This document shows positions 1 through 50,105 of a stretch of 50,105 nucleotides of DNA, piece by piece. The DNA is from an uncultured Methanomassiliicoccales archaeon (GTDB taxonomy: Archaea > Thermoplasmatota > Thermoplasmata > Methanomassiliicoccales > Methanomethylophilaceae). How positions within the stretch are numbered: the first letter of the stretch is position 1; every line of letters starts with the position of its first letter. The notes below the pieces were generated by a model. The model had not been told where the DNA came from, ran no database searches, and saw only the letters and a list, made by a program, of their open reading frames with translations. The translations under genes were made by a program, and so were the position numbers. Location of the stretch: positions 1-50,105 of the forward strand of contig CASFYI010000052.1 of the NCBI GenBank assembly GCA_949298875.1, read 5' to 3'.

Positions 1-945
1 ATATGCTTGGAATTCCCCAATAGATCCAAAAGCAGGAAAAGAGGCTTTAATTCCAATAATCTTTCCTGGAGTGACGTTGATTGTCCAATCAGTCTCCTTT
101 GGATCAACATCTGGATTATCTTTGATTGAAACGGTTAGATGAGTGTTGAATGAATCCTGATTTACTGGAACGAACAGATTATCCAGAATCGAAAACTGAC
201 CAGAATCTATGACACCTACCGAACCATCACTGTACTTGACATAAACCTCAATGTTCTGTTTTAGATTGTCAATCAGAATTCCGGAATCAATACTGGTTGG
301 ACAGTTTATATTTTTGATTTCCGTGATTTCAGTTATTACCCGGTCAACCACTTCCACAGTCTTGTCTACATTGAAAACACTACCGTTTTCTGTCGTCACT
401 GTGAAACGAAATGATTGAGAACCCGTTTCCGAAGTATATGCGTTGAGTTCATAATCCACAATCGGATCGTTGTCTTCTCCGATTTTTTCATAGATTCCAC
501 GAACTATGAACTTGGTCCTGATGGAGTCTTCAGACTCGTTCTGATAGATAGTGCCGTTTGGACCATCAACAATAATGCCTGTCAGAGTATCACTCTGGGC
601 CTCTATTGAGAGTTCATTCGACTCTACATCACCAACCATGACAGCTATACTGTTAGAGCCTATCGATAGCCTAGTGGTATCTTCTACTCCAACAAATGCA
701 TAATCTGTCAACTCAGTCGATTCATCCCCGGTGTATCCTCTGACCATCAGATTGGATCTTAGATCCCCAAATGTGTTGCTGTCATAATACTGCTGTTCCA
801 CGTCCTTCAGAGATATGGTGATGCTGTCATAGACGACGTCATCATCTGCAGCAGATGTATCCTCTGGCGTTGTGACACCAATCACGATGACTAGCATCAG
901 CACCGCCACTGCCAGGGTCATCCTCTCTTTCCTGAACTCGCTCAT
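1..945 (-). CDS. Secreted or surface-anchored protein, 3' part beyond the window
   Basis: An open frame of 315 codons runs leftward from the ATG at 945 to the edge of the window with no stop, so the C-terminus is missing. GGAGG lies 7 nt before the ATG. Residues 1-8 are charged (K, R), followed by a hydrophobic stretch at about 10-24 (LAVAVLMLVIVIGV) and then an acidic region beginning PEDTSAADD, which looks like a signal peptide or N-terminal anchor. The rest is rich in D, E, S, T, N and V and looks beta-stranded, as in archaeal surface or adhesin-like proteins. No catalytic motif is visible. The gene is clearly more AT-rich than its neighbours, a common sign of recent acquisition or of fast-evolving surface proteins. 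Function unknown. Confidence 0.75.
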   Translation of the reverse strand, partial: MSEFRKERMTLAVAVLMLVIVIGVTTPEDTSAADDDVVYDSITISLKDVEQQYYDSNTFGDLRSNLMVRGYTGDESTELTDYAFVGVEDTTRLSIGSNSIAVMVGDVESNELSIEAQSDTLTGIIVDGPNGTIYQNESEDSIRTKFIVRGIYEKIGEDNDPIVDYELNAYTSETGSQSFRFTVTTENGSVFNVDKTVEVVDRVITEITEIKNINCPTSIDSGILIDNLKQNIEVYVKYSDGSVGVIDSGQFSILDNLFVPVNQDSFNTHLTVSIKDNPDVDPKETDWTINVTPGKIIGIKASFPAFGSIGEFQAY

Positions 946-1167
946 GGATTCTCCTCCATGACCTGGGAGAGACTGTCGGTCAGCGTATGACCGACGGATC
1001 CCCCGGTCGCACGTTCACCCGATGCAGCCTTCGACCTCGGACTCCGTCGTCCGGTGGCCCGCATCGGATCCTTACGGCGGTTCTCTCCGCCGATGGGAAA
1101 CAATCGATATAGAAAGTATAAAGCACTACCTAAAAACTGACATAAGTCTAAACACTTGACAAAAGTG

Positions 1168-1183
1168 ACGTTCAAGGGAACGT
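1168..1183. promoter_or_regulatory. 16-bp inverted repeat before a regulator gene
   Basis: ACGTTC (1168-1173) and GAACGT (1178-1183) form a perfect inverted repeat with a 4-nt centre, 14 nt before the GTG start of the winged-helix gene at 1197. A TATA-like GTATAAAG lies further upstream near 1110-1120. Position and symmetry suggest an operator for autoregulation; this is inference. Confidence 0.4.
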
Positions 1184-1196
1184 TATCCACCTTGCC

Positions 1197-1538
1197 GTGA
1201 CATCTGAAACGGAAGGGCTGACCGGCGTCCAGATTCTGGAGAAGAAGCATGCCGCCACCATCCTGCTGTACATCAACCATCGCGGCTCGGTCAAGGAGGT
1301 GGATGTCAGGAACGACATCACCCGGAGTTACGACATGGCGCGCTCCCGCCTGCTCATGCTGGAGGAATGCGGTCTTCTGAGAAGCGAGTATCCAGACGCA
1401 AGAATGCGCGGGTACAAAGCACGCAGATGGATCATCACCGAACGCGGTATGGCGGTGGCATCTCTGATAGAACAAGCCGGACAGATAATCGACAGATATC
1501 TGGAGATGAGGCCGACCGGCAGCGATGATTCCGTTTAG
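1197..1538 (+). CDS. Small winged-helix transcriptional regulator
   Basis: A 113-residue protein with a GTG start and no clear ribosome binding site, so the mRNA may be leaderless or the start imprecise. Residues about 10-90 read as a winged helix-turn-helix: a helix (VQILEKKHAATILLYI), a recognition region (NDITRSYDMARSRLLMLEECGLL) and a wing with arginines and lysines (ARMRGYKARRWIITERG). This resembles archaeal PadR/ArsR-like one-domain regulators; the exact family is not certain. A helical tail at about 90-105 could dimerise. The gene stands alone, and an inverted repeat precedes it. It ends in TAG, one of only two TAG stops among the genes here; readthrough would add only about 28 residues and cross a second TAG before a TGA. 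Confidence 0.7.
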   Translation: MTSETEGLTGVQILEKKHAATILLYINHRGSVKEVDVRNDITRSYDMARSRLLMLEECGLLRSEYPDARMRGYKARRWIITERGMAVASLIEQAGQIIDRYLEMRPTGSDDSV

Positions 1539-1665
1539 AATTCCGAAGGGGCATAGAGCAGCCATCCGACGAACGAATGTGAGTCGGTTCGGGATCTGAC
1601 CTCCCTCCGATCCGTTTCAGGATGAACAGCCCTGACGAGATCCGACTACGATTCCAGAGAGACCC

Positions 1666-2038
1666 GTAGAAAAAACCATGCCCTCGCCCCTTGGGACATA
1701 TCCTCTGACGGTTGTCCCTCGGATTCGGATAGGTGTACTGGATGCACCCATCCTCCGCCAGCTGCGCCAGGATCCTGCGGAAACGGGAGTTGACAGCCCT
1801 CAGGCCCAGAGAGTAGGACCCCTTGGAGATTATGCAGCCCTTCCTTCCTGCATGACTACAATGCGTCGGCCATTCCCTCGTCCGTGGCAATTTTCCTGCC
1901 GCCGAAGACCACGACCGAAACGCCGGAACCGTCCAGGAAGCTCGGATGCACCATCAGCACCACGTTCAGATACCTGCGCTCGGAATCGACCTCGTATATC
2001 GGAACAGTCTAAACTCCTGATATATGGAAGTAAATCAT
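1666..2038 (-). pseudogene. Decayed gene remnant with amber codons and a winged-helix-like 3' part
   Basis: No intact gene is visible between 1539 and 2186. On the minus strand, an ATG at 2038 opens a frame that reads MIYFHISGV, then TAG, then a protein-like stretch (VPIYEVDSERRYLNVVLMV and onward to ATDEGMADAL), then TAG at 1856-1858. Directly after it, in another frame (about 1842-1668), comes a stretch resembling the second half of a winged helix (FRRILAQLAEDGCIQYTYPNPRDNRQRI). The simplest reading is one old regulator-like gene broken by a frameshift and stop codons. A short pyrrolysine-containing gene followed by another gene is possible but less likely. Nothing else is recognised in this roughly 650-base stretch. 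Confidence 0.4.
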
Positions 2039-2186
2039 GTCGGGAGTTTGGGCTCAAGCGTCGTCCATCGTCCTCCCAAGCACAGCTTACGCGTGACATG
2101 ATCATCGTTTGAGCACAAATCCGACCCCGGAATCGCAGACGGTCGTCCGTGACAGAGGACTTCGGAATGGAGATGAGATAAGTGAG

Positions 2187-2261
2187 TGGTCCCCTTGAGA
2201 TTCGAACTCAAGACCTCCCGGTTATCAGCCGGGCGCTCCAACCAGGCTAAGCTAGGGGACC
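2187..2261 (-). tRNA. tRNA-Ile (anticodon GAT)
   Basis: Read on the minus strand, the sequence folds as a full cloverleaf: acceptor GGTCCCC paired with GGGGACC, discriminator A, a D arm around AGCCTGGTTGG, an anticodon arm CCCGG-CTGATAA-CCGGG with anticodon GAT (2224-2226), and a T arm TTGAG-TTCGAAT-CTCAA. The 3' CCA is not encoded. No intron is seen. A TATA-like CTTTATATC lies about 26-34 nt upstream (2287-2295). Confidence 0.96.
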
Positions 2262-2286
2262 AGCAAACCCCAGGATATGTAGCTAT

Positions 2287-2295
2287 GATATAAAG
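2287..2295. promoter_or_regulatory. TATA-like box for tRNA-Ile
   Basis: GATATAAAG on the plus strand, CTTTATATC on the minus strand. It is correctly spaced (26-34 nt) for transcription of tRNA-Ile to the left. The gene to the right has its own TATA-like GATAAATATC at 2331-2340, 22-31 nt before the ATG at 2362. Confidence 0.5.
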
Positions 2296-2361
2296 GTTAC
2301 TATTCGAATGATAGAGTCCTGGCACCCCCAGATAAATATCGAGAATACGAATCGCGGTCGC

Positions 2362-2847
2362 ATGGAAGACCCCTCCCGCAGGGAGAGCGCGCCGCTGCTC
2401 CCGAGGAACCTCGCATGGATACTCGCAGCAGTGCTCGTCGCGACACTGGCCTGCATGGCGTACACCGCCTACCTCACGAACTCGGGCATGCCCTCGTGGA
2501 TAGTCCCGCTGTCGGCCGTCGTGTTCGTGGCAGCCATCCTGCTGTGCTTCGCCGCCCGCATGGACGTCGAGGTCTCCGGGGACGGCGTGGTGATCACGTA
2601 CCTCTTCAGGAGGCGCGAGTACCCCCGCGACCAGATCATAGACAAGAGGTTCGGGGACCTGGAGAACATCAGGAACTACTCCCAGTGGAACCTCAAGGGG
2701 GTCAGCCACAAGTCCTACACCCGCGTCGGCGAGGAGGGAGGCGTCGCCCTGAAGCTCAAGGGCAAGAGGGTAGTGGTCTTCTCCTCCTCCGATCCGGAGG
2801 GCATGTACGGGATCGTTCCCGTCGAGGAGGTCGATGAGATTGCCTAA
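2362..2847 (+). CDS. Membrane protein with two transmembrane segments, unknown function
   Basis: A 161-residue protein from the ATG at 2362. An upstream in-frame ATG at 2308 exists, but the TATA-like box at 2331-2340 lies between the two and is spaced for a leaderless start at 2362. After a polar N-terminus, two hydrophobic segments (about residues 17-39 and 47-67) form a hairpin. A cytosolic C-terminal domain of about 90 residues follows, with the strand-rich pattern of bacterial PH-like membrane proteins (VEVSGDGVVITYLFRRREYPRDQI, later GGVALKLKGKRVVVFSSSDP). It overlaps the following gene by 14 nt, so the two are probably co-translated. Function unknown; the PH-like reading is inference. 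Confidence 0.75.
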   Translation: MEDPSRRESAPLLPRNLAWILAAVLVATLACMAYTAYLTNSGMPSWIVPLSAVVFVAAILLCFAARMDVEVSGDGVVITYLFRRREYPRDQIIDKRFGDLENIRNYSQWNLKGVSHKSYTRVGEEGGVALKLKGKRVVVFSSSDPEGMYGIVPVEEVDEIA

Positions 2848-3295
2848 CTCGGCTTTTCACTGGATAAGGGTGCAGACGTTCTGCTACGCCACCGAACGCA
2901 AGGAGCTGCTCGAGGAGACCATGGAGAACCTCCTCGGGGAGGCGGACGAGTACTCCGAGGACGAATCGGTCGGGGAGCACGGCAACGTCATGACCATCCT
3001 CGAGGCCAGGCTGACCCATCAGAGGCAGTACAGGAAGCTCTTCACCGACCTCGGGCCTGAGATCAGGGCCTGGATAGTATCGGACCTCGACAACCGCATC
3101 GACGAGGACTGCGTCTTCTACATCAGGCTCGACAAGCAGAAGGCCGTGCAGGGGATCTACGAACCGGCGCACCACGGCGACGTGATAGCGATAACCGGCA
3201 AGGTGCAGGCGCACCCCGCCAGGAAGGAGGTTGCCGCCAGGGTCCTCTCGGAGTTCCTGGCGGATGTGGATCATTCCTCCGCGACCTCCTCCTGA
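2834..3295 (+). CDS. Predicted RNA-binding protein (COG1325, exosome-associated type)
   Basis: A 153-residue protein overlapping the end of the upstream gene by 14 nt. The opening FHWIRVQTFCYATERKELLEETMENLLGEA, the central HGNVMTILEARL and the closing VFYIRLDKQKAV followed by DVIAITGKVQAHP match the archaeal COG1325 family, small proteins predicted to bind RNA and often encoded near exosome or ribosomal genes. A role in RNA processing is family knowledge, not shown by this sequence. The last 25 nt overlap, tail to tail, the end of the CNNM/CBS gene on the other strand, so no terminator fits between them. Confidence 0.8.
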   Translation: MRLPNSAFHWIRVQTFCYATERKELLEETMENLLGEADEYSEDESVGEHGNVMTILEARLTHQRQYRKLFTDLGPEIRAWIVSDLDNRIDEDCVFYIRLDKQKAVQGIYEPAHHGDVIAITGKVQAHPARKEVAARVLSEFLADVDHSSATSS

Positions 3296-4551
3296 GGAGG
3301 TTCGCTGACGGCGAAGAGACACTCCACCGCCCTGCGGCCCTTGACGGCCTTCACGGTGATCCTCGCGCGACCGGTCTCGACGGTGTCGCCCCGGACCGGG
3401 GCCCTGTTGAGCCTGTAGAACACGTACCCGGTGACGGAGTAGTCCTCGTACTCGCCGGGATCGAACTCCACGCCCAGCCTCTCCATGATGTCGAAGATGT
3501 TGGCCGTGCCCTTCACGCTCCAGGTGCCGTCCGGCAGCTGGACCATGTCCTGCTGGATGTCGTCGCTCTCGTCCCAGATGTCGCCTACGAGCTCCTCCAG
3601 GATGTCCTCCAGCGTGACTATGCCCATGGTCCCTCCGTAGGAGTCGAGCACCACTGCCATGTGGATCTTGGTCTTCTGGAAGTCGCTGAAGATCGTGGCG
3701 ATGCTCATGGTCTCCGGGACGTACTTCACGGGCTTCATCAGGTCCCTGATAGTCGGACTCTCGCCGTTGAACCTGCGGGTGAAGAACTCCTTGGCGTAGA
3801 CGACGCCGATGATGTTGTCGATGCTGCCGTCGTACACCGGGATCCTCGAGAATCCGGTGGTGGAGATCAGCCTCCCGAGGTCCTCGGGGGCGGAGCCGGC
3901 GTCGATGCCGACGATGTCCATCCTGGGGACGTAGACCTCCGAGACGGAGGTGTCGTCGAACCTTATGGCGGACTTGATGAGCTCGCCCTCGGTCTTCTCG
4001 ATCACCCCGTCGCCCTCGATCTCGTCGATCATGACCTCGAGCTCATCCTCGGTCATGGTGGAGCTGTCCTCCCCTCCCGTCTTCCTGCCGATGTATCCGG
4101 TGAGCTTCCCGAACATCCAGGACAGGGGCGAGAAGATGATCTCGATGGCGTTGACGACGCCCACGATCCTGAGGACTATCCTCTCCGGGCGCCTCTTGGC
4201 GAGCGTCTTGGGTGTGATCTCGCCGAACGTGAGGACCACCAGCGTCATCACGACCGTGGACGCCAGCGAACCGGTCGCCTCTCCGAGGAGCATGGCGAAC
4301 GCGATGGTCGCTATCGAGGTGGCCGCGATGTTGACGAGGTTGTTCCCGATGAGGATGGTCGTCAGGAACTTGTCGTAGTTCCCGAGGATGTAGAGCGCCT
4401 TCTCGGCCCTCTTGTCCCCATCCTTCGACATCTTCTTGAGACGAACCTGGCTGGCGCTCGTGAACGCTGTCTCGGACATCGAGAAGAACGCTGAGCAGAC
4501 CAGCAGCAGGGCAATGATTGCGATATATGCTATAATCAGAGGGTCGATCAT
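3271..4551 (-). CDS. CNNM/CBS/CorC-domain membrane protein (HlyC/CorC family)
   Basis: A 426-residue protein with the family's full architecture: a CNNM (DUF21) membrane domain at about 1-180 with four hydrophobic segments and the typical SMSETAFTSAS and GEITPKTLA motifs, a pair of CBS domains at about 200-325 (EVYVPRMDIVGID, GIVTLEDILEELVGDIWDE), and a CorC_HlyC domain at about 340-415. Such proteins are linked to Mg2+/Co2+ or Na+-coupled Mg2+ export, with the CBS pair binding adenine nucleotides. The start ATG at 4551 follows a TATA-like GAAATATGG at a suitable distance. It is transcribed leftward and converges with the COG1325 gene, overlapping it by 25 nt. Confidence 0.92.
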   Translation of the reverse strand: MIDPLIIAYIAIIALLLVCSAFFSMSETAFTSASQVRLKKMSKDGDKRAEKALYILGNYDKFLTTILIGNNLVNIAATSIATIAFAMLLGEATGSLASTVVMTLVVLTFGEITPKTLAKRRPERIVLRIVGVVNAIEIIFSPLSWMFGKLTGYIGRKTGGEDSSTMTEDELEVMIDEIEGDGVIEKTEGELIKSAIRFDDTSVSEVYVPRMDIVGIDAGSAPEDLGRLISTTGFSRIPVYDGSIDNIIGVVYAKEFFTRRFNGESPTIRDLMKPVKYVPETMSIATIFSDFQKTKIHMAVVLDSYGGTMGIVTLEDILEELVGDIWDESDDIQQDMVQLPDGTWSVKGTANIFDIMERLGVEFDPGEYEDYSVTGYVFYRLNRAPVRGDTVETGRARITVKAVKGRRAVECLFAVSEPPQEEVAEE

Positions 4552-4709
4552 CTCTTGTCAACACACTCCGACGGTGCCATATTTCGAGCCAATTACACCA
4601 ACCGTCCGGAGAACTGATGACGGGGCGTATAATCATTGCGGGAATCCCCCCGTCGCGTCCAGCCTAATCTTAATAAATAAAAGGAGGATTGGCGCCCCCA
4701 GGTGGCAAA

Positions 4710-4931
4710 GTGCCTGAGATTGTCTATGAAATCGTCGAGAAGATCGCAGTCCTCTCCGAGTCCTCCAAGGGATGGACGAAGGAGCTCAACCTCATCAGCT
4801 GGAACGAGAGGGACCCCAAGTACGATGTCAGGGAGTGGTCCCCCGACCATGAGAAGATGGGCAAGGGCATCACGCTCTCCAAGGAGGAGGCGGCGATCCT
4901 CAAGAAGGCCCTCGACTCCAGAGACCTCTGA
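4710..4931 (+). CDS. YdbC/PC4-like single-stranded nucleic-acid-binding protein
   Basis: A 73-residue protein closely following the YdbC family (PC4-like): EIVYEIVEKIAVLSESSKG, GWTKELNLISWN, PKYDVREWSPDHEKMGKGITLSKEE. YdbC/PC4 proteins bind single-stranded DNA or RNA as dimers and can assist transcription. The GTG at 4710 was chosen because it gives the family's usual N-terminus, has AGGTGG a few bases upstream, and follows the TATA-like TTAATAAATAAAA (about 4669-4681). An in-frame TTG at 4689 is only 1 nt from a GGAGG and less likely. The next gene begins 17 nt downstream, so they probably form an operon. Confidence 0.8.
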   Translation: MPEIVYEIVEKIAVLSESSKGWTKELNLISWNERDPKYDVREWSPDHEKMGKGITLSKEEAAILKKALDSRDL

Positions 4932-4947
4932 AGGGACGGAGGGTCGG

Positions 4948-5859
4948 ATGGCGGTCACGAACGTCGAGTACCTCGAGAGGTTCCTCGACGATGTGGACAA
5001 GGTCTCTGGGGGACGTCCCGGGGCCATATCCGAGGACCGCTGGCTCGTGGCCAACTACGATCCGGGGAAGCTCCCCTGTCTGACCCCGTACCTGGACTTC
5101 GACGACGCCCGCGTACGCTCCGAGCTCGTGACCCTCCTGGGCGATGTGAGGGAGCGCGGCGTCTACGACAAGATCCTTAAGATGAGGGACGAGGCGGGCG
5201 ACGGCGTGTCCATGGCCTGCCTCGGCTACCTCACTATGCTCCGCGAGGACGATGAGGCCATACCGGGACTCATCGACACCATGGAGCACACCCGCGGACC
5301 CGACTTCTCACGCGCGGCCCGCAGATTGGCCGGCATAGCCCGGGCCTCCGACCTCCCGGCGATCAGGAAGATCTACGGGCAGGTGGGCGGCACCATGAGG
5401 GACGAGACCCGTATAATCCTGGAGAGGATAATCGCCAGGAACCCGGAGCTCTCCAGGAAGAGGGACCTGATCCTCAGCGTGCCGGTGTACCCCGACGAGG
5501 ACGCATTCGAGAGGTTCCTCGACACGTCCATCGAGTATCTGGATGTGCGCTACAGGAAGAACGTGCTCCCTCAGGCCTCGATCAACGAGGGGACCTACAA
5601 CAACGTCGTCCGCGCCATCAGGAGGATGCGCACCCGCCTTTACAACGAGGCCGACAACCTCCGCTTCTACGGGCCCGACAAGGAGGACCGCTTCCACGAG
5701 CTCTCCGAGCTCGTCAGATGGGCGAACGAGGACCTCGGAAGCAAGAAGGTCCTGCTCTCCGACGACAGGAAGCAGTCCAAGGTGTGTCCGCGCTGCGGCG
5801 GGATGCTGATCTGCTACAAGGGGATCTGGATGTGTCCCGACTGCGGCGGAGACCTCTGA
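4948..5859 (+). CDS. HEAT-like helical repeat protein with C-terminal zinc ribbon
   Basis: A 303-residue protein. The frame stays open upstream to 4702, but the ATG at 4948 is preceded by GGACGGAGGG and avoids overlap with the YdbC-like gene. Residues about 25-150 show alternating helices with the spacing of HEAT repeats (LPCLTPYLDFDDARVRSELVTLLGDVRERG and similar), and a charged helical middle follows. The last 30 residues form a zinc ribbon: CPRCGGMLICYKGIWMCPDCGG. The helical repeats suggest a protein-binding scaffold and the ribbon a nucleic-acid or protein contact. No specific function is recognised. Its place behind a PC4-like gene hints at transcription or nucleic-acid work; that is inference. 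Confidence 0.75.
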   Translation: MAVTNVEYLERFLDDVDKVSGGRPGAISEDRWLVANYDPGKLPCLTPYLDFDDARVRSELVTLLGDVRERGVYDKILKMRDEAGDGVSMACLGYLTMLREDDEAIPGLIDTMEHTRGPDFSRAARRLAGIARASDLPAIRKIYGQVGGTMRDETRIILERIIARNPELSRKRDLILSVPVYPDEDAFERFLDTSIEYLDVRYRKNVLPQASINEGTYNNVVRAIRRMRTRLYNEADNLRFYGPDKEDRFHELSELVRWANEDLGSKKVLLSDDRKQSKVCPRCGGMLICYKGIWMCPDCGGDL

Positions 5860-5997
5860 GAGGGTTCCCCGACCGCCGATAATCCCATTGTCTCCGTTAA
5901 ATAGATGGACGATGATTCGGTGTCGAGGCGTTTGGTAACCTCCGCTCGCTCAGAGTCGGGGATTTATTGGATACCTCGAACCCGAGGAGAAAACAAC

Positions 5998-6168
5998 ATG
6001 GCATACGGTGGTTACAGGGACAACGACAAGCCCAGGGAGTTCTTCAAAGCGGTCTGCTCCGACTGCGGCAAGGAGTGCGAGGTCCCGTTCAAGCCCACTC
6101 AGGGCAGGCCCGTCTACTGCAGGGACTGCTTCAGGAAGCACCAGCCTGCCGACAGGAGCAGGTACTGA
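5998..6168 (+). CDS. Small zinc-binding protein (two CxxC pairs)
   Basis: A 56-residue protein from the ATG at 5998. CSDCGKEC (Cys20, 23, 27) and PVYCRDCF (Cys41, 44) frame VPFKPTQGRP, matching a widespread small zinc-ribbon family of archaea and bacteria (CxxC-x17-CxxC with VPFxPxxGRPVYC). The N-terminus is polar and basic. GAGGAG lies 10 nt before the ATG. The frame extends upstream to 5905, but the extra residues are unlike the family. Exact role unknown; nucleic-acid binding is a reasonable guess. The gene stands alone, with 138 nt before it. Confidence 0.8.
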   Translation: MAYGGYRDNDKPREFFKAVCSDCGKECEVPFKPTQGRPVYCRDCFRKHQPADRSRY

Positions 6169-6210
6169 GAACAATCGGGGGCCGGAAGGCCTCCGATGAA
6201 AACGATTTCA

Positions 6211-6435
6211 TCATTCTCGATCCTTTCCGGCACCGCGTCTCATGTTCTCGAAGGCAAAGGCCCTGATGAAGCTCCTGATACCCAGGCACAGGACGAGTAC
6301 AACTACGAAGGCGACGATCAGGATTATCCCCGCCACCTCCGAGACGGTGAAGAAGAGTATGCCGCCGATGCATATGCATACGGCGGAGAGGGCTGCGAGC
6401 AGCCCGCTCAGTTTGCGGGTGCGGGCGATGTCCAT
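6211..6435 (-). CDS. Small membrane protein with two transmembrane segments
   Basis: A 74-residue protein starting at the ATG at 6435, inside the end of the flavin-binding gene (28-nt overlap, different frame), so it is probably translationally coupled. Two hydrophobic segments (about residues 10-31 and 33-56; LLAALSAVCICIGGILFF, GIILIVAFVVVLVLCLGI) are followed by a basic tail (RRGAGKDRE). No family is recognised. It is the last gene of the leftward set PAS protein, 33-residue peptide, flavin-binding protein, this gene. Its frame stays open upstream to 6843 only as a shadow of the flavin-binding gene. Confidence 0.6.
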   Translation of the reverse strand: MDIARTRKLSGLLAALSAVCICIGGILFFTVSEVAGIILIVAFVVVLVLCLGIRSFIRAFAFENMRRGAGKDRE

Positions 6436-6833
6436 CGCGCGACCCTGTCGCCGGAGGTGTACGAGGCGCTCTCGTCCCAAACCTCGGACGGCCTGAAGAC
6501 CCAGAGGGCGTTGACGTGCATGTTCTTCCTGCCCAGAACCTCGCTCAGACGGTCGAACTCCGGCCCCTCGGTGATGCGGCCCTCGGCCTCCACCCTGAGG
6601 GAGTAGCCCTCCTTCCCCTTCCACACGAGGAACTCGGCCTTGGGGCAGGCCTCGAGATACTGGGAGGAGCGGTACATGTAGACCTCTCCGACGTAGATCC
6701 TGTCGTCGTCGCCGACGATGACGGCGCCCAGCACGATGCTGTGGGGGAAGCCGTCCGGCGACACCATCGACAGGACCTTGTTGGTGTCGGGATGCCTGAG
6801 CATCCTCACTACGTTCTCGGGCAGCTGGTTCAT
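6408..6833 (-). CDS. Pyridoxamine 5'-phosphate oxidase-like FMN-binding protein
   Basis: A 141-residue protein with the split-barrel fold pattern of the PNPOx-like family: NVVRMLRHPDTNKVLSMV and DGFPHSIVLGAVIVGDDDRIYVGE, then SSQYLEACPKAEFLVW, then EAEGRITEGPEFDRLSEVLG. Members bind FMN or F420 and act as small oxidoreductases or flavin carriers. The ATG at 6833 overlaps the TGA of the 33-residue gene upstream (TGATG), which favours this start over the GTG at 6836. With a PAS protein and two tiny membrane proteins in the same operon, a redox-sensing or membrane-associated flavin role is possible; that is inference. Confidence 0.8.
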   Translation of the reverse strand: MNQLPENVVRMLRHPDTNKVLSMVSPDGFPHSIVLGAVIVGDDDRIYVGEVYMYRSSQYLEACPKAEFLVWKGKEGYSLRVEAEGRITEGPEFDRLSEVLGRKNMHVNALWVFRPSEVWDESASYTSGDRVARWTSPAPAN

Positions 6834-6934
6834 CACTGCTCACTTGCCCTCTTGCGGTTGGCGATGGCGAGGATGACGTAGTAGATGGCTCCCGCCACGA
6901 TGATCGCTACGAAGTTTCCGATGTCGAACTCCAT
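6833..6934 (-). CDS. 33-residue single-pass membrane peptide
   Basis: A small gene in the leftward operon. It encodes a 33-residue peptide with an acidic N-terminus (MEFDIGN), one transmembrane helix (FVAIIVAGAIYYVILAIA) and a basic tail (NRKRASEQ), which predicts the N-terminus outside by the positive-inside rule. Its TGA overlaps the ATG of the flavin-binding gene, a tight coupling that supports it being real. An AAAAGGGG lies about 12 nt before the ATG. It starts 31 nt after the PAS gene ends. No family is known to me; it may recruit the flavoprotein or the PAS protein to the membrane. Confidence 0.6.
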   Translation of the reverse strand: MEFDIGNFVAIIVAGAIYYVILAIANRKRASEQ

Positions 6935-6965
6935 GGCCGGCAAATCCCCTTTTCCATAGATATAG

Positions 6966-7346
6966 TCACTGGCTGTCGGAAACCGAGACCAGACGCAGAT
7001 GCTGGACGACCAGCTTCAGCTTGCCGCCCTCGTAGTAAGGCACCGCGGAACAGTCGCACACGAAGTTCGTTCCGGGGATGATCCTGCGCTTGACGTTCTG
7101 AGGACTGCCCACATTCATCTGGTTGACGACGCAGTCGCTGCAGGAGACCGTGTTCCCGAAGAGCGAATAGCACTTCCTCCCGATCACCTGGTCCGCGGAC
7201 TTCCCGAAGGCCTTCTCGGCCGCCTTGTTCATCCATATGACGGTGTGGCACGAGTCATGAATGATGATGATGTCGTCCACGATGTCAAGGATCATGTTCA
7301 TGAGCTTCTCGGTGTAGAGCTCGTCCTTGCTGATTTCAGAGTCCAT
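6966..7346 (-). CDS. PAS-domain protein with a cysteine cluster
   Basis: A 126-residue protein that is nearly all one PAS domain: ILDIVDDIIIIHDSCHTVIWMNKAAEKAFGKSADQVIGRKCYSLF, the usual PAS opening. It is followed by cysteines (Cys in RKCYSLFGNTVSCSDC, then FVCDC) in the pattern often seen in PAS domains with a CxxC after the F-alpha helix, which may hold metal or respond to redox. No kinase or DNA-binding output domain follows, so it must act through a partner. GGGAGAGGG precedes the ATG, and a TATA-like TTTAAA at about 7378-7383 lies upstream. It heads the leftward set of four genes. Confidence 0.85.
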   Translation of the reverse strand: MDSEISKDELYTEKLMNMILDIVDDIIIIHDSCHTVIWMNKAAEKAFGKSADQVIGRKCYSLFGNTVSCSDCVVNQMNVGSPQNVKRRIIPGTNFVCDCSAVPYYEGGKLKLVVQHLRLVSVSDSQ

Positions 7347-7374
7347 GGAATCCCTCTCCCTGTATCGTCGTGCT

Positions 7375-7389
7375 GTGTTTAAATGCGTT
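7375..7389. promoter_or_regulatory. TATA-like element shared with the 12.7-kb intergenic region
   Basis: GTGTTTAAATGCGTT, 29 nt before the PAS gene (read leftward as a TATA-like box). The nearly identical GTGTTAAATGCGTT occurs at 12717-12730 before the four-CBS gene. Both intergenic regions also carry the CTACG...CGTAG palindrome. Confidence 0.4.
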
Positions 7390-7444
7390 CATGGCTGGAT
7401 GCGAGGCGATCGCGTCGCCGGCCTGTTCAAAAATGGAATGATTC

Positions 7445-7459
7445 CTACGAAATTCGTAG
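7445..7459. promoter_or_regulatory. Palindrome CTACGAA-A-TTCGTAG upstream of the FNR-like gene
   Basis: A perfect 7-bp inverted repeat with a 1-nt centre in an AT-rich, non-coding stretch between the divergent PAS and ferredoxin-NADP reductase-like genes, about 70 nt upstream of the latter's TATA box. A very similar 15-mer occurs at 12669-12683. Likely operator; no regulator is identified. Confidence 0.5.
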
Positions 7460-7526
7460 TCCAATTTATGCAATTCTGCTTTTTTCATCTGCGAAATCCC
7501 TGTTTTCGTATATCGGGATATATCAC

Positions 7527-7537
7527 TTTTTTATAGG
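7527..7537 (+). promoter_or_regulatory. TATA-like box of the FNR-like gene
   Basis: TTTTTTATAGG ends 23 nt before the ATG at 7560, the normal spacing for an archaeal leaderless transcript. No SD sequence is seen. Confidence 0.5.
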
Positions 7538-7559
7538 TCCACCTTATTCGGTGGCTCCA

Positions 7560-8495
7560 ATGTGCTACGACGTCGTCATCATCGGGGCTGGATGCGCCGG
7601 CCTGACCGCCGGGATCTACGCCAGGTCCAAGCTGATGAGTACCCTCATCCTGGATGCCGGACGCGTCGGAGGACAGCTTGTAAGCCTGTACCCCGAGAAG
7701 GGTATCCACAACTACCCCGGATTCGAGACCATACAGGCCAGGAAGCTCTCGGACAAGCTCTACGCCCAGGCGGAGGCCGCCGAGTGCGACATCCACGAGA
7801 ACGAGAAGGTCCTCGAGATCGCCAACGGCGACCAGGAGCTGATCGTGCGGACGAACGCCGGCGAGTACCACGCCAAGTCCGTCATCGTCGCGATCGGAAT
7901 GGGCAGCTTCAAGCCCAAGAAGATGGGATGCCCCGGCGAGGACGAGTTCTTCGAGAAGGGTGTGACGTACATCCTCCCCGTGAAGGAGGAGCTAGTCGGG
8001 AAGAAGGTCACGATGTTCGGCGGAGGCAACAGCGCCATCGACATGGCCCTCATCGCGGACAGCGTCACCGACACGACCATCGTCCACAGGAGGCCCGAGT
8101 TCAGGGCGGACGAGTCCACCGTCAATCACCTCAAGGCGAGCCAGGTCCGCACGATCATGAACGCCAACCTCGTATCCATCAACGGAACCGACCACGTCGA
8201 GTCCGTCACCCTCTCGGTCGACGGCAACGAGATGATCGTCCCCACGGACCTCGCCGTCATCAACATCGGCATCTCGGCCGACCTGGAGGACCTGGAGAGG
8301 TGGGGCCTCGAGCTCAACCCGGACGGCCTCGTAAAGGTCGGCTTCGACATGAGCACCAACCGCCCCGGCATCTTCGCCTGCGGTGACGTTGTGAGCTACC
8401 CCGGCAAGGTGAAGCAGATCACCACCGCCATGGGAGAAGCCACGACCGCGGTCCTGATGGCGTACAAGTTCGTCAAGAAGCCCTACTGGGCCTGA
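7560..8495 (+). CDS. Ferredoxin-NADP reductase-like flavoprotein (thioredoxin reductase superfamily)
   Basis: A 311-residue protein from the ATG at 7560. It has the two-dinucleotide-fold layout of thioredoxin reductases: an FAD motif (VVIIGAGCAGLTAGIYA, about residues 5-21), a GGQLVSLYPEKGIHNYPGF region, an NADP motif (GGGNSAIDMALIA, about 157-170) and a closing FACGDVVSYPGKVKQITTAMGEA. The redox-active CxxC of true thioredoxin reductases is absent, and the LYPEK motif matches the YumC-type ferredoxin-NADP+ reductases. It therefore probably moves electrons between ferredoxin and NADP(H). It could supply NADPH for biosynthesis. Stands alone between a palindrome-bearing upstream region and the amidohydrolase gene 45 nt downstream. 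Confidence 0.88.
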   Translation: MCYDVVIIGAGCAGLTAGIYARSKLMSTLILDAGRVGGQLVSLYPEKGIHNYPGFETIQARKLSDKLYAQAEAAECDIHENEKVLEIANGDQELIVRTNAGEYHAKSVIVAIGMGSFKPKKMGCPGEDEFFEKGVTYILPVKEELVGKKVTMFGGGNSAIDMALIADSVTDTTIVHRRPEFRADESTVNHLKASQVRTIMNANLVSINGTDHVESVTLSVDGNEMIVPTDLAVINIGISADLEDLERWGLELNPDGLVKVGFDMSTNRPGIFACGDVVSYPGKVKQITTAMGEATTAVLMAYKFVKKPYWA

Positions 8496-8540
8496 GCCCG
8501 GAAGACAACAATTATCGGCCGGACCGGACATCCGGCAGCC

Positions 8541-9581
8541 GTGAAGGACATCCTCTCAGCCGAAGGCACGATAGTCGACGCGCACGGCCAGCGCCGCGGA
8601 TGGGTCATCGCCGAGGACGGCATCGTATCCGATATCGGATACGGAGACTGCCCGGTCGAACCCGACGTCACCGGCTTCATCGTCCGCGACGTCGTGAACA
8701 TGCACACCCACTGCGCGGACTACGGTCTGGAAGTTCCACCGGGACTCTCCCTGGAGGAGCTCGTGGCCCCGCCGGACGGGCTGAAGCACAGATACCTCCG
8801 CTCCGCGTCGAGGGCGGACCTGATGGGCAATATGGGCCGCTTCGCCGCCGCCTCGTCCGGACATGGGACCGAGACGTTCGTGGATTTCAGGGAGGGCGGC
8901 GCCGAGGGATGCAGGATGCTCCGCGAGGCGTGCCCGGACGCGGTGATCCTCGGACGCCCGACATCGCCCGAGTTCGACCCCGATGAGATCGACGAGATCC
9001 TCTCGATCGCCGACGGGATCGGCATATCCAGCGAATCGGACATAGACCACCGGTACATCGAGTCGGTAGCCGACGAGGTCCGCGACCGCAGGATGATATT
9101 CGCCATCCACGTCAGCGAGAGGGTGCGGGAGGACATCGACTTCGTCCTGTCTCTGGACCCGGCGTTCGTGGTGCACATGTGCGAGGCCACCGACGACGAC
9201 ATCGCGAAATGCGCCGAGGCGGAGGTCCCGATCGTCGTCTGTCCCACGTCGAACAGGTACTTCGGGCGGGAGCCACCAATCGCCCGCGCGCAGGCCCTCG
9301 GCGCCGATCTGGCACTTGGTACGGACAACGGCATGCTCTGCGAGCCCGACATGTTCTCGGAGGCGGCCGTGTTCGCCGATGCCGCCCTGTCGCAGGGAGG
9401 CGACCCCTCTGAGTGTATACGCGCGCTCACGCGCGTGTCCTGCAAGATATTAAATCGTTCAAAAGCCAATGCGCGGGCAACAGGTCCGGGTCCCGTGACC
9501 ATCCTCCCATCCCCCGACGGGGACGAGCGGGGAGCGGTCATGAGGGGCGACCGGATCCGTCTGAACATTCGGAGGTTCTGA
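8541..9581 (+). CDS. Amidohydrolase-family metal-dependent hydrolase/deaminase
   Basis: A 346-residue protein with a GTG start at 8541. Metal ligands of the amidohydrolase superfamily are visible: NMHTHCAD (His55, His57), FAIHVSE, FVVHMCEAT and LALGTDNGM (the catalytic Asp). The arrangement resembles the cytosine/guanine/SAH deaminase group (COG0402), but the length is short and the substrate cannot be told. The C-terminus returns to the small beta domain (RGDRIRLNIRRF). UspA begins 2 nt after the stop, so the genes are likely co-transcribed. Confidence 0.82.
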   Translation: MKDILSAEGTIVDAHGQRRGWVIAEDGIVSDIGYGDCPVEPDVTGFIVRDVVNMHTHCADYGLEVPPGLSLEELVAPPDGLKHRYLRSASRADLMGNMGRFAAASSGHGTETFVDFREGGAEGCRMLREACPDAVILGRPTSPEFDPDEIDEILSIADGIGISSESDIDHRYIESVADEVRDRRMIFAIHVSERVREDIDFVLSLDPAFVVHMCEATDDDIAKCAEAEVPIVVCPTSNRYFGREPPIARAQALGADLALGTDNGMLCEPDMFSEAAVFADAALSQGGDPSECIRALTRVSCKILNRSKANARATGPGPVTILPSPDGDERGAVMRGDRIRLNIRRF

Positions 9582-9583
9582 AG

Positions 9584-10024
9584 ATGGCATTCAAGAAGAT
9601 TCTCGTCCCGACCGATGGAAGCGAATACACGAAGGCTGCGGTGAGGACGGCCATGGAACTGGCGAAGCTCACAGGCGGCACCGTCACCGCCCTGTACGTC
9701 CTGGACCAGACCATCCTGACCAACATGCCCATGGACACCGCGGTCATGAACGTCTACAACACCCTCGAGAAGGAGGGTAAGGACGCGGTCGACTACGTCC
9801 GCGACCTCGGGGCGACCGAGAACGTCCCCGTCGAGCTCTCCATCAAGGAGGGCACCCCCGTCAAGGTCATCCTCGACGAGTCCGCGAACTACGACGTCAT
9901 CGTCATGGGCACCCTCGGAAGGACGGGCATGTCCAAGCTCCTCATGGGAAGCGTCGCCGAGAGGGTCGTCAGGGCCTCCAGCTGCCCCGTGATGGTGGTC
10001 AGGTCTTCGGAGGCTTCGAACTAA
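9584..10024 (+). CDS. Universal stress protein (UspA family)
   Basis: A 146-residue single-domain Usp: KKILVPTDGSEYTKAAVRTAMELA at the N-terminus and the ATP-binding loop GTLGRTGMSKLLMGSVAERVVRASSCPVMVV near the C-terminus (G-2x-G-9x-G-S pattern), so an ATP-binding member. GGAGG lies 8 nt before the ATG. The following CBS gene starts at the base after its TAA. Usp and CBS proteins both sense adenine nucleotides, and both sit directly before glycyl-tRNA synthetase. Confidence 0.95.
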   Translation: MAFKKILVPTDGSEYTKAAVRTAMELAKLTGGTVTALYVLDQTILTNMPMDTAVMNVYNTLEKEGKDAVDYVRDLGATENVPVELSIKEGTPVKVILDESANYDVIVMGTLGRTGMSKLLMGSVAERVVRASSCPVMVVRSSEASN

Positions 10025-10870
10025 ATGAGTCTCACAGTAGCCGACGTGATGACCGCCGCCCCCATCGTCGTGGAGGTCCCCGGTTCCCGCGCCGACGCGA
10101 TCAACCTGATGGTCAGGAACGGGCTCACCGGACTCCCCGTCATCCGCGCGAGCGACGGGAAGCTCATGGGCATCGTCTCCCGCAGGGACATCTTCAGGAA
10201 CTTCGAGGAGGAGCAGCTCTCCCTCATCATGAAGAAGAACTGCATCACCATCGAGCCCACCGCCCCCATCGAGAAGGCCGCCGAGATCTTCAGCACCCTG
10301 AGGATCCACAGGCTGCCCGTCGTCGAGGACGGCATGCTCATCGGCATCATCACCCCGACCGACCTCCTGAAGATCGTCAGGGACATGAAGACGCCCATGA
10401 AAGCCGAGGACGTCATCCGCACCAAGTGCGTCACCGCCTGGGAGGGCGACCCCCTCTCTTACACCGTGTCCGCCATGCGCGTCAGCGACGTGTCCGCGGT
10501 GCCCGTTCTGGACGCCCAGGGCAAGTTCGTGGGCATCCTCACGGACAGGGACCTGTTCAGCGACCAGGTGAAGAACACCGAGGACCTGAAGGAGCTCGGC
10601 ATCGCCGACATCGGCAACATGGCCGGAGCCAGGAACGTCCTGCCGCTGTTCTACACGGCCACGGACAAGTACCTGAAGGACGACAGGCTGGTCAAGGACG
10701 TCATGATCACGAACCCCTACTCGGTCTTCAAGAAGACGGGGCTCTCCGAGGTCGCCAAGGCCATGGTCGCCAACGACTACGGACAGGTGCCCGTGCACGG
10801 AAACAAGGACGAGATCATCGGGATGATCTACGATGTGGACATCCTCTGCGCCATCACGGGATCCAAATGA
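10025..10870 (+). CDS. Four-CBS-domain protein
   Basis: A 281-residue protein made of CBS motifs in two Bateman pairs: VADVMTAAPIVVEVPGSRADAINLMVRNGLTGLPVI, then NCITIEPTAPIEKAAEIFSTLRIHRLPVV, then KCVTAWEGDPLSYTVSAMRVSDVSAVPVL, then a C-terminal one (DVMITNPYSVFKKTGLSEVAKAMVANDYGQVPV). There is no extra effector domain. Such proteins bind AMP, ATP or SAM and regulate partners. The ATG is immediately after the UspA TAA, and its TGA overlaps the glyS ATG (ATGA). Confidence 0.93.
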   Translation: MSLTVADVMTAAPIVVEVPGSRADAINLMVRNGLTGLPVIRASDGKLMGIVSRRDIFRNFEEEQLSLIMKKNCITIEPTAPIEKAAEIFSTLRIHRLPVVEDGMLIGIITPTDLLKIVRDMKTPMKAEDVIRTKCVTAWEGDPLSYTVSAMRVSDVSAVPVLDAQGKFVGILTDRDLFSDQVKNTEDLKELGIADIGNMAGARNVLPLFYTATDKYLKDDRLVKDVMITNPYSVFKKTGLSEVAKAMVANDYGQVPVHGNKDEIIGMIYDVDILCAITGSK

Positions 10871-12582
10871 GCGAGGAATCGATTTCCGCCGACCTCATGT
10901 CCCTCTGCAAGCGCAGGGGATTCATCTGGCCGTCCTTCGAGATATACGGCGGCGTCGCCGGCATGTACGACTACGGCCCCCTGGGATGCTCCCTGAGGAA
11001 CAACATCGTCGACGTCTGGCGCGCCATCTACAAGGGCCGCGAGGGCTTCATCGAGATCGACTCCGAGACTGTCAACCCCAGGGACGTCTTCAAGGCGTCC
11101 GGACACGTGGACGAGTTCTCGGACTACATCACGTACTGCACCAAGTGCCAGTCCCCGTTCAGGGCCGACCACATGGTCAAGGAGTTCTTCGACAACGCGG
11201 ACGTCCTCACCCCCAAGGAGCTCGAGGAGGCCTTCGTCAAGTACAACGTGAAGTGCCCCGAGTGCGGAGGGGACCTGGGACCCGTCGAGGAGTTCAACCT
11301 GATGTTCAAGACGAACATCGGCCCCGGATCCAGCCGCGTGGGATACATGAGGCCGGAGACTGCCCAGGGCATATTCGTGAACTACCAGAACCTCTACCGC
11401 TACAACAGGGAGAAGATGCCCCTCGGCGTCATCCAGACCGGCAGGGGATACCGCAACGAGATCGCGCCCAGGCAGGGCATGATCCGCATGAGGGAGTTCA
11501 ACATGATGGAGGTCGAGCTCTTCGTGGACCCGGACGACAAGGACTGGCCCCGCTTCCACGAGATCGAGAACGAGGAGATCGACCTGGTCCCCAACACCGG
11601 CGAGGGCATGATTACCACCACCGTCGGGAAGGCCGTCGAGGACGGCATCATCGCCAACCGCGTCCTCGCGTACTTCGTGTACACGACGAGGCAGCTCCTG
11701 GTGAGGCTCGGGGTCGACCCCAAGAGGCTCAGGTTCAGGCAGCACGAGAAGGACGAGATGGCCCACTACGCCGCCGACTGCTGGGACGCCGAGGCCCTGC
11801 TCTCCTACGGATGGACGGAGATCACCGGCATCGCCGACAGGGGCTGCTGGGACCTCTCCAGGCACGCCCAGTTCTCCGGCGCCGACCTCACCCACTTCCG
11901 CAGGTTCGACGAGCCCAGGGAGATGGAGGTCGAGAAGGTCCGCGCCAAGCACAAGGCCCTGGGCCCCGAGTTCAAGGGCAAGGCGAAGGACATCGCCGCT
12001 GCCATGGAGTCCAAGACCCCCGCCGACATCGTCGACGGGAAGCTCACGGTCACCGTCGACGGCGAGGACATCGTCCTGGACGACAGGTTCTTCGAGGTCG
12101 CCACCGTCAAGGAGAAGGTCGCGGGCGACCGCGTCGTGCCCCATGTGATCGAACCGTCCCACGGGCTGGACAGGATATTCTACACCGTGCTGGAGCACTC
12201 CTATTCCTACGACGACGCCGAGGACTACACCGTCCTCAGGCTGAAGCCCGAGGTCGCGCCCATCAAGGTCGGCGTGTTCCCGCTGATGGAGAAGGACGGC
12301 CTGGACGACATGGCCCGCTCCATCTACGAGAGCGTCCACTCCCACAGGGTGGAGGCCTACTACGACGGCTCCGGCACCATCGGCAAGAGGTACGCCCGCA
12401 TGGACGAGGTCGGCACCCCCTGGTGCATCACCGTGGATTACGATTCCCTCCCCGGAGGGGCCGCGGAGGGCACCGTCACCATCAGGGACAGGGACAGCAA
12501 GGAGCAGAAGCGCATCCCGGTCGAGGGCATCGCCGTCACCATCGACGAGCTCATCGCGGGGAAGCCGTTCTCCGATCTCTGA
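10867..12582 (+). CDS. glyS: Glycyl-tRNA synthetase
   Basis: A 571-residue archaeal/eukaryotic-type class II glycyl-tRNA synthetase. Visible: the N-terminal KRRGFIWPSFEIYGGVAGMYDYGPLG; DPRDVFKASGHVDEFSD-type motif 1 region; zinc-like CTKCQSPF and CPECGGDLG; the class II motif 2 region (QTGRGYRNEIAPRQGMIRMREFNMMEVELF); and motif 3 (VIEPSHGLDRIFYTVLEHSY). The C-terminal anticodon-binding domain is at about 470-571 (APIKVGVFPLM). The ATG overlaps the stop of the CBS gene; the longer upstream frame is a shadow of that gene. It charges tRNA-Gly in the cytosol. Direct translational coupling to a nucleotide-sensing CBS gene is unusual. Confidence 0.97.
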   Translation: MSEESISADLMSLCKRRGFIWPSFEIYGGVAGMYDYGPLGCSLRNNIVDVWRAIYKGREGFIEIDSETVNPRDVFKASGHVDEFSDYITYCTKCQSPFRADHMVKEFFDNADVLTPKELEEAFVKYNVKCPECGGDLGPVEEFNLMFKTNIGPGSSRVGYMRPETAQGIFVNYQNLYRYNREKMPLGVIQTGRGYRNEIAPRQGMIRMREFNMMEVELFVDPDDKDWPRFHEIENEEIDLVPNTGEGMITTTVGKAVEDGIIANRVLAYFVYTTRQLLVRLGVDPKRLRFRQHEKDEMAHYAADCWDAEALLSYGWTEITGIADRGCWDLSRHAQFSGADLTHFRRFDEPREMEVEKVRAKHKALGPEFKGKAKDIAAAMESKTPADIVDGKLTVTVDGEDIVLDDRFFEVATVKEKVAGDRVVPHVIEPSHGLDRIFYTVLEHSYSYDDAEDYTVLRLKPEVAPIKVGVFPLMEKDGLDDMARSIYESVHSHRVEAYYDGSGTIGKRYARMDEVGTPWCITVDYDSLPGGAAEGTVTIRDRDSKEQKRIPVEGIAVTIDELIAGKPFSDL

Positions 12583-12611
12583 CATCATACTGATGTCGGA
12601 TGCGTCCTCCA

Positions 12612-12650
12612 GGGGGCATGGCCCCCGTCAAACCATTTTCATTTTTTCGT
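12612..12650 (+). terminator. Hairpin and T-rich tract after glyS
   Basis: GGGGGC (12612-12617), loop ATG, GCCCCC (12621-12626), followed by a T-rich run (CCATTTTCATTTTTTCG). It sits 30 nt after the glyS stop and fits a terminator of the UspA-CBS-glyS transcript. Confidence 0.6.
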
Positions 12651-12665
12651 AATCGGTATATCGAC

Positions 12666-12686
12666 ATTCTACGGATTTCGTAGAAT
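12666..12686. promoter_or_regulatory. Palindrome ATTCTACG-GATTT-CGTAGAAT upstream of the CBS/HPF-like gene
   Basis: An 8-bp perfect inverted repeat with a 5-nt centre. Its core CTACGGATTTCGTAG (12669-12683) matches CTACGAAATTCGTAG at 7445-7459 in 13 of 15 positions. It lies about 30 nt upstream of the TATA-like GTGTTAAATGCGTT at 12717-12730 and 75 nt before the gene start. Likely operator. Confidence 0.5.
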
Positions 12687-12760
12687 CATACATCCAACAC
12701 GGACGTCCGAAGCAATGTGTTAAATGCGTTGGATGGGAATATCATATCCAGAGGTGTATT

Positions 12761-13936
12761 ATGGGAGTAAAGGACCTTGAAGACCTGAAGAAGCTGGCCA
12801 TGCTGAGATCCCAGATCGACGGCATATCCGTCCAGAGCATCATGTCTACCGAATTCCCCACCGTGTCCTCCGACGACCGCATCGCCGACGTGCTTGCGGT
12901 CATGAAGGACAGCAAGTACCAGGACATACCGGTCGTGGACGGCGGAGAGTTCGCAGGAATGGTCAGTTACGCCTCGATTCTCAGGAAGAAGAGCGTGACC
13001 CTCGACGCCAAGGTGAAGGGACTCGTGAAGAACCTGCCCACGGTGACCGCCGACATGGAGATCACCAAGATCGCGGAGATGATGGTCTCCACGAACTGCA
13101 GGCAGCTCCCCGTCCTGACCGGCAAGAAGGTCACCGGAATCATCCAGAGGAACAGGCTTATCGAGATCGTCAGGGACATCAAGGCGCTCAAGGAGATCAA
13201 GGTCTGGGAGATCATGAGCAACCCGGTGGAGTCCGTCAGGGTCAACGACCTCATGGACGACGCCCTCGAGCTGATGATCCGCGAGGACTACAGGACCATC
13301 CCCGTGATCAACGAGACCAACGAGGTCGTCGGTATCGTCGGAATGAGGGAGATCATCGACAACAACTGGAAGAAGGACAACAAGACCATCGGGGACCTGG
13401 AGAAGAGCGCACGCTCGCAGATCACCGTGGAATCCATCGCCCTGACGTCGGTGAAGACCATCAGCTGGGACGAGGACATCGCCTCGGCCGTCGACATCAT
13501 GGTCGAGAACAAGATCTCCACCCTTCCCGTCATCGAGGGCAAGGAGCTCGTCGGAGTGCTCACCGAGTACGACGTCATCGAGCTGCTCTCCGCCTGTCGC
13601 GAGAGGGACATGCTCTTCGTGCAGATCAGCGGACTCGACGACAACGAGAAGGAGGCCACCGATGTCATCTACGCGGACATCGAGGACATGGTGAAGAAGA
13701 TCTCCAAGGTCTACAAGCCGGAGTCCCTCACCATGCACGTGTCCCGCTACAACGACGCAGGAGGCAACTTCAAGTACAGCATCAGCGCGAGGCTGTTCAT
13801 CAACGGCACGGCCGTCATGGGCAAGGAGGTGGGCTGGGACCTCACGAAGACCGCCAGCGACCTCATCAAGAAGCTCGAGGACGCCGTCATGAACATGAAG
13901 GACTCCAAGGTCACCTTCCGCAAGAGGAAGAAGTGA
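12761..13936 (+). CDS. Four-CBS-domain protein with C-terminal ribosome-hibernation-like domain
   Basis: A 391-residue protein with GAGGTG just before the ATG. Residues about 20-290 hold four CBS motifs (SIMSTEFPTVSSDDRIADVLAVMKDSKYQDIPVV; KNLPTVTADMEITKIAEMMVSTNCRQLPVL; EIMSNPVESVRVNDLMDDALELMIREDYRTIPVI; VKTISWDEDIASAVDIMVENKISTLPVI). The last roughly 95 residues form a different alpha/beta domain (VIYADIEDMVKKISKVYKPESLTMHVSRYN..., ending in lysine-rich FRKRKK), reminiscent of the HPF/RaiA ribosome-hibernation fold. A nucleotide-sensing ribosome-associated factor is the best guess, but that is inference from pattern. Has its own palindrome and TATA box upstream and a strong hairpin after it. 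Confidence 0.85.
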   Translation: MGVKDLEDLKKLAMLRSQIDGISVQSIMSTEFPTVSSDDRIADVLAVMKDSKYQDIPVVDGGEFAGMVSYASILRKKSVTLDAKVKGLVKNLPTVTADMEITKIAEMMVSTNCRQLPVLTGKKVTGIIQRNRLIEIVRDIKALKEIKVWEIMSNPVESVRVNDLMDDALELMIREDYRTIPVINETNEVVGIVGMREIIDNNWKKDNKTIGDLEKSARSQITVESIALTSVKTISWDEDIASAVDIMVENKISTLPVIEGKELVGVLTEYDVIELLSACRERDMLFVQISGLDDNEKEATDVIYADIEDMVKKISKVYKPESLTMHVSRYNDAGGNFKYSISARLFINGTAVMGKEVGWDLTKTASDLIKKLEDAVMNMKDSKVTFRKRKK

Positions 13937-13943
13937 TCCCGAC

Positions 13944-13975
13944 GGAGGGGGCTTCCCCCTCCAAAACATCCTTAC
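13944..13975 (+). terminator. Strong hairpin plus AAACATCCTTAC motif
   Basis: GGAGGGGG (13944-13951), loop CTT, CCCCCTCC (13955-13962), then AAACATCCTTAC at 13964-13975. It lies 8 nt after the stop of the CBS/HPF-like gene. The same 12-mer follows a hairpin at 48502-48513. Confidence 0.65.
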
Positions 13976-14122
13976 AACCCGCTTTCCGCTTCTATCGACC
14001 TTCATTCCATTCGGATTCCGTCCACTCGGCATTTATAATTGGATGCGCTCGATACTGCTGACAGTATATGGCATGCCGGACAGCCTCCGCGGTGTCCGGC
14101 GACTGCCGCACGGAGTGAATAG

Positions 14123-14938
14123 ATGAGCGACCAAGGCAGCAGAGATTTCGACGCCTCCTTCCTCGACAGGATCGCCAAACCCCCGAACCAGCAGCATCCG
14201 CAGGAGGAGAGGCAGGAGGAGCGTCGCAGGAGCTTCCAGGACGAGGACCCGCGCGCGGGGCCCGAGGTGGACGAGTCGACGTGGGATGACCGCGACGGCG
14301 GTTCCGGCGGGAGGCCCTTCGGCAATCCCTTCGATGACGACGACCAGGAGGAATCCTATGGCATACTAACCGGGAAGGACCTCTTGGAGATGTCCGACGA
14401 CGAGGTCATCTGGGAGTACCGCGAGCTCAAATCCAGATGCAAGGGGAACAAGGGGTTCAGGAAGCACTTCAAGACCGTCCGCAAGGACGTCGACAAGATG
14501 CTGGAGAAGGACAAGGAGTTCAATCAGATCACAGGGATCGTGGCCAGTATCGGGAAGGCGATCATGGTCCTGTGCATTCTTTTCGTCTTCCTCAGCGGTA
14601 TGATGCAAGGAGCCTACAGCATCATAGACAAACCAGATTACTGGACCATTCTAGAATATCTGCAATTCCTGATAGTGGCGAACGTCACGATCGCCTGGTA
14701 CATGGTGCCTTATGGATCCATCCTGATCATCGGCGCCATACTGGGATTCGCGATAAGATATGCGTCCGGCATAATCGGCGACATCAGGAGCGACAGGCTC
14801 CGTTACAGGCTCATCGTCATGCTCTGCCAGGACGGTGTAACCCTGAGGGATGTCAAGAGACTGAAGTCCACGGTGAAGGAGTACGGAGGCGTGGAGGATC
14901 TGCTCTACTACTTCCAGCCCGAGGAGGAATCTCAATGA
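14123..14938 (+). CDS. Membrane protein with long acidic N-terminal region
   Basis: A 271-residue protein. The first roughly 85 residues are low-complexity and polar (QQHPQEERQEERRR, DDDDQEES), so probably disordered. A helical section (about 90-140, charged) follows, then hydrophobic segments at about 147-165 and 180-220 (IMVLCILFVFLSGMM; FLIVANVTIAWYMVPYGSILIIGAILGFAI), and a cytosolic tail. It overlaps the next membrane gene by ATGA, so the two are very probably partners. No family is recognised. Confidence 0.75.
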   Translation: MSDQGSRDFDASFLDRIAKPPNQQHPQEERQEERRRSFQDEDPRAGPEVDESTWDDRDGGSGGRPFGNPFDDDDQEESYGILTGKDLLEMSDDEVIWEYRELKSRCKGNKGFRKHFKTVRKDVDKMLEKDKEFNQITGIVASIGKAIMVLCILFVFLSGMMQGAYSIIDKPDYWTILEYLQFLIVANVTIAWYMVPYGSILIIGAILGFAIRYASGIIGDIRSDRLRYRLIVMLCQDGVTLRDVKRLKSTVKEYGGVEDLLYYFQPEEESQ

Positions 14939-15378
14939 GGATCGTCATCAACGTCTACGCGCTGATACCCCTGATAGGCGCGATCCTCATGATCGCCGGA
15001 CTGAGCGCATCATGGGTCTCAGGAGCATCGCTGCCAGGATGGGAACTGGTATCCAACGACGACTTCGGCACGTATCCATTCACACTGTCGATCGGCGTCG
15101 CCCTCATCGTCCCCATAGCCATCCTCACCGCGGTACCGGCGATCCTGTCGCTGATTTTCAGAGAGTATTCCGGCAGGGCGAGGCTCGCGAAGCTTCCCAT
15201 CATACTGACGGTCTTCGCGCTGCTGTTCATCATGGACGGGGGCCTGGCCTTCTTAGAGCAACATCTCGATTTCGGCGGAGCCGGCTACATGATGTCCATG
15301 GCCGGGCTGATCCTCGGAGCGGCCGGACAGATCCTGAACATCGTCATGAAGCCGATCGAGTTCGAGATCGAGAGATGA
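14935..15378 (+). CDS. Small integral membrane protein, four transmembrane segments
   Basis: A 147-residue protein whose ATG overlaps the upstream TGA. Hydrophobic segments lie at about residues 7-25, 47-70, 85-102 and 113-133 with short loops; loop 1 (GASLPGWELVSNDDFGTYPF) is the largest. It reads as a compact four-helix membrane protein of unknown function. With the upstream gene it makes a two-gene membrane unit that ends in 223 nt of non-coding sequence. Confidence 0.75.
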   Translation: MRIVINVYALIPLIGAILMIAGLSASWVSGASLPGWELVSNDDFGTYPFTLSIGVALIVPIAILTAVPAILSLIFREYSGRARLAKLPIILTVFALLFIMDGGLAFLEQHLDFGGAGYMMSMAGLILGAAGQILNIVMKPIEFEIER

Positions 15379-15555
15379 CAAACGAGGGAGGGGCCCATCC
15401 GGCCTCTCCCCTTAGCTTCTGCATATCCCATCATCAGGGCGAAGGTCCGAGAACCAATTGGCAATTCTCTGCCCCGAAACCTCACATCGAGAAATGCAGC
15501 TTGGAAAAGATGTTCGAACTGCCGCACTGACGCCAGCTTCTCACAACATTGAATG

Positions 15556-15575
15556 CCGCGGGGCGGACCCCGCGG
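15556..15575 (-). terminator. GC-rich hairpin after the zinc-ribbon membrane gene
   Basis: CCGCGGGG and CCCCGCGG form a perfect 8-bp stem with a 4-nt loop, 27-46 nt after the leftward gene ending at 15602. The rest of 15379-15601 shows no gene that I can support. Confidence 0.5.
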
Positions 15576-15601
15576 TCGGACCCTTGCGGGCCCTGTGTTT
15601 G

Positions 15602-17095
15602 TCAGTCCCTGACCTTCTTGCCGCACTTGGGGCACCAGTCTGCATTAGCAGGGATCTGCTCGCCGCAGTGGGGGCAGGGGACGGTCTCGGTGGTCACATC
15701 CACGGTGCCGTCGGCATGGGATACCTCGACCTCCTCCTTCTCGTCGAACCTCGCGCCGCACTTGGGGCACACGACCGCATCGGCCGGCACCTCCACGCCG
15801 CACTCGGAGCAGACGACGTAGTCGTTCTTGTGCTTCCTCATCTCGTCCGGCACGTCGATGTAGGCGCCGCACTTCCTGCAGACGACCTCTCCGGGCAGGA
15901 CCATGGCACCGCAGGACTTGCAGCGTCCGTATCCCTGAGGGTACAGCCTTCCCTCGGCCTCCATCTTCTCGCGGGTCTTCATGGCGCTGCGCCTCATCAG
16001 GGCGGAGAACGCAAGGATGATGAAGAACAGGAGAGCGATCTCGAAGGTCATGTAGGCCCCTCCGTAGAAGCAGGCCTTCGTGAAGTCGCTGGACGTCATG
16101 CCGGTGTCGTAGATGAACGAGTATCCGGCGAACGCCTTGTCGCCCTCGCCCATCTGCACCATTATGGCTCCGATGGTCCCCGCGGAGACTCCCTCGAGAA
16201 CGGCCTTGCCACTGTACCATCCGTCGGCGCCGAGCGTCAGGTCGGAGGACTTGAACTCCTGGGAATCTACATCCTTCGTGGAATGGAAGGAGTGGAAGGC
16301 GATCATGTTGCTCTCCTGCTGGAGGACGGTGACCTTCAGGTTCGAATCCTCGACGGGGTCCAGGGAGAGCCCGTGTCCGTCCTCGGTCTCGATGACCAGG
16401 GAGTAGTAGGTGTCATTCTTCTCGTCCTGGAGCAGGACGGCGACGTCCTCGACCGTAAGCGTGACCGTTGTCCTGGAAGGCTCCTTGTCCGTCCCGGCCT
16501 CATAGGACTGCGCGACCGATATTCCGGAGAGGGTCACGGCATCGCCGTTGGAATCCACGGCGGATACGGCGAACGTGTCGCCTGAATCCAGGCCTGTCAC
16601 CTTGATCTGGGCTGTGAGCGATCCGCTGGCGGGCACCCACAGGTCCGCGGCGGCATCGGCATCCGGGCCGATGCTGCTGCCGGTGAAGGACAGCGTCCCG
16701 TTAGGATTGATCTCGTAGCTGAGGACGTACGCACCCTCAGCCTCGTCGTACTCGAGCTGGATCCCGGCAACCGTGTCGGTGTCGCTGATCTCCGTGTTCA
16801 CATCGTCCAGACTGCCGCTGGCGTATGTGCCGACGAGAAGCGACAGCAGTATGAAAACCACCCCTGTGACGACCTTCACCCTGACGGAGATGACCTTCAG
16901 GAAATGGGGTATCATGTAGAGGACGACGGCTATTATCAGGACTCCCAGGCACTGGCTGGTCAGCCCCATGTATTCGAGCAGCAGAGCGAGGGCGATCGCC
17001 GCCACTATCGCCAGAAGCTGCTTGGGTGAGAGGGCCTTGAAATCGTCGCGGAACCCCGCCACGAGGGATTTCTTGCCCCCGACGTTATCTGTCAT
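15602..17095 (-). CDS. Membrane protein with extracytoplasmic domain and C-terminal zinc ribbons
   Basis: A 497-residue protein from the ATG at 17095, which sits 25-30 nt after a TATA-like ACAATAAAATAG (leaderless); the frame extends to 17152 but those residues precede the likely transcript start. Order: cytosolic 1-25; three hydrophobic segments at about 26-100; a beta-rich, T/S/D-rich outer region at about 100-340 (including FTGSSIGPDADAAADLW and TVTLTVEDVAVLL); another transmembrane helix at about 350-372; then three zinc-ribbon motifs (CKSCGAMVLPGEVVCRKCGAY; CSECGVEVPADAVVCPKCGA; CPHCGEQIPANADWCPKCG). A sensor that couples an outside domain to cytosolic ribbons is a fair guess; nothing is proven. 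Confidence 0.8.
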   Translation of the reverse strand: MTDNVGGKKSLVAGFRDDFKALSPKQLLAIVAAIALALLLEYMGLTSQCLGVLIIAVVLYMIPHFLKVISVRVKVVTGVVFILLSLLVGTYASGSLDDVNTEISDTDTVAGIQLEYDEAEGAYVLSYEINPNGTLSFTGSSIGPDADAAADLWVPASGSLTAQIKVTGLDSGDTFAVSAVDSNGDAVTLSGISVAQSYEAGTDKEPSRTTVTLTVEDVAVLLQDEKNDTYYSLVIETEDGHGLSLDPVEDSNLKVTVLQQESNMIAFHSFHSTKDVDSQEFKSSDLTLGADGWYSGKAVLEGVSAGTIGAIMVQMGEGDKAFAGYSFIYDTGMTSSDFTKACFYGGAYMTFEIALLFFIILAFSALMRRSAMKTREKMEAEGRLYPQGYGRCKSCGAMVLPGEVVCRKCGAYIDVPDEMRKHKNDYVVCSECGVEVPADAVVCPKCGARFDEKEEVEVSHADGTVDVTTETVPCPHCGEQIPANADWCPKCGKKVRD

Positions 17096-17205
17096 CGTAC
17101 AAGCCATCATGCGGTCTATTTTATTGTTTGCTGGGAGGGCTTCCGATTTCACGTCCGTCGCGCTCGAATCCCCTTATTTATATGAGCACCAGATTAGGGG
17201 GCCCC

Positions 17206-18138
17206 ATGAGCTTCGTAGTCGTTACATGTCCCGGTTGCCAGCGCAAGACCCTCCTCGACGAGATCGACGGCAGGGGTTTCTGCATGTACTGCGGAACCGC
17301 CCTCGACATCTCGAAGGACGAGTCCTTCGACCTGCCTGACATGTTCGGGGAGACCGTCCATATGATGGTGGACATGGCGAAGGAGCTCAATTTCACAAAG
17401 GAGCCCTGGTACGAGGAGATCGAGGGGACCCTCGACAGGATCTCCGCCGGCGAATACGCCGATGCGGCCGACATGCTCTCAGAGGACCTGAGGGACAGGG
17501 ACGTCGAGACCCGCGACGACATCCGCCGCGCCGCCATCGTCAGGCTCATCAGCGGCATGCTCGAAAGCTCCAGCGCCGGGGAGCCCTACAAGGGTGGGAT
17601 CGTGCCCCTAGCCGACATCCTGCAGTTCGAGGGCCTCGAGGACGAGGAGCCCCTGAGCACCCCGGAGCTCATCCTGACCATCGTGGACAGCCTGGCATCC
17701 CCCGACACGGTCGTCGCCGGGGAGGATTCCGCCTACGGCCTCATGACCACCGCCTTCAGGCTCGTCAGGGACCTCGTGGAGATCGACCCCGACATCATGG
17801 ACCAGGTCATGGCGGCCAAGAGGCTCATGGACATGAGCGAGATGCTCTCCGAGACCCTCAGGGAGATGGATCCCGATTCCGACGTCGCCGACGACATCGA
17901 CTACATCTTCGATGCCGCCTCCTGCCTCTTCGACGCGGCTACCGCGGTCATGATGGAGATGGACGACGATGCGATCGAGCAGGCCGTCGAGCGCAACAAG
18001 GCCGACTGGAGCCTCGGAGAGGTCGCCGCGGAGCTCATCTCCAGGATCGACGACCAGGGGTTCGACCCGTCGGAGGTGTTCTGGGACACCCTGGAGAAGG
18101 ATTCGGCCGACTACGTCTCCAAGTACTTCGGCCAGTGA
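17206..18138 (+). CDS. Zinc-ribbon N-terminus plus all-helical acidic protein
   Basis: A 310-residue protein from the ATG at 17206; a TATA-like TTATTTATATG (about 17173-17183) is spaced for a leaderless mRNA. Residues 1-40 form a zinc ribbon (VTCPGCQRKTLLDEIDGRGFCMYCGTAL). The remaining 270 residues are helical and very acidic, without catalytic motifs. It runs in the same direction as the DRG GTPase, 24 nt apart, so probably an operon. Function unknown. Confidence 0.75.
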   Translation: MSFVVVTCPGCQRKTLLDEIDGRGFCMYCGTALDISKDESFDLPDMFGETVHMMVDMAKELNFTKEPWYEEIEGTLDRISAGEYADAADMLSEDLRDRDVETRDDIRRAAIVRLISGMLESSSAGEPYKGGIVPLADILQFEGLEDEEPLSTPELILTIVDSLASPDTVVAGEDSAYGLMTTAFRLVRDLVEIDPDIMDQVMAAKRLMDMSEMLSETLREMDPDSDVADDIDYIFDAASCLFDAATAVMMEMDDDAIEQAVERNKADWSLGEVAAELISRIDDQGFDPSEVFWDTLEKDSADYVSKYFGQ

Positions 18139-18162
18139 ATCGGCAGCAGGCGGTGAGGGGTC

Positions 18163-19263
18163 ATGGGAACGATCGAGGATCAGATCAAGGAGCTGGAGAA
18201 CGAGATCTCCAAGACCAAATACAACAAGGCCACCGAGGGACACATCGGGAAGCTGAAGGCGAAGATCGCCAGGCTCACGATGGAGGAGGAGAAACGCCGT
18301 TCGTCCAAGGGCCCCACCAAGGGATTCTACGTCAAGAAGGCCGGGAACGCCACCGTCGCCCTGGTCGGATTCCCGTCCGTCGGTAAATCCACCCTCCTGA
18401 ACCAGCTCACCGGTGCGAAGTCCGAGGTCGGCGCCTACCACTTCACCACCCTCGACGTCGTCCCGGGGATCATGGAGTACAACCACGCCAAGATCCAGAT
18501 CCTGGACATGCCCGGTCTGATCAAGGACGCGTCCCGCGGCAAGGGACGCGGAAGGGAGGTCATCGCGGCCGCCAGGTCCGCCGATGTGATCCTCCTGGTG
18601 TGCGACGTCTTCAACCCGAAGATGGACGTCCTCTTCAGGGAGCTGTACAACGCCGGCATCCGCCTCAACCAGAAGAAGCCGGACGTCGTCATCACCGGCT
18701 CCGACCACGGCGGAATCCTCGTTAAGCCGACGCTGAAGCTCACCAAGATCGACGTCGAGACCATCAAGGACATGACCGCCGCCTACGGCCATGTAAACGC
18801 GACGGTCGTCGTCCGTGAGGACATCGACGTGGAGCAGATGCTCGACGTCCTCGCAGGGAACCGCGTGTACATCAAGGCCATAATGGCCATCAACAAGGTG
18901 GATCTCGCGAAGCCAGGCGAGCTCGAGGCGGCTCTGGACCTCCACAAGGACTACCGCTGCATCCCCATCTCCGCCGCGACCGGATACGGGATCAAGGACC
19001 TCCAGCAGGGCCTCTACGACACCATCGACATGATCCGCATCTTCCTCAAGCCGCAGGGCCAGGAGGCGGACCTGGACATCCCGCTCATCGTCAAGAGGGG
19101 GAACACCGTCGGCGACGTCTGCGAGCTCATCCACCGCGACTTCAAGAACAACTTCCGCTACGCGATGATCTGGGGGAAGAGCGCCAAGTTCCCCGGCCAG
19201 ACCGTCGGTATGGAGCACGTCGTGGCGGACGAGGACATAGTCTGCATCATCGTCAAGAGATGA
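18163..19263 (+). CDS. DRG-family GTPase (OBG/TGS GTPase)
   Basis: A 366-residue GTPase of the archaeal/eukaryotic DRG (Rbg) group. Residues 1-50 are the basic coiled helix typical of DRG. GTPase motifs: G1 GFPSVGKS (69-76), switch I FTTLDVVPG, G3 DMPGLIKDASRGKGRGREV (DRG-type), G4 NKVD (about 245). The S5D2L insertion is in the middle, and the TGS domain is at about 290-366 (DIPLIVKRGNTVGDVCELIHRDF). DRG proteins bind stalled or translating ribosomes. GAGGGGTC lies before the ATG. Confidence 0.95.
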   Translation: MGTIEDQIKELENEISKTKYNKATEGHIGKLKAKIARLTMEEEKRRSSKGPTKGFYVKKAGNATVALVGFPSVGKSTLLNQLTGAKSEVGAYHFTTLDVVPGIMEYNHAKIQILDMPGLIKDASRGKGRGREVIAAARSADVILLVCDVFNPKMDVLFRELYNAGIRLNQKKPDVVITGSDHGGILVKPTLKLTKIDVETIKDMTAAYGHVNATVVVREDIDVEQMLDVLAGNRVYIKAIMAINKVDLAKPGELEAALDLHKDYRCIPISAATGYGIKDLQQGLYDTIDMIRIFLKPQGQEADLDIPLIVKRGNTVGDVCELIHRDFKNNFRYAMIWGKSAKFPGQTVGMEHVVADEDIVCIIVKR

Positions 19264-19332
19264 TGCGCGGGGATCCTCCCGATCCCGTCTCCCATTCACA
19301 CACTATATGAACCCCCGCCACTTCACCCTGGC

Positions 19333-20253
19333 ATGGCAAAGAGAGATCTCATCTCCGTTTCAGACATGGAGGCCGAGTGGCCGGATCTTGTCGACCTTGC
19401 GATCAAGCTCAAGGCCGAGCGCGGACACCACGGCGACCCACTCAAGGGTAAAACCCTCGCGATGATCTTCGAGAAGCCCAGCACCCGCACCAGGATCTCG
19501 TTCGACGTGGCCATCACCGAGCTCGGTGGCCACGCGCTCTACATCGACGAGTCCAAGATGCAGATGGGCGTCCACAGCGAGACCGTCGAGGACACCGCCC
19601 GCGTCATGAGCAGGTTCGTCCACGGCATCATGTACCGCGCCTTCGACTACAAGATGATGGACAAGTTCGGCGAGTGGGCCTCCGTCCCCGTCATCAGCGG
19701 ACTCGACAACCTCGAGCACCCCTGCCAGGCCCTCGCAGACATGGTCACCATCAAGGAGAAGCTCGGAGGATTCCGCGGCAAGAAGCTCGTCTACCTCGGC
19801 GACGGCAACAACGTGTGCAACTCCCTGCTCTACGCCTGCGCCATCATGGGCATGGACATGGTCGCCTGCTGCCCCGCGGTGCGCATGCCCAACGCCGAGA
19901 TCATGCTGAAGGCGTCCCAGATCGCCGAGAAGAACGGCTCCAAGATCATCGCATCCCACGAGCCCAGGGAGGCCTGCAAGGACGCCGACGTCCTCTACAC
20001 CGACACCTGGATCTCCATGGGAGACAGCACTCCCGAGGCTGACGCCATCAAGCTGTTCCACGACTATCAGATCAACGACGACCTCATCTCCATCGCGAAG
20101 CCCACCTGCATCGTGATGCACTGCCTCCCCGCCCACAGGGGACAGGAGATCACCAACGAGGTCATCGAGGGGCCGCACAGCGTCGTCTTCGACCAGGCCG
20201 AGAACAGGCTCCACGCTCAGAAGGCCGTCCTCTACACCCTGATGAAGGACTGA
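19333..20253 (+). CDS. argF: Ornithine carbamoyltransferase
   Basis: A 306-residue enzyme that makes citrulline from ornithine and carbamoyl phosphate in arginine synthesis. Diagnostic motifs are all present: STRTRISFD (50-58, carbamoyl-phosphate binding), LDNLEHPCQALADM (HPCQ), DGNNVCNSLLYACAIMGMD, and the ornithine-binding HCLPAHRGQEI. The length is normal for the family. A TATA-like ACTATATGA about 25 nt before the ATG suggests a leaderless message. Single-gene unit, ended by a hairpin at 20263. Confidence 0.97.
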   Translation: MAKRDLISVSDMEAEWPDLVDLAIKLKAERGHHGDPLKGKTLAMIFEKPSTRTRISFDVAITELGGHALYIDESKMQMGVHSETVEDTARVMSRFVHGIMYRAFDYKMMDKFGEWASVPVISGLDNLEHPCQALADMVTIKEKLGGFRGKKLVYLGDGNNVCNSLLYACAIMGMDMVACCPAVRMPNAEIMLKASQIAEKNGSKIIASHEPREACKDADVLYTDTWISMGDSTPEADAIKLFHDYQINDDLISIAKPTCIVMHCLPAHRGQEITNEVIEGPHSVVFDQAENRLHAQKAVLYTLMKD

Positions 20254-20262
20254 AACCCATTG

Positions 20263-20280
20263 CCGGCGGGAGACCGCCGG
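20263..20280 (+). terminator. Hairpin after argF
   Basis: CCGGCGG (20263-20269), GAGA loop, CCGCCGG (20274-20280), then a pyrimidine-rich stretch (ACACTTCTTCC). 10 nt after the argF stop. The remaining bases to 20434 contain no supported gene. Confidence 0.55.
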
Positions 20281-20434
20281 ACACTTCTTCCATATTCATC
20301 CGAGAGGATACCCACATCAACCATTTTCTCTATGCTTTGAGATTATCGGCTTAACAATCCGCTCGAATGCTACAGCCCTATGGGTTGCAATAAATCATCC
20401 ATACATTGGGATGAGTCAAATCAATGAGAATAGC

Positions 20435-20458
20435 CCCCCGAAGGGGGTAAGGGGTTTC
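20435..20458 (-). terminator. AAACCCCTTAC motif and hairpin after the methyltransferase gene
   Basis: Read leftward from the stop: GAAACCCCTTAC (20458-20447) runs into a hairpin, CCCCC / GGGGG with a 3-nt loop (20443-20447 and 20435-20439), then a moderately T-rich tract. The CTTAC motif resembles the one found after other genes in this window. Confidence 0.5.
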
Positions 20459-20470
20459 AGGGGGACGGCT

Positions 20471-21508
20471 TCAGGCCAGTCCCTTGATGGTCTTGACGAA
20501 GGCCTCCATGTTCTCGTCGGGGGTGGCGACGGCGATACCGCATCCGGAGGACAGGACGTTGAATCCGGCCTTGGCGGAGCGGAGGGCGCCCTCAACGACC
20601 TCCTCGGGGGTTCCCTGGAACAGCGGCCTGACAGATCCGACGTTTCCGACCAGAACGGTCTTTCCGCCGACCTTGGCGACAGCGTCCTCGGGGGCAACCT
20701 TCTCCTCGATGGAGATTCCGGTGACACCGGTTCCAACCATCTGGTCGAGGATGGGCAGGGTGTCTCCGCAGATGTGCAGGACGGTGTACTTGCCCTCCTT
20801 GGGCTTCAGGGCGGTCCTGACGTGCTTTCCAGCGGCCTCCTCGAACATGTCGGGGGCGAGCATGTCGGTGGATCCGGAAGGCTCGGAGCACTGGACGACA
20901 TCGGCACCGGCGTCCATCAGGGCGTGGGTGTAGGCGGTGACGTAGGGGTTGACGGCGTCGACCCACTTGTCGACCTCCTCGGGGCACATCATCATTCCGA
21001 AGACGAGGTTCTCGGTGTTGACGAGGTTTCCGGTGAGGGTGAAGGGTCCGGTGTTTCCGGCGACGATTGCGTACTCCTCTCCGTGGGTCTTCTTCATGAT
21101 TCCCATGGCCTCGATGGCGACGGCAACCCTTCCGGTCTTGAGGAAGTCCTCGATCGGCATCATGGTGGCGGGGTCGTCGTACTCTCCCATCATGGGGTCG
21201 AACTTGAAGGGGTGCTCCTTGATCATAGGGGCGGCGTCCTTCTTGTCGACCTGAACGCGGGCACCAAGGGTGTCAGCCTCAGCGGTGAGGCAGAAGGGGG
21301 CCCTGACGCACTCGAAGCCGAAGACGTCGGCCTGGGCGCATCCGAGTTTGGCCATCAGCTGGGCGTCCTTGTGGGCCTCGGGCCAGGCGGCGCCGACTTT
21401 CTCCATCTGTCCGAGGGTGGCGGACTGGGTGAAGATGGCCACCGGGGGCCTGTCCAGGGACTCGTGGTTCATCGCTGCGAGCACTCTCTCTCTAGGAGTC
21501 ATTGTCAT
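20471..21508 (-). CDS. Methylcobamide:coenzyme M methyltransferase (MtaA/MtbA family)
   Basis: A 345-residue zinc enzyme of the uroporphyrinogen-decarboxylase fold that transfers the methyl group of a methylated corrinoid protein to coenzyme M. Motifs: TPRERVLAAMNHESLDRPPV at the N-terminus, FTQSATLGQMEKVGAAWPEAH, then the zinc site HICGD (HxC) and the late cysteine SSGCGIAVATPDENM. The first region looks closest to MtbA (methylamine branch), but MtaA (methanol) cannot be excluded. The ATG at 21508 has AGGAG 8 nt upstream; the frame extends to 21577 without support. No substrate methyltransferase or corrinoid gene is adjacent, so its partner lies elsewhere. Confidence 0.92.
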   Translation of the reverse strand: MTMTPRERVLAAMNHESLDRPPVAIFTQSATLGQMEKVGAAWPEAHKDAQLMAKLGCAQADVFGFECVRAPFCLTAEADTLGARVQVDKKDAAPMIKEHPFKFDPMMGEYDDPATMMPIEDFLKTGRVAVAIEAMGIMKKTHGEEYAIVAGNTGPFTLTGNLVNTENLVFGMMMCPEEVDKWVDAVNPYVTAYTHALMDAGADVVQCSEPSGSTDMLAPDMFEEAAGKHVRTALKPKEGKYTVLHICGDTLPILDQMVGTGVTGISIEEKVAPEDAVAKVGGKTVLVGNVGSVRPLFQGTPEEVVEGALRSAKAGFNVLSSGCGIAVATPDENMEAFVKTIKGLA

Positions 21509-21649
21509 GATAGGTTCTCCTGTGGGCGAGTATGGGATTTTCATTCTTAAAGGATACGCACAACGGAAGAACGGCATCCAAAGCTGCCTTTGATTAATTT
21601 AGCCAGCACGTTAGCAGAATAATTGGATGTATAATCCAGATTACCGATT

Positions 21650-22372
21650 TCATACCTTGACATCAGACAAGTCGCGGAGGGTTCCCATGTCCATCAGACC
21701 CATGTCGGTGATGCCGTATATCCTGGCACTCCCGAAGTCGCAGGCCTTGAGAGCAGGGGCCATGACGCAGTCCTCATCGGCCACCAGATCGTTCCCCGAG
21801 GAGAACGGGCTGAACGGGGGCATGACTATCACGCCCTCCCGCTCCGCATGGACGAAGCAGAGCATCTTCATCCCTCCCCCGACGGAGCCTGCTATGCGGA
21901 TGGACGGGTGCTCATGACCGATGATGACCGGCCTGACCCCCGAATCCACATGACCGTGCTCCAGACGGTAGCCCATGATGTCCACATGGTCAACCGCCAG
22001 CACCCCGAGGTCCGAGATTATGTTCTGTATGTAGTTGTCGTGGTTTCCCTTGACCACGACGACCTCGGCGGCCTCGGACACCATCTCTATGATGCCGCGG
22101 ACCTGGTCGCGCTCCTCACGGCCAGCGCGCCTGAAGTCGTGCTTCACATCGCCGAGCAGGACCAGCCTCTCGGGCTCGTACCTGCTCAGCAGATCGTTCA
22201 GGGCGTCGCGTATGGATCCGGTGTTGATCCTCGGGAGATAGAGACCGTCCTGCTCCAGTGCGTGCTCGTATCCGAGATGCAGGTCGCCGATGACCGCCGT
22301 GGGGCCGTCGTCCAGAAGAAGGCACTTGTCGTTGGTGATGCGCACGCCGGGACGGATCTCCAGAGTTCTCAT
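21650..22372 (-). CDS. Metallophosphoesterase (COG1407 type)
   Basis: A 240-residue calcineurin-like phosphoesterase. Metal-binding motifs: VIGDLHLGYE (GDxHxG), LLGDVKHD (GDxxH), VKGNHDN (GNHD), DHVDIMGYRLEHGHVD and VIIGHEHPSI (GHxH). This order matches the archaeal COG1407 group often encoded near DNA-repair helicases (Lhr) and sometimes annotated as phosphoesterase of unknown substrate. A TATA-like CATTTTATCCC lies about 25 nt before the ATG, so probably leaderless. Confidence 0.92.
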   Translation of the reverse strand: MRTLEIRPGVRITNDKCLLLDDGPTAVIGDLHLGYEHALEQDGLYLPRINTGSIRDALNDLLSRYEPERLVLLGDVKHDFRRAGREERDQVRGIIEMVSEAAEVVVVKGNHDNYIQNIISDLGVLAVDHVDIMGYRLEHGHVDSGVRPVIIGHEHPSIRIAGSVGGGMKMLCFVHAEREGVIVMPPFSPFSSGNDLVADEDCVMAPALKACDFGSARIYGITDMGLMDMGTLRDLSDVKV

Positions 22373-22440
22373 GTTCGGACACCCAATGCGCTGTCGGGAT
22401 AAAATGGGGGTCTCCGCCTGGGCGGCGGGTCACACCCCTT

Positions 22441-22563
22441 TCAGTTTGTTCTCGTGCCGTATCCGGCGGGAGTCGCGGGGCCGTCGATGGGCTGGCCGCA
22501 GGTGGGACACATCGAAAACGGGTACAGCGATGGGATTTCCTTCCCGCAGTATATGCATCTCAT
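22441..22563 (-). CDS. 40-residue zinc-ribbon peptide
   Basis: A short open frame with ATG at 22563 and TGA at 22441-22443. The peptide carries a zinc ribbon, CIYCGKEI (Cys3, Cys6) and MCPTCGQPI, followed by a flexible G/P/T-rich tail. A TATA-like TCTTTAAGGA stands about 28 nt before the ATG, in line with a leaderless mRNA. It lies between the metallophosphoesterase and the UvrA-like gene with no overlap. Two clean CxxC pairs in frame make a real gene likely. Confidence 0.65.
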   Translation of the reverse strand: MRCIYCGKEIPSLYPFSMCPTCGQPIDGPATPAGYGTRTN

Positions 22564-22678
22564 TGATCCGTCGAACCGGTCACCCATCCTTAAAGACCGA
22601 CGTCCCTACCAATGCATCCTGTATCAACAGCCCCCTGTTGTTGGATGGATGGGAGCCGAGGACTGGAACATATCAGCA

Positions 22679-23677
22679 TCAATTTTCGTCCATTTCCCCC
22701 TTGGGAACACCCTCGTACAACTCGGCAAGATATCTGCCGGTGACGCTCGCCGGGTCCCCGGCGACCTGCTCAGGTGTGCCGCGGGAGACGATGCGCCCGC
22801 CCTCGTCCCCTCCGCCGGGACCCATGTCGATCACGTAGTCGGCGTTGGAGATCAGGTCGAGGTCATGTTCGATGACGACCACCGTCGCACCGGCGGCCAA
22901 GAGCCCGTCGAAGACGGCCATCAACCTCTCGACGTCCAGCGGATGCAGGCCGATAGTCGGCTCGTCGAAGACGAACACAGAACCGTCCTGACTCCTGCCC
23001 ATCTCGGACGCCAGCTTGAGCCTCTGCGCCTCCCCTCCCGAGAGGGACGGTGTGGACTCGCCGAGGGTCAGATATCCGAGACCCAGATCCGACAGGACCC
23101 TTAGTTTGACCCCTGCCTTGGTGCCTTTGAGGGCCCCAGATGCCTCGTCCACGGTCATTGCCATCAGATCGATGATGGAATGGTCCGCTCCGTCCGCGGA
23201 GCGCCATTTGACCCGCTCCGCGCGTTCCGAGTATCTGCTCCCGCCGCAGTCCGGACAGACCATGTCGACATCCGGCAGGAACTGCACGTCCATCGTCACG
23301 GACCCCGTGCCGTCGCAGCCCTGGCATCTGAGGGATCCGGTGTTGTAGGAGAAGTCGGAGGCCTTCAGGCCCGCTGACTTGGCCCCATCGGTGGAGGCGA
23401 ACATGCGTCTGAGATCGTCCAGGACGCCGCAGTATGTCACCACCGTCGACCTAACGTTGGAACCGATGGGCGTGGCGTCGATCAGCTTCGCCGAGGTCAC
23501 GCCCTGCGCGTCCACGGACAGCACATGGGGGACGTCCTCGCCGTTGAGCGCCGGGACGAGGCTCTCCAGCACCATCGTGGTCTTGCCGGACCCGGAGACA
23601 CCTGTCACGGCTGTGAGCCTGTTCCTGGGGATGCGGACCTCCAGCGGCTTCACCGTGTGTATCCGGCCTGTGGTCAT
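22679..23677 (-). CDS. UvrA-like ABC ATPase, C-terminal half (continues from 25219 through an in-frame TAG)
   Basis: A 332-residue frame that begins at the codon immediately after the TAG ending the N-terminal half, in the same frame. It has the second nucleotide-binding domain of UvrA-type proteins: Walker A GVSGSGKTT, zinc-finger cysteines (CQGCDGTGS, CPDCGGSRY), signature LSGGEAQRLKLA, Walker B FVFDEPTIGLHP and a switch His (VVVIEHDLDL). No clear SD precedes the ATG. The two halves would join into an 846-residue protein, the length of the short UvrA class without UvrB-binding domains, which is known for antibiotic-resistance ABC proteins. Whether it is made as a separate subunit, a readthrough product or not at all is open. 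Confidence 0.85.
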   Translation of the reverse strand: MTTGRIHTVKPLEVRIPRNRLTAVTGVSGSGKTTMVLESLVPALNGEDVPHVLSVDAQGVTSAKLIDATPIGSNVRSTVVTYCGVLDDLRRMFASTDGAKSAGLKASDFSYNTGSLRCQGCDGTGSVTMDVQFLPDVDMVCPDCGGSRYSERAERVKWRSADGADHSIIDLMAMTVDEASGALKGTKAGVKLRVLSDLGLGYLTLGESTPSLSGGEAQRLKLASEMGRSQDGSVFVFDEPTIGLHPLDVERLMAVFDGLLAAGATVVVIEHDLDLISNADYVIDMGPGGGDEGGRIVSRGTPEQVAGDPASVTGRYLAELYEGVPKGEMDEN

Positions 23678-25219
23678 CTAGATCGCCCCGCGGGAGAACA
23701 CCTCCTCCGGATCCGCCCTCTCCCTGGCGACGATCCTCCTCCCCCTGAGGAACGGCCCGATCAGGGACGACGGGTCCGCAGACACCTCGTCCACGGTCCC
23801 CTGCGATATTATCGTGCCTCCGCCGGTCCCCGCCCCGGGCCCCATCTCGATCAGATGGTCACATGCCCTGAGGGCGCGGACGTCGTGGTCCACCATGACC
23901 ACCGTGCTGCCTCCCTCGGTAAGATCTCTGACGACGCCCAAGAGACCCTCCACGTTCGATGGGTGGAGGCCGATGGAGGGCTCGTCGAGCACGTAGAGGG
24001 CACCGGTGAGCCTGCTGCGGACGGACTTGGCCAGCTGGACGCGCTGGCGCTCCCCCGTGGAGAGCGTGGATCCCGCCCTGTCCGGGGACAGGTATCCCAG
24101 GCCCAGCTGCAGGAGCCTGCGGCTGGTGCGGACGAACTCCCCGACGATGGCCTCGGCCATGGGGCGGAGCTCCGGCCCCAGCCTGTCCGGCACCCCGGAA
24201 ACCCATACGCTCAGCTCCGACAGGGGCATCGCGCAGGCCTCCGGCAGCGTGAGGCCGCAGAGCAGGACGGCCCTGGCCGCATCGTTCAGCCTGGTGCCGC
24301 CGCAGTCCTGGCACGGACGGATCGTGAGGAACCTGTCGACGCGCTCCACCGCCTTCTCGGTGAGCGCCTTCCCGAGGCTCTCCTCCACCGCCCTGCGGGC
24401 GTTGCGGTAGGTGCAGTTGAGCTCGAACAGCTTCCCGTTGCTCGATGGTATCATCACCATGCGCTGGACCTCCGGGCCGTTCATCACGATATCCTTCTCC
24501 TCGGTGGTGAGGTCGCGGTAGGGCGTGTCCATCCTGACACCGAGCTCCCCGGCGACCCTGTACATCCACTGTATGCCCATCTGGTTCCAGGCGGCGACGG
24601 CGCCCTCCCTCAGCGTGAGGGATTCATCCTGCACGAGCTTCGAATCGTCCACCTCGCGGACGACGCCGGTCCCCGAGCATCTGGCACATGCTCCGCCGCT
24701 GTTGAACGCCAGATCCTCCGCCGACAGCCCCCAGAACTCCGCCCCGCACTCGGGGCACACGAACGGGCGGTCCATCGAGAAATTGATCCCCGGAGGCACC
24801 CTGTGCCCGTTGGGGCAGCGGTAGCTTCCCAGCCTGGAGAACATGAGACGAAGGCTGTTGAGCAGCTCCGACATGGTCCCGAAGGTGCTGCGGATTCCCG
24901 GGACGGCGGGGCGCTGGTGCAGTGCCAGCGCGGCCGGGACGTTCTCCATGGAACCGACGGCCGCCTCCGATGCCTGGGATATCCTCCTGCGGGTGTAGGT
25001 GGATAGCGCCTCGAGATACCTCTTGGACCCCTCAGCATAGAGGACCCCGAGGGCGAGCGACGACTTGCCGGAACCGGACACACCGGCGATACCCACGAGG
25101 CCCCCTAGCGGCACGTCCACATCCACGTCCCTGAGGTTGTGGACCCTGGCGCCCCTGACCCTCAACGTCCTGTCGACAGACATGGACGGGGTTACGGGCC
25201 ACCACCGTCTTCTATCCAT
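23678..25219 (-). CDS. UvrA-like ABC ATPase, N-terminal half ending in an in-frame TAG
   Basis: A 513-residue frame from the ATG at 25219 to a TAG at 23678-23680, directly followed in frame by the C-terminal half. Visible: Walker A GVSGSGKSSLALGVLYAEGSKRY, zinc finger CPNG/CPECG/CARCSGTG, CQDCGGTRL, signature LSTGERQRVQLAKS, Walker B YVLDEPSIGLHP and His switch VVMVDHDVRAL. UvrA-class proteins are double ABC ATPases that bind damaged or specific DNA; this one looks like the shorter class III/drug-resistance group. The TAG could be a stop or pyrrolysine. A TATA-like element at about 25240-25245 is shared with the divergent exonuclease gene. Confidence 0.87.
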   Translation of the reverse strand: MDRRRWWPVTPSMSVDRTLRVRGARVHNLRDVDVDVPLGGLVGIAGVSGSGKSSLALGVLYAEGSKRYLEALSTYTRRRISQASEAAVGSMENVPAALALHQRPAVPGIRSTFGTMSELLNSLRLMFSRLGSYRCPNGHRVPPGINFSMDRPFVCPECGAEFWGLSAEDLAFNSGGACARCSGTGVVREVDDSKLVQDESLTLREGAVAAWNQMGIQWMYRVAGELGVRMDTPYRDLTTEEKDIVMNGPEVQRMVMIPSSNGKLFELNCTYRNARRAVEESLGKALTEKAVERVDRFLTIRPCQDCGGTRLNDAARAVLLCGLTLPEACAMPLSELSVWVSGVPDRLGPELRPMAEAIVGEFVRTSRRLLQLGLGYLSPDRAGSTLSTGERQRVQLAKSVRSRLTGALYVLDEPSIGLHPSNVEGLLGVVRDLTEGGSTVVMVDHDVRALRACDHLIEMGPGAGTGGGTIISQGTVDEVSADPSSLIGPFLRGRRIVARERADPEEVFSRGAI

Positions 25220-25239
25220 CGGAACCGCACAGCGCGATG

Positions 25240-25245
25240 TTTATC
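25240..25245. promoter_or_regulatory. Shared TATA-like element between divergent genes
   Basis: TTTATC on the plus strand and GATAAA on the minus strand lie 23 nt from the GTG at 25268 and about 21 nt from the ATG at 25219. Both transcripts would be leaderless. Confidence 0.45.
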
Positions 25246-25267
25246 TTGGAACGGCGTTGCCCCCGCC

Positions 25268-26029
25268 GTGATCAGAAACACGTTCGTGATGCTGCCCTCC
25301 GTGGGCGCCAAGAAGGAGAGGACCATCTGGGAGTCGGGCATCAGGACGTGGGACGACTTCATCTCGTCGGACTCCGTCCCGGCCATGAGACCGGAGGCGA
25401 AGGAGCGCGGGGACATCCTGCTGACGCAGGCGTGCGAGCTCCTCGACGACGGGGACTGCTCCGCCCTTGCCGACATCACGCCCAAGCCGGAGCACTGGCG
25501 CCTCTTCGGGGACTTCCGCGACGGTGCCAGCTATCTGGACATCGAGACCGACGGCCTAAGCAGGGATGCGCTGGTGACGGTCGTCACAGTGCATTCCGCA
25601 AGGGGCACCGTGACCCTGACGGAGGGCATCGACCTCTCGCCGGAGACGCTCTCGGACGCCCTGGAGGGGACGAGGATCCTCGTCACTTTCAACGGCAGCT
25701 GCTTCGACGTCCCGGTGCTCCGCAACAGCTTCCCGGAGGTGGACCTCGACTATCCGCAGTTCGACCTCCGCTTCGCATCGCGCAAGGTCGGGTACCGCGG
25801 CGGGCTGAAGCCCCTCGAGATCGACCTGGGCATCACGAGGGCGGACGAGATCGACGGGATGGACGGGGCGGACGCCGTCCGCCTGTGGAAGATGTGGGAG
25901 CGCCACGGCGACAGGGACTCCCTCGACATCCTCACGGAGTACAACCGCGCGGACACGGTCAACCTGGAGAGGATAGCCGACGTGATTTACGGCAGACTGG
26001 TGAGGGAGCATGCTGGATTCGTCTGGTGA
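25268..26029 (+). CDS. RNase H-like exonuclease (YprB/COG3359 type)
   Basis: A 253-residue protein with a GTG start, positioned 23-28 nt after a TATA-like element. It has the DEDD-type exonuclease pattern of the YprB family: SYLDIETDGLSRDALVTVVTVH (DxE), LVTFNGSCFDVPVLRNSFP (FNGxxFD), DLRFASRKVGYRGGLKPLEIDLGI, and YNRADTVNLERIAD (the last Asp). It probably degrades DNA or RNA ends with two metal ions. Its last 20 nt overlap the start of the DHH protein, so the two nucleases are co-translated. Confidence 0.85.
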   Translation: MIRNTFVMLPSVGAKKERTIWESGIRTWDDFISSDSVPAMRPEAKERGDILLTQACELLDDGDCSALADITPKPEHWRLFGDFRDGASYLDIETDGLSRDALVTVVTVHSARGTVTLTEGIDLSPETLSDALEGTRILVTFNGSCFDVPVLRNSFPEVDLDYPQFDLRFASRKVGYRGGLKPLEIDLGITRADEIDGMDGADAVRLWKMWERHGDRDSLDILTEYNRADTVNLERIADVIYGRLVREHAGFVW

Positions 26030-27458
26030 CGGCCTCCGCAGGATGTCCAGGGACCTCAGGGCGGCGGCATCCGTCCTGAGGGATGCGAAGAACATCAGGG
26101 TCGTCACGCACATCGACGCCGACGGCATCACCGCCGGGGCGATAGCGGACATGACCCTCGAGCGCATGGGCAAGGACCACACCGTCGATTTCGAGAAGAA
26201 GATCACCGACGAGGTCATCCGCTCCGTGAATTCATGGGACGGGGACGTCGTGTGGATCTGCGACCTCGGGAGCGGCTACCTGTCGGAATTCGACAGGGAC
26301 GGCCTCGTCATAACGGACCACCACGTCCCGGACCCGAAATGGAGGGGGCGCCAGATGCGTCTGGACAGCTTCGGGGGCCTCCAGCACCTGAACCCCCACA
26401 GCTACGGTTACGACGGATCGTTCGAGGTCTGCGGCGCGGGGATGACCTACCTGCTCTCCAAGGAGCTCGACCCGTCCAACACCGACCTGGCGCATCTCGC
26501 CGTCGTGGGCGCGGTGGGCGACTTCCAGGATTCCAATCACAGGCGCCTCGTCAGCCTCAACAGGACGATCCTCACCGACGCGGTGGCGACCGGCGACGTG
26601 GAGATCGACGACGACCTCCGCTACTTCGGCAGGGACACTCGCCCGATCAACCAGTATCTGCAGTATTCATCGGACCCCGTCATACCCGGCCTCTCGGACA
26701 ACCCGCGCGGATGCCTGGAGTTCCTGGACTCGCTGGGCATACCCGCCAAGGAGGGGAGCCATTGGAGGACCTGGTCGTCCCTCTCCGAAGCCGAGAGGGA
26801 ACGCGCCTCCGACAGGATCTCGGAGCTTCTCGGCCCGGAATCGGACCAGGCGTTCGGGGAGATGTACCGCATCACCCGTTACGACAGGCAGACCGGCCTG
26901 GGGGACGCCAAGGAGTTCGCCACCGTGCTGAACTCCTGCGGACGGTACGACGACGCACCGACGGGGCTGAGGGTCTGCCACGGGGACGTGGACGCCCTGC
27001 GCGTAGCCGAGGAGAATCGCGCGGAGCACCGCAAGCACATCTCCGCCGCCCTCTCGTACGTCAGAGAGAACCATCTCCTCAGGGAGAGACGCTTCATCCA
27101 GTGGTTCGATGCTGGATCGAGAATACGTGAGACGGTGGTCGGCATCGTGGCAGGGATGATGCTCACGTCGGGGGACTGCAGACGCAACCTCCCGATCATC
27201 GCATTCGCGGACTCCGACGACGGGGTCAAGGTGTCGGCCAGGGCCGGAAGGGACCTCGTAGACCGCGGACTCGACCTCTCGTCGGTGATGAAGACGGCCG
27301 CCGGCCTGGTCGGAGGATTCGGCGGAGGTCACACGGTGGCCGCAGGGGCGACCATCCCGCCGGAGAGGAAGGAGGAGTTCCTCGACATCGTGGAGGATCT
27401 CGTATCCTCGCAGCTGGAGCGACGGTCGCGGCACCCGGACGGTTTAAGCCTCGCCTAA
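26010..27458 (+). CDS. DHH-family phosphoesterase (archaeal RecJ-like nuclease)
   Basis: A 482-residue protein. DHH-domain motifs: VVTHIDADGITAGAIA, ICDLGS, GLVITDHHVPD, HLAVVGAVGD; the DHHA1 end carries GGFGGGHTVAAGATIPPER. This is the archaeal RecJ/GAN-like group of single-strand-specific nucleases that associate with the replisome or RNA ends. It overlaps the RNase H-like exonuclease gene by 20 nt. Confidence 0.9.
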   Translation: MLDSSGDGLRRMSRDLRAAASVLRDAKNIRVVTHIDADGITAGAIADMTLERMGKDHTVDFEKKITDEVIRSVNSWDGDVVWICDLGSGYLSEFDRDGLVITDHHVPDPKWRGRQMRLDSFGGLQHLNPHSYGYDGSFEVCGAGMTYLLSKELDPSNTDLAHLAVVGAVGDFQDSNHRRLVSLNRTILTDAVATGDVEIDDDLRYFGRDTRPINQYLQYSSDPVIPGLSDNPRGCLEFLDSLGIPAKEGSHWRTWSSLSEAERERASDRISELLGPESDQAFGEMYRITRYDRQTGLGDAKEFATVLNSCGRYDDAPTGLRVCHGDVDALRVAEENRAEHRKHISAALSYVRENHLLRERRFIQWFDAGSRIRETVVGIVAGMMLTSGDCRRNLPIIAFADSDDGVKVSARAGRDLVDRGLDLSSVMKTAAGLVGGFGGGHTVAAGATIPPERKEEFLDIVEDLVSSQLERRSRHPDGLSLA

Positions 27459-27516
27459 CCTCCGAACTACATATTTTTTATAGTGTTTCGAAATCCGCCG
27501 TTCCGAGGTAATACAA

Positions 27517-27684
27517 ATGGCAGTTACCATCAACGGATCCGAGTGCGTGGCTTGCGGCGCTTGCGTCGACGTCTGCCCCGAGGGCGCCCTGACCGTCGAG
27601 GACATCGCTATCGTTGACGCTGGCAAATGCGTCGACTGCGGTGCCTGCATCGACGAGTGCCCCTCCAGCTGCATCACCGAGTGA
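27517..27684 (+). CDS. 2[4Fe-4S] ferredoxin
   Basis: A 55-residue ferredoxin with two CxxCxxCxxxCP motifs (CVACGACVDVCP, CVDCGACIDECP), so two [4Fe-4S] clusters. Clostridial/archaeal type, a low-potential electron carrier in the cytosol; natural partners are reductases such as Hdr, formyl-oxidising or 2-oxoacid oxidoreductases. The ATG at 27517 follows GAGGT. A UUCG-type hairpin closes the gene at 27694. Confidence 0.95.
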   Translation: MAVTINGSECVACGACVDVCPEGALTVEDIAIVDAGKCVDCGACIDECPSSCITE

Positions 27685-27693
27685 ATCTCGTGA

Positions 27694-27727
27694 CCGTCCT
27701 TCGGGACGGAGCTGCAAACACCCTTAC
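27694..27727 (+). terminator. TTCG hairpin plus AAACACCCTTAC motif after the ferredoxin
   Basis: CCGTCC (27694-27699), TTCG, GGACGG (27704-27709), then AAACACCCTTAC at 27716-27727 and a C/T-rich tract. One of several hairpin plus CTTAC arrangements in this window. Confidence 0.65.
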
Positions 27728-27869
27728 CCCCTTTCTTATCCAATTCATTCCCTCCGTCGTTCCTCATGACATTCGTATTCTGCATTCCTAAACAATTTTA
27801 GAATAACCTAAATTATTAATACGGACACGCGATGGACGGTCACGTGGGCACAGAGCCCGGGTGATTCGA

Positions 27870-27959
27870 ATGGACAAGACGGATGCAATCAACGTGACGT
27901 TCCTGGCAGCGGTCATCATCGTGCTGGTGGCCGCGTTCGTGTACGTGAACATGGCCTGA
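27870..27959 (+). CDS. 29-residue single-pass membrane peptide
   Basis: A short frame with ATG 27870 and TGA 27957-27959. A polar start (MDKTDAINV) is followed by one membrane helix (TFLAAVIIVLVAAFVYV) and a short tail. GGGTGATT stands about 5 nt before the ATG and resembles an SD. An AT-rich promoter-like stretch (TTATTAATAC) lies upstream. No homologue is known to me. Its position before DUF169 and the MCR operon is noted, without a claim of function. Confidence 0.5.
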   Translation: MDKTDAINVTFLAAVIIVLVAAFVYVNMA

Positions 27960-28037
27960 CACCGAATCAAAACGACCCTTAAAGGGTCCCCTTCCAATTT
28001 CTAGTCTTAAGTACTGGCTGTCCGCTTCCTGCGAATC

Positions 28038-28748
28038 ATGTCGGAAATGCTCGATAAGAACAGACAGTACGCAGAGACCCTGAAGAACGTCCTGAAGCTC
28101 AGGGGCGAGCCCGTCGCGGTCAGGCTCGTCAGGAAGGGCGAGGAATACCCCGCAGGATACTCCGAGCCCGAGTCCCAGCTCAGCCACTGCCAGGCCATCT
28201 TCCGCGCACGCAAGGGCGAATCCTTCAAGCTCCCGCTCTCCAGCGAGAACTGCATGGTCGGAGCCTCCGCCCTGAACATGACCGCCACCTCCGACAAGAT
28301 CGCCAGCGGCGAGTTCCACGCCAACATCGGCATGCACGACTCCCCCGCGGCGGCCGCCAAGATGATCGCGGACAGGAAGATCGTCCCGTTCGAGTGCGAC
28401 GGCGAGGTCGTCTGCCCCCTCGGCGAGGCGGACTTCGAGCCCGACGTCGTCACCATCGAGGACATCCCCGAGAGGTGCTACTGGGTCGTCCCCCTCTCCA
28501 CCGCCGTCGAGGGCGGACGCGCGGAGTTCTCCACCTCCCCGTTCCAGTGCGCCTGCGAGGACATCACCGCGATGCCCATCGTCACCGGCAAGCCCAACAT
28601 CTCCCTCGGCTGCTTCGGCTGCAGGAAGAAGACCGACATGGCCGCTGACGAGATGGCGGTCGGCATCCCTTACGCCCTCATCCCCGGCTTCGTCGAGCAT
28701 CTCCGCAAGTACGAGACCGGCGTCATGACCAAGGCGAAGCGCGACTGA
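28038..28748 (+). CDS. DUF169 family protein
   Basis: A 236-residue protein of the DUF169 (COG2043) family: RGEPVAVRLVRKGEEYP, a conserved cysteine region (SHCQAIFRARKG; ENCMVGASALNM), VCPLGEADFEPDVV and ISLGCFGCRKKTDM. Conserved cysteines may bind a metal or cofactor. DUF169 proteins are common in methanogens and acetogens, often near one-carbon genes, with no firm function. The gene is directly upstream of the MCR operon, in the same direction, but a palindrome and separate promoters come between them. Confidence 0.85.
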   Translation: MSEMLDKNRQYAETLKNVLKLRGEPVAVRLVRKGEEYPAGYSEPESQLSHCQAIFRARKGESFKLPLSSENCMVGASALNMTATSDKIASGEFHANIGMHDSPAAAAKMIADRKIVPFECDGEVVCPLGEADFEPDVVTIEDIPERCYWVVPLSTAVEGGRAEFSTSPFQCACEDITAMPIVTGKPNISLGCFGCRKKTDMAADEMAVGIPYALIPGFVEHLRKYETGVMTKAKRD

Positions 28749-28796
28749 GGCCAGTAGCAAATTCGTCACGACCAGTAATACCAAACACATCAAAAT

Positions 28797-28827
28797 GCCA
28801 GACCGGTTATCCGTTTACCGGTCTGGC
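28797..28827. promoter_or_regulatory. Perfect palindrome (11-bp arms) next to the MCR operon TATA box
   Basis: GCCAGACCGGT (28797-28807), a 9-nt centre, then ACCGGTCTGGC (28817-28827), a perfect inverted repeat. It ends 8 nt before TTTTATATA (28835-28844). It could be an operator of the MCR operon or the terminator of the DUF169 gene, whose stop is 48 nt upstream; a TATA box so close argues for at least some regulatory use. Confidence 0.55.
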
Positions 28828-28834
28828 TGAAATC

Positions 28835-28844
28835 TTTTATATAT
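28835..28844 (+). promoter_or_regulatory. Distal TATA-like box of the MCR operon
   Basis: TTTTATATAT, followed by about 180 nt of untranslated sequence before mcrB. Together with the box at 28944 it could mean two start sites and a long leader. Confidence 0.5.
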
Positions 28845-28943
28845 TAGAAGCGGAGCCGGACCGTGTTGGTTGTTACATCCGACCAATGCGCGGGAGCCAG
28901 AAAACCCGTCGGAAACCGCGAATCTGGGCCGTTTTTCCCATTT

Positions 28944-28952
28944 CTTTATATG
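28944..28952 (+). promoter_or_regulatory. Proximal TATA-like box of the MCR operon
   Basis: TTTATATGG, about 75 nt before mcrB, which leaves roughly 50 nt of leader including the hairpin at 28986-29003 and the SD. Confidence 0.5.
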
Positions 28953-28985
28953 GAGTAAGCCATTGTCCTCATTGCAAGGGGTAAG

Positions 28986-29003
28986 CGGTCCCGAAAGGGG
29001 CCG
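28986..29003 (+). other. Leader hairpin with GAAA tetraloop and strong SD of mcrB
   Basis: CGGTCCC pairs with GGGGCCG (one G-U) around GAAA. AAGGAGGT follows at 29014-29021, 5 nt before the mcrB ATG. This SD is the strongest in the window. The hairpin may stabilise the mRNA 5' end. Confidence 0.5.
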
Positions 29004-29026
29004 TCTATAGAACAAGGAGGTATGAA

Positions 29027-30361
29027 ATGCCAAAATACGAGGACGTAGTCGACTTGTATGATGACTGCGGGAAGCGCATTGCCAAAGACATCCCGCTCGA
29101 AGCCATCAGTCCGCTGCGCAACGATGCGATCAAGAAGATCGTGTCCCTGACCAAGAGGACGTGCGCCGTCAGCCTGGCCGGTATTGAGAAAGCCCTCAAG
29201 ACCGGAAGCATGACCGGCGGAGGCGTCATCATCCAGGGAAAAGAGCTCGATCTCCCGCTCGTCGACAACGCCGAGAAGCTCGCCAAGGTCATCGAGGACT
29301 CCATCAAGGTCTACGACGACGACGGCACCGTTGTCAAAGTCAAGAGCGGTGGAAAGAACCTCGTCGCAGTCGTTCCCGAGGCCAGGATGAACGCTGGTGT
29401 CGAGTACACCACCGGATTCACCACCGTCGCCGCGGCTACCACCGAGGCCATCATCGACATGTTCGATGTCCCGATGTACAAAGCGAACATGGTCAAGGCC
29501 GCCGTCTGGGGAAGGTACCCTCAGACCATCACCTTCCAGGGCGCCAACGTCAAATCCATCCTCGAGGTTCCCCAGAACAACGAGGGAGCCGGATTCGCCC
29601 TCAGGAACATCATGGCCAACCACGTCGTCGCTCTCGTCAACAGGAACGCCATGCAGGGAACCGCTCTCTCCGCCATCTACGAGCAGTGCGGATCCTACGA
29701 GATGGGCGACCTCGTCGGCAACTTCGAGAGGGGCGGCCTCCTGAGCCTCGCCTACCAGGGACTCAACGCCAACAACATGCTCTACTCCATCGTCAAAAAG
29801 AACGGAAAGACCGGAACCGTCGGTACCGTTATCGAGTCCGTCATGGAGAGGGCCATCGAGGACGGAGTCATCCGCGTGAAAGAGACCCTGCCCTCCGGAT
29901 ACAAGGTCTACACCACCGACGACCTCCCCAAGTGGAACGCCTACGCCGCGACCGGAATGGTTGCCGCCGTCATGGTCAACGTCGGTGCCGCCAGGGCCGC
30001 CCAGGGTGTGCCCAGCACCATCCTGTACTACAACGACCTGCTCGAGCACGAGTCCGGTCTCCCCGGTGTCGACTACGGACGCGCCGAGGGTGTCGGAGTC
30101 GGTATGTCCTTCTTCTCCCACTCCATCTATGGTGGAGGCGGACCCGGACTGTTCCACGGGAACCACGTCGTTACCAGGCACGCCAAGGGAGTCCTCATCC
30201 CCGCCGTTACCGCCGGTAACTGTCTCGACGGCGGAACCCAGACCTTCTCCGCTGAGGCCACCTCTGGTCTCTTCAAAGAGGTCTTCGGAGACATTGAGGA
30301 GTTCAAGCAGCCGATGCAGTACGTCGCTGCCGAGGCCAAGAAGCTGAAGAAGAAACTCTGA
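29027..30361 (+). CDS. mcrB: Methyl-coenzyme M reductase, beta subunit
   Basis: A 444-residue beta subunit of MCR, the (alpha-beta-gamma)2 enzyme that reduces methyl-CoM with CoB-SH to methane. N-terminal [29 protein letters not shown] and the later [32 protein letters not shown]-like region and [27 protein letters not shown] match McrB; the length is normal. AAGGAGGT precedes the ATG. First gene of mcrB-D-G-A. Highly biased codon use, as in abundant proteins. Confidence 0.98.
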
Positions 30362-30369
30362 GGTGTGAC

Positions 30370-30804
30370 ATGTCGAGTACCACCACCCCCACAGCCGACT
30401 ACGCCGGAGTGCCTCTCCCCGAGGTGCAGATCATCACGAACCGCCTGCTCAGCGCCGAGACGACCGAGAAGGTCCTCAACGCCCTCGACGTCATCAGCGG
30501 CATCAGGCAGATCAACATGACCGGCGAAAGCCTCCCCAAGACCATCAACAGCGGTCCCGGGAAGGGGCTCGCCAACAACCACAGCGAGCGCAGGATCATC
30601 CATGTCGGGGGACAGGAGGTGGAGCTCCGCTACCTCGTCGGAGGGTTCTACATAGAGCTCGAGGTCGAGGACGAAGCCGAACTTGACGCCAAGCTGGAGG
30701 AGATCAAAGCCGCGTGCAACAGCACGATCGAGCACGGATACACGCTCCAGGTCGGCAGGTACTCGAAATACAGACCCTCACTTCATGATTACAGGAGTGC
30801 ATAA
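30370..30804 (+). CDS. mcrD: Methyl-coenzyme M reductase operon protein D
   Basis: A 144-residue Mcr[45 protein letters not shown] and [21 protein letters not shown]. McrD binds MCR and is thought to help its assembly or cofactor delivery; it is not part of the mature enzyme. It starts 8 nt after mcrB and ends 1 nt before mcrG. No mcrC follows; mcrC is in the operon at 39.5 kb. Confidence 0.96.
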
Positions 30805-30805
30805 A

Positions 30806-31579
30806 ATGGCATACAAGAGGCAGTTCTATCCTGGATCCACCACCCCCGCCAAGAACAGGCGCAGGTACATGGACCCTAAGGTCAAACTGAAGAAACTGCG
30901 CGACGTCTCCATGGATGACGTCGTGAGGATCATGGGACACAGGAACCCCGGAGAGGACTACAAGTCCATCCACCCCCCAATAGAGGAGGGCAAGGAGCCC
31001 GACTGCCCCATCAGGAAACTCGTCGTCCCCATCGAGGGAGCCAAGCACGGAGACCGTGTCAGGTACATCCAGTTCACCGACTCCGTCTACTTCGCCCCCA
31101 TCTCGCCCTACCAGAGGGCCTGGATGTACCTCTCCAGGTACAGGGGAGTCGACACCGGAACCCTCTCCGGAAGGCAGATCATCGAGGTCCGCGAGCGTGA
31201 CCTCGAGGTCATGGCCAAAGAGATGATCGACAACGAGACCTTCGACCCCGCCCTGACCGGTATCAGGGGAGCCACCGTCCACGGACACGCCTGCCGTCTC
31301 GACGAGCACGGACTGATGTTCGACGGCTGGCAGAGGTACGTCTGGGACGACGAGAAGAAAGAGGTCGTCTACGTGAAGGACCAGGTCGCCATCCCGCTCG
31401 ACAGGAGGATCTCCGTCGGAAAGCCCGCCGCCATGTCCGACCTCAAGAAGAGGACCACCATCTTCAGGGCCGACGGCGTCGACATGAGGGATGACAAGGA
31501 AGTGACCATGTACGGTCTGAGGATCCACAAGCTCAGGACCCTGGGCGGATACCAGCCCTGGACCGTTAAGGGAGAGTGA
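30806..31579 (+). CDS. mcrG: Methyl-coenzyme M reductase, gamma subunit
   Basis: A 257-residue gamma subunit. The ATG at 30806 has AGGAGTG 7 nt upstream; the frame is open further upstream only inside mcrD. Family landmarks: [23 protein letters not shown] at the start, [56 protein letters not shown] and [24 protein letters not shown]. It contributes to the active-site channel of MCR. Confidence 0.98.
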
Positions 31580-31584
31580 TTTTC

Positions 31585-33243
31585 ATGGCAGGAAAAGAGA
31601 AGCTGTTCATGGAAGCATGCAAGAAGAAGTTCAAGGAAGAGCCCACCGACATGACCACCAAGTACTACTGCTACGGTGGTTGGAAGCAGTCCAAGTCCAA
31701 AGTCGAGTTCCAGAACTCGGCCATGGAGATCGCCAAGAAGCGCGGAATCCCCATGATGAACGAGGACATCGGTGTGCCCCTCGGACAGAGGAGCTGGATG
31801 CCCTACCAGCTGTCCCACACCGACATCTTCGTCGAGCCCGATGACCTGCACTGCGTCAACAACTGCGCCATCCAGCAGGCCTGGGACGACATTAGGAGGA
31901 CCATCCTCGTCGGACTGGACTCCCCTCACCAGACCATCGAGAGGAGGCTTGGAAAAGAGGTCACCCCCGAGACCATCAACACCTACCTCGAGACCGTCAA
32001 CCACACCATGCCCGGTGGAGCCGTCGTTCAGGAGCACATGGCCGAGGTCAACCCCGCCCTCGTCTGGGACTCCTACGTCAAGGTCTTCTCCGGTGACGAC
32101 GAGCTCATCGACGAGATCGACCCCAGGTTCGTCATCGACATCAACAAGCTGTTCCCCGAGGAGCAGGCCAAGCAGCTGAAGAAAGCCATCGGCAAGACCC
32201 TCATGCAGGCTGTCCGCGTCCCGACCATCGTCGGAAGGCTCATGGACGGAGCTACCGTCTCCAGGCACGCCGCCATGCAGATCTCCATGGCTTTCATCTC
32301 CGCCTACAAGCTCGCAGCCGGAGAGGCCGCCATCGCCGACTTCGCTTACTCCGCGAAGCACCAGTCCCTCAACATGGGAACCATGATGCCCGCCAGGCGT
32401 GCACGTGGACCCAACGAGCCCGGTGGAATCCCGTTCGGATACATGGCCGATATCGCCCAGTCCGACAGGAAATACCCCGACGACCCCGGACGCGCCGCCC
32501 TCGAGGCCGTCGCCCTGGGAGCCGCCGTCTTCGACCAGGTCTACCTGGGAGGATACATGTCCGGTGGAGTCGGATTCACCCAGTACGCCACCGCCGCGTA
32601 CACCGACAACATCCTCGAGGACTACGTCTACTACGCCATCGACCAGATCAAATCCAGGTACGGAGGGTTCTGCAAACTGGACCCCACCAACATGGATGAG
32701 GTCATGAAACTCGGTGACGACATCAACGCGTACGCCCTCGAGATGTACGAGCGCTACCCCGCCGTCATGGAGACCCACTTCGGTGGATCCCAGAGGGCCA
32801 CCGTCTCCGCTGCCGCCACCGGTATCGCGGGAGCCATGGCCACCGGAGTCGCCGATGTCGGACTGAACTGCTGGTACCTCTCCATGCTCCAGCACAAAGA
32901 GAGGACCGGAAGGCTCGGATTCTACGGATTCGACCTCCAGGACCAGTGCGGTTCCGCCAACTCGTTCGCCTACAGGTCCGATGAGGGTCTCCCCATGGAG
33001 GTCCGCGGACCCAACTACCCGAACTACGCCATGAACGTCGGTCACCTCTCCGGATACACCGGTATCCCCAAGGCGGCCCACGTCGCCCGCGGAGACGCCT
33101 TCACCTGCAACCCGTTCGTCAGGGTCGCCTTCGCCGACCCCTCCCTGGTCTTCGACTTCGCCGATGTCACCAAGGAGATCGGACGCGGTGGCCTGAGGGA
33201 GTTCCAGCCCGCTGGCGAGCGCAGTGCGGTCATCAAGGGCTGA
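31585..33243 (+). CDS. mcrA: Methyl-coenzyme M reductase, alpha subunit
   Basis: A 552-residue alpha subunit holding the Ni-F430 site. The ATG at 31585 is preceded by GGGAGAGTGA. Known modification sites can be located by their motifs: the N-methyl-His (AKH, His259), the methyl-Arg in [13 protein letters not shown], the Gln in GGSQR (403), and the thioglycine-cysteine pair [12 protein letters not shown] (Gly448, Cys455). These sites are conserved in sequence; whether each is modified here is not shown. [24 protein letters not shown] is the usual diagnostic region. A YcaO protein at the right edge probably makes the thioglycine. Confidence 0.99.
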
Positions 33244-33524
33244 TGGAAGTGAAGGTCGGAGATCTGCTGAAGTACACCCCCACGGCGACTGTGGGGAAGG
33301 TGACCGAGATCCGCGAGAGGGACGGGAAGACCTGGGCAAGACTGGACTTCACCGACCTCTGGTACGACTCGGCCCTCCTGATCCCCGCCGACCCGTCGGA
33401 GTACATCAAGGTCTCCTACAAGGAGCGCAAGTCCTCCGACGGCGGCCGTCAGGCGCTGGAGGATCTCCAGAAGGAGCTCGAGGAGGTCGATACCTCCGAG
33501 ATGATGCCTTCCGGAGGCGGATGA
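33243..33524 (+). CDS. DUF2098 family protein
   Basis: A 93-residue protein whose ATG overlaps the mcrA TGA by one base, so it is coupled to mcrA. The first 60 residues form a small beta domain (VKVGDLLKYTPTATVGKVTEIRERDGKTWARLDFTDLWYDS), matching DUF2098, a methanogen-specific family. The tail is charged and flexible. Function unknown; the coupling to mcrA suggests a role with MCR. Confidence 0.8.
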   Translation: MEVKVGDLLKYTPTATVGKVTEIRERDGKTWARLDFTDLWYDSALLIPADPSEYIKVSYKERKSSDGGRQALEDLQKELEEVDTSEMMPSGGG

Positions 33525-33552
33525 GGGCTCCTTGCCTTCACAAAACCTTTTA

Positions 33553-33600
33553 CGCAGGGGTAAAACCCTGCGGCAACCCTCTTCCTTCCCCTCTCTCTTC
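33553..33600 (+). terminator. Terminator of the MCR operon
   Basis: CGCAGGG (33553-33559) pairs with CCCTGCG (33566-33572) across GTAAAA, followed by a long pyrimidine tract (CTCTTCCTTCCCCTCTCTCTTC). Placed 28 nt after the DUF2098 stop. The AAACCTTTTAC just before it resembles the motif next to other terminators here. Confidence 0.75.
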
Positions 33601-33729
33601 TCTATCATCCTTGTCCGATACGATCATGTCTGTCCAGAAAATGGATAACATATATTACAAAGATAACAGCGAGCATTTATTCTATAACCGATGCATAGGC
33701 GACCATGCGGACGATCCGCAAGAGCTGGA

Positions 33730-34404
33730 ATGATGGAGAGAAGGATCCGCGTAACAGGAAGGGCCACGGTTGACACCCCCGCAGACATAGTTGTGGTGAG
33801 GCTGGACATCGAAGGGATGGAGGGAACCTACGAAGGGGCCATCCGCAGATGCGCCGAGAACGGCAGGGACATCAAGGACCGCCTTGAAGCGGTTGGCCTC
33901 GACAGGGATTCGCTCAAGACGGTATCCCAGAACGTCCGGCCCCACTCGACAGAGGTCAGGGTGGGCAAGGACGCTTACGACCGCTGGATCACGGAGAAGA
34001 GGCTCGACGGATTCGAGTACACGAACACCCTAAGGTTCGAGTTCCTCCACGACAACGAAGTGCTGGGAAGGATTATGGCATCTGTGCTCCAATCGCCGTG
34101 CCATCCCAGCGTCACCATACTCTTCAGGAGTTCAGATGCGGAGTCTGCCAGGGCAAAAGCCCTGGGTCTGGCCGTGGAGGATGCCAGAGCCAAGGCCGAG
34201 GTGATCTCCAAATCGCTGGGATGCTCCCTCGGACAGGTGATCGACGTGTCCTATGATAGCAGACGCCAGTACTGCGACGAACGCGAGTTCCTATCTGCGG
34301 ACTGCAACACCGTGGCCATCATGGGATCAAGTCTGGATATGGACGTGGATCCGGAGGACCGCAGCTTCAGCGAGGAGGTCACGACGGTCTGGACGATCGA
34401 GTGA
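33730..34404 (+). CDS. SIMPL-domain protein (DUF541)
   Basis: A 224-residue protein: RIRVTGRATVDTPADIVVVRLDIEGMEGTYEGAIRRC at the start, then ESARAKALGLAVEDARAKAEVISKSLGCSLGQVIDVSYDS, the typical SIMPL repeat. The N-terminus has no signal peptide, unlike most SIMPL proteins, so it is probably cytosolic. Two adjacent ATGs (33730, 33733) could start it. Its end overlaps, tail to tail, that of the cytidylate-kinase-like gene by 26 nt. Confidence 0.82.
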   Translation: MMERRIRVTGRATVDTPADIVVVRLDIEGMEGTYEGAIRRCAENGRDIKDRLEAVGLDRDSLKTVSQNVRPHSTEVRVGKDAYDRWITEKRLDGFEYTNTLRFEFLHDNEVLGRIMASVLQSPCHPSVTILFRSSDAESARAKALGLAVEDARAKAEVISKSLGCSLGQVIDVSYDSRRQYCDEREFLSADCNTVAIMGSSLDMDVDPEDRSFSEEVTTVWTIE

Positions 34405-35032
34405 CGCGACCCGCATGACCGATCCCCCGGATCGTCACGGGCTCGTACAGACACCGTCGTTGCATCAGATCCATGTAGGTCAGTATCAGATCCACAGCAC
34501 CCTCGATGCCTATTGGGCCGGTGTCCACGGTCAGGTGATAGTTCGACGAATCGGCCCATCTCCTTCCTGTGTATCTCAGATAGTACTCCTCCCTGGACCT
34601 GTCCTTCGAGGTTATACGGGCGTAGGCATCCTTCTCCGATATCCCGTTCCTGTCCGCTGATCTTCTGATTCTGTCAGACACTGGGGCCGTGACGAATACG
34701 TTGAGGACGTCCCTGCGGCCAGAAAGTACGTAATCCGCGCATCTTCCGACGAAGACGCACTGACCCTTCGATGCCAGGGAACGGATGACATCGCTCTGTG
34801 CTACAAACAATGGATTGGCTGTCGGGATCCCGCCGAAGAAGAGATTCGAGCCTGTCCTGGCCCTCTCCTCCATCCGCTCAGCGTCTTCCACGGGAATGCC
34901 CATACGGTCTGCAGTCTTCTCTATGACCGTCCTGTCGTAGCACTCGACCCCGAGCCTGTCCGCGAGAACCTTTCCGACCTCACGACCACCGCTCCCGTTC
35001 TGCCTTCCGATGGTTACTGTGAGATCCCTCAT
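34379..35032 (-). CDS. Cytidylate kinase-like protein
   Basis: A 217-residue P-loop protein of the cytidylate-kinase-like group (AAK_13): TIGRQNGSGGREVGKVLADRLGVECYDRTVIEKTA, GQCVFVGRCADYVLSGRRDVLNVFVTAPVSDRIRR. The P-loop is GRQNGSGGRE rather than the standard GxxGxGKS; this variant is usual in the family, which may not phosphorylate CMP. The ATG overlaps the end of the DUF2798-like gene (4 nt). Confidence 0.8.
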   Translation of the reverse strand: MRDLTVTIGRQNGSGGREVGKVLADRLGVECYDRTVIEKTADRMGIPVEDAERMEERARTGSNLFFGGIPTANPLFVAQSDVIRSLASKGQCVFVGRCADYVLSGRRDVLNVFVTAPVSDRIRRSADRNGISEKDAYARITSKDRSREEYYLRYTGRRWADSSNYHLTVDTGPIGIEGAVDLILTYMDLMQRRCLYEPVTIRGIGHAGRVTRSSRPS

Positions 35033-35538
35033 ACGCTCGCCCCCGTGGACTTCAGAACCCTGATGTGCCTGCGCTTCATCACATGGCGGGCGGCAGGCTG
35101 GGCGACGAGCATCTCGACCAAGAACGCCACACAGAAGTTTACGGGCCAGTTCCCGGGCCAGTCGAATATCGGTTCCGCTGTCAGCACCCCTTCCATGAGA
35201 TGTCCGACGGTCGGACCGACGACCGTCATGATCATCGACATCATCAGGACGCAGGCGATGATGTTGAACACGATCTTGGTGTAGAAGCTGTCACCCGGCA
35301 TCGTGAACCTGCGGACGAACATGTCCGCGACACGACCGACGACGAACGTCATGAGCAACATGACGATCACGACGAGTAGCGGGACCGTCGCAAGTCCATT
35401 CATGAAAGTCTCGACCGTCATACCGCCCATCGTCCTGCAGAGATTGAACTCGCACATGATGGTGGCAGTGATGATCGCAATCACCCCTCCGTAGAGGATG
35501 CCATCCCTGTTGTTCCATGGTAGCCTTAGCTCTTCCAT
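35029..35538 (-). CDS. DUF2798-like membrane protein, about four transmembrane helices
   Basis: A 169-residue protein with hydrophobic segments at about 15-35, 45-68, 88-110 and 130-148; NFCVAFLVEMLVAQPAARHVM resembles the DUF2798 signature. It overlaps the cytidylate-kinase-like gene by 4 nt in a leftward pair. No specific role can be assigned. An SD-like GGAGG lies before the ATG at 35538. Confidence 0.75.
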   Translation of the reverse strand: MEELRLPWNNRDGILYGGVIAIITATIMCEFNLCRTMGGMTVETFMNGLATVPLLVVIVMLLMTFVVGRVADMFVRRFTMPGDSFYTKIVFNIIACVLMMSMIMTVVGPTVGHLMEGVLTAEPIFDWPGNWPVNFCVAFLVEMLVAQPAARHVMKRRHIRVLKSTGASV

Positions 35539-35762
35539 CGACAGACCTCCTTACCGGACGTCTGTTTCCGGCCCTAAGGCCTCCCGATTTACGACGGCTC
35601 CGATCGGCAATCACTTGCAGGAAACGCCCAATGCGGATTCATATAAAATCGAGACCCGACAGCCGAATCCGAGTCGCATCCTATGATGTCCCCTTTCCGT
35701 GCTAGGATGTCTGAAACGGGGACCGATAAGCATCGCCTTACGGCGGATGATGATGATGAATC

Positions 35763-35780
35763 GAGGGGCCGGAGCCCCTC
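35763..35780 (-). terminator. Hairpin after the DUF2111-regulator operon
   Basis: GAGGGGC and GCCCCTC form a 7-bp stem with a 4-nt loop, 15-32 nt after the stop at 35795 when read leftward, followed by a T/C-rich tract. The remaining bases between 35539 and 35762 show no supported gene. Confidence 0.55.
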
Positions 35781-35794
35781 TAGGCCGGATGGCC

Positions 35795-36436
35795 TCAGTT
35801 TATCTTGTTCAGGACCGCCGCCTCCTTGGCCTTGATGGTCGCGATGGACTCATCCAGGTCGGGAGCGGACTCCCCGGGCTTGAGCCTGTTGAAGGCGACC
35901 AGCACCGAGGCCAGCTTCGGGTTGTCCTCCATCCCGTAGTACTTCCTGATCATCAGGTCGCACGTGGGGGCGGGGCTGCAGGAAATCACATCCCTGCATC
36001 CGTTGGAGGGGTTGAGCTCCGGGAACGACACGGGAGGCATGATGAACGTCTCCCCTCCGTCCGCCTTCACGGTCGGGAACAGGATGAACCCGTCCGAGAG
36101 CCAGACGACGTCCTGCTTGTCGGCGTACTTCTGCGCCGTGAACGGGAACACCTCCTCACCGATGACCTCCCCGTTGCCGGACAGGAGGATGACGGTGGGC
36201 TCCGGCGGGGGCCTGAACCTGGGGTCCTTGACGATGCATATGACGCATTCGCGGTTCAGGGCCTGGTTGAAGCCCTCGTTGTCGACGTCAATGTTCCCCA
36301 TGGCGCGGACCTTGGCCTCCTCCTCCTTGACCTGGTTGAGGATGTCCGCATCCAGATAGAACGCGTGGACGACACCCCTGAGACCGCGGACGACCTCGAG
36401 CTGCTCGTCTCCCGGCGCATCGATATCGATAGCCAT
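35795..36436 (-). CDS. Uncharacterised protein, third gene of the regulator operon
   Basis: A 213-residue protein from the ATG at 36436, preceded by GGTGAT; two further in-frame starts at 36442 and 36445 are possible. It contains cysteines in GCRDVISCSPAPTCDLMIRKYYGM that could bind metal or thiols, and a helical C-terminus (LDESIATIKAKEAAVL). I do not recognise the family. It starts 15 nt after the DUF6951-like gene, in an operon with the DUF2111 regulator, opposite the MCR-activation operon. Confidence 0.65.
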   Translation of the reverse strand: MAIDIDAPGDEQLEVVRGLRGVVHAFYLDADILNQVKEEEAKVRAMGNIDVDNEGFNQALNRECVICIVKDPRFRPPPEPTVILLSGNGEVIGEEVFPFTAQKYADKQDVVWLSDGFILFPTVKADGGETFIMPPVSFPELNPSNGCRDVISCSPAPTCDLMIRKYYGMEDNPKLASVLVAFNRLKPGESAPDLDESIATIKAKEAAVLNKIN

Positions 36437-36451
36437 GTTCATCACCCATGA

Positions 36452-36796
36452 TCATTTGAGCTCGACTTCCTCTCCGTCCTCGACGAAGCGGATGACCGAG
36501 TCCCTCTTGAGACCGAGATCGCCGGCCACCTCGAGCGCCTTGACGATCCCCGCGGGGACGGGACAGGCGGTATGCGGGATGGCATTGGCGGCGAGCTTGT
36601 AGACGGACGATTTGTCGAACGGCGCCTCGACCTCGGCATAGGGGCTCATGGGCTCGAGCTTCCAGGACATCTTGAGGATGTTCGGGCAGTCGCTCTTGAT
36701 CTCGATCTCGATGAGACCCATCCCGTTGTCCTTGGCGGTTATCAGGGTCTTCATCTTGCAGACCCCAGCGTCGACACATACTCTGCAGTCAGTCAT
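36452..36796 (-). CDS. DUF6951-like small protein
   Basis: A 114-residue protein from the ATG at 36796, 8 nt after GAGGAG; it overlaps the end of the regulator gene by 8 nt. Pattern: CRVCVDAGVCKMKTLITAKDNG, then EIEIKSDCPNILKMSW, then AIPHTACPVPAGIVKALEVAGDLGLKRD. The ACPVP...KALEVA region with the N-terminal cysteines resembles the DUF6951 family of methanogens and other anaerobes. Several conserved cysteines suggest metal or redox binding. Function unknown. Confidence 0.7.
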   Translation of the reverse strand: MTDCRVCVDAGVCKMKTLITAKDNGMGLIEIEIKSDCPNILKMSWKLEPMSPYAEVEAPFDKSSVYKLAANAIPHTACPVPAGIVKALEVAGDLGLKRDSVIRFVEDGEEVELK

Positions 36797-37763
36797 TGTC
36801 ATCACTCCTCAGCCTAATCAGATTGTTAATTCCTGCCATTGTCCTTATGTCCACCACGCCGATCGCCGCGATGATGCGGTTGTCGAGCTCTATCGGCGTG
36901 ACGATGACCCTTATGCCCTTGTACGGACCGGACGTCGCGATCTTGCGGATGGTCGTACCGACGTTGATGACCTCCTCCAAGACCTGTCCGGTGTAGGCAT
37001 TGTCGATGACGGCGCCGTTCTCGATCCTTATGCCGAGATTGTCCCTGCTCTTGGCGCATACAGGGAGGCCTCCGACGAGGTCGTGGATGGCGAACGCCAG
37101 GGATATCAGCTCGTTCCCCGTGTTCTTGGGGGTGAGGATGTCCTTCAGGTCGCGGTTGACCTGCATGCCGCCCATGATGGCCAGACCCGCGGTGACCGCT
37201 CCAAGCTCCGCGATCTCGGCGGTGGGGCCGGTGCCGATGATGATCACGTCCTCGTTCTTCAGAGCGAAGAGAGCCGAGATCTTGCTCGAGAGGGCTTCCT
37301 CCACGGGATAGTCCGAACCTGGGAAGATGAGCCTCCCGTCCGTGTACACCAGGGTGGTCGCGCCGGTCGCGCCGGAGCGTATCGCGGCGTCCCTCTCCTC
37401 GCAGCCGAACTTCACGCTGCCGGCCTTCTTGGGCACGCGGACGGCGCAGTCGTGGTCGCCGATGGTCAGATCGCTTATGGAGATCGGGGCGATGTCCATG
37501 TGGTAGTTCCTCTTGATGTCGGAACCGCGGTCCGTGAGCAGGATCCCGCTCTTGCCTATGGTTATCATGCCCTGGTCCTGGAGCTGCGAGAGGATCGTCC
37601 TCGTGCTGCCCTCGCCTATCCCGAGGTACTGGGACAGCCTCTTCCTGCCGACCGGCTGGCTCTCGTCGAGGCACTGGAGGGCCTTCCAGATATGGTAGTC
37701 GTTGAATTTCGGGACCGGTCCGCCCAACCGTCCTGACTTCTGCATCATCGTTGGATGCACCAT
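36789..37763 (-). CDS. HTH / DUF4443 / DUF2111 regulator
   Basis: A 324-residue protein. N-terminal winged helix (about residues 24-75: FNDYHIWKALQCLDESQPVGRKRLSQYLGIGEGSTRTILSQL, GMITIGKSGILLTDRG), a middle domain of the DUF4443 type (about 80-200, with TTLVYTDGRLIFPG and EDVIIIGTGPTAEIAELGAVTAGLAIMGG), and DUF2111 at the C-terminus (ELISLAFAIHDLVGGLPVCAKSRDNLGIRIENGAVIDNAYTG, GIRVIVTPIELDNRIIAAIGVVDIRTM). DUF2111 occurs almost only in methanogens. It reads as a ligand-sensing transcription factor. The ATGs at 37748 and 37745 are alternatives: TATA-like GTTCAAATAT at 37771-37780 is spaced for a leaderless start at 37748. Confidence 0.85.
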   Translation of the reverse strand: MVHPTMMQKSGRLGGPVPKFNDYHIWKALQCLDESQPVGRKRLSQYLGIGEGSTRTILSQLQDQGMITIGKSGILLTDRGSDIKRNYHMDIAPISISDLTIGDHDCAVRVPKKAGSVKFGCEERDAAIRSGATGATTLVYTDGRLIFPGSDYPVEEALSSKISALFALKNEDVIIIGTGPTAEIAELGAVTAGLAIMGGMQVNRDLKDILTPKNTGNELISLAFAIHDLVGGLPVCAKSRDNLGIRIENGAVIDNAYTGQVLEEVINVGTTIRKIATSGPYKGIRVIVTPIELDNRIIAAIGVVDIRTMAGINNLIRLRSDDND

Positions 37764-37778
37764 GTATCCAATATTTGA

Positions 37779-37797
37779 ACATTATGTTAACTAATGT
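37779..37797. promoter_or_regulatory. Inverted repeat ACATTA-N7-TAATGT in the divergent promoter
   Basis: 6-bp arms with a 7-nt centre that contains GTTAAC (37786-37791); a second GTTAAC is at 37855-37860. It sits next to the TATA-like element of the DUF2111 regulator, within the 158-nt divergent space before atwA. A plausible operator. Confidence 0.4.
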
Positions 37798-37892
37798 ATA
37801 CTTGTTAGTACATTGAACTGTTTTATCCCAATCCTGGCCGTCCGACTAAACGAAGTTAACGCGCACTTACCGTTCGGGTTGTTCCAAGATAG

Positions 37893-37900
37893 TTTATATT
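37893..37900 (+). promoter_or_regulatory. TATA-like box of the MCR-activation operon
   Basis: TTTATATT, 22-29 nt before the ATG at 37922, with no SD. Transcript probably leaderless. Confidence 0.55.
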
Positions 37901-37921
37901 GGCCCAGGGGTTGGGCGGTTC

Positions 37922-39532
37922 ATGGCTCAAGAGTCGGCAGAACTTCTGGTCATCGAGAACGTATCGAAGACCTTCGACGGAAGGCGCGTCCTCGACAACT
38001 TCAGCGCCACGCTGTCGACCGGGAAGATCCTCGGTCTGATTGGTAAGAGCGCAGCCGGTAAGAGCGTCCTGATCCACATGCTCAGGGGCAGCGAGGAATA
38101 CGCCCCTGACGAGGGTCGGGTCATCTACAACGTCAACCGTTGCTGCAAGTGCGGCAACCTGGACCTCCCGTTCGCGGGGAAGCCCTGCAGCAAGTGCGGA
38201 GGCGAGACGGAGAAACTCGCCGTCGACTACTGGTCCCTCAAACCGGACGACAGCCTGAGGCAGGCGGTCAAGGCCCGCGTCGCCATCATGCTCCAGAGGA
38301 CCTTCGCCCTGTTCGGCGACATGTCCGTGGTCGAGAACGTCATGGAGGCCATCCCCGCCGACATCACCGGCGAGGCCAGGACCAGGCGCGCCATCGAGCT
38401 GCTCGAGCTCGTCAACATGACCCACAGGACCACGCACATCGCCAGGGACCTGTCCGGAGGGGAGAAGCAGAGGGTCGTCATGGCGAGGCAGCTGGCCAAG
38501 GAGCCGCTGTTCTTCCTCGCGGACGAGCCCACCGGTACGCTGGACCCCACCACCGCCGAGATCGTCCACAAAGGTCTCGTCGACTACGTCAGGAACAACG
38601 GCATCTGCATGGTCTTCGCGTCCCACTGGCCCGAGGCCATCGAGAGGATGGGCGACGACGCCGTCCTCCTCGACGGAGGGAAGACCCTGGAGCACGGGGC
38701 CCCCAAGGACGTGTGCCAGACCTTCATGAAGGACTACCACTTCGACGAGAAGAAGCAGGAGGGCATCCTCGGCGACCCGCTCATCGTGCTGGAGGACGCC
38801 AAGAAGCACTACTTCTCCGTCGTCAGGGGAGTCGTCAAGGCCGTCGACGGCGTGAGCTTCGAGATCAGGGAGAGGGAGATCTTCGCCCTGGTCGGATACT
38901 CCGGAGCCGGCAAGACCACCACCTCCAGGATGATCGCCGGCATGACCCCCGCGACCTCCGGCTCCGTCAAGATCAAGATCGGCGACGACTGGATCGACAT
39001 GTCCGAGAGCGGATTCGCCGGCAAGGGAAGGGCGACCCCCTACATCGGGTTCCTCCACCAGGAGTACACCCTCTACCCGTTCGACACCATCCTGCAGAAC
39101 CTGAGCACCTGCATCGGCATGAAGATGCCCGCGGAGCTGGCCAAGATCAAGGCCATCCAGGTGCTGGTGAGCGTCGGATTCGACAAGTCGAACATCGAGA
39201 ACATCCTCTACGCCTACCCGGACTCCCTGTCCGTCGGCGAGCAGCAGAGGATCGCCTTCGCCCAGGTCCTGATCAAGGAGCCCCGCATCATCGTTCTGGA
39301 CGAGCCCACCGGGACCATGGACCCGATCACCAAGACCATCGTGGCGAAGTCCGTCATCCGCGCCAGGGAGACCCTCGGAGAGACCTTCCTGGTCGTCAGC
39401 CACGACATGGACTTCGTCATGAACTGCTGCGACCGCGCCGCCTTCATGAAGGGAGGAAGGGTCGTTTGCCTCGGGGAGCCTAAGGAGGTCCTCGAGGAGT
39501 TCAGTATGGAGCCCGTGCCGGAAGGTGAATGA
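37922..39532 (+). CDS. atwA: MCR activation component A2 (ABC-type ATPase)
   Basis: A 536-residue protein with two ABC ATPase domains. Domain 1: IGKSAAGKS (Walker A), a cysteine insert ([21 protein letters not shown]), [16 protein letters not shown] and [12 protein letters not shown]. Domain 2: [25 protein letters not shown] and [12 protein letters not shown]. This matches component A2, which uses ATP to reductively activate the F430 nickel of MCR. First gene of a rightward operon to 45671. Confidence 0.95.
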
Positions 39533-40152
39533 GCATGAAGCAGAAGATGGGGAGATACCTCAGCTTCGTGGAATGCAGGGAATCGATGGGACTCGGCGTC
39601 GGAGGCGGTCTGGCCATGAGGGCCACCATCTCCGAGTCCGGAAGGGACGTCGTGGCCATAGCCATGGGTCCCGGCAGGAGGCACATCACCAAGCCCGTCT
39701 GCGAGATCACCTACGCCCTCAGGGAGGAGGGGATCGACACCAGCGTCCTCGTCGTGAACGCCGGATCCGGCGTACCTTCGGACGCCCCGGACATGACGAC
39801 CGGATCGTACTTCGGCCTCGACCCCATCGAGGCGGAGCGCATCCAGCAGTTCAAGGTCGCCCTGATCCACCTGGGCAACGTGCGCATGCACATCATCTAC
39901 AAGGCGAGGCTCATCCTCAGGAACGTCGACATCCCCGCCATCATCGTGGCCCAGTGCCCGGTGGACTTCGAGGACTTCGCCGCCATCGGCGTGAAGACGT
40001 CCCGCGTCATGCCCCCGGACGACAAGATCCAGACCAAGGGCGAGATCGTGGAGATCGTGACCGGTGTTGTGAGAGGGGTCACAACCACCCAGGACAAGCT
40101 CGACGAGATCGTGTCCAAGGTGCAGTCCATGCTGCCGGAGGGATCCAGATGA
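39529..40152 (+). CDS. mcrC: MCR activation protein C
   Basis: A 207-residue Mcr[113 protein letters not shown]. McrC is part of the MCR-activation complex. The ATG overlaps the atwA TGA; a second in-frame ATG at 39535 is better placed from GGTGA. In many methanogens mcrC lies within the mcr operon; here it is separate. Confidence 0.96.
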
Positions 40153-41663
40153 AGGTCACCGTCAACGGCGTCGAGAAGAAGCTGCGGTCCGGTGCGACCC
40201 TCAAGACGGCCATCGCGGGTGAGCCCTACGTCAAAGGCTCCCTCATAGCTATACACCTCTCCGAGGAGCGCGTGGTCAAGGAGACCAGGGACTTCGAGAT
40301 CGAGACCGACGCCGGGACCATGGTCCTCCGCCTCAACGAGACCCCCGAGGCCGAGATGTGGAGGTCCATCGCCATGGGCATGGAGGGCGTCACCGCCAGG
40401 TGGGTCACGCATGACATCGCCTCCTTCGGAAGCTTCCCCACCGACCTCCCGACTGACAGGGGCGAGTACCGCTACCGCACGTACGACTGCTTCCTCGCGC
40501 TGGGAGGATTCGACAACCACACCACCTACATGATGATCGCCAGGGACAACCACACCGGGTCCTACGGGGCCGGGCAGGCGGTCATCGGCAGGATCACCGT
40601 CGGAAGGCACATCCTGGACCACATCAGGGAGGGCGACGGCATCAGATCCGTCCGCCCGATGATGTCGGAGACCAGCAGGGAGAACGTGGACGTAACGTCC
40701 GACCTGACATACAAGCTGGAGGACGGCTACAGGGTCGAGACGTACATGGGCCTCACCCTGGACCACCGCTCCCCGATCTCCGCGGAGCACGCGCTCATCC
40801 TCGCGTCCCGCGGATACATGAACATCACGGAATCGACCGGCAGCTTCGCCGCCTGCTCCGACGACCTGGACGTGGACATCCCGGTCGAGGACATCGGGGT
40901 CAGGGAGGTCGGCGCGGTCACCGTCAGGAACGACGGCATCGGCAAGGGCCGCCTCTACGTATACAGGGAGAGGCGCCAGCTCTCCGAGGTCCACAACACC
41001 GCGGGGACCGTGTCCCAGGGCCGCGCCATCATGAAGTACGCGCCCAAGGACTCGATGGTCACGGTCGTCGCCGAGCCCGCCAGGGCGCTGGCCGTCGGCA
41101 TGACCATGGCCGAGGGCGAGGCGTTCCTCAGGGGCAGGGGCATATACCCGTGCCGCACCGGGGACGTGGCCGACGACGCGATAATCGTGGAGCAGACCCC
41201 CGAGAGGACCCTCGAGGCCATCGCCAACGGCGAGGTCGAGATATTCGGAGTCCCCAGGGAGAAGGTCTTCAAGATCAAGGTCAACGACAAGGACGCCGTC
41301 AGCGCCCACTACTTCAGGAAGGTCACAGGCCTCAGCCACAAACCCATAGGCACCCTGAAGGTGCAGTTCACCTTCGAGGGACTCCCCATGGTCACATTCT
41401 ACGGGGACGAGGTCCGCGGGAAGAACCTGTACCCCCAGGACCCGTTCAAGCGTGTCAAGCGCGGGGACATCGGTCTGACAAACCAGGCCAGACCCCACCA
41501 CGGACTCATCGGGATCAGGCTGGAGGACAGCAAGGAGTTCGGCCCCACCGGAGAGGAGGGGTACGGGACCAACATCGTCGGGAAGTTCGACGACGACCTC
41601 GACAGGCTCATGAAGGACCTGGAGGAGGACGACGTCGTCTACATCACGGAGGAAGAGATATGA
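40149..41663 (+). CDS. Methanogenesis marker protein 3
   Basis: A 504-residue protein (UPF0288): a ubiquitin-like start [53 protein letters not shown], then a cyclophilin-like middle and [56 protein letters not shown]-like C-terminal part. Mmp3 is reported in the MCR-activation complex. ATGA overlaps at both ends. Confidence 0.92.
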
Positions 41664-42082
41664 GCGCAGAGAGGGAGACCAGGCTCCTCATGATTTCGCC
41701 GAGCTCCATGCTCACACCGGACCAGCTGGTCCGCATGGTGCACTCGTTCGGCCTCACCGTCACGGTGAAGGAGACCTGCTACGGATGCCTCATCGAGGCC
41801 TCCGCGGAGACCGCGCGCGAGGTGCTCTCCCGCGTCAGGGAGAGGTACCCCAACGAGGTCTTCTCCAAGGTCAGGGCCTACAGGTGCAGCGACCCTGTGA
41901 GATGCAGGGCCCAGCACGGCACCAGGCCCGGTTACGCACAGCTGGAGGAGGAGTGGTCACTCCTCCCCAGGATACAGCACGGCCTCGAGGAGGTCGAGAA
42001 GGGGGCGAAGTATGTTCCGCCCGCCGAGAAGAAACGCATTCCCGTAAACGACTTCAAGAAGATCTGCGAGGCTCAGCGATGA
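41660..42082 (+). CDS. Methanogenesis marker protein 6
   Basis: A 140-residue protein: RLLMISPSSMLTPDQLVRMVHSFGLTVTVKETCYGCLIEASA, then CSDPVRCRAQHGTRPGYAQLEEEWSLLPRIQHGL. The CYGC and SDPVRCRA motifs fit marker protein 6 of methanogens. Overlaps both neighbours by 4 nt. Expected to act in MCR maturation or activation. Confidence 0.9.
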   Translation: MSAERETRLLMISPSSMLTPDQLVRMVHSFGLTVTVKETCYGCLIEASAETAREVLSRVRERYPNEVFSKVRAYRCSDPVRCRAQHGTRPGYAQLEEEWSLLPRIQHGLEEVEKGAKYVPPAEKKRIPVNDFKKICEAQR

Positions 42083-42513
42083 AGGTGTTCATAGATCCGC
42101 CAAACAGCCTGGTACTCTACGACCTCGTGGAGAGGTTCGGTCACCAGCCGCTCAGCGCCATGGCGGCGATTCAGGAGAGGGTAGACAACCTGGAGGTAGA
42201 CATGCCTCCGATGAACGTGTCCCTGGACGATGTCGTCAGGGGACTCAAGTACGCCGGTGTGGAGGTCCCCTCCGGCATCCGCGGGAGGCTCGCCCTCTGG
42301 GGCCCCATGATCGAGGAGGCAGATGCGGCCATCATCATGGACGACTGCCCCTACAGCTTCGGCTGCGTCGGATGCGAGAGGTCCAACCTCATGGTCAAGT
42401 ACCTGATCAAGAGGCGCGGCATCCCCGCCCTCCACGTCAGCTACCCCGAGGATGACGAGCAGGCGACCAACTTCGTCGCGCAGACGAAGGAATTCCTGGA
42501 GGGACTTCAGTGA
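42079..42513 (+). CDS. Methanogenesis marker protein 5
   Basis: A 144-residue protein: [35 protein letters not shown], then [38 protein letters not shown]. The [10 protein letters not shown] cysteine motif may hold metal. Matches marker protein 5; often next to markers 6 and 15. Overlaps neighbours by 4 nt. Confidence 0.9.
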
Positions 42514-43733
42514 CCATCAAGATTGCACAGCTCTCGTGCGGGACCGAGTACAGCAGCGTCCAGTACGAGATAGAGAAGGCGGCCAGGTCCGTCGGGGCCA
42601 AGATCGTGTACCCCGACGTCTCCGCCGCGGACATCGACGAAGCCGTCAGGAGGTTCGGCTTCACCCCGCGCTCCCCGCAGCTCAAGCTCATGATTGCCCG
42701 CGCAGCCGCGCTGGCCGACGAGAAGTACGACGCTGACGCGGTGTTCATCACCACCTGCTTCAGATGCGCCGAGGCCGCCCTCATCAGGAACGAGCTCAGG
42801 AGGTTCATCCAGGAGAACACCCGTCTCCCCGTGGTCACCTACTCGTTCACCGAGAGGCTCAAGGCGTCCCAGCTCCTGACCAGGATGGAGGCCCTGGTCA
42901 CCATCGTCTCCAGGAAGGAGCTCCTCGCCAGGGAGAGACAGACCGGCATCACCGTCGGCCTGGACTCCGGATCGTCAACCACCAAGGCCGTCGTCATGGA
43001 GAACAACAAGATCATCGGCAAGGACTGGACCCCCTCGGGAGACGTCATCCAGTCGGCAACCCAGGTGCTGAACAACGCCCTGGAGATGGCCGGCATCGAG
43101 ATGAAGCAGGTCGAGGCCATCGGAACCACCGGATACGGAAGGTTCACCCTCGGCGAGCACTTCGGAGCGAAGCTCGTCCAGGAGGAGCTCACGGTCAACT
43201 CCAAGGGGGCCGTGTGGCTCGCCGACAGGCAGAGGGGAGAGGCCACCATCATCGACATCGGCGGTATGGACAACAAGGCCATCACCGTCAGGGACGGCGT
43301 CCCGGACAACTTCACCATGGGGGGCATCTGCGCCGGAGCGTCCGGAAGGTTCCTCGAGATGACCGCCAGGAGGCTCAAGATCGACGTCACCGAGCTCGGA
43401 GCGCTGGCTGACAAGGGCAACTGGCGCAACGCCAAGATGAACTCCTACTGCTCCGTCTTCGGTATCCAGGACCTGGTCACCACCCTCGGGGAGGGCAAGA
43501 GCTTCGAGGACGTCGCGGCCGCCGCCTGCCACTCCGTCGCCGAGCAGGTGTACGAGCAGCAGCTCCAGGAGATCGACGTCAGGCACCCCATCATCGAGGT
43601 CGGAGGCACATCGCTCATCTCCGGACTGGTCACCCAGGTCGGGGAGGTCCTCGGGGAGCGCCCCATCGTCCCGCCCGACTCGCAGTACATCGGCGCCGTC
43701 GGCGGCGCCCTGCTGAGCTCCGGATTCCTGTGA
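42510..43733 (+). CDS. Methanogenesis marker protein 15 (BadF/BcrA-like ATPase)
   Basis: A 407-residue protein with GTG start overlapping marker 5. N-terminal part (about 1-140) with [18 protein letters not shown], then an ASKHA-type ATPase domain: [78 protein letters not shown], and [11 protein letters not shown]. This resembles the activators of 2-hydroxyacyl-CoA dehydratase, which use ATP and a cluster to lift electron potential, a logical fit to MCR activation. Confidence 0.92.
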
Positions 43734-43736
43734 GGG

Positions 43737-44309
43737 ATGCCGATGGACATCGAGATTGTAGGTGAGGACCCGTACGGCAGGGACGCCTATGCCAAGCTGT
43801 TCGACGAGATCATGAGCGACCTGAACAAGGCCGTCCTCATCGACCGCGTCAGGCTCGTGCTCAGGCCGGAGACCCCGCTGTTCATCTTCACCATCGTGCT
43901 GAAGGCCGCCCCCGGCCCCAAGACCGTGGGCGACATCGCCACCGTCAGGAAGGAGGTCGGAGGGGTCCACGTCACCATCACCGAGGAACGCTACGCCCCC
44001 GACATCCTCACCGCCCTGTTCAACAGATACGGGAGGCAGGGCGTGACCCAGCAGAACAGGTTCGACCTCGACGTCACCGGCGCCGAGGAGGAGGCCGTCG
44101 CCGGGATCACGATCACCTCCGGCGAGGAGGACAGGAGGGAGCTAATGGGCGCCGTCTGGAGGACGATGCCCGAGGGCATCAAGAACCGCAAGACGATGAT
44201 GACCGACAACGTCATCACCGTGGTCGCCACCGAGGAGATCCTCACCCAGGAGATGGTCGCGGCCGGAAGGGAGGAGCACGTGCTCATGGGAGGTTCCGCC
44301 GATGTTTGA
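43737..44309 (+). CDS. Methanogenesis marker protein 17
   Basis: A 190-residue protein (start ATG 43737; ATG 43743 also possible): DIEIVGEDPYGRDAYAKLFDEIMSDL, RYGRQGVTQQNRFDLDVTGAEEEAVAGITI, TMPEGIKNRKTMMTDNVITVVATEEI. Marker 17 is reported with McrC and Mmp7 in the activation complex. Overlaps marker 7 by 8 nt. Confidence 0.9.
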   Translation: MPMDIEIVGEDPYGRDAYAKLFDEIMSDLNKAVLIDRVRLVLRPETPLFIFTIVLKAAPGPKTVGDIATVRKEVGGVHVTITEERYAPDILTALFNRYGRQGVTQQNRFDLDVTGAEEEAVAGITITSGEEDRRELMGAVWRTMPEGIKNRKTMMTDNVITVVATEEILTQEMVAAGREEHVLMGGSADV

Positions 44310-45237
44310 GGTCCTGATGTACGACGGAGGGGTCTACCGCTCCGACGAGCTCTACGAGATCATCGAGGACGTGGGAGGCGTCGTGCTGCAGAAGATCCGC
44401 AGCGCGCAGATGCTCACAGTCATCATGTCCGTCCCCGAGGAGGACAGGCAGGCTGTCGAGGCCGTCTGCAGGGACATCGGAGGGGAGGTCCGCAACGTGC
44501 CCCTGGCGGGCACCGAGATCGCGGTCATCGGCCCCACCCTGGGAAGGCACCACATGCCCCACCCGATCTGTGACATAGCCGAGATCCTCAGGAGGAACGG
44601 CGCCGTCACCGTCGTCATGGGCATGGCCCGCGGACGCGGGAAGGCCACATCCCAGATCTCCATGACCGAGAGGTGCATCATCGACGAGTACGACGGGGCC
44701 ATCTTCATGATGGGCAACTTCAAGAGCTGCGTCGAGACCAAGGCCGCCCTGATGCAGGACATCCACGTTCCCACCCTCCTGGTCTCCGGGCCGAAGCCCG
44801 AGGGCATCGAGGGGACCTGCGACGCCGTCGTGTCCGGTGTCGGACGCAAGGCCTCCAGGATGAGGTCGGTCGAGGAGAGGGACAAGCTCAACGAGATCGT
44901 CGACGCCATGGAGGCGATCCTCAGGGACAAGAGCCGCAGCCTGGAGGAGGACCCGCTCTTCGTCCATCCCGCGGAGATCAAGCAGGTGCTCGAATCCTAC
45001 GAGCCGATCAACATGTGCCTGCGCCCCGCCCCGATGGTGCTCCATCTCGACGGACTGAGGATCAAGATCCCCTACGCTGAGCACAGGGAGTATCTGGAGA
45101 ACGTCATGATCTACGGCAGGAGGCTCGGCGAGATAGCCGACATCACCCCGTCGAAGATCGACGACAGCAGCGTCCTGATCCGCATCAAGTCCCGCTCCCA
45201 GATCGAGGACGAGGACCGCAGGAAAGCGCTGCGATGA
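44302..45237 (+). CDS. Methanogenesis marker protein 7
   Basis: A 311-residue protein: FEVLMYDGGVYRSDELYEIIEDVGGVVLQKIRSAQMLTVIMSVPEED, IGPTLGRHHMPHPICDIAEILRRNGAVTVVMGMARGRGK, IFMMGNFKSCVETKAALM. Marker protein 7, associated with MCR activation. Overlaps the GIY-YIG-like gene by 4 nt. Confidence 0.92.
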   Translation: MFEVLMYDGGVYRSDELYEIIEDVGGVVLQKIRSAQMLTVIMSVPEEDRQAVEAVCRDIGGEVRNVPLAGTEIAVIGPTLGRHHMPHPICDIAEILRRNGAVTVVMGMARGRGKATSQISMTERCIIDEYDGAIFMMGNFKSCVETKAALMQDIHVPTLLVSGPKPEGIEGTCDAVVSGVGRKASRMRSVEERDKLNEIVDAMEAILRDKSRSLEEDPLFVHPAEIKQVLESYEPINMCLRPAPMVLHLDGLRIKIPYAEHREYLENVMIYGRRLGEIADITPSKIDDSSVLIRIKSRSQIEDEDRRKALR

Positions 45238-45671
45238 AACGCAAGGGGACGTACGTCCTCGCAATAGCCCTGGACTCCGACCGCGAGATCGCGGTCGGGG
45301 CCCTCGGCACCCTTCATTTTCCGGCCGGAACGTACTGCTACGTGGGGAGCGCCATGGGCGGGCTCGACCAGAGGCTCCGCAGACATCTCACGAGGGACAA
45401 GGTGCACAGATGGCACGTCGACTATCTGGTGGCCGAGGCCACGGACGTCCGCGCCTACGAATCGTATCCCGATTTCGTACCGGAGTGCGAGCTGGCCCGC
45501 ATGGCCCATAGTTGCGGGATGACGTGCGCCGCGAAGGGCTTCGGATGCTCCGACTGCCGCTGCGAGACGCACCTGTTCCGGTCCGACCCCGGCTCCATAG
45601 CCAGACTGATCGACGCCGCCGGTCTAGTCTCATATAATCTCATTTCTTTTCCCGACGGGAAACCCTTATAA
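45234..45671 (+). CDS. DUF123 GIY-YIG-like nuclease-fold protein
   Basis: A 145-residue protein of the DUF123 group (Uri superfamily endonuclease): GTYVLAIALDSDREIAVGALGTLHFPAGTYCYVGSAMGGLDQRLRRHL, RWHVDYLVAEATDVRAYES, a cysteine-rich end (MTCAAKGFGCSDCRCETHLF). Archaeal members are predicted nucleases. Last gene of the MCR-activation operon; probably an accidental neighbour. The promoter of the next gene overlaps its stop. Confidence 0.85.
   Translation: MKRKGTYVLAIALDSDREIAVGALGTLHFPAGTYCYVGSAMGGLDQRLRRHLTRDKVHRWHVDYLVAEATDVRAYESYPDFVPECELARMAHSCGMTCAAKGFGCSDCRCETHLFRSDPGSIARLIDAAGLVSYNLISFPDGKPL
45666..45671 (+). promoter_or_regulatory. TATA-like box of the tandem FAD oxidase gene
   Basis: TTATAA overlapping the stop of the DUF123 gene. 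A leader of about 30 nt with GGAGGT precedes the ATG at 45725. Confidence 0.45.
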
Positions 45672-45724
45672 CGCGCGGATACGTGCCTCGCTCCGTGAAT
45701 GCCGCGAGAGCGGAGGTTCGTTCA

Positions 45725-48475
45725 ATGAAGAACATCAAAAACGTCAAAATCAGCGAGGAGGGAGTCGAGCACATCGCCTCCCTCATCGGCAGCGCCAAGA
45801 TCAGGGAAGAGGACGGAAGGGTCATCGTGACCCCCGCCAACAACGAGGAGCTCAGCGCCGCCGTCGCGAGCGCCTTCTCCCACGGATGCTCCGTGACCCC
45901 CCTCTCCAAGAAGGGATCCCACACCGATGACGGCGGCATCCTCGTCGACATGTCCGAGATGAACGGCATCATCGACGTCGACGCCGAGCACATGACCGTC
46001 AAAGCCCAGGCCGGATGCAAGTTCCACGCCCTCATGAAGGCCGTCGACGAGGCCGGATTCACCATCGGCGTCGTCCCCGCCGGAGCTGACCCCACCGTCG
46101 AGGACTGGATCTACACCGAGGAGGCGGGAATCGGCTCCTTCAAGTACGGCACCGTCAAGGACAGTGTCTACAACGTCATCGCCGTCGACTACGAGGGCGG
46201 AGTCCTCGAGACCGGATTCGACAAGATCGGCTACTACATGAGCGGGTACAACCTCATCCAGACCCTGTGCGCCTCCTCCGGAAGGCTCGCCATCGTCTCC
46301 GAGGTCACCTTCAGGATGCACCCCAAGGGCGTCACCAAGGCCGTCGCCTACTCCCTCCCCGACTCCGGGAAGATGCAGGAGGCCTTCCAGACCATCGCCC
46401 ACCACCCGTCCCTCAAGCCCCTCCAGATCTCCTTCAACGGACCCATCTGCGTCATGGCATTCCAGGGCGCCGAGGAGTTCGTGGACCTCGACCTCCAGCA
46501 GGCCGACGAGATCATGACCGGCGTCGGAGCGACCAAGGAGGACCAGTCCGTCGCGGACGACAAGTTCGGCAACATCGCGGTCGGCGCCTGCGTCAACCCC
46601 GACGCGGCCACCTTCTACGTCCCCCTCAGGAACATGGACGCCTTCGTCGCCGCCGCCAACGGCATCGCCGACTTCAACATCGCCGGAAACATCCCCGACA
46701 AGAGCACCGCCTGCGTCAAGCTGACCGGTGACGTCGGAGAGGACAAGTACGAGGCCGCCGCGGACAAGGCCGAGGAGCTCGGCGGACGCGCCAGCATCAG
46801 GTGCCCCAGCAAGTACAGGGACGAGCCCACCAAGGACTTCATCAGGAGGATCGAGAGCGGATTCCTCGGAGCCGAGGTCGAGGAGCCCAAGCTCGACAGG
46901 ACCGTCGACGAGAGGATCATCTCCGCCCTGAAGGCCATCGTCGGGGACAAGAACGTCACCACCACCGGCATGGACCGCATCCTGTACAGCCACGACATGG
47001 CCCCCCTCCCGAAGGAGGCCGGCCTCGCCTTCAACAACATGCCCGACGTCGTCGTCAGGCCCAGCACCCTGGAGCAGGTCTCCCAGATCGCCAAGCTCGC
47101 CTACGAGAACGGCGTCGCACTCACCCCCAGGGGCAACGGGTCCTGGGGTCTCGGCGGATGCATGCCCACCGCGAAGGGAATCGTCCTGGACATGCCGTCC
47201 AAGATGAACCACGTCATCAGCATCGACGAGGAGAACCTCGTCGTCAAGGTCCAGGCCGGATGCACCTGGAAGAACCTGCTCGAGGCGTGCATGAAGAAGG
47301 GCTACATCATCGGATCCTACCCGTCCTCGTTCCCCTCCGCCACCATCGGCGCCTGGTACAACACCAACGGAATGGGAATCGGCTCCTACAAGTACGGCTC
47401 CGCCAGGGAGAACGTCGTCAACGCGGAGATCGTCGTCGACGACGGATCCATCGTCACCACCGGATGGGACGACATGGGATCCTACCGCGCCTCGTTCAAC
47501 CTGAACCAGTTCTTCTCCGGATGCGAGGGAACCCTCGGATACGCCGTCACCTTCACCATGAGGCTCCACCCCATGGGACAGATCAGGTGCCTGGCCTACG
47601 AGTTCGACAACCTCGCGGACATCGACGGACCCATGCAGGCCCTCGTCAACCACCCGTCCGTGAAGCCCCTCCACGTCGCCTGGTCCGACTACCTGCACTT
47701 CCAGAACCAGCACAGGGCCGGCGTCCACGCCCCCGACGTGAAGAACCTGTGGCTCGTCACCCTCCAGGGAGACGAGGCCCACAACGACCTCGAGGAGGCC
47801 GCCGTCACCGCCATGGCCGAGGCCGCCGGCGGAAGGAAGATCGCGAACGAGATCGCCGAGCACGAGTGGGCCGAGAGGTGCTACGAGTTCAGGGCCAGAA
47901 AGGTCGGAGTCGGAGAGATCCCCGCCGAGGTCATCGTCCCCACCATCAACTGGGGCCAGTTCGCGGGCGACTGCTACAAGGGCTTCGAGGAGATGAAGAT
48001 GGAGGCCGGCGGAGTCATCGGCGTCATGGTCGACAGGAGCACCGCCCTCTGGATGCCCTACTACTTCAAGGACGACGAGATGCTCACCGGAATGCTCTCC
48101 TTCGGATTCAACTTCTACCTGGGCGACGTCGCCGCCAGGTACGGAGGCAGGTCCACCGGATTCGGTGTGTTCTTCGCCTGGATGACCGACGTCATCCACA
48201 ACCACGACACCGCCGACATGCTCAGGGAGCTCAAGACCGTGCTCGACCCGCACGACGTCGTCAACCCCGGCCACGTCACCTGCGGAATGACCAGGTTCGG
48301 AGTGGACATGAACAAGACCCTCATGTCCATGGGCAGCATGCTCATCCAGACCGTCAAGAAGCTCTTCCCGGCCGACAAGACCTTCGAGAAGAACCTCGCC
48401 AGGTTCAGGTACGACGACCTCGAGCACATCAAGAACCTCGACAGGGTACACACCCTGGGAGACGGAACCCAGTGA
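45725..48475 (+). CDS. FAD-linked oxidase (GlcD-like) with two tandem FAD-binding domains
   Basis: A 916-residue protein. GGAGGT stands about 7 nt before the ATG at 45725. Both halves resemble the PCMH-type FAD-binding domain of glycolate oxidase GlcD: first half about residues 30-395 (VIVTPANNEELSAAVASAF), second about 440-916 (VVVRPSTLEQVSQIAKLAYENG, PRGNGSWGLGGCMPTAKGIVLDM, GMGIGSYKYGSARENVVNAEIVVDDGS, ending DPHDVVNPGHVTC). The second half keeps the FAD pyrophosphate loop; the first has PLSKKGSHTDDGG instead, so it may be non-catalytic. No iron-sulfur motif. Such GlcD/HdrD-like proteins are proposed in electron transfer of methanogens of this type; substrate unknown. Confidence 0.88.
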   Translation: MKNIKNVKISEEGVEHIASLIGSAKIREEDGRVIVTPANNEELSAAVASAFSHGCSVTPLSKKGSHTDDGGILVDMSEMNGIIDVDAEHMTVKAQAGCKFHALMKAVDEAGFTIGVVPAGADPTVEDWIYTEEAGIGSFKYGTVKDSVYNVIAVDYEGGVLETGFDKIGYYMSGYNLIQTLCASSGRLAIVSEVTFRMHPKGVTKAVAYSLPDSGKMQEAFQTIAHHPSLKPLQISFNGPICVMAFQGAEEFVDLDLQQADEIMTGVGATKEDQSVADDKFGNIAVGACVNPDAATFYVPLRNMDAFVAAANGIADFNIAGNIPDKSTACVKLTGDVGEDKYEAAADKAEELGGRASIRCPSKYRDEPTKDFIRRIESGFLGAEVEEPKLDRTVDERIISALKAIVGDKNVTTTGMDRILYSHDMAPLPKEAGLAFNNMPDVVVRPSTLEQVSQIAKLAYENGVALTPRGNGSWGLGGCMPTAKGIVLDMPSKMNHVISIDEENLVVKVQAGCTWKNLLEACMKKGYIIGSYPSSFPSATIGAWYNTNGMGIGSYKYGSARENVVNAEIVVDDGSIVTTGWDDMGSYRASFNLNQFFSGCEGTLGYAVTFTMRLHPMGQIRCLAYEFDNLADIDGPMQALVNHPSVKPLHVAWSDYLHFQNQHRAGVHAPDVKNLWLVTLQGDEAHNDLEEAAVTAMAEAAGGRKIANEIAEHEWAERCYEFRARKVGVGEIPAEVIVPTINWGQFAGDCYKGFEEMKMEAGGVIGVMVDRSTALWMPYYFKDDEMLTGMLSFGFNFYLGDVAARYGGRSTGFGVFFAWMTDVIHNHDTADMLRELKTVLDPHDVVNPGHVTCGMTRFGVDMNKTLMSMGSMLIQTVKKLFPADKTFEKNLARFRYDDLEHIKNLDRVHTLGDGTQ

Positions 48476-48480
48476 TTCCA

Positions 48481-48513
48481 TGGCGGGCGAAGGCCCGCCA
48501 CAAACATCCTTAC
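48481..48513 (+). terminator. Hairpin plus AAACATCCTTAC motif after the FAD oxidase
   Basis: TGGCGGGC (48481-48488), GAAG loop, GCCCGCCA (48493-48500), then AAACATCCTTAC (48502-48513), identical to the motif at 13964-13975. Confidence 0.65.
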
Positions 48514-48530
48514 GGCCCCTTCGGGGGTCG
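48513..48530 (-). terminator. Hairpin after the HAD hydrolase gene
   Basis: CGGCCCC and GGGGTCG form a stem (one G-U pair) around a 4-nt loop, 36-53 nt after the leftward HAD stop. With the previous hairpin it separates two convergent genes. Confidence 0.45.
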
Positions 48531-48565
48531 GCGATCATTCTCTGAAACAATCGGAAACCGCATCG

Positions 48566-49300
48566 TCACGGTTCCGCATCGGAACTAGCGCCGCCGGCAG
48601 GACGGACGACGCGTGATCGGTAGCCCCTGGACCTCAGCACATCGGGTATGTCGGCGACCGAATCAACCACGGTCATGTCCGGGTTATCGGCCAGCCAGTC
48701 CTCGCGGGTGCACGATCCTGTGAGCACACCGACGTAGTCCGCTCCCGCATCGCGCGCGGAATGCCAGTCGGTCAGGTTGTCGCCGACGTACAGGATCTCC
48801 TCCGGACGGACGCCCAGGAGACCGGCGAAGTCGATCATCGCCTTGGGAGACGGCTTCGCATCGTCGTAGAAGGTGTGGTCCCTGCCCATCACGGCATCGA
48901 ACTCGTTGAACAACGGACCAAGCGCCCTGCGGGCGTACTCGAGGCTCCCGCGGGTCAGGATGCCCGTCTTCAGGCCCATCGCGCGGATGGCTTCGAGAGC
49001 CTCCACGTTGCCCGGGAATGGTTCCGCCTCGTCGACGAACTCGCACTCGCACTCGGTGGCCAGGTCGTCGATCTCGGAATTGATGGCCTCCCATTCGGAA
49101 CCGCGTCCGTTGGCCTCCAGCCAAAGGCGTATCGGCGTCCTGAGCCTCTTGGCCCTCCCGCCGAAGTCTATATCGTCGAATGGTATGCCATGGCGCTCCA
49201 GCACCGTGCGGTCTACGTTGTTCAGCCTGTCGTAGTCCACGTGAGTCCTGAGGAAGGTGCCGTCCATATCGAATCCGACGGCCCTGTAGCGCCCTGCCAT
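48566..49300 (-). CDS. HAD-superfamily hydrolase
   Basis: A 244-residue HAD phosphatase: motif I FDMDGTFL (DxDGT), motif II ILTRGS, motif III Lys in DDAKPSPKAMI, motif IV VGDNLTDWHSARDAGADYVGV. The helical cap sits at about residues 20-95. Close to phosphoglycolate phosphatase-type HADs, but the substrate is not determined. It follows the YcaO gene leftward with 37 nt between, so the two may be co-transcribed. Confidence 0.88.
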   Translation of the reverse strand: MAGRYRAVGFDMDGTFLRTHVDYDRLNNVDRTVLERHGIPFDDIDFGGRAKRLRTPIRLWLEANGRGSEWEAINSEIDDLATECECEFVDEAEPFPGNVEALEAIRAMGLKTGILTRGSLEYARRALGPLFNEFDAVMGRDHTFYDDAKPSPKAMIDFAGLLGVRPEEILYVGDNLTDWHSARDAGADYVGVLTGSCTREDWLADNPDMTVVDSVADIPDVLRSRGYRSRVVRPAGGASSDAEP

Positions 49301-49337
49301 GGATGACCGGATGACGGCATCCGATTAGATGCTATCG

Positions 49338-50105
49338 TCACTGCGGGGGCCACATGCCCCTGAGCCTTCCGCCCTCGCGGTCGGCGTCCATGGTCCAGAC
49401 CTCCATGCCGGGTATGACCATCCTGACGACGGGCACGTCGAGCTCGGGACGGGTCAGGTCGACGGCGACGACGCGGTCGAATCCCGCGTCCACCAGCCTT
49501 CCCAGGACCACCTCTATGTCATCGAGGACATCGTCGGTGGATCCGTCTGGGATGTCCGACAGTTTCACCGATCCCCTGCCCTCGCCGAACCACAGGCGGT
49601 TGAGCTCCTTCACCCTCTCGTACCCCATCTGGACGGTGGCCCTCTGGAGCTGGGCGTTGATCTTCTTGCCGTCCCTGTGGGTGGCCCTGCTCTGCGCCAC
49701 CTCGGTGATCGCCCTGACCGCTGCGATCTCCGGATCGAGATGGGTGCCGACCCCGATGGTCAGCATCTCCGGATCTTTCGTGGCCACGTCGTCCGCGGCG
49801 GCGCCGATGGTAGGGATCCCGGTGTCGCAGGTGAGGTCCTTCAGATGGACCTCGACCCCGTGCTCCGCGAACCTCGCGATCAGCTTCCCGGGAAGGGAAT
49901 CCGGATCGGCGATCACATCGGGGACGGGAAGGTTCCTGTACTCAGCGATGGACCAGGCGTCCCTCTCCACGAGCTCGAATGTCGCGTGGAGGACCGCCTC
50001 CTCCATGTTGTTGCCCGATGCGAGGCCGTTGGTGTGGTACTTGAAGAGCTGGAGGTCTGTGTCGGGGATGTACGGATAGAACACCGCGCATGCGGGGACC
50101 CACAC
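49338..50105 (-). CDS. ycaO: YcaO-domain protein, methanogenesis marker 1 type (N-terminus beyond the window)
   Basis: The visible 255 residues run from the window edge to the TGA at 49338; the true start lies to the right. YcaO motifs: PACAVFYPYIPDTDLQLFKYHTNGLASGNNMEEAVLHATFELVERDAWS and GVGTHLDPEIAAVRAITEVAQSRATHRDG, with the C-terminal proline-rich end GMWPPQ. Methanogen YcaO proteins of this type, with TfuA, convert the McrA glycine to thioglycine. Its target Gly448 is present in the McrA encoded here. TfuA may lie beyond the edge; not visible. Confidence 0.9.
   Translation of the reverse strand: MWVPACAVFYPYIPDTDLQLFKYHTNGLASGNNMEEAVLHATFELVERDAWSIAEYRNLPVPDVIADPDSLPGKLIARFAEHGVEVHLKDLTCDTGIPTIGAAADDVATKDPEMLTIGVGTHLDPEIAAVRAITEVAQSRATHRDGKKINAQLQRATVQMGYERVKELNRLWFGEGRGSVKLSDIPDGSTDDVLDDIEVVLGRLVDAGFDRVVAVDLTRPELDVPVVRMVIPGMEVWTMDADREGGRLRGMWPPQ

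Follow-up and report, generated by a model that had tools for sequence, protein, structure and literature searches.

The NreB-type PAS domain of Staphylococcus, a [4Fe-4S] protein, resembles the PAS protein described below in its four cysteines, a likeness by count in the excerpted account of PMC4601167. In methanogens, the MsvR box is given as TTCGTA-N4-TACGAA, in a redox context, by the excerpted text of PMC3729527. The FMN-binding protein of Desulfovibrio vulgaris and other PNPOx-like split barrels are, like one of the proteins considered here, small and of a single domain. The Methanomethylophilaceae are recorded in databases from rumen, gut and sediment, and to our knowledge the sensing of redox state in such archaea is poorly known. 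Here we describe a four-gene cluster from this family which is conserved, real and apparently undescribed; a search of the open-access literature found nothing on the module, its protein families or the palindrome that accompanies it.

The stretch of DNA analyzed (the window, 50,105 nucleotides) is a single contig of a 1.34-Mb draft genome that is 79.7% complete. Re-reading of the sequence returned, at the same coordinates, the four leftward genes that a first-pass annotation had described, with their TGATG coupling and overlap. The features of the locus are:

5998..6168, plus strand: convergent zinc-ribbon-like neighbour, CxxC-x17-CxxC (TIGR04272, 71.4 vs 36 bits)
6211..6435, minus strand: two-helix membrane protein, 74 aa (hydrophobic profile)
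6408..6833, minus strand: PNPOx-like split-barrel (FMN-binding-protein-like) protein, 141 aa (sub-cut-off PNPOx_N match, model)
6833..6934, minus strand: single-pass membrane peptide, 33 aa (profile matches in relatives)
6966..7346, minus strand: PAS-only protein, 126 aa (Pfam PF00989)
7446..7458, no strand assigned: 13-bp palindrome TACGAAATTCGTA (CTACGAATTTCGTAG on the minus strand), candidate operator in the intergenic region between reductase and cluster
7560..8495, plus strand: divergent thioredoxin-reductase-like ferredoxin-NADP reductase with no CxxC pair (solved-chain matches)

Between the PAS and peptide genes there are 31 nt; at the TGATG junction the stop codon of the peptide gene and the start codon of PNPOx have one base in common, and the PNPOx and two-helix genes overlap by 28 nt. 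The position of the zinc-ribbon-like gene is unchanged in most loci.

The PAS protein passes the Pfam cut-off (PF00989, 38.3 vs 22.6 bits). Its AlphaFold2 model, for which, as for the PNPOx-like protein, only window and named-locus sequences served as input, has a PAS fold (pLDDT 85.5) and aligns with FixL (8js5_F) over 124 residues with Z 13.1 and rmsd 4.0; model confidence is low in the loop at C69-C72 (pLDDT about 71-73). An alignment of 45 rows has ten invariant columns, four of them cysteines. In the window these are arranged C59-x9-C69-x2-C72-x26-C99, and all four are kept in 45/45 rows. Since the same type of PAS is found within multi-PAS histidine kinases of two members of the family and one other member of the class (L138, L139 and L140), the standalone form was probably derived from such a kinase. 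On one draft contig each, the PAS continues in frame into the peptide (L151) and into the PNPOx-like protein (L154). In the two family members the four-cysteine PAS lies inside an 853-aa response-regulator/multi-PAS kinase protein (L138, 1834-4395; L139, 1948-4509; domains assigned by eye), which adjoins a conserved 372-aa protein. A different family of the order also has a standalone PAS of this type (L141, 2992-3357), located away from any PNPOx gene and upstream of what we take to be an HMG-CoA reductase gene.

The PNPOx-like protein does not reach the Pfam gathering score for PNPOx_N (24.4 vs 28.1 bits). Its AlphaFold2 model (pLDDT 91.3) has a split-barrel fold, with HupZ (7kpz_B) as the highest-scoring structure (Z 16.8, rmsd 2.1, 124 aligned); 3in6_A (Z 15.4, rmsd 2.5, 125 aligned) and the Desulfovibrio FMN-binding protein 1wlk_A (Z 14.9, rmsd 1.7, 112 aligned) also score, as do proteins of this fold that bind F420 or heme. 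By sequence, 3in6 was the only solved chain found with E <0.01. On the model, the split-barrel fold is settled; it does not fix the cofactor. The gene is also found in tandem duplication within the cluster. A tree built on 57 PNPOx rows places the window protein with the second tandem copies (support 100/99) and the own-genus copy elsewhere, with the first (97/84), so that a tandem pair is the likelier ancestral state and a single ancestral PNPOx gene was dropped. Elsewhere in the same genome (contig C33; L061, 4887-6036) a first-copy-type paralogue adjoins a 192-aa multi-helix membrane protein, a pairing also seen in relatives L062 and L065.

The peptide and the two-helix protein have no family in Pfam, and in NCBIfam neither they nor the PNPOx-like protein match a family above cut-off; kinship of the peptide to FeoB-associated membrane proteins (E 0.15, 12.8 vs 27 bits) was also dropped. 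In the 26 peptides compared, the N-terminus is short and acidic and is followed by a hydrophobic span and then a basic tail. Because lysine and arginine are in excess on the C-terminal side in 26/26, an N-out, C-in topology is predicted. This consistent charge pattern, with the single-pass and two-helix hydrophobic profiles, agrees with the first-pass description of the system as membrane-linked, as far as can be judged from sequence. In the two-helix alignment, two glycines are invariant in 22 rows. In seven of the eight closest peptide-bearing pairs the peptide has a dN/dS of 0.06-0.38; in the eighth, the window and L143, it is 0 with one silent change only. One pair exceeds 1 (L156/L160, 1.98). 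Pooled pN/pS over the 24 closest of 53 pairs, several of which have a genome in common, is 0.48 for the peptide, 0.27 for PNPOx, 0.21 for PAS and 0.56 for the two-helix protein. By these comparisons the peptide is under purifying selection. A chance 33-aa open reading frame is ruled out by conservation, topology and selection.

The main survey covered 61 genomes of the family. The PNPOx protein as a single query matched 57/61 at E 1e-3 (53/61 in the closer list), the PAS is present in 36/61 and absent from 25/61, and the two-helix protein is present in 40/61. The peptide profile matched 45/61, with 26 of the 45 matched peptides having built the profile and 19 not; the PAS, peptide and two-helix profiles were all built from part of the genomes later counted. 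The same gene order, which the first-pass annotation had proposed to seek in relatives, does recur: all four genes occur together in 21/61 genomes, and all but the PAS in six more. Neither of the two results that would have counted against that annotation was seen: the small proteins are conserved, and the PAS and flavin genes are neighbours, since of the 36 genomes with a PAS, 32 have it upstream of PNPOx at a distance of at most 1300 bp. The peptide gene lies at most 700 bp upstream of PNPOx in 38/61 genomes, and the two-helix gene at most 700 bp downstream of it in 38/61. Seven of the 61 genomes have the PAS, PNPOx and two-helix genes, but the profile search detected no peptide in them. Four loci of the window's own-genus clade (L161, L166, L167 and L169) likewise keep these three genes with no peptide. 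Among 45 named loci found via the PAS, 38 have the peptide, 40 PNPOx and 38 the two-helix gene, several of the misses being contig ends; L188 was left out of module counts. The whole-genome and named-locus sets overlap (e.g. G057:C47 and L147) and are therefore not independent. The PAS of L143, a Candidatus Methanomethylophilaceae draft, is 95% identical to that of the window.

Beyond the family, the PNPOx profile matched 65 of 300 genomes of the class, comprising 44 in the family and 21 in the order's other families. The peptide profile matched 35/44 family genomes of this sample and, weakly, 16/256 genomes outside the family; the latter matches had E values between 1e-4 and 7e-3 and lay in frames 139 to 2064 aa long. 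At 20/20 flavoprotein loci of the same order outside the family no peptide, PAS, reductase or zinc-ribbon gene was found, and the one two-helix match was at chance level. The absent partners and the weak peptide matches thus indicate that the four-gene arrangement is confined to the family as sampled.

The gene divergent from the cluster encodes a protein whose general resemblance is to thioredoxin reductase. Its closest solved chains are the ferredoxin-NADP reductases 6gas, 8c16 and 3lzw (E 3e-49 or lower) together with 2zbw, it stays under the NCBIfam thioredoxin reductase cut-off (TIGR01292, 204.7 vs 343.45 bits), and its sequence has no CxxC pair; on these three grounds a classical thioredoxin reductase was ruled out. 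The gene is present in 56/61 family genomes, and wherever it shares a contig with them it is divergent from the PAS (33/33), peptide (42/42) and PNPOx (52/52) genes. Measured from match ends, the PAS is 119-256 bp from the reductase in 29 genomes; where the PAS is missing the peptide comes first, at 169-301 bp in 15 genomes. Where PNPOx has been lost, has moved or lies on a separate contig (L189, L191, L192, L193 and L168/L190), the peptide is still beside the reductase; at L189 and L168/L190, where PNPOx is absent, the two-helix protein is kept as well. The opposite case is L185/G059, in which the peptide is away from the reductase and still with PNPOx. In G028, G037 and G044 the PNPOx and two-helix genes are together on another contig. 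That the peptide keeps to the reductase even with PNPOx missing or elsewhere points to a division of the genes into a reductase|(PAS-)peptide pair and a PNPOx-two-helix pair. The first-pass view of the genes as one module holds with a reservation: individual genes are lost separately, and the pairings that persist best are those of the peptide with the divergent reductase and of PNPOx with the two-helix protein. Because of these single losses among the family genomes an obligate four-protein complex is unlikely, and it was dropped. Two rearranged loci may be mentioned. In G041 (L044 and L191) about 11 kb with large adhesin-like frames lies between the reductase-side peptide and the PNPOx tandem pair, and in G028 (L193, 3827-5008) the reductase-side peptide is followed, in the place of PNPOx, by a different gene, presumably for a replication factor C small subunit.

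The intergenic region common to the reductase and the cluster carries a palindrome with the consensus TACGAAwTTCGTA. It was found with at most 2 mismatches in 34 of 59 distinct intergenic sequences (from 67 in all, close relatives still being among the 59), as against 0.5 expected from shuffling. Of the 120 palindromes that can be built from its six arm letters, this one ranked first with 21 sequences at 1 mismatch or fewer, the next having 3. It was not found in seven intergenic sequences of the peptide-less own-genus clade. Across 21 genomes of the genus, row sums gave 118 sites at 1 mismatch or fewer vs 31 for the reversed pattern. We sampled 20 site loci (L195-L214), with gene families scored on one representative per kind. 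Five are the cluster locus, four precede a PaaK-type CoA ligase, three malic enzyme and two acyl-CoA synthetase; there is one each for dnaK, 2-oxoacid:ferredoxin oxidoreductase/PEP synthase, an HTH-cupin gene with CoA ligase, and ADP-forming acetate-CoA ligase, and L202 (one mismatch) and L213 are unassigned. Judged by neighbourhood alone, the whole palindrome regulon has a candidate regulator in the HTH-cupin protein. At its locus (L199, 1501-2142) the palindrome stands ahead of the HTH-cupin gene, which is followed by acyl-CoA synthetase. The window has a second copy with one mismatch (12670-12682), 79 bp before the gene for a four-CBS-domain protein (12761-13936).

Recurrence of the cluster across the family beside an electron-transfer enzyme, together with a shared DNA switch, makes it look like a real, undescribed redox module. 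The reading that fits best, which we hold tentatively and at somewhat less than an even chance, is a redox module specific to the family, linked to the membrane and coupled to ferredoxin/NADP metabolism. It is favoured because the gene order and the divergent reductase are conserved, four cysteines are invariant in the PAS and the PNPOx-like protein has the fold of an FMN-binding protein, the peptide shows purifying selection and a uniform topology, the in-frame joins of L151 and L154 occur, and the palindrome recurs both at the locus and before CoA-ligase, malic-enzyme and 2-oxoacid-oxidoreductase genes. Against it stand the 25/61 genomes in which the PAS is absent, others in which the peptide or PNPOx is singly missing, and the peptide-less own-genus clade, which has no palindrome there and still keeps the other three genes. 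The first-pass interpretation is thus partly supported; it had missed the divergent reductase and the shared palindrome. Its term "redox-sensing" would draw on the invariance of the four PAS cysteines, on a fold of flavin type and on the presence of a reductase next door. Under the module reading a regulator would bind the palindrome and from there govern expression in both directions, of the reductase and of the module. The four PAS cysteines may hold a metal or a redox-active thiol site and report redox state or oxygen, and the split-barrel protein may carry FMN (or F420 or heme) and trade electrons with, or be served by, the reductase. Perhaps the peptide (N-out, C-in) and the two-helix protein anchor these two soluble proteins to the membrane or modulate them; the sensor or carrier would then be a split one, with its membrane parts encoded by genes of their own. 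We propose the roles in tethering, sensing and electron exchange on this basis. A narrower version, which we think rather improbable, is a split membrane sensor in which the PAS (as receptor) and the small flavoprotein (as electron carrier) would become membrane-bound by pairing with membrane proteins of 30-35 and 70 residues, under one operator with the reductase and the CoA-ligase/2-oxoacid regulon; if so, the PAS-peptide join of L151 would be its fused form.

Other readings of the locus divide its parts differently. The peptide may belong functionally to the reductase, as a membrane tether or regulator or as the translated leader of a shared promoter region, with the PAS, PNPOx-like and two-helix proteins as later, loosely coupled neighbours. 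We regard this as doubtful: peptides beside the reductase with no adjacent PNPOx (L189, L191, L192, L193 and L168/L190), and PNPOx and two-helix genes together on another contig (G028, G037 and G044), speak for it, but a leader needs no conserved membrane span with one charge pattern in 26/26, the peptide lies at most 700 bp upstream of PNPOx in 38/61 genomes, and at L185/G059 it has left the reductase and kept with PNPOx. An ordinary neighbourhood, in which slow rearrangement preserves the order of proteins that work separately and the PAS is a detached kinase domain serving as an adaptor elsewhere, is unlikely. The occurrence of the four-cysteine PAS inside multi-PAS kinases of relatives (L138, L139 and L140) and, with no module, in another family of the order (L141) would suit it, as would the similarly conserved convergent zinc-ribbon and PC4-like genes; overlapping and TGATG-joined genes, tandem duplication inside the cluster, a cluster missing around the flavoprotein in 20/20 loci outside the family and one PAS-peptide join argue the other way. 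It is quite improbable that the PNPOx-like protein binds heme or F420 (HupZ-like or F420-reductase-like) in a module which handles heme, tetrapyrroles or electrophile detoxification and not redox sensing. HupZ does give the top structural Z (16.8), and there are matches to F420 and heme proteins with this fold, yet FMN-binding proteins come within two Z units (1wlk_A 14.9, 3in6_A 15.4), 3in6 is the sole solved chain by sequence at E <0.01, and the cofactor is not fixed by the fold.

The locus offers testable handles: a new family of membrane proteins of about 33 residues with a conserved context, a four-cysteine PAS with no output domain, and a candidate operator common to the module and to central carbon and electron-transfer genes. 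The identity of the palindrome's regulator, the content of the PAS site and the binding partner of the peptide thereby become concrete questions.

In comparison with the described systems, the palindrome has the hexamers TTCGTA and TACGAA in common with the MsvR box as the excerpted text gives it, but with the arms reversed in order and another spacing (TACGAA-N-TTCGTA); control by MsvR was dropped on account of this opposite order. The PAS has no attached kinase, unlike that of NreB. By profile, with E 1e-23 to 1e-24, its type and cysteine pattern recur in the Cys-rich domains of archaeal histidine kinases that contain several PAS domains, whereas the one here is standalone, at about 115-130 aa. 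The putative flavoprotein has 19% identity to the Desulfovibrio vulgaris FMN-binding protein and differs from it in lying in an operon with membrane peptides. The neighbouring enzyme has the sequence kinship of thioredoxin-reductase-like ferredoxin-NADP reductases and like them no CxxC pair, and its gene, with this activity predicted, is here paired divergently with the module.
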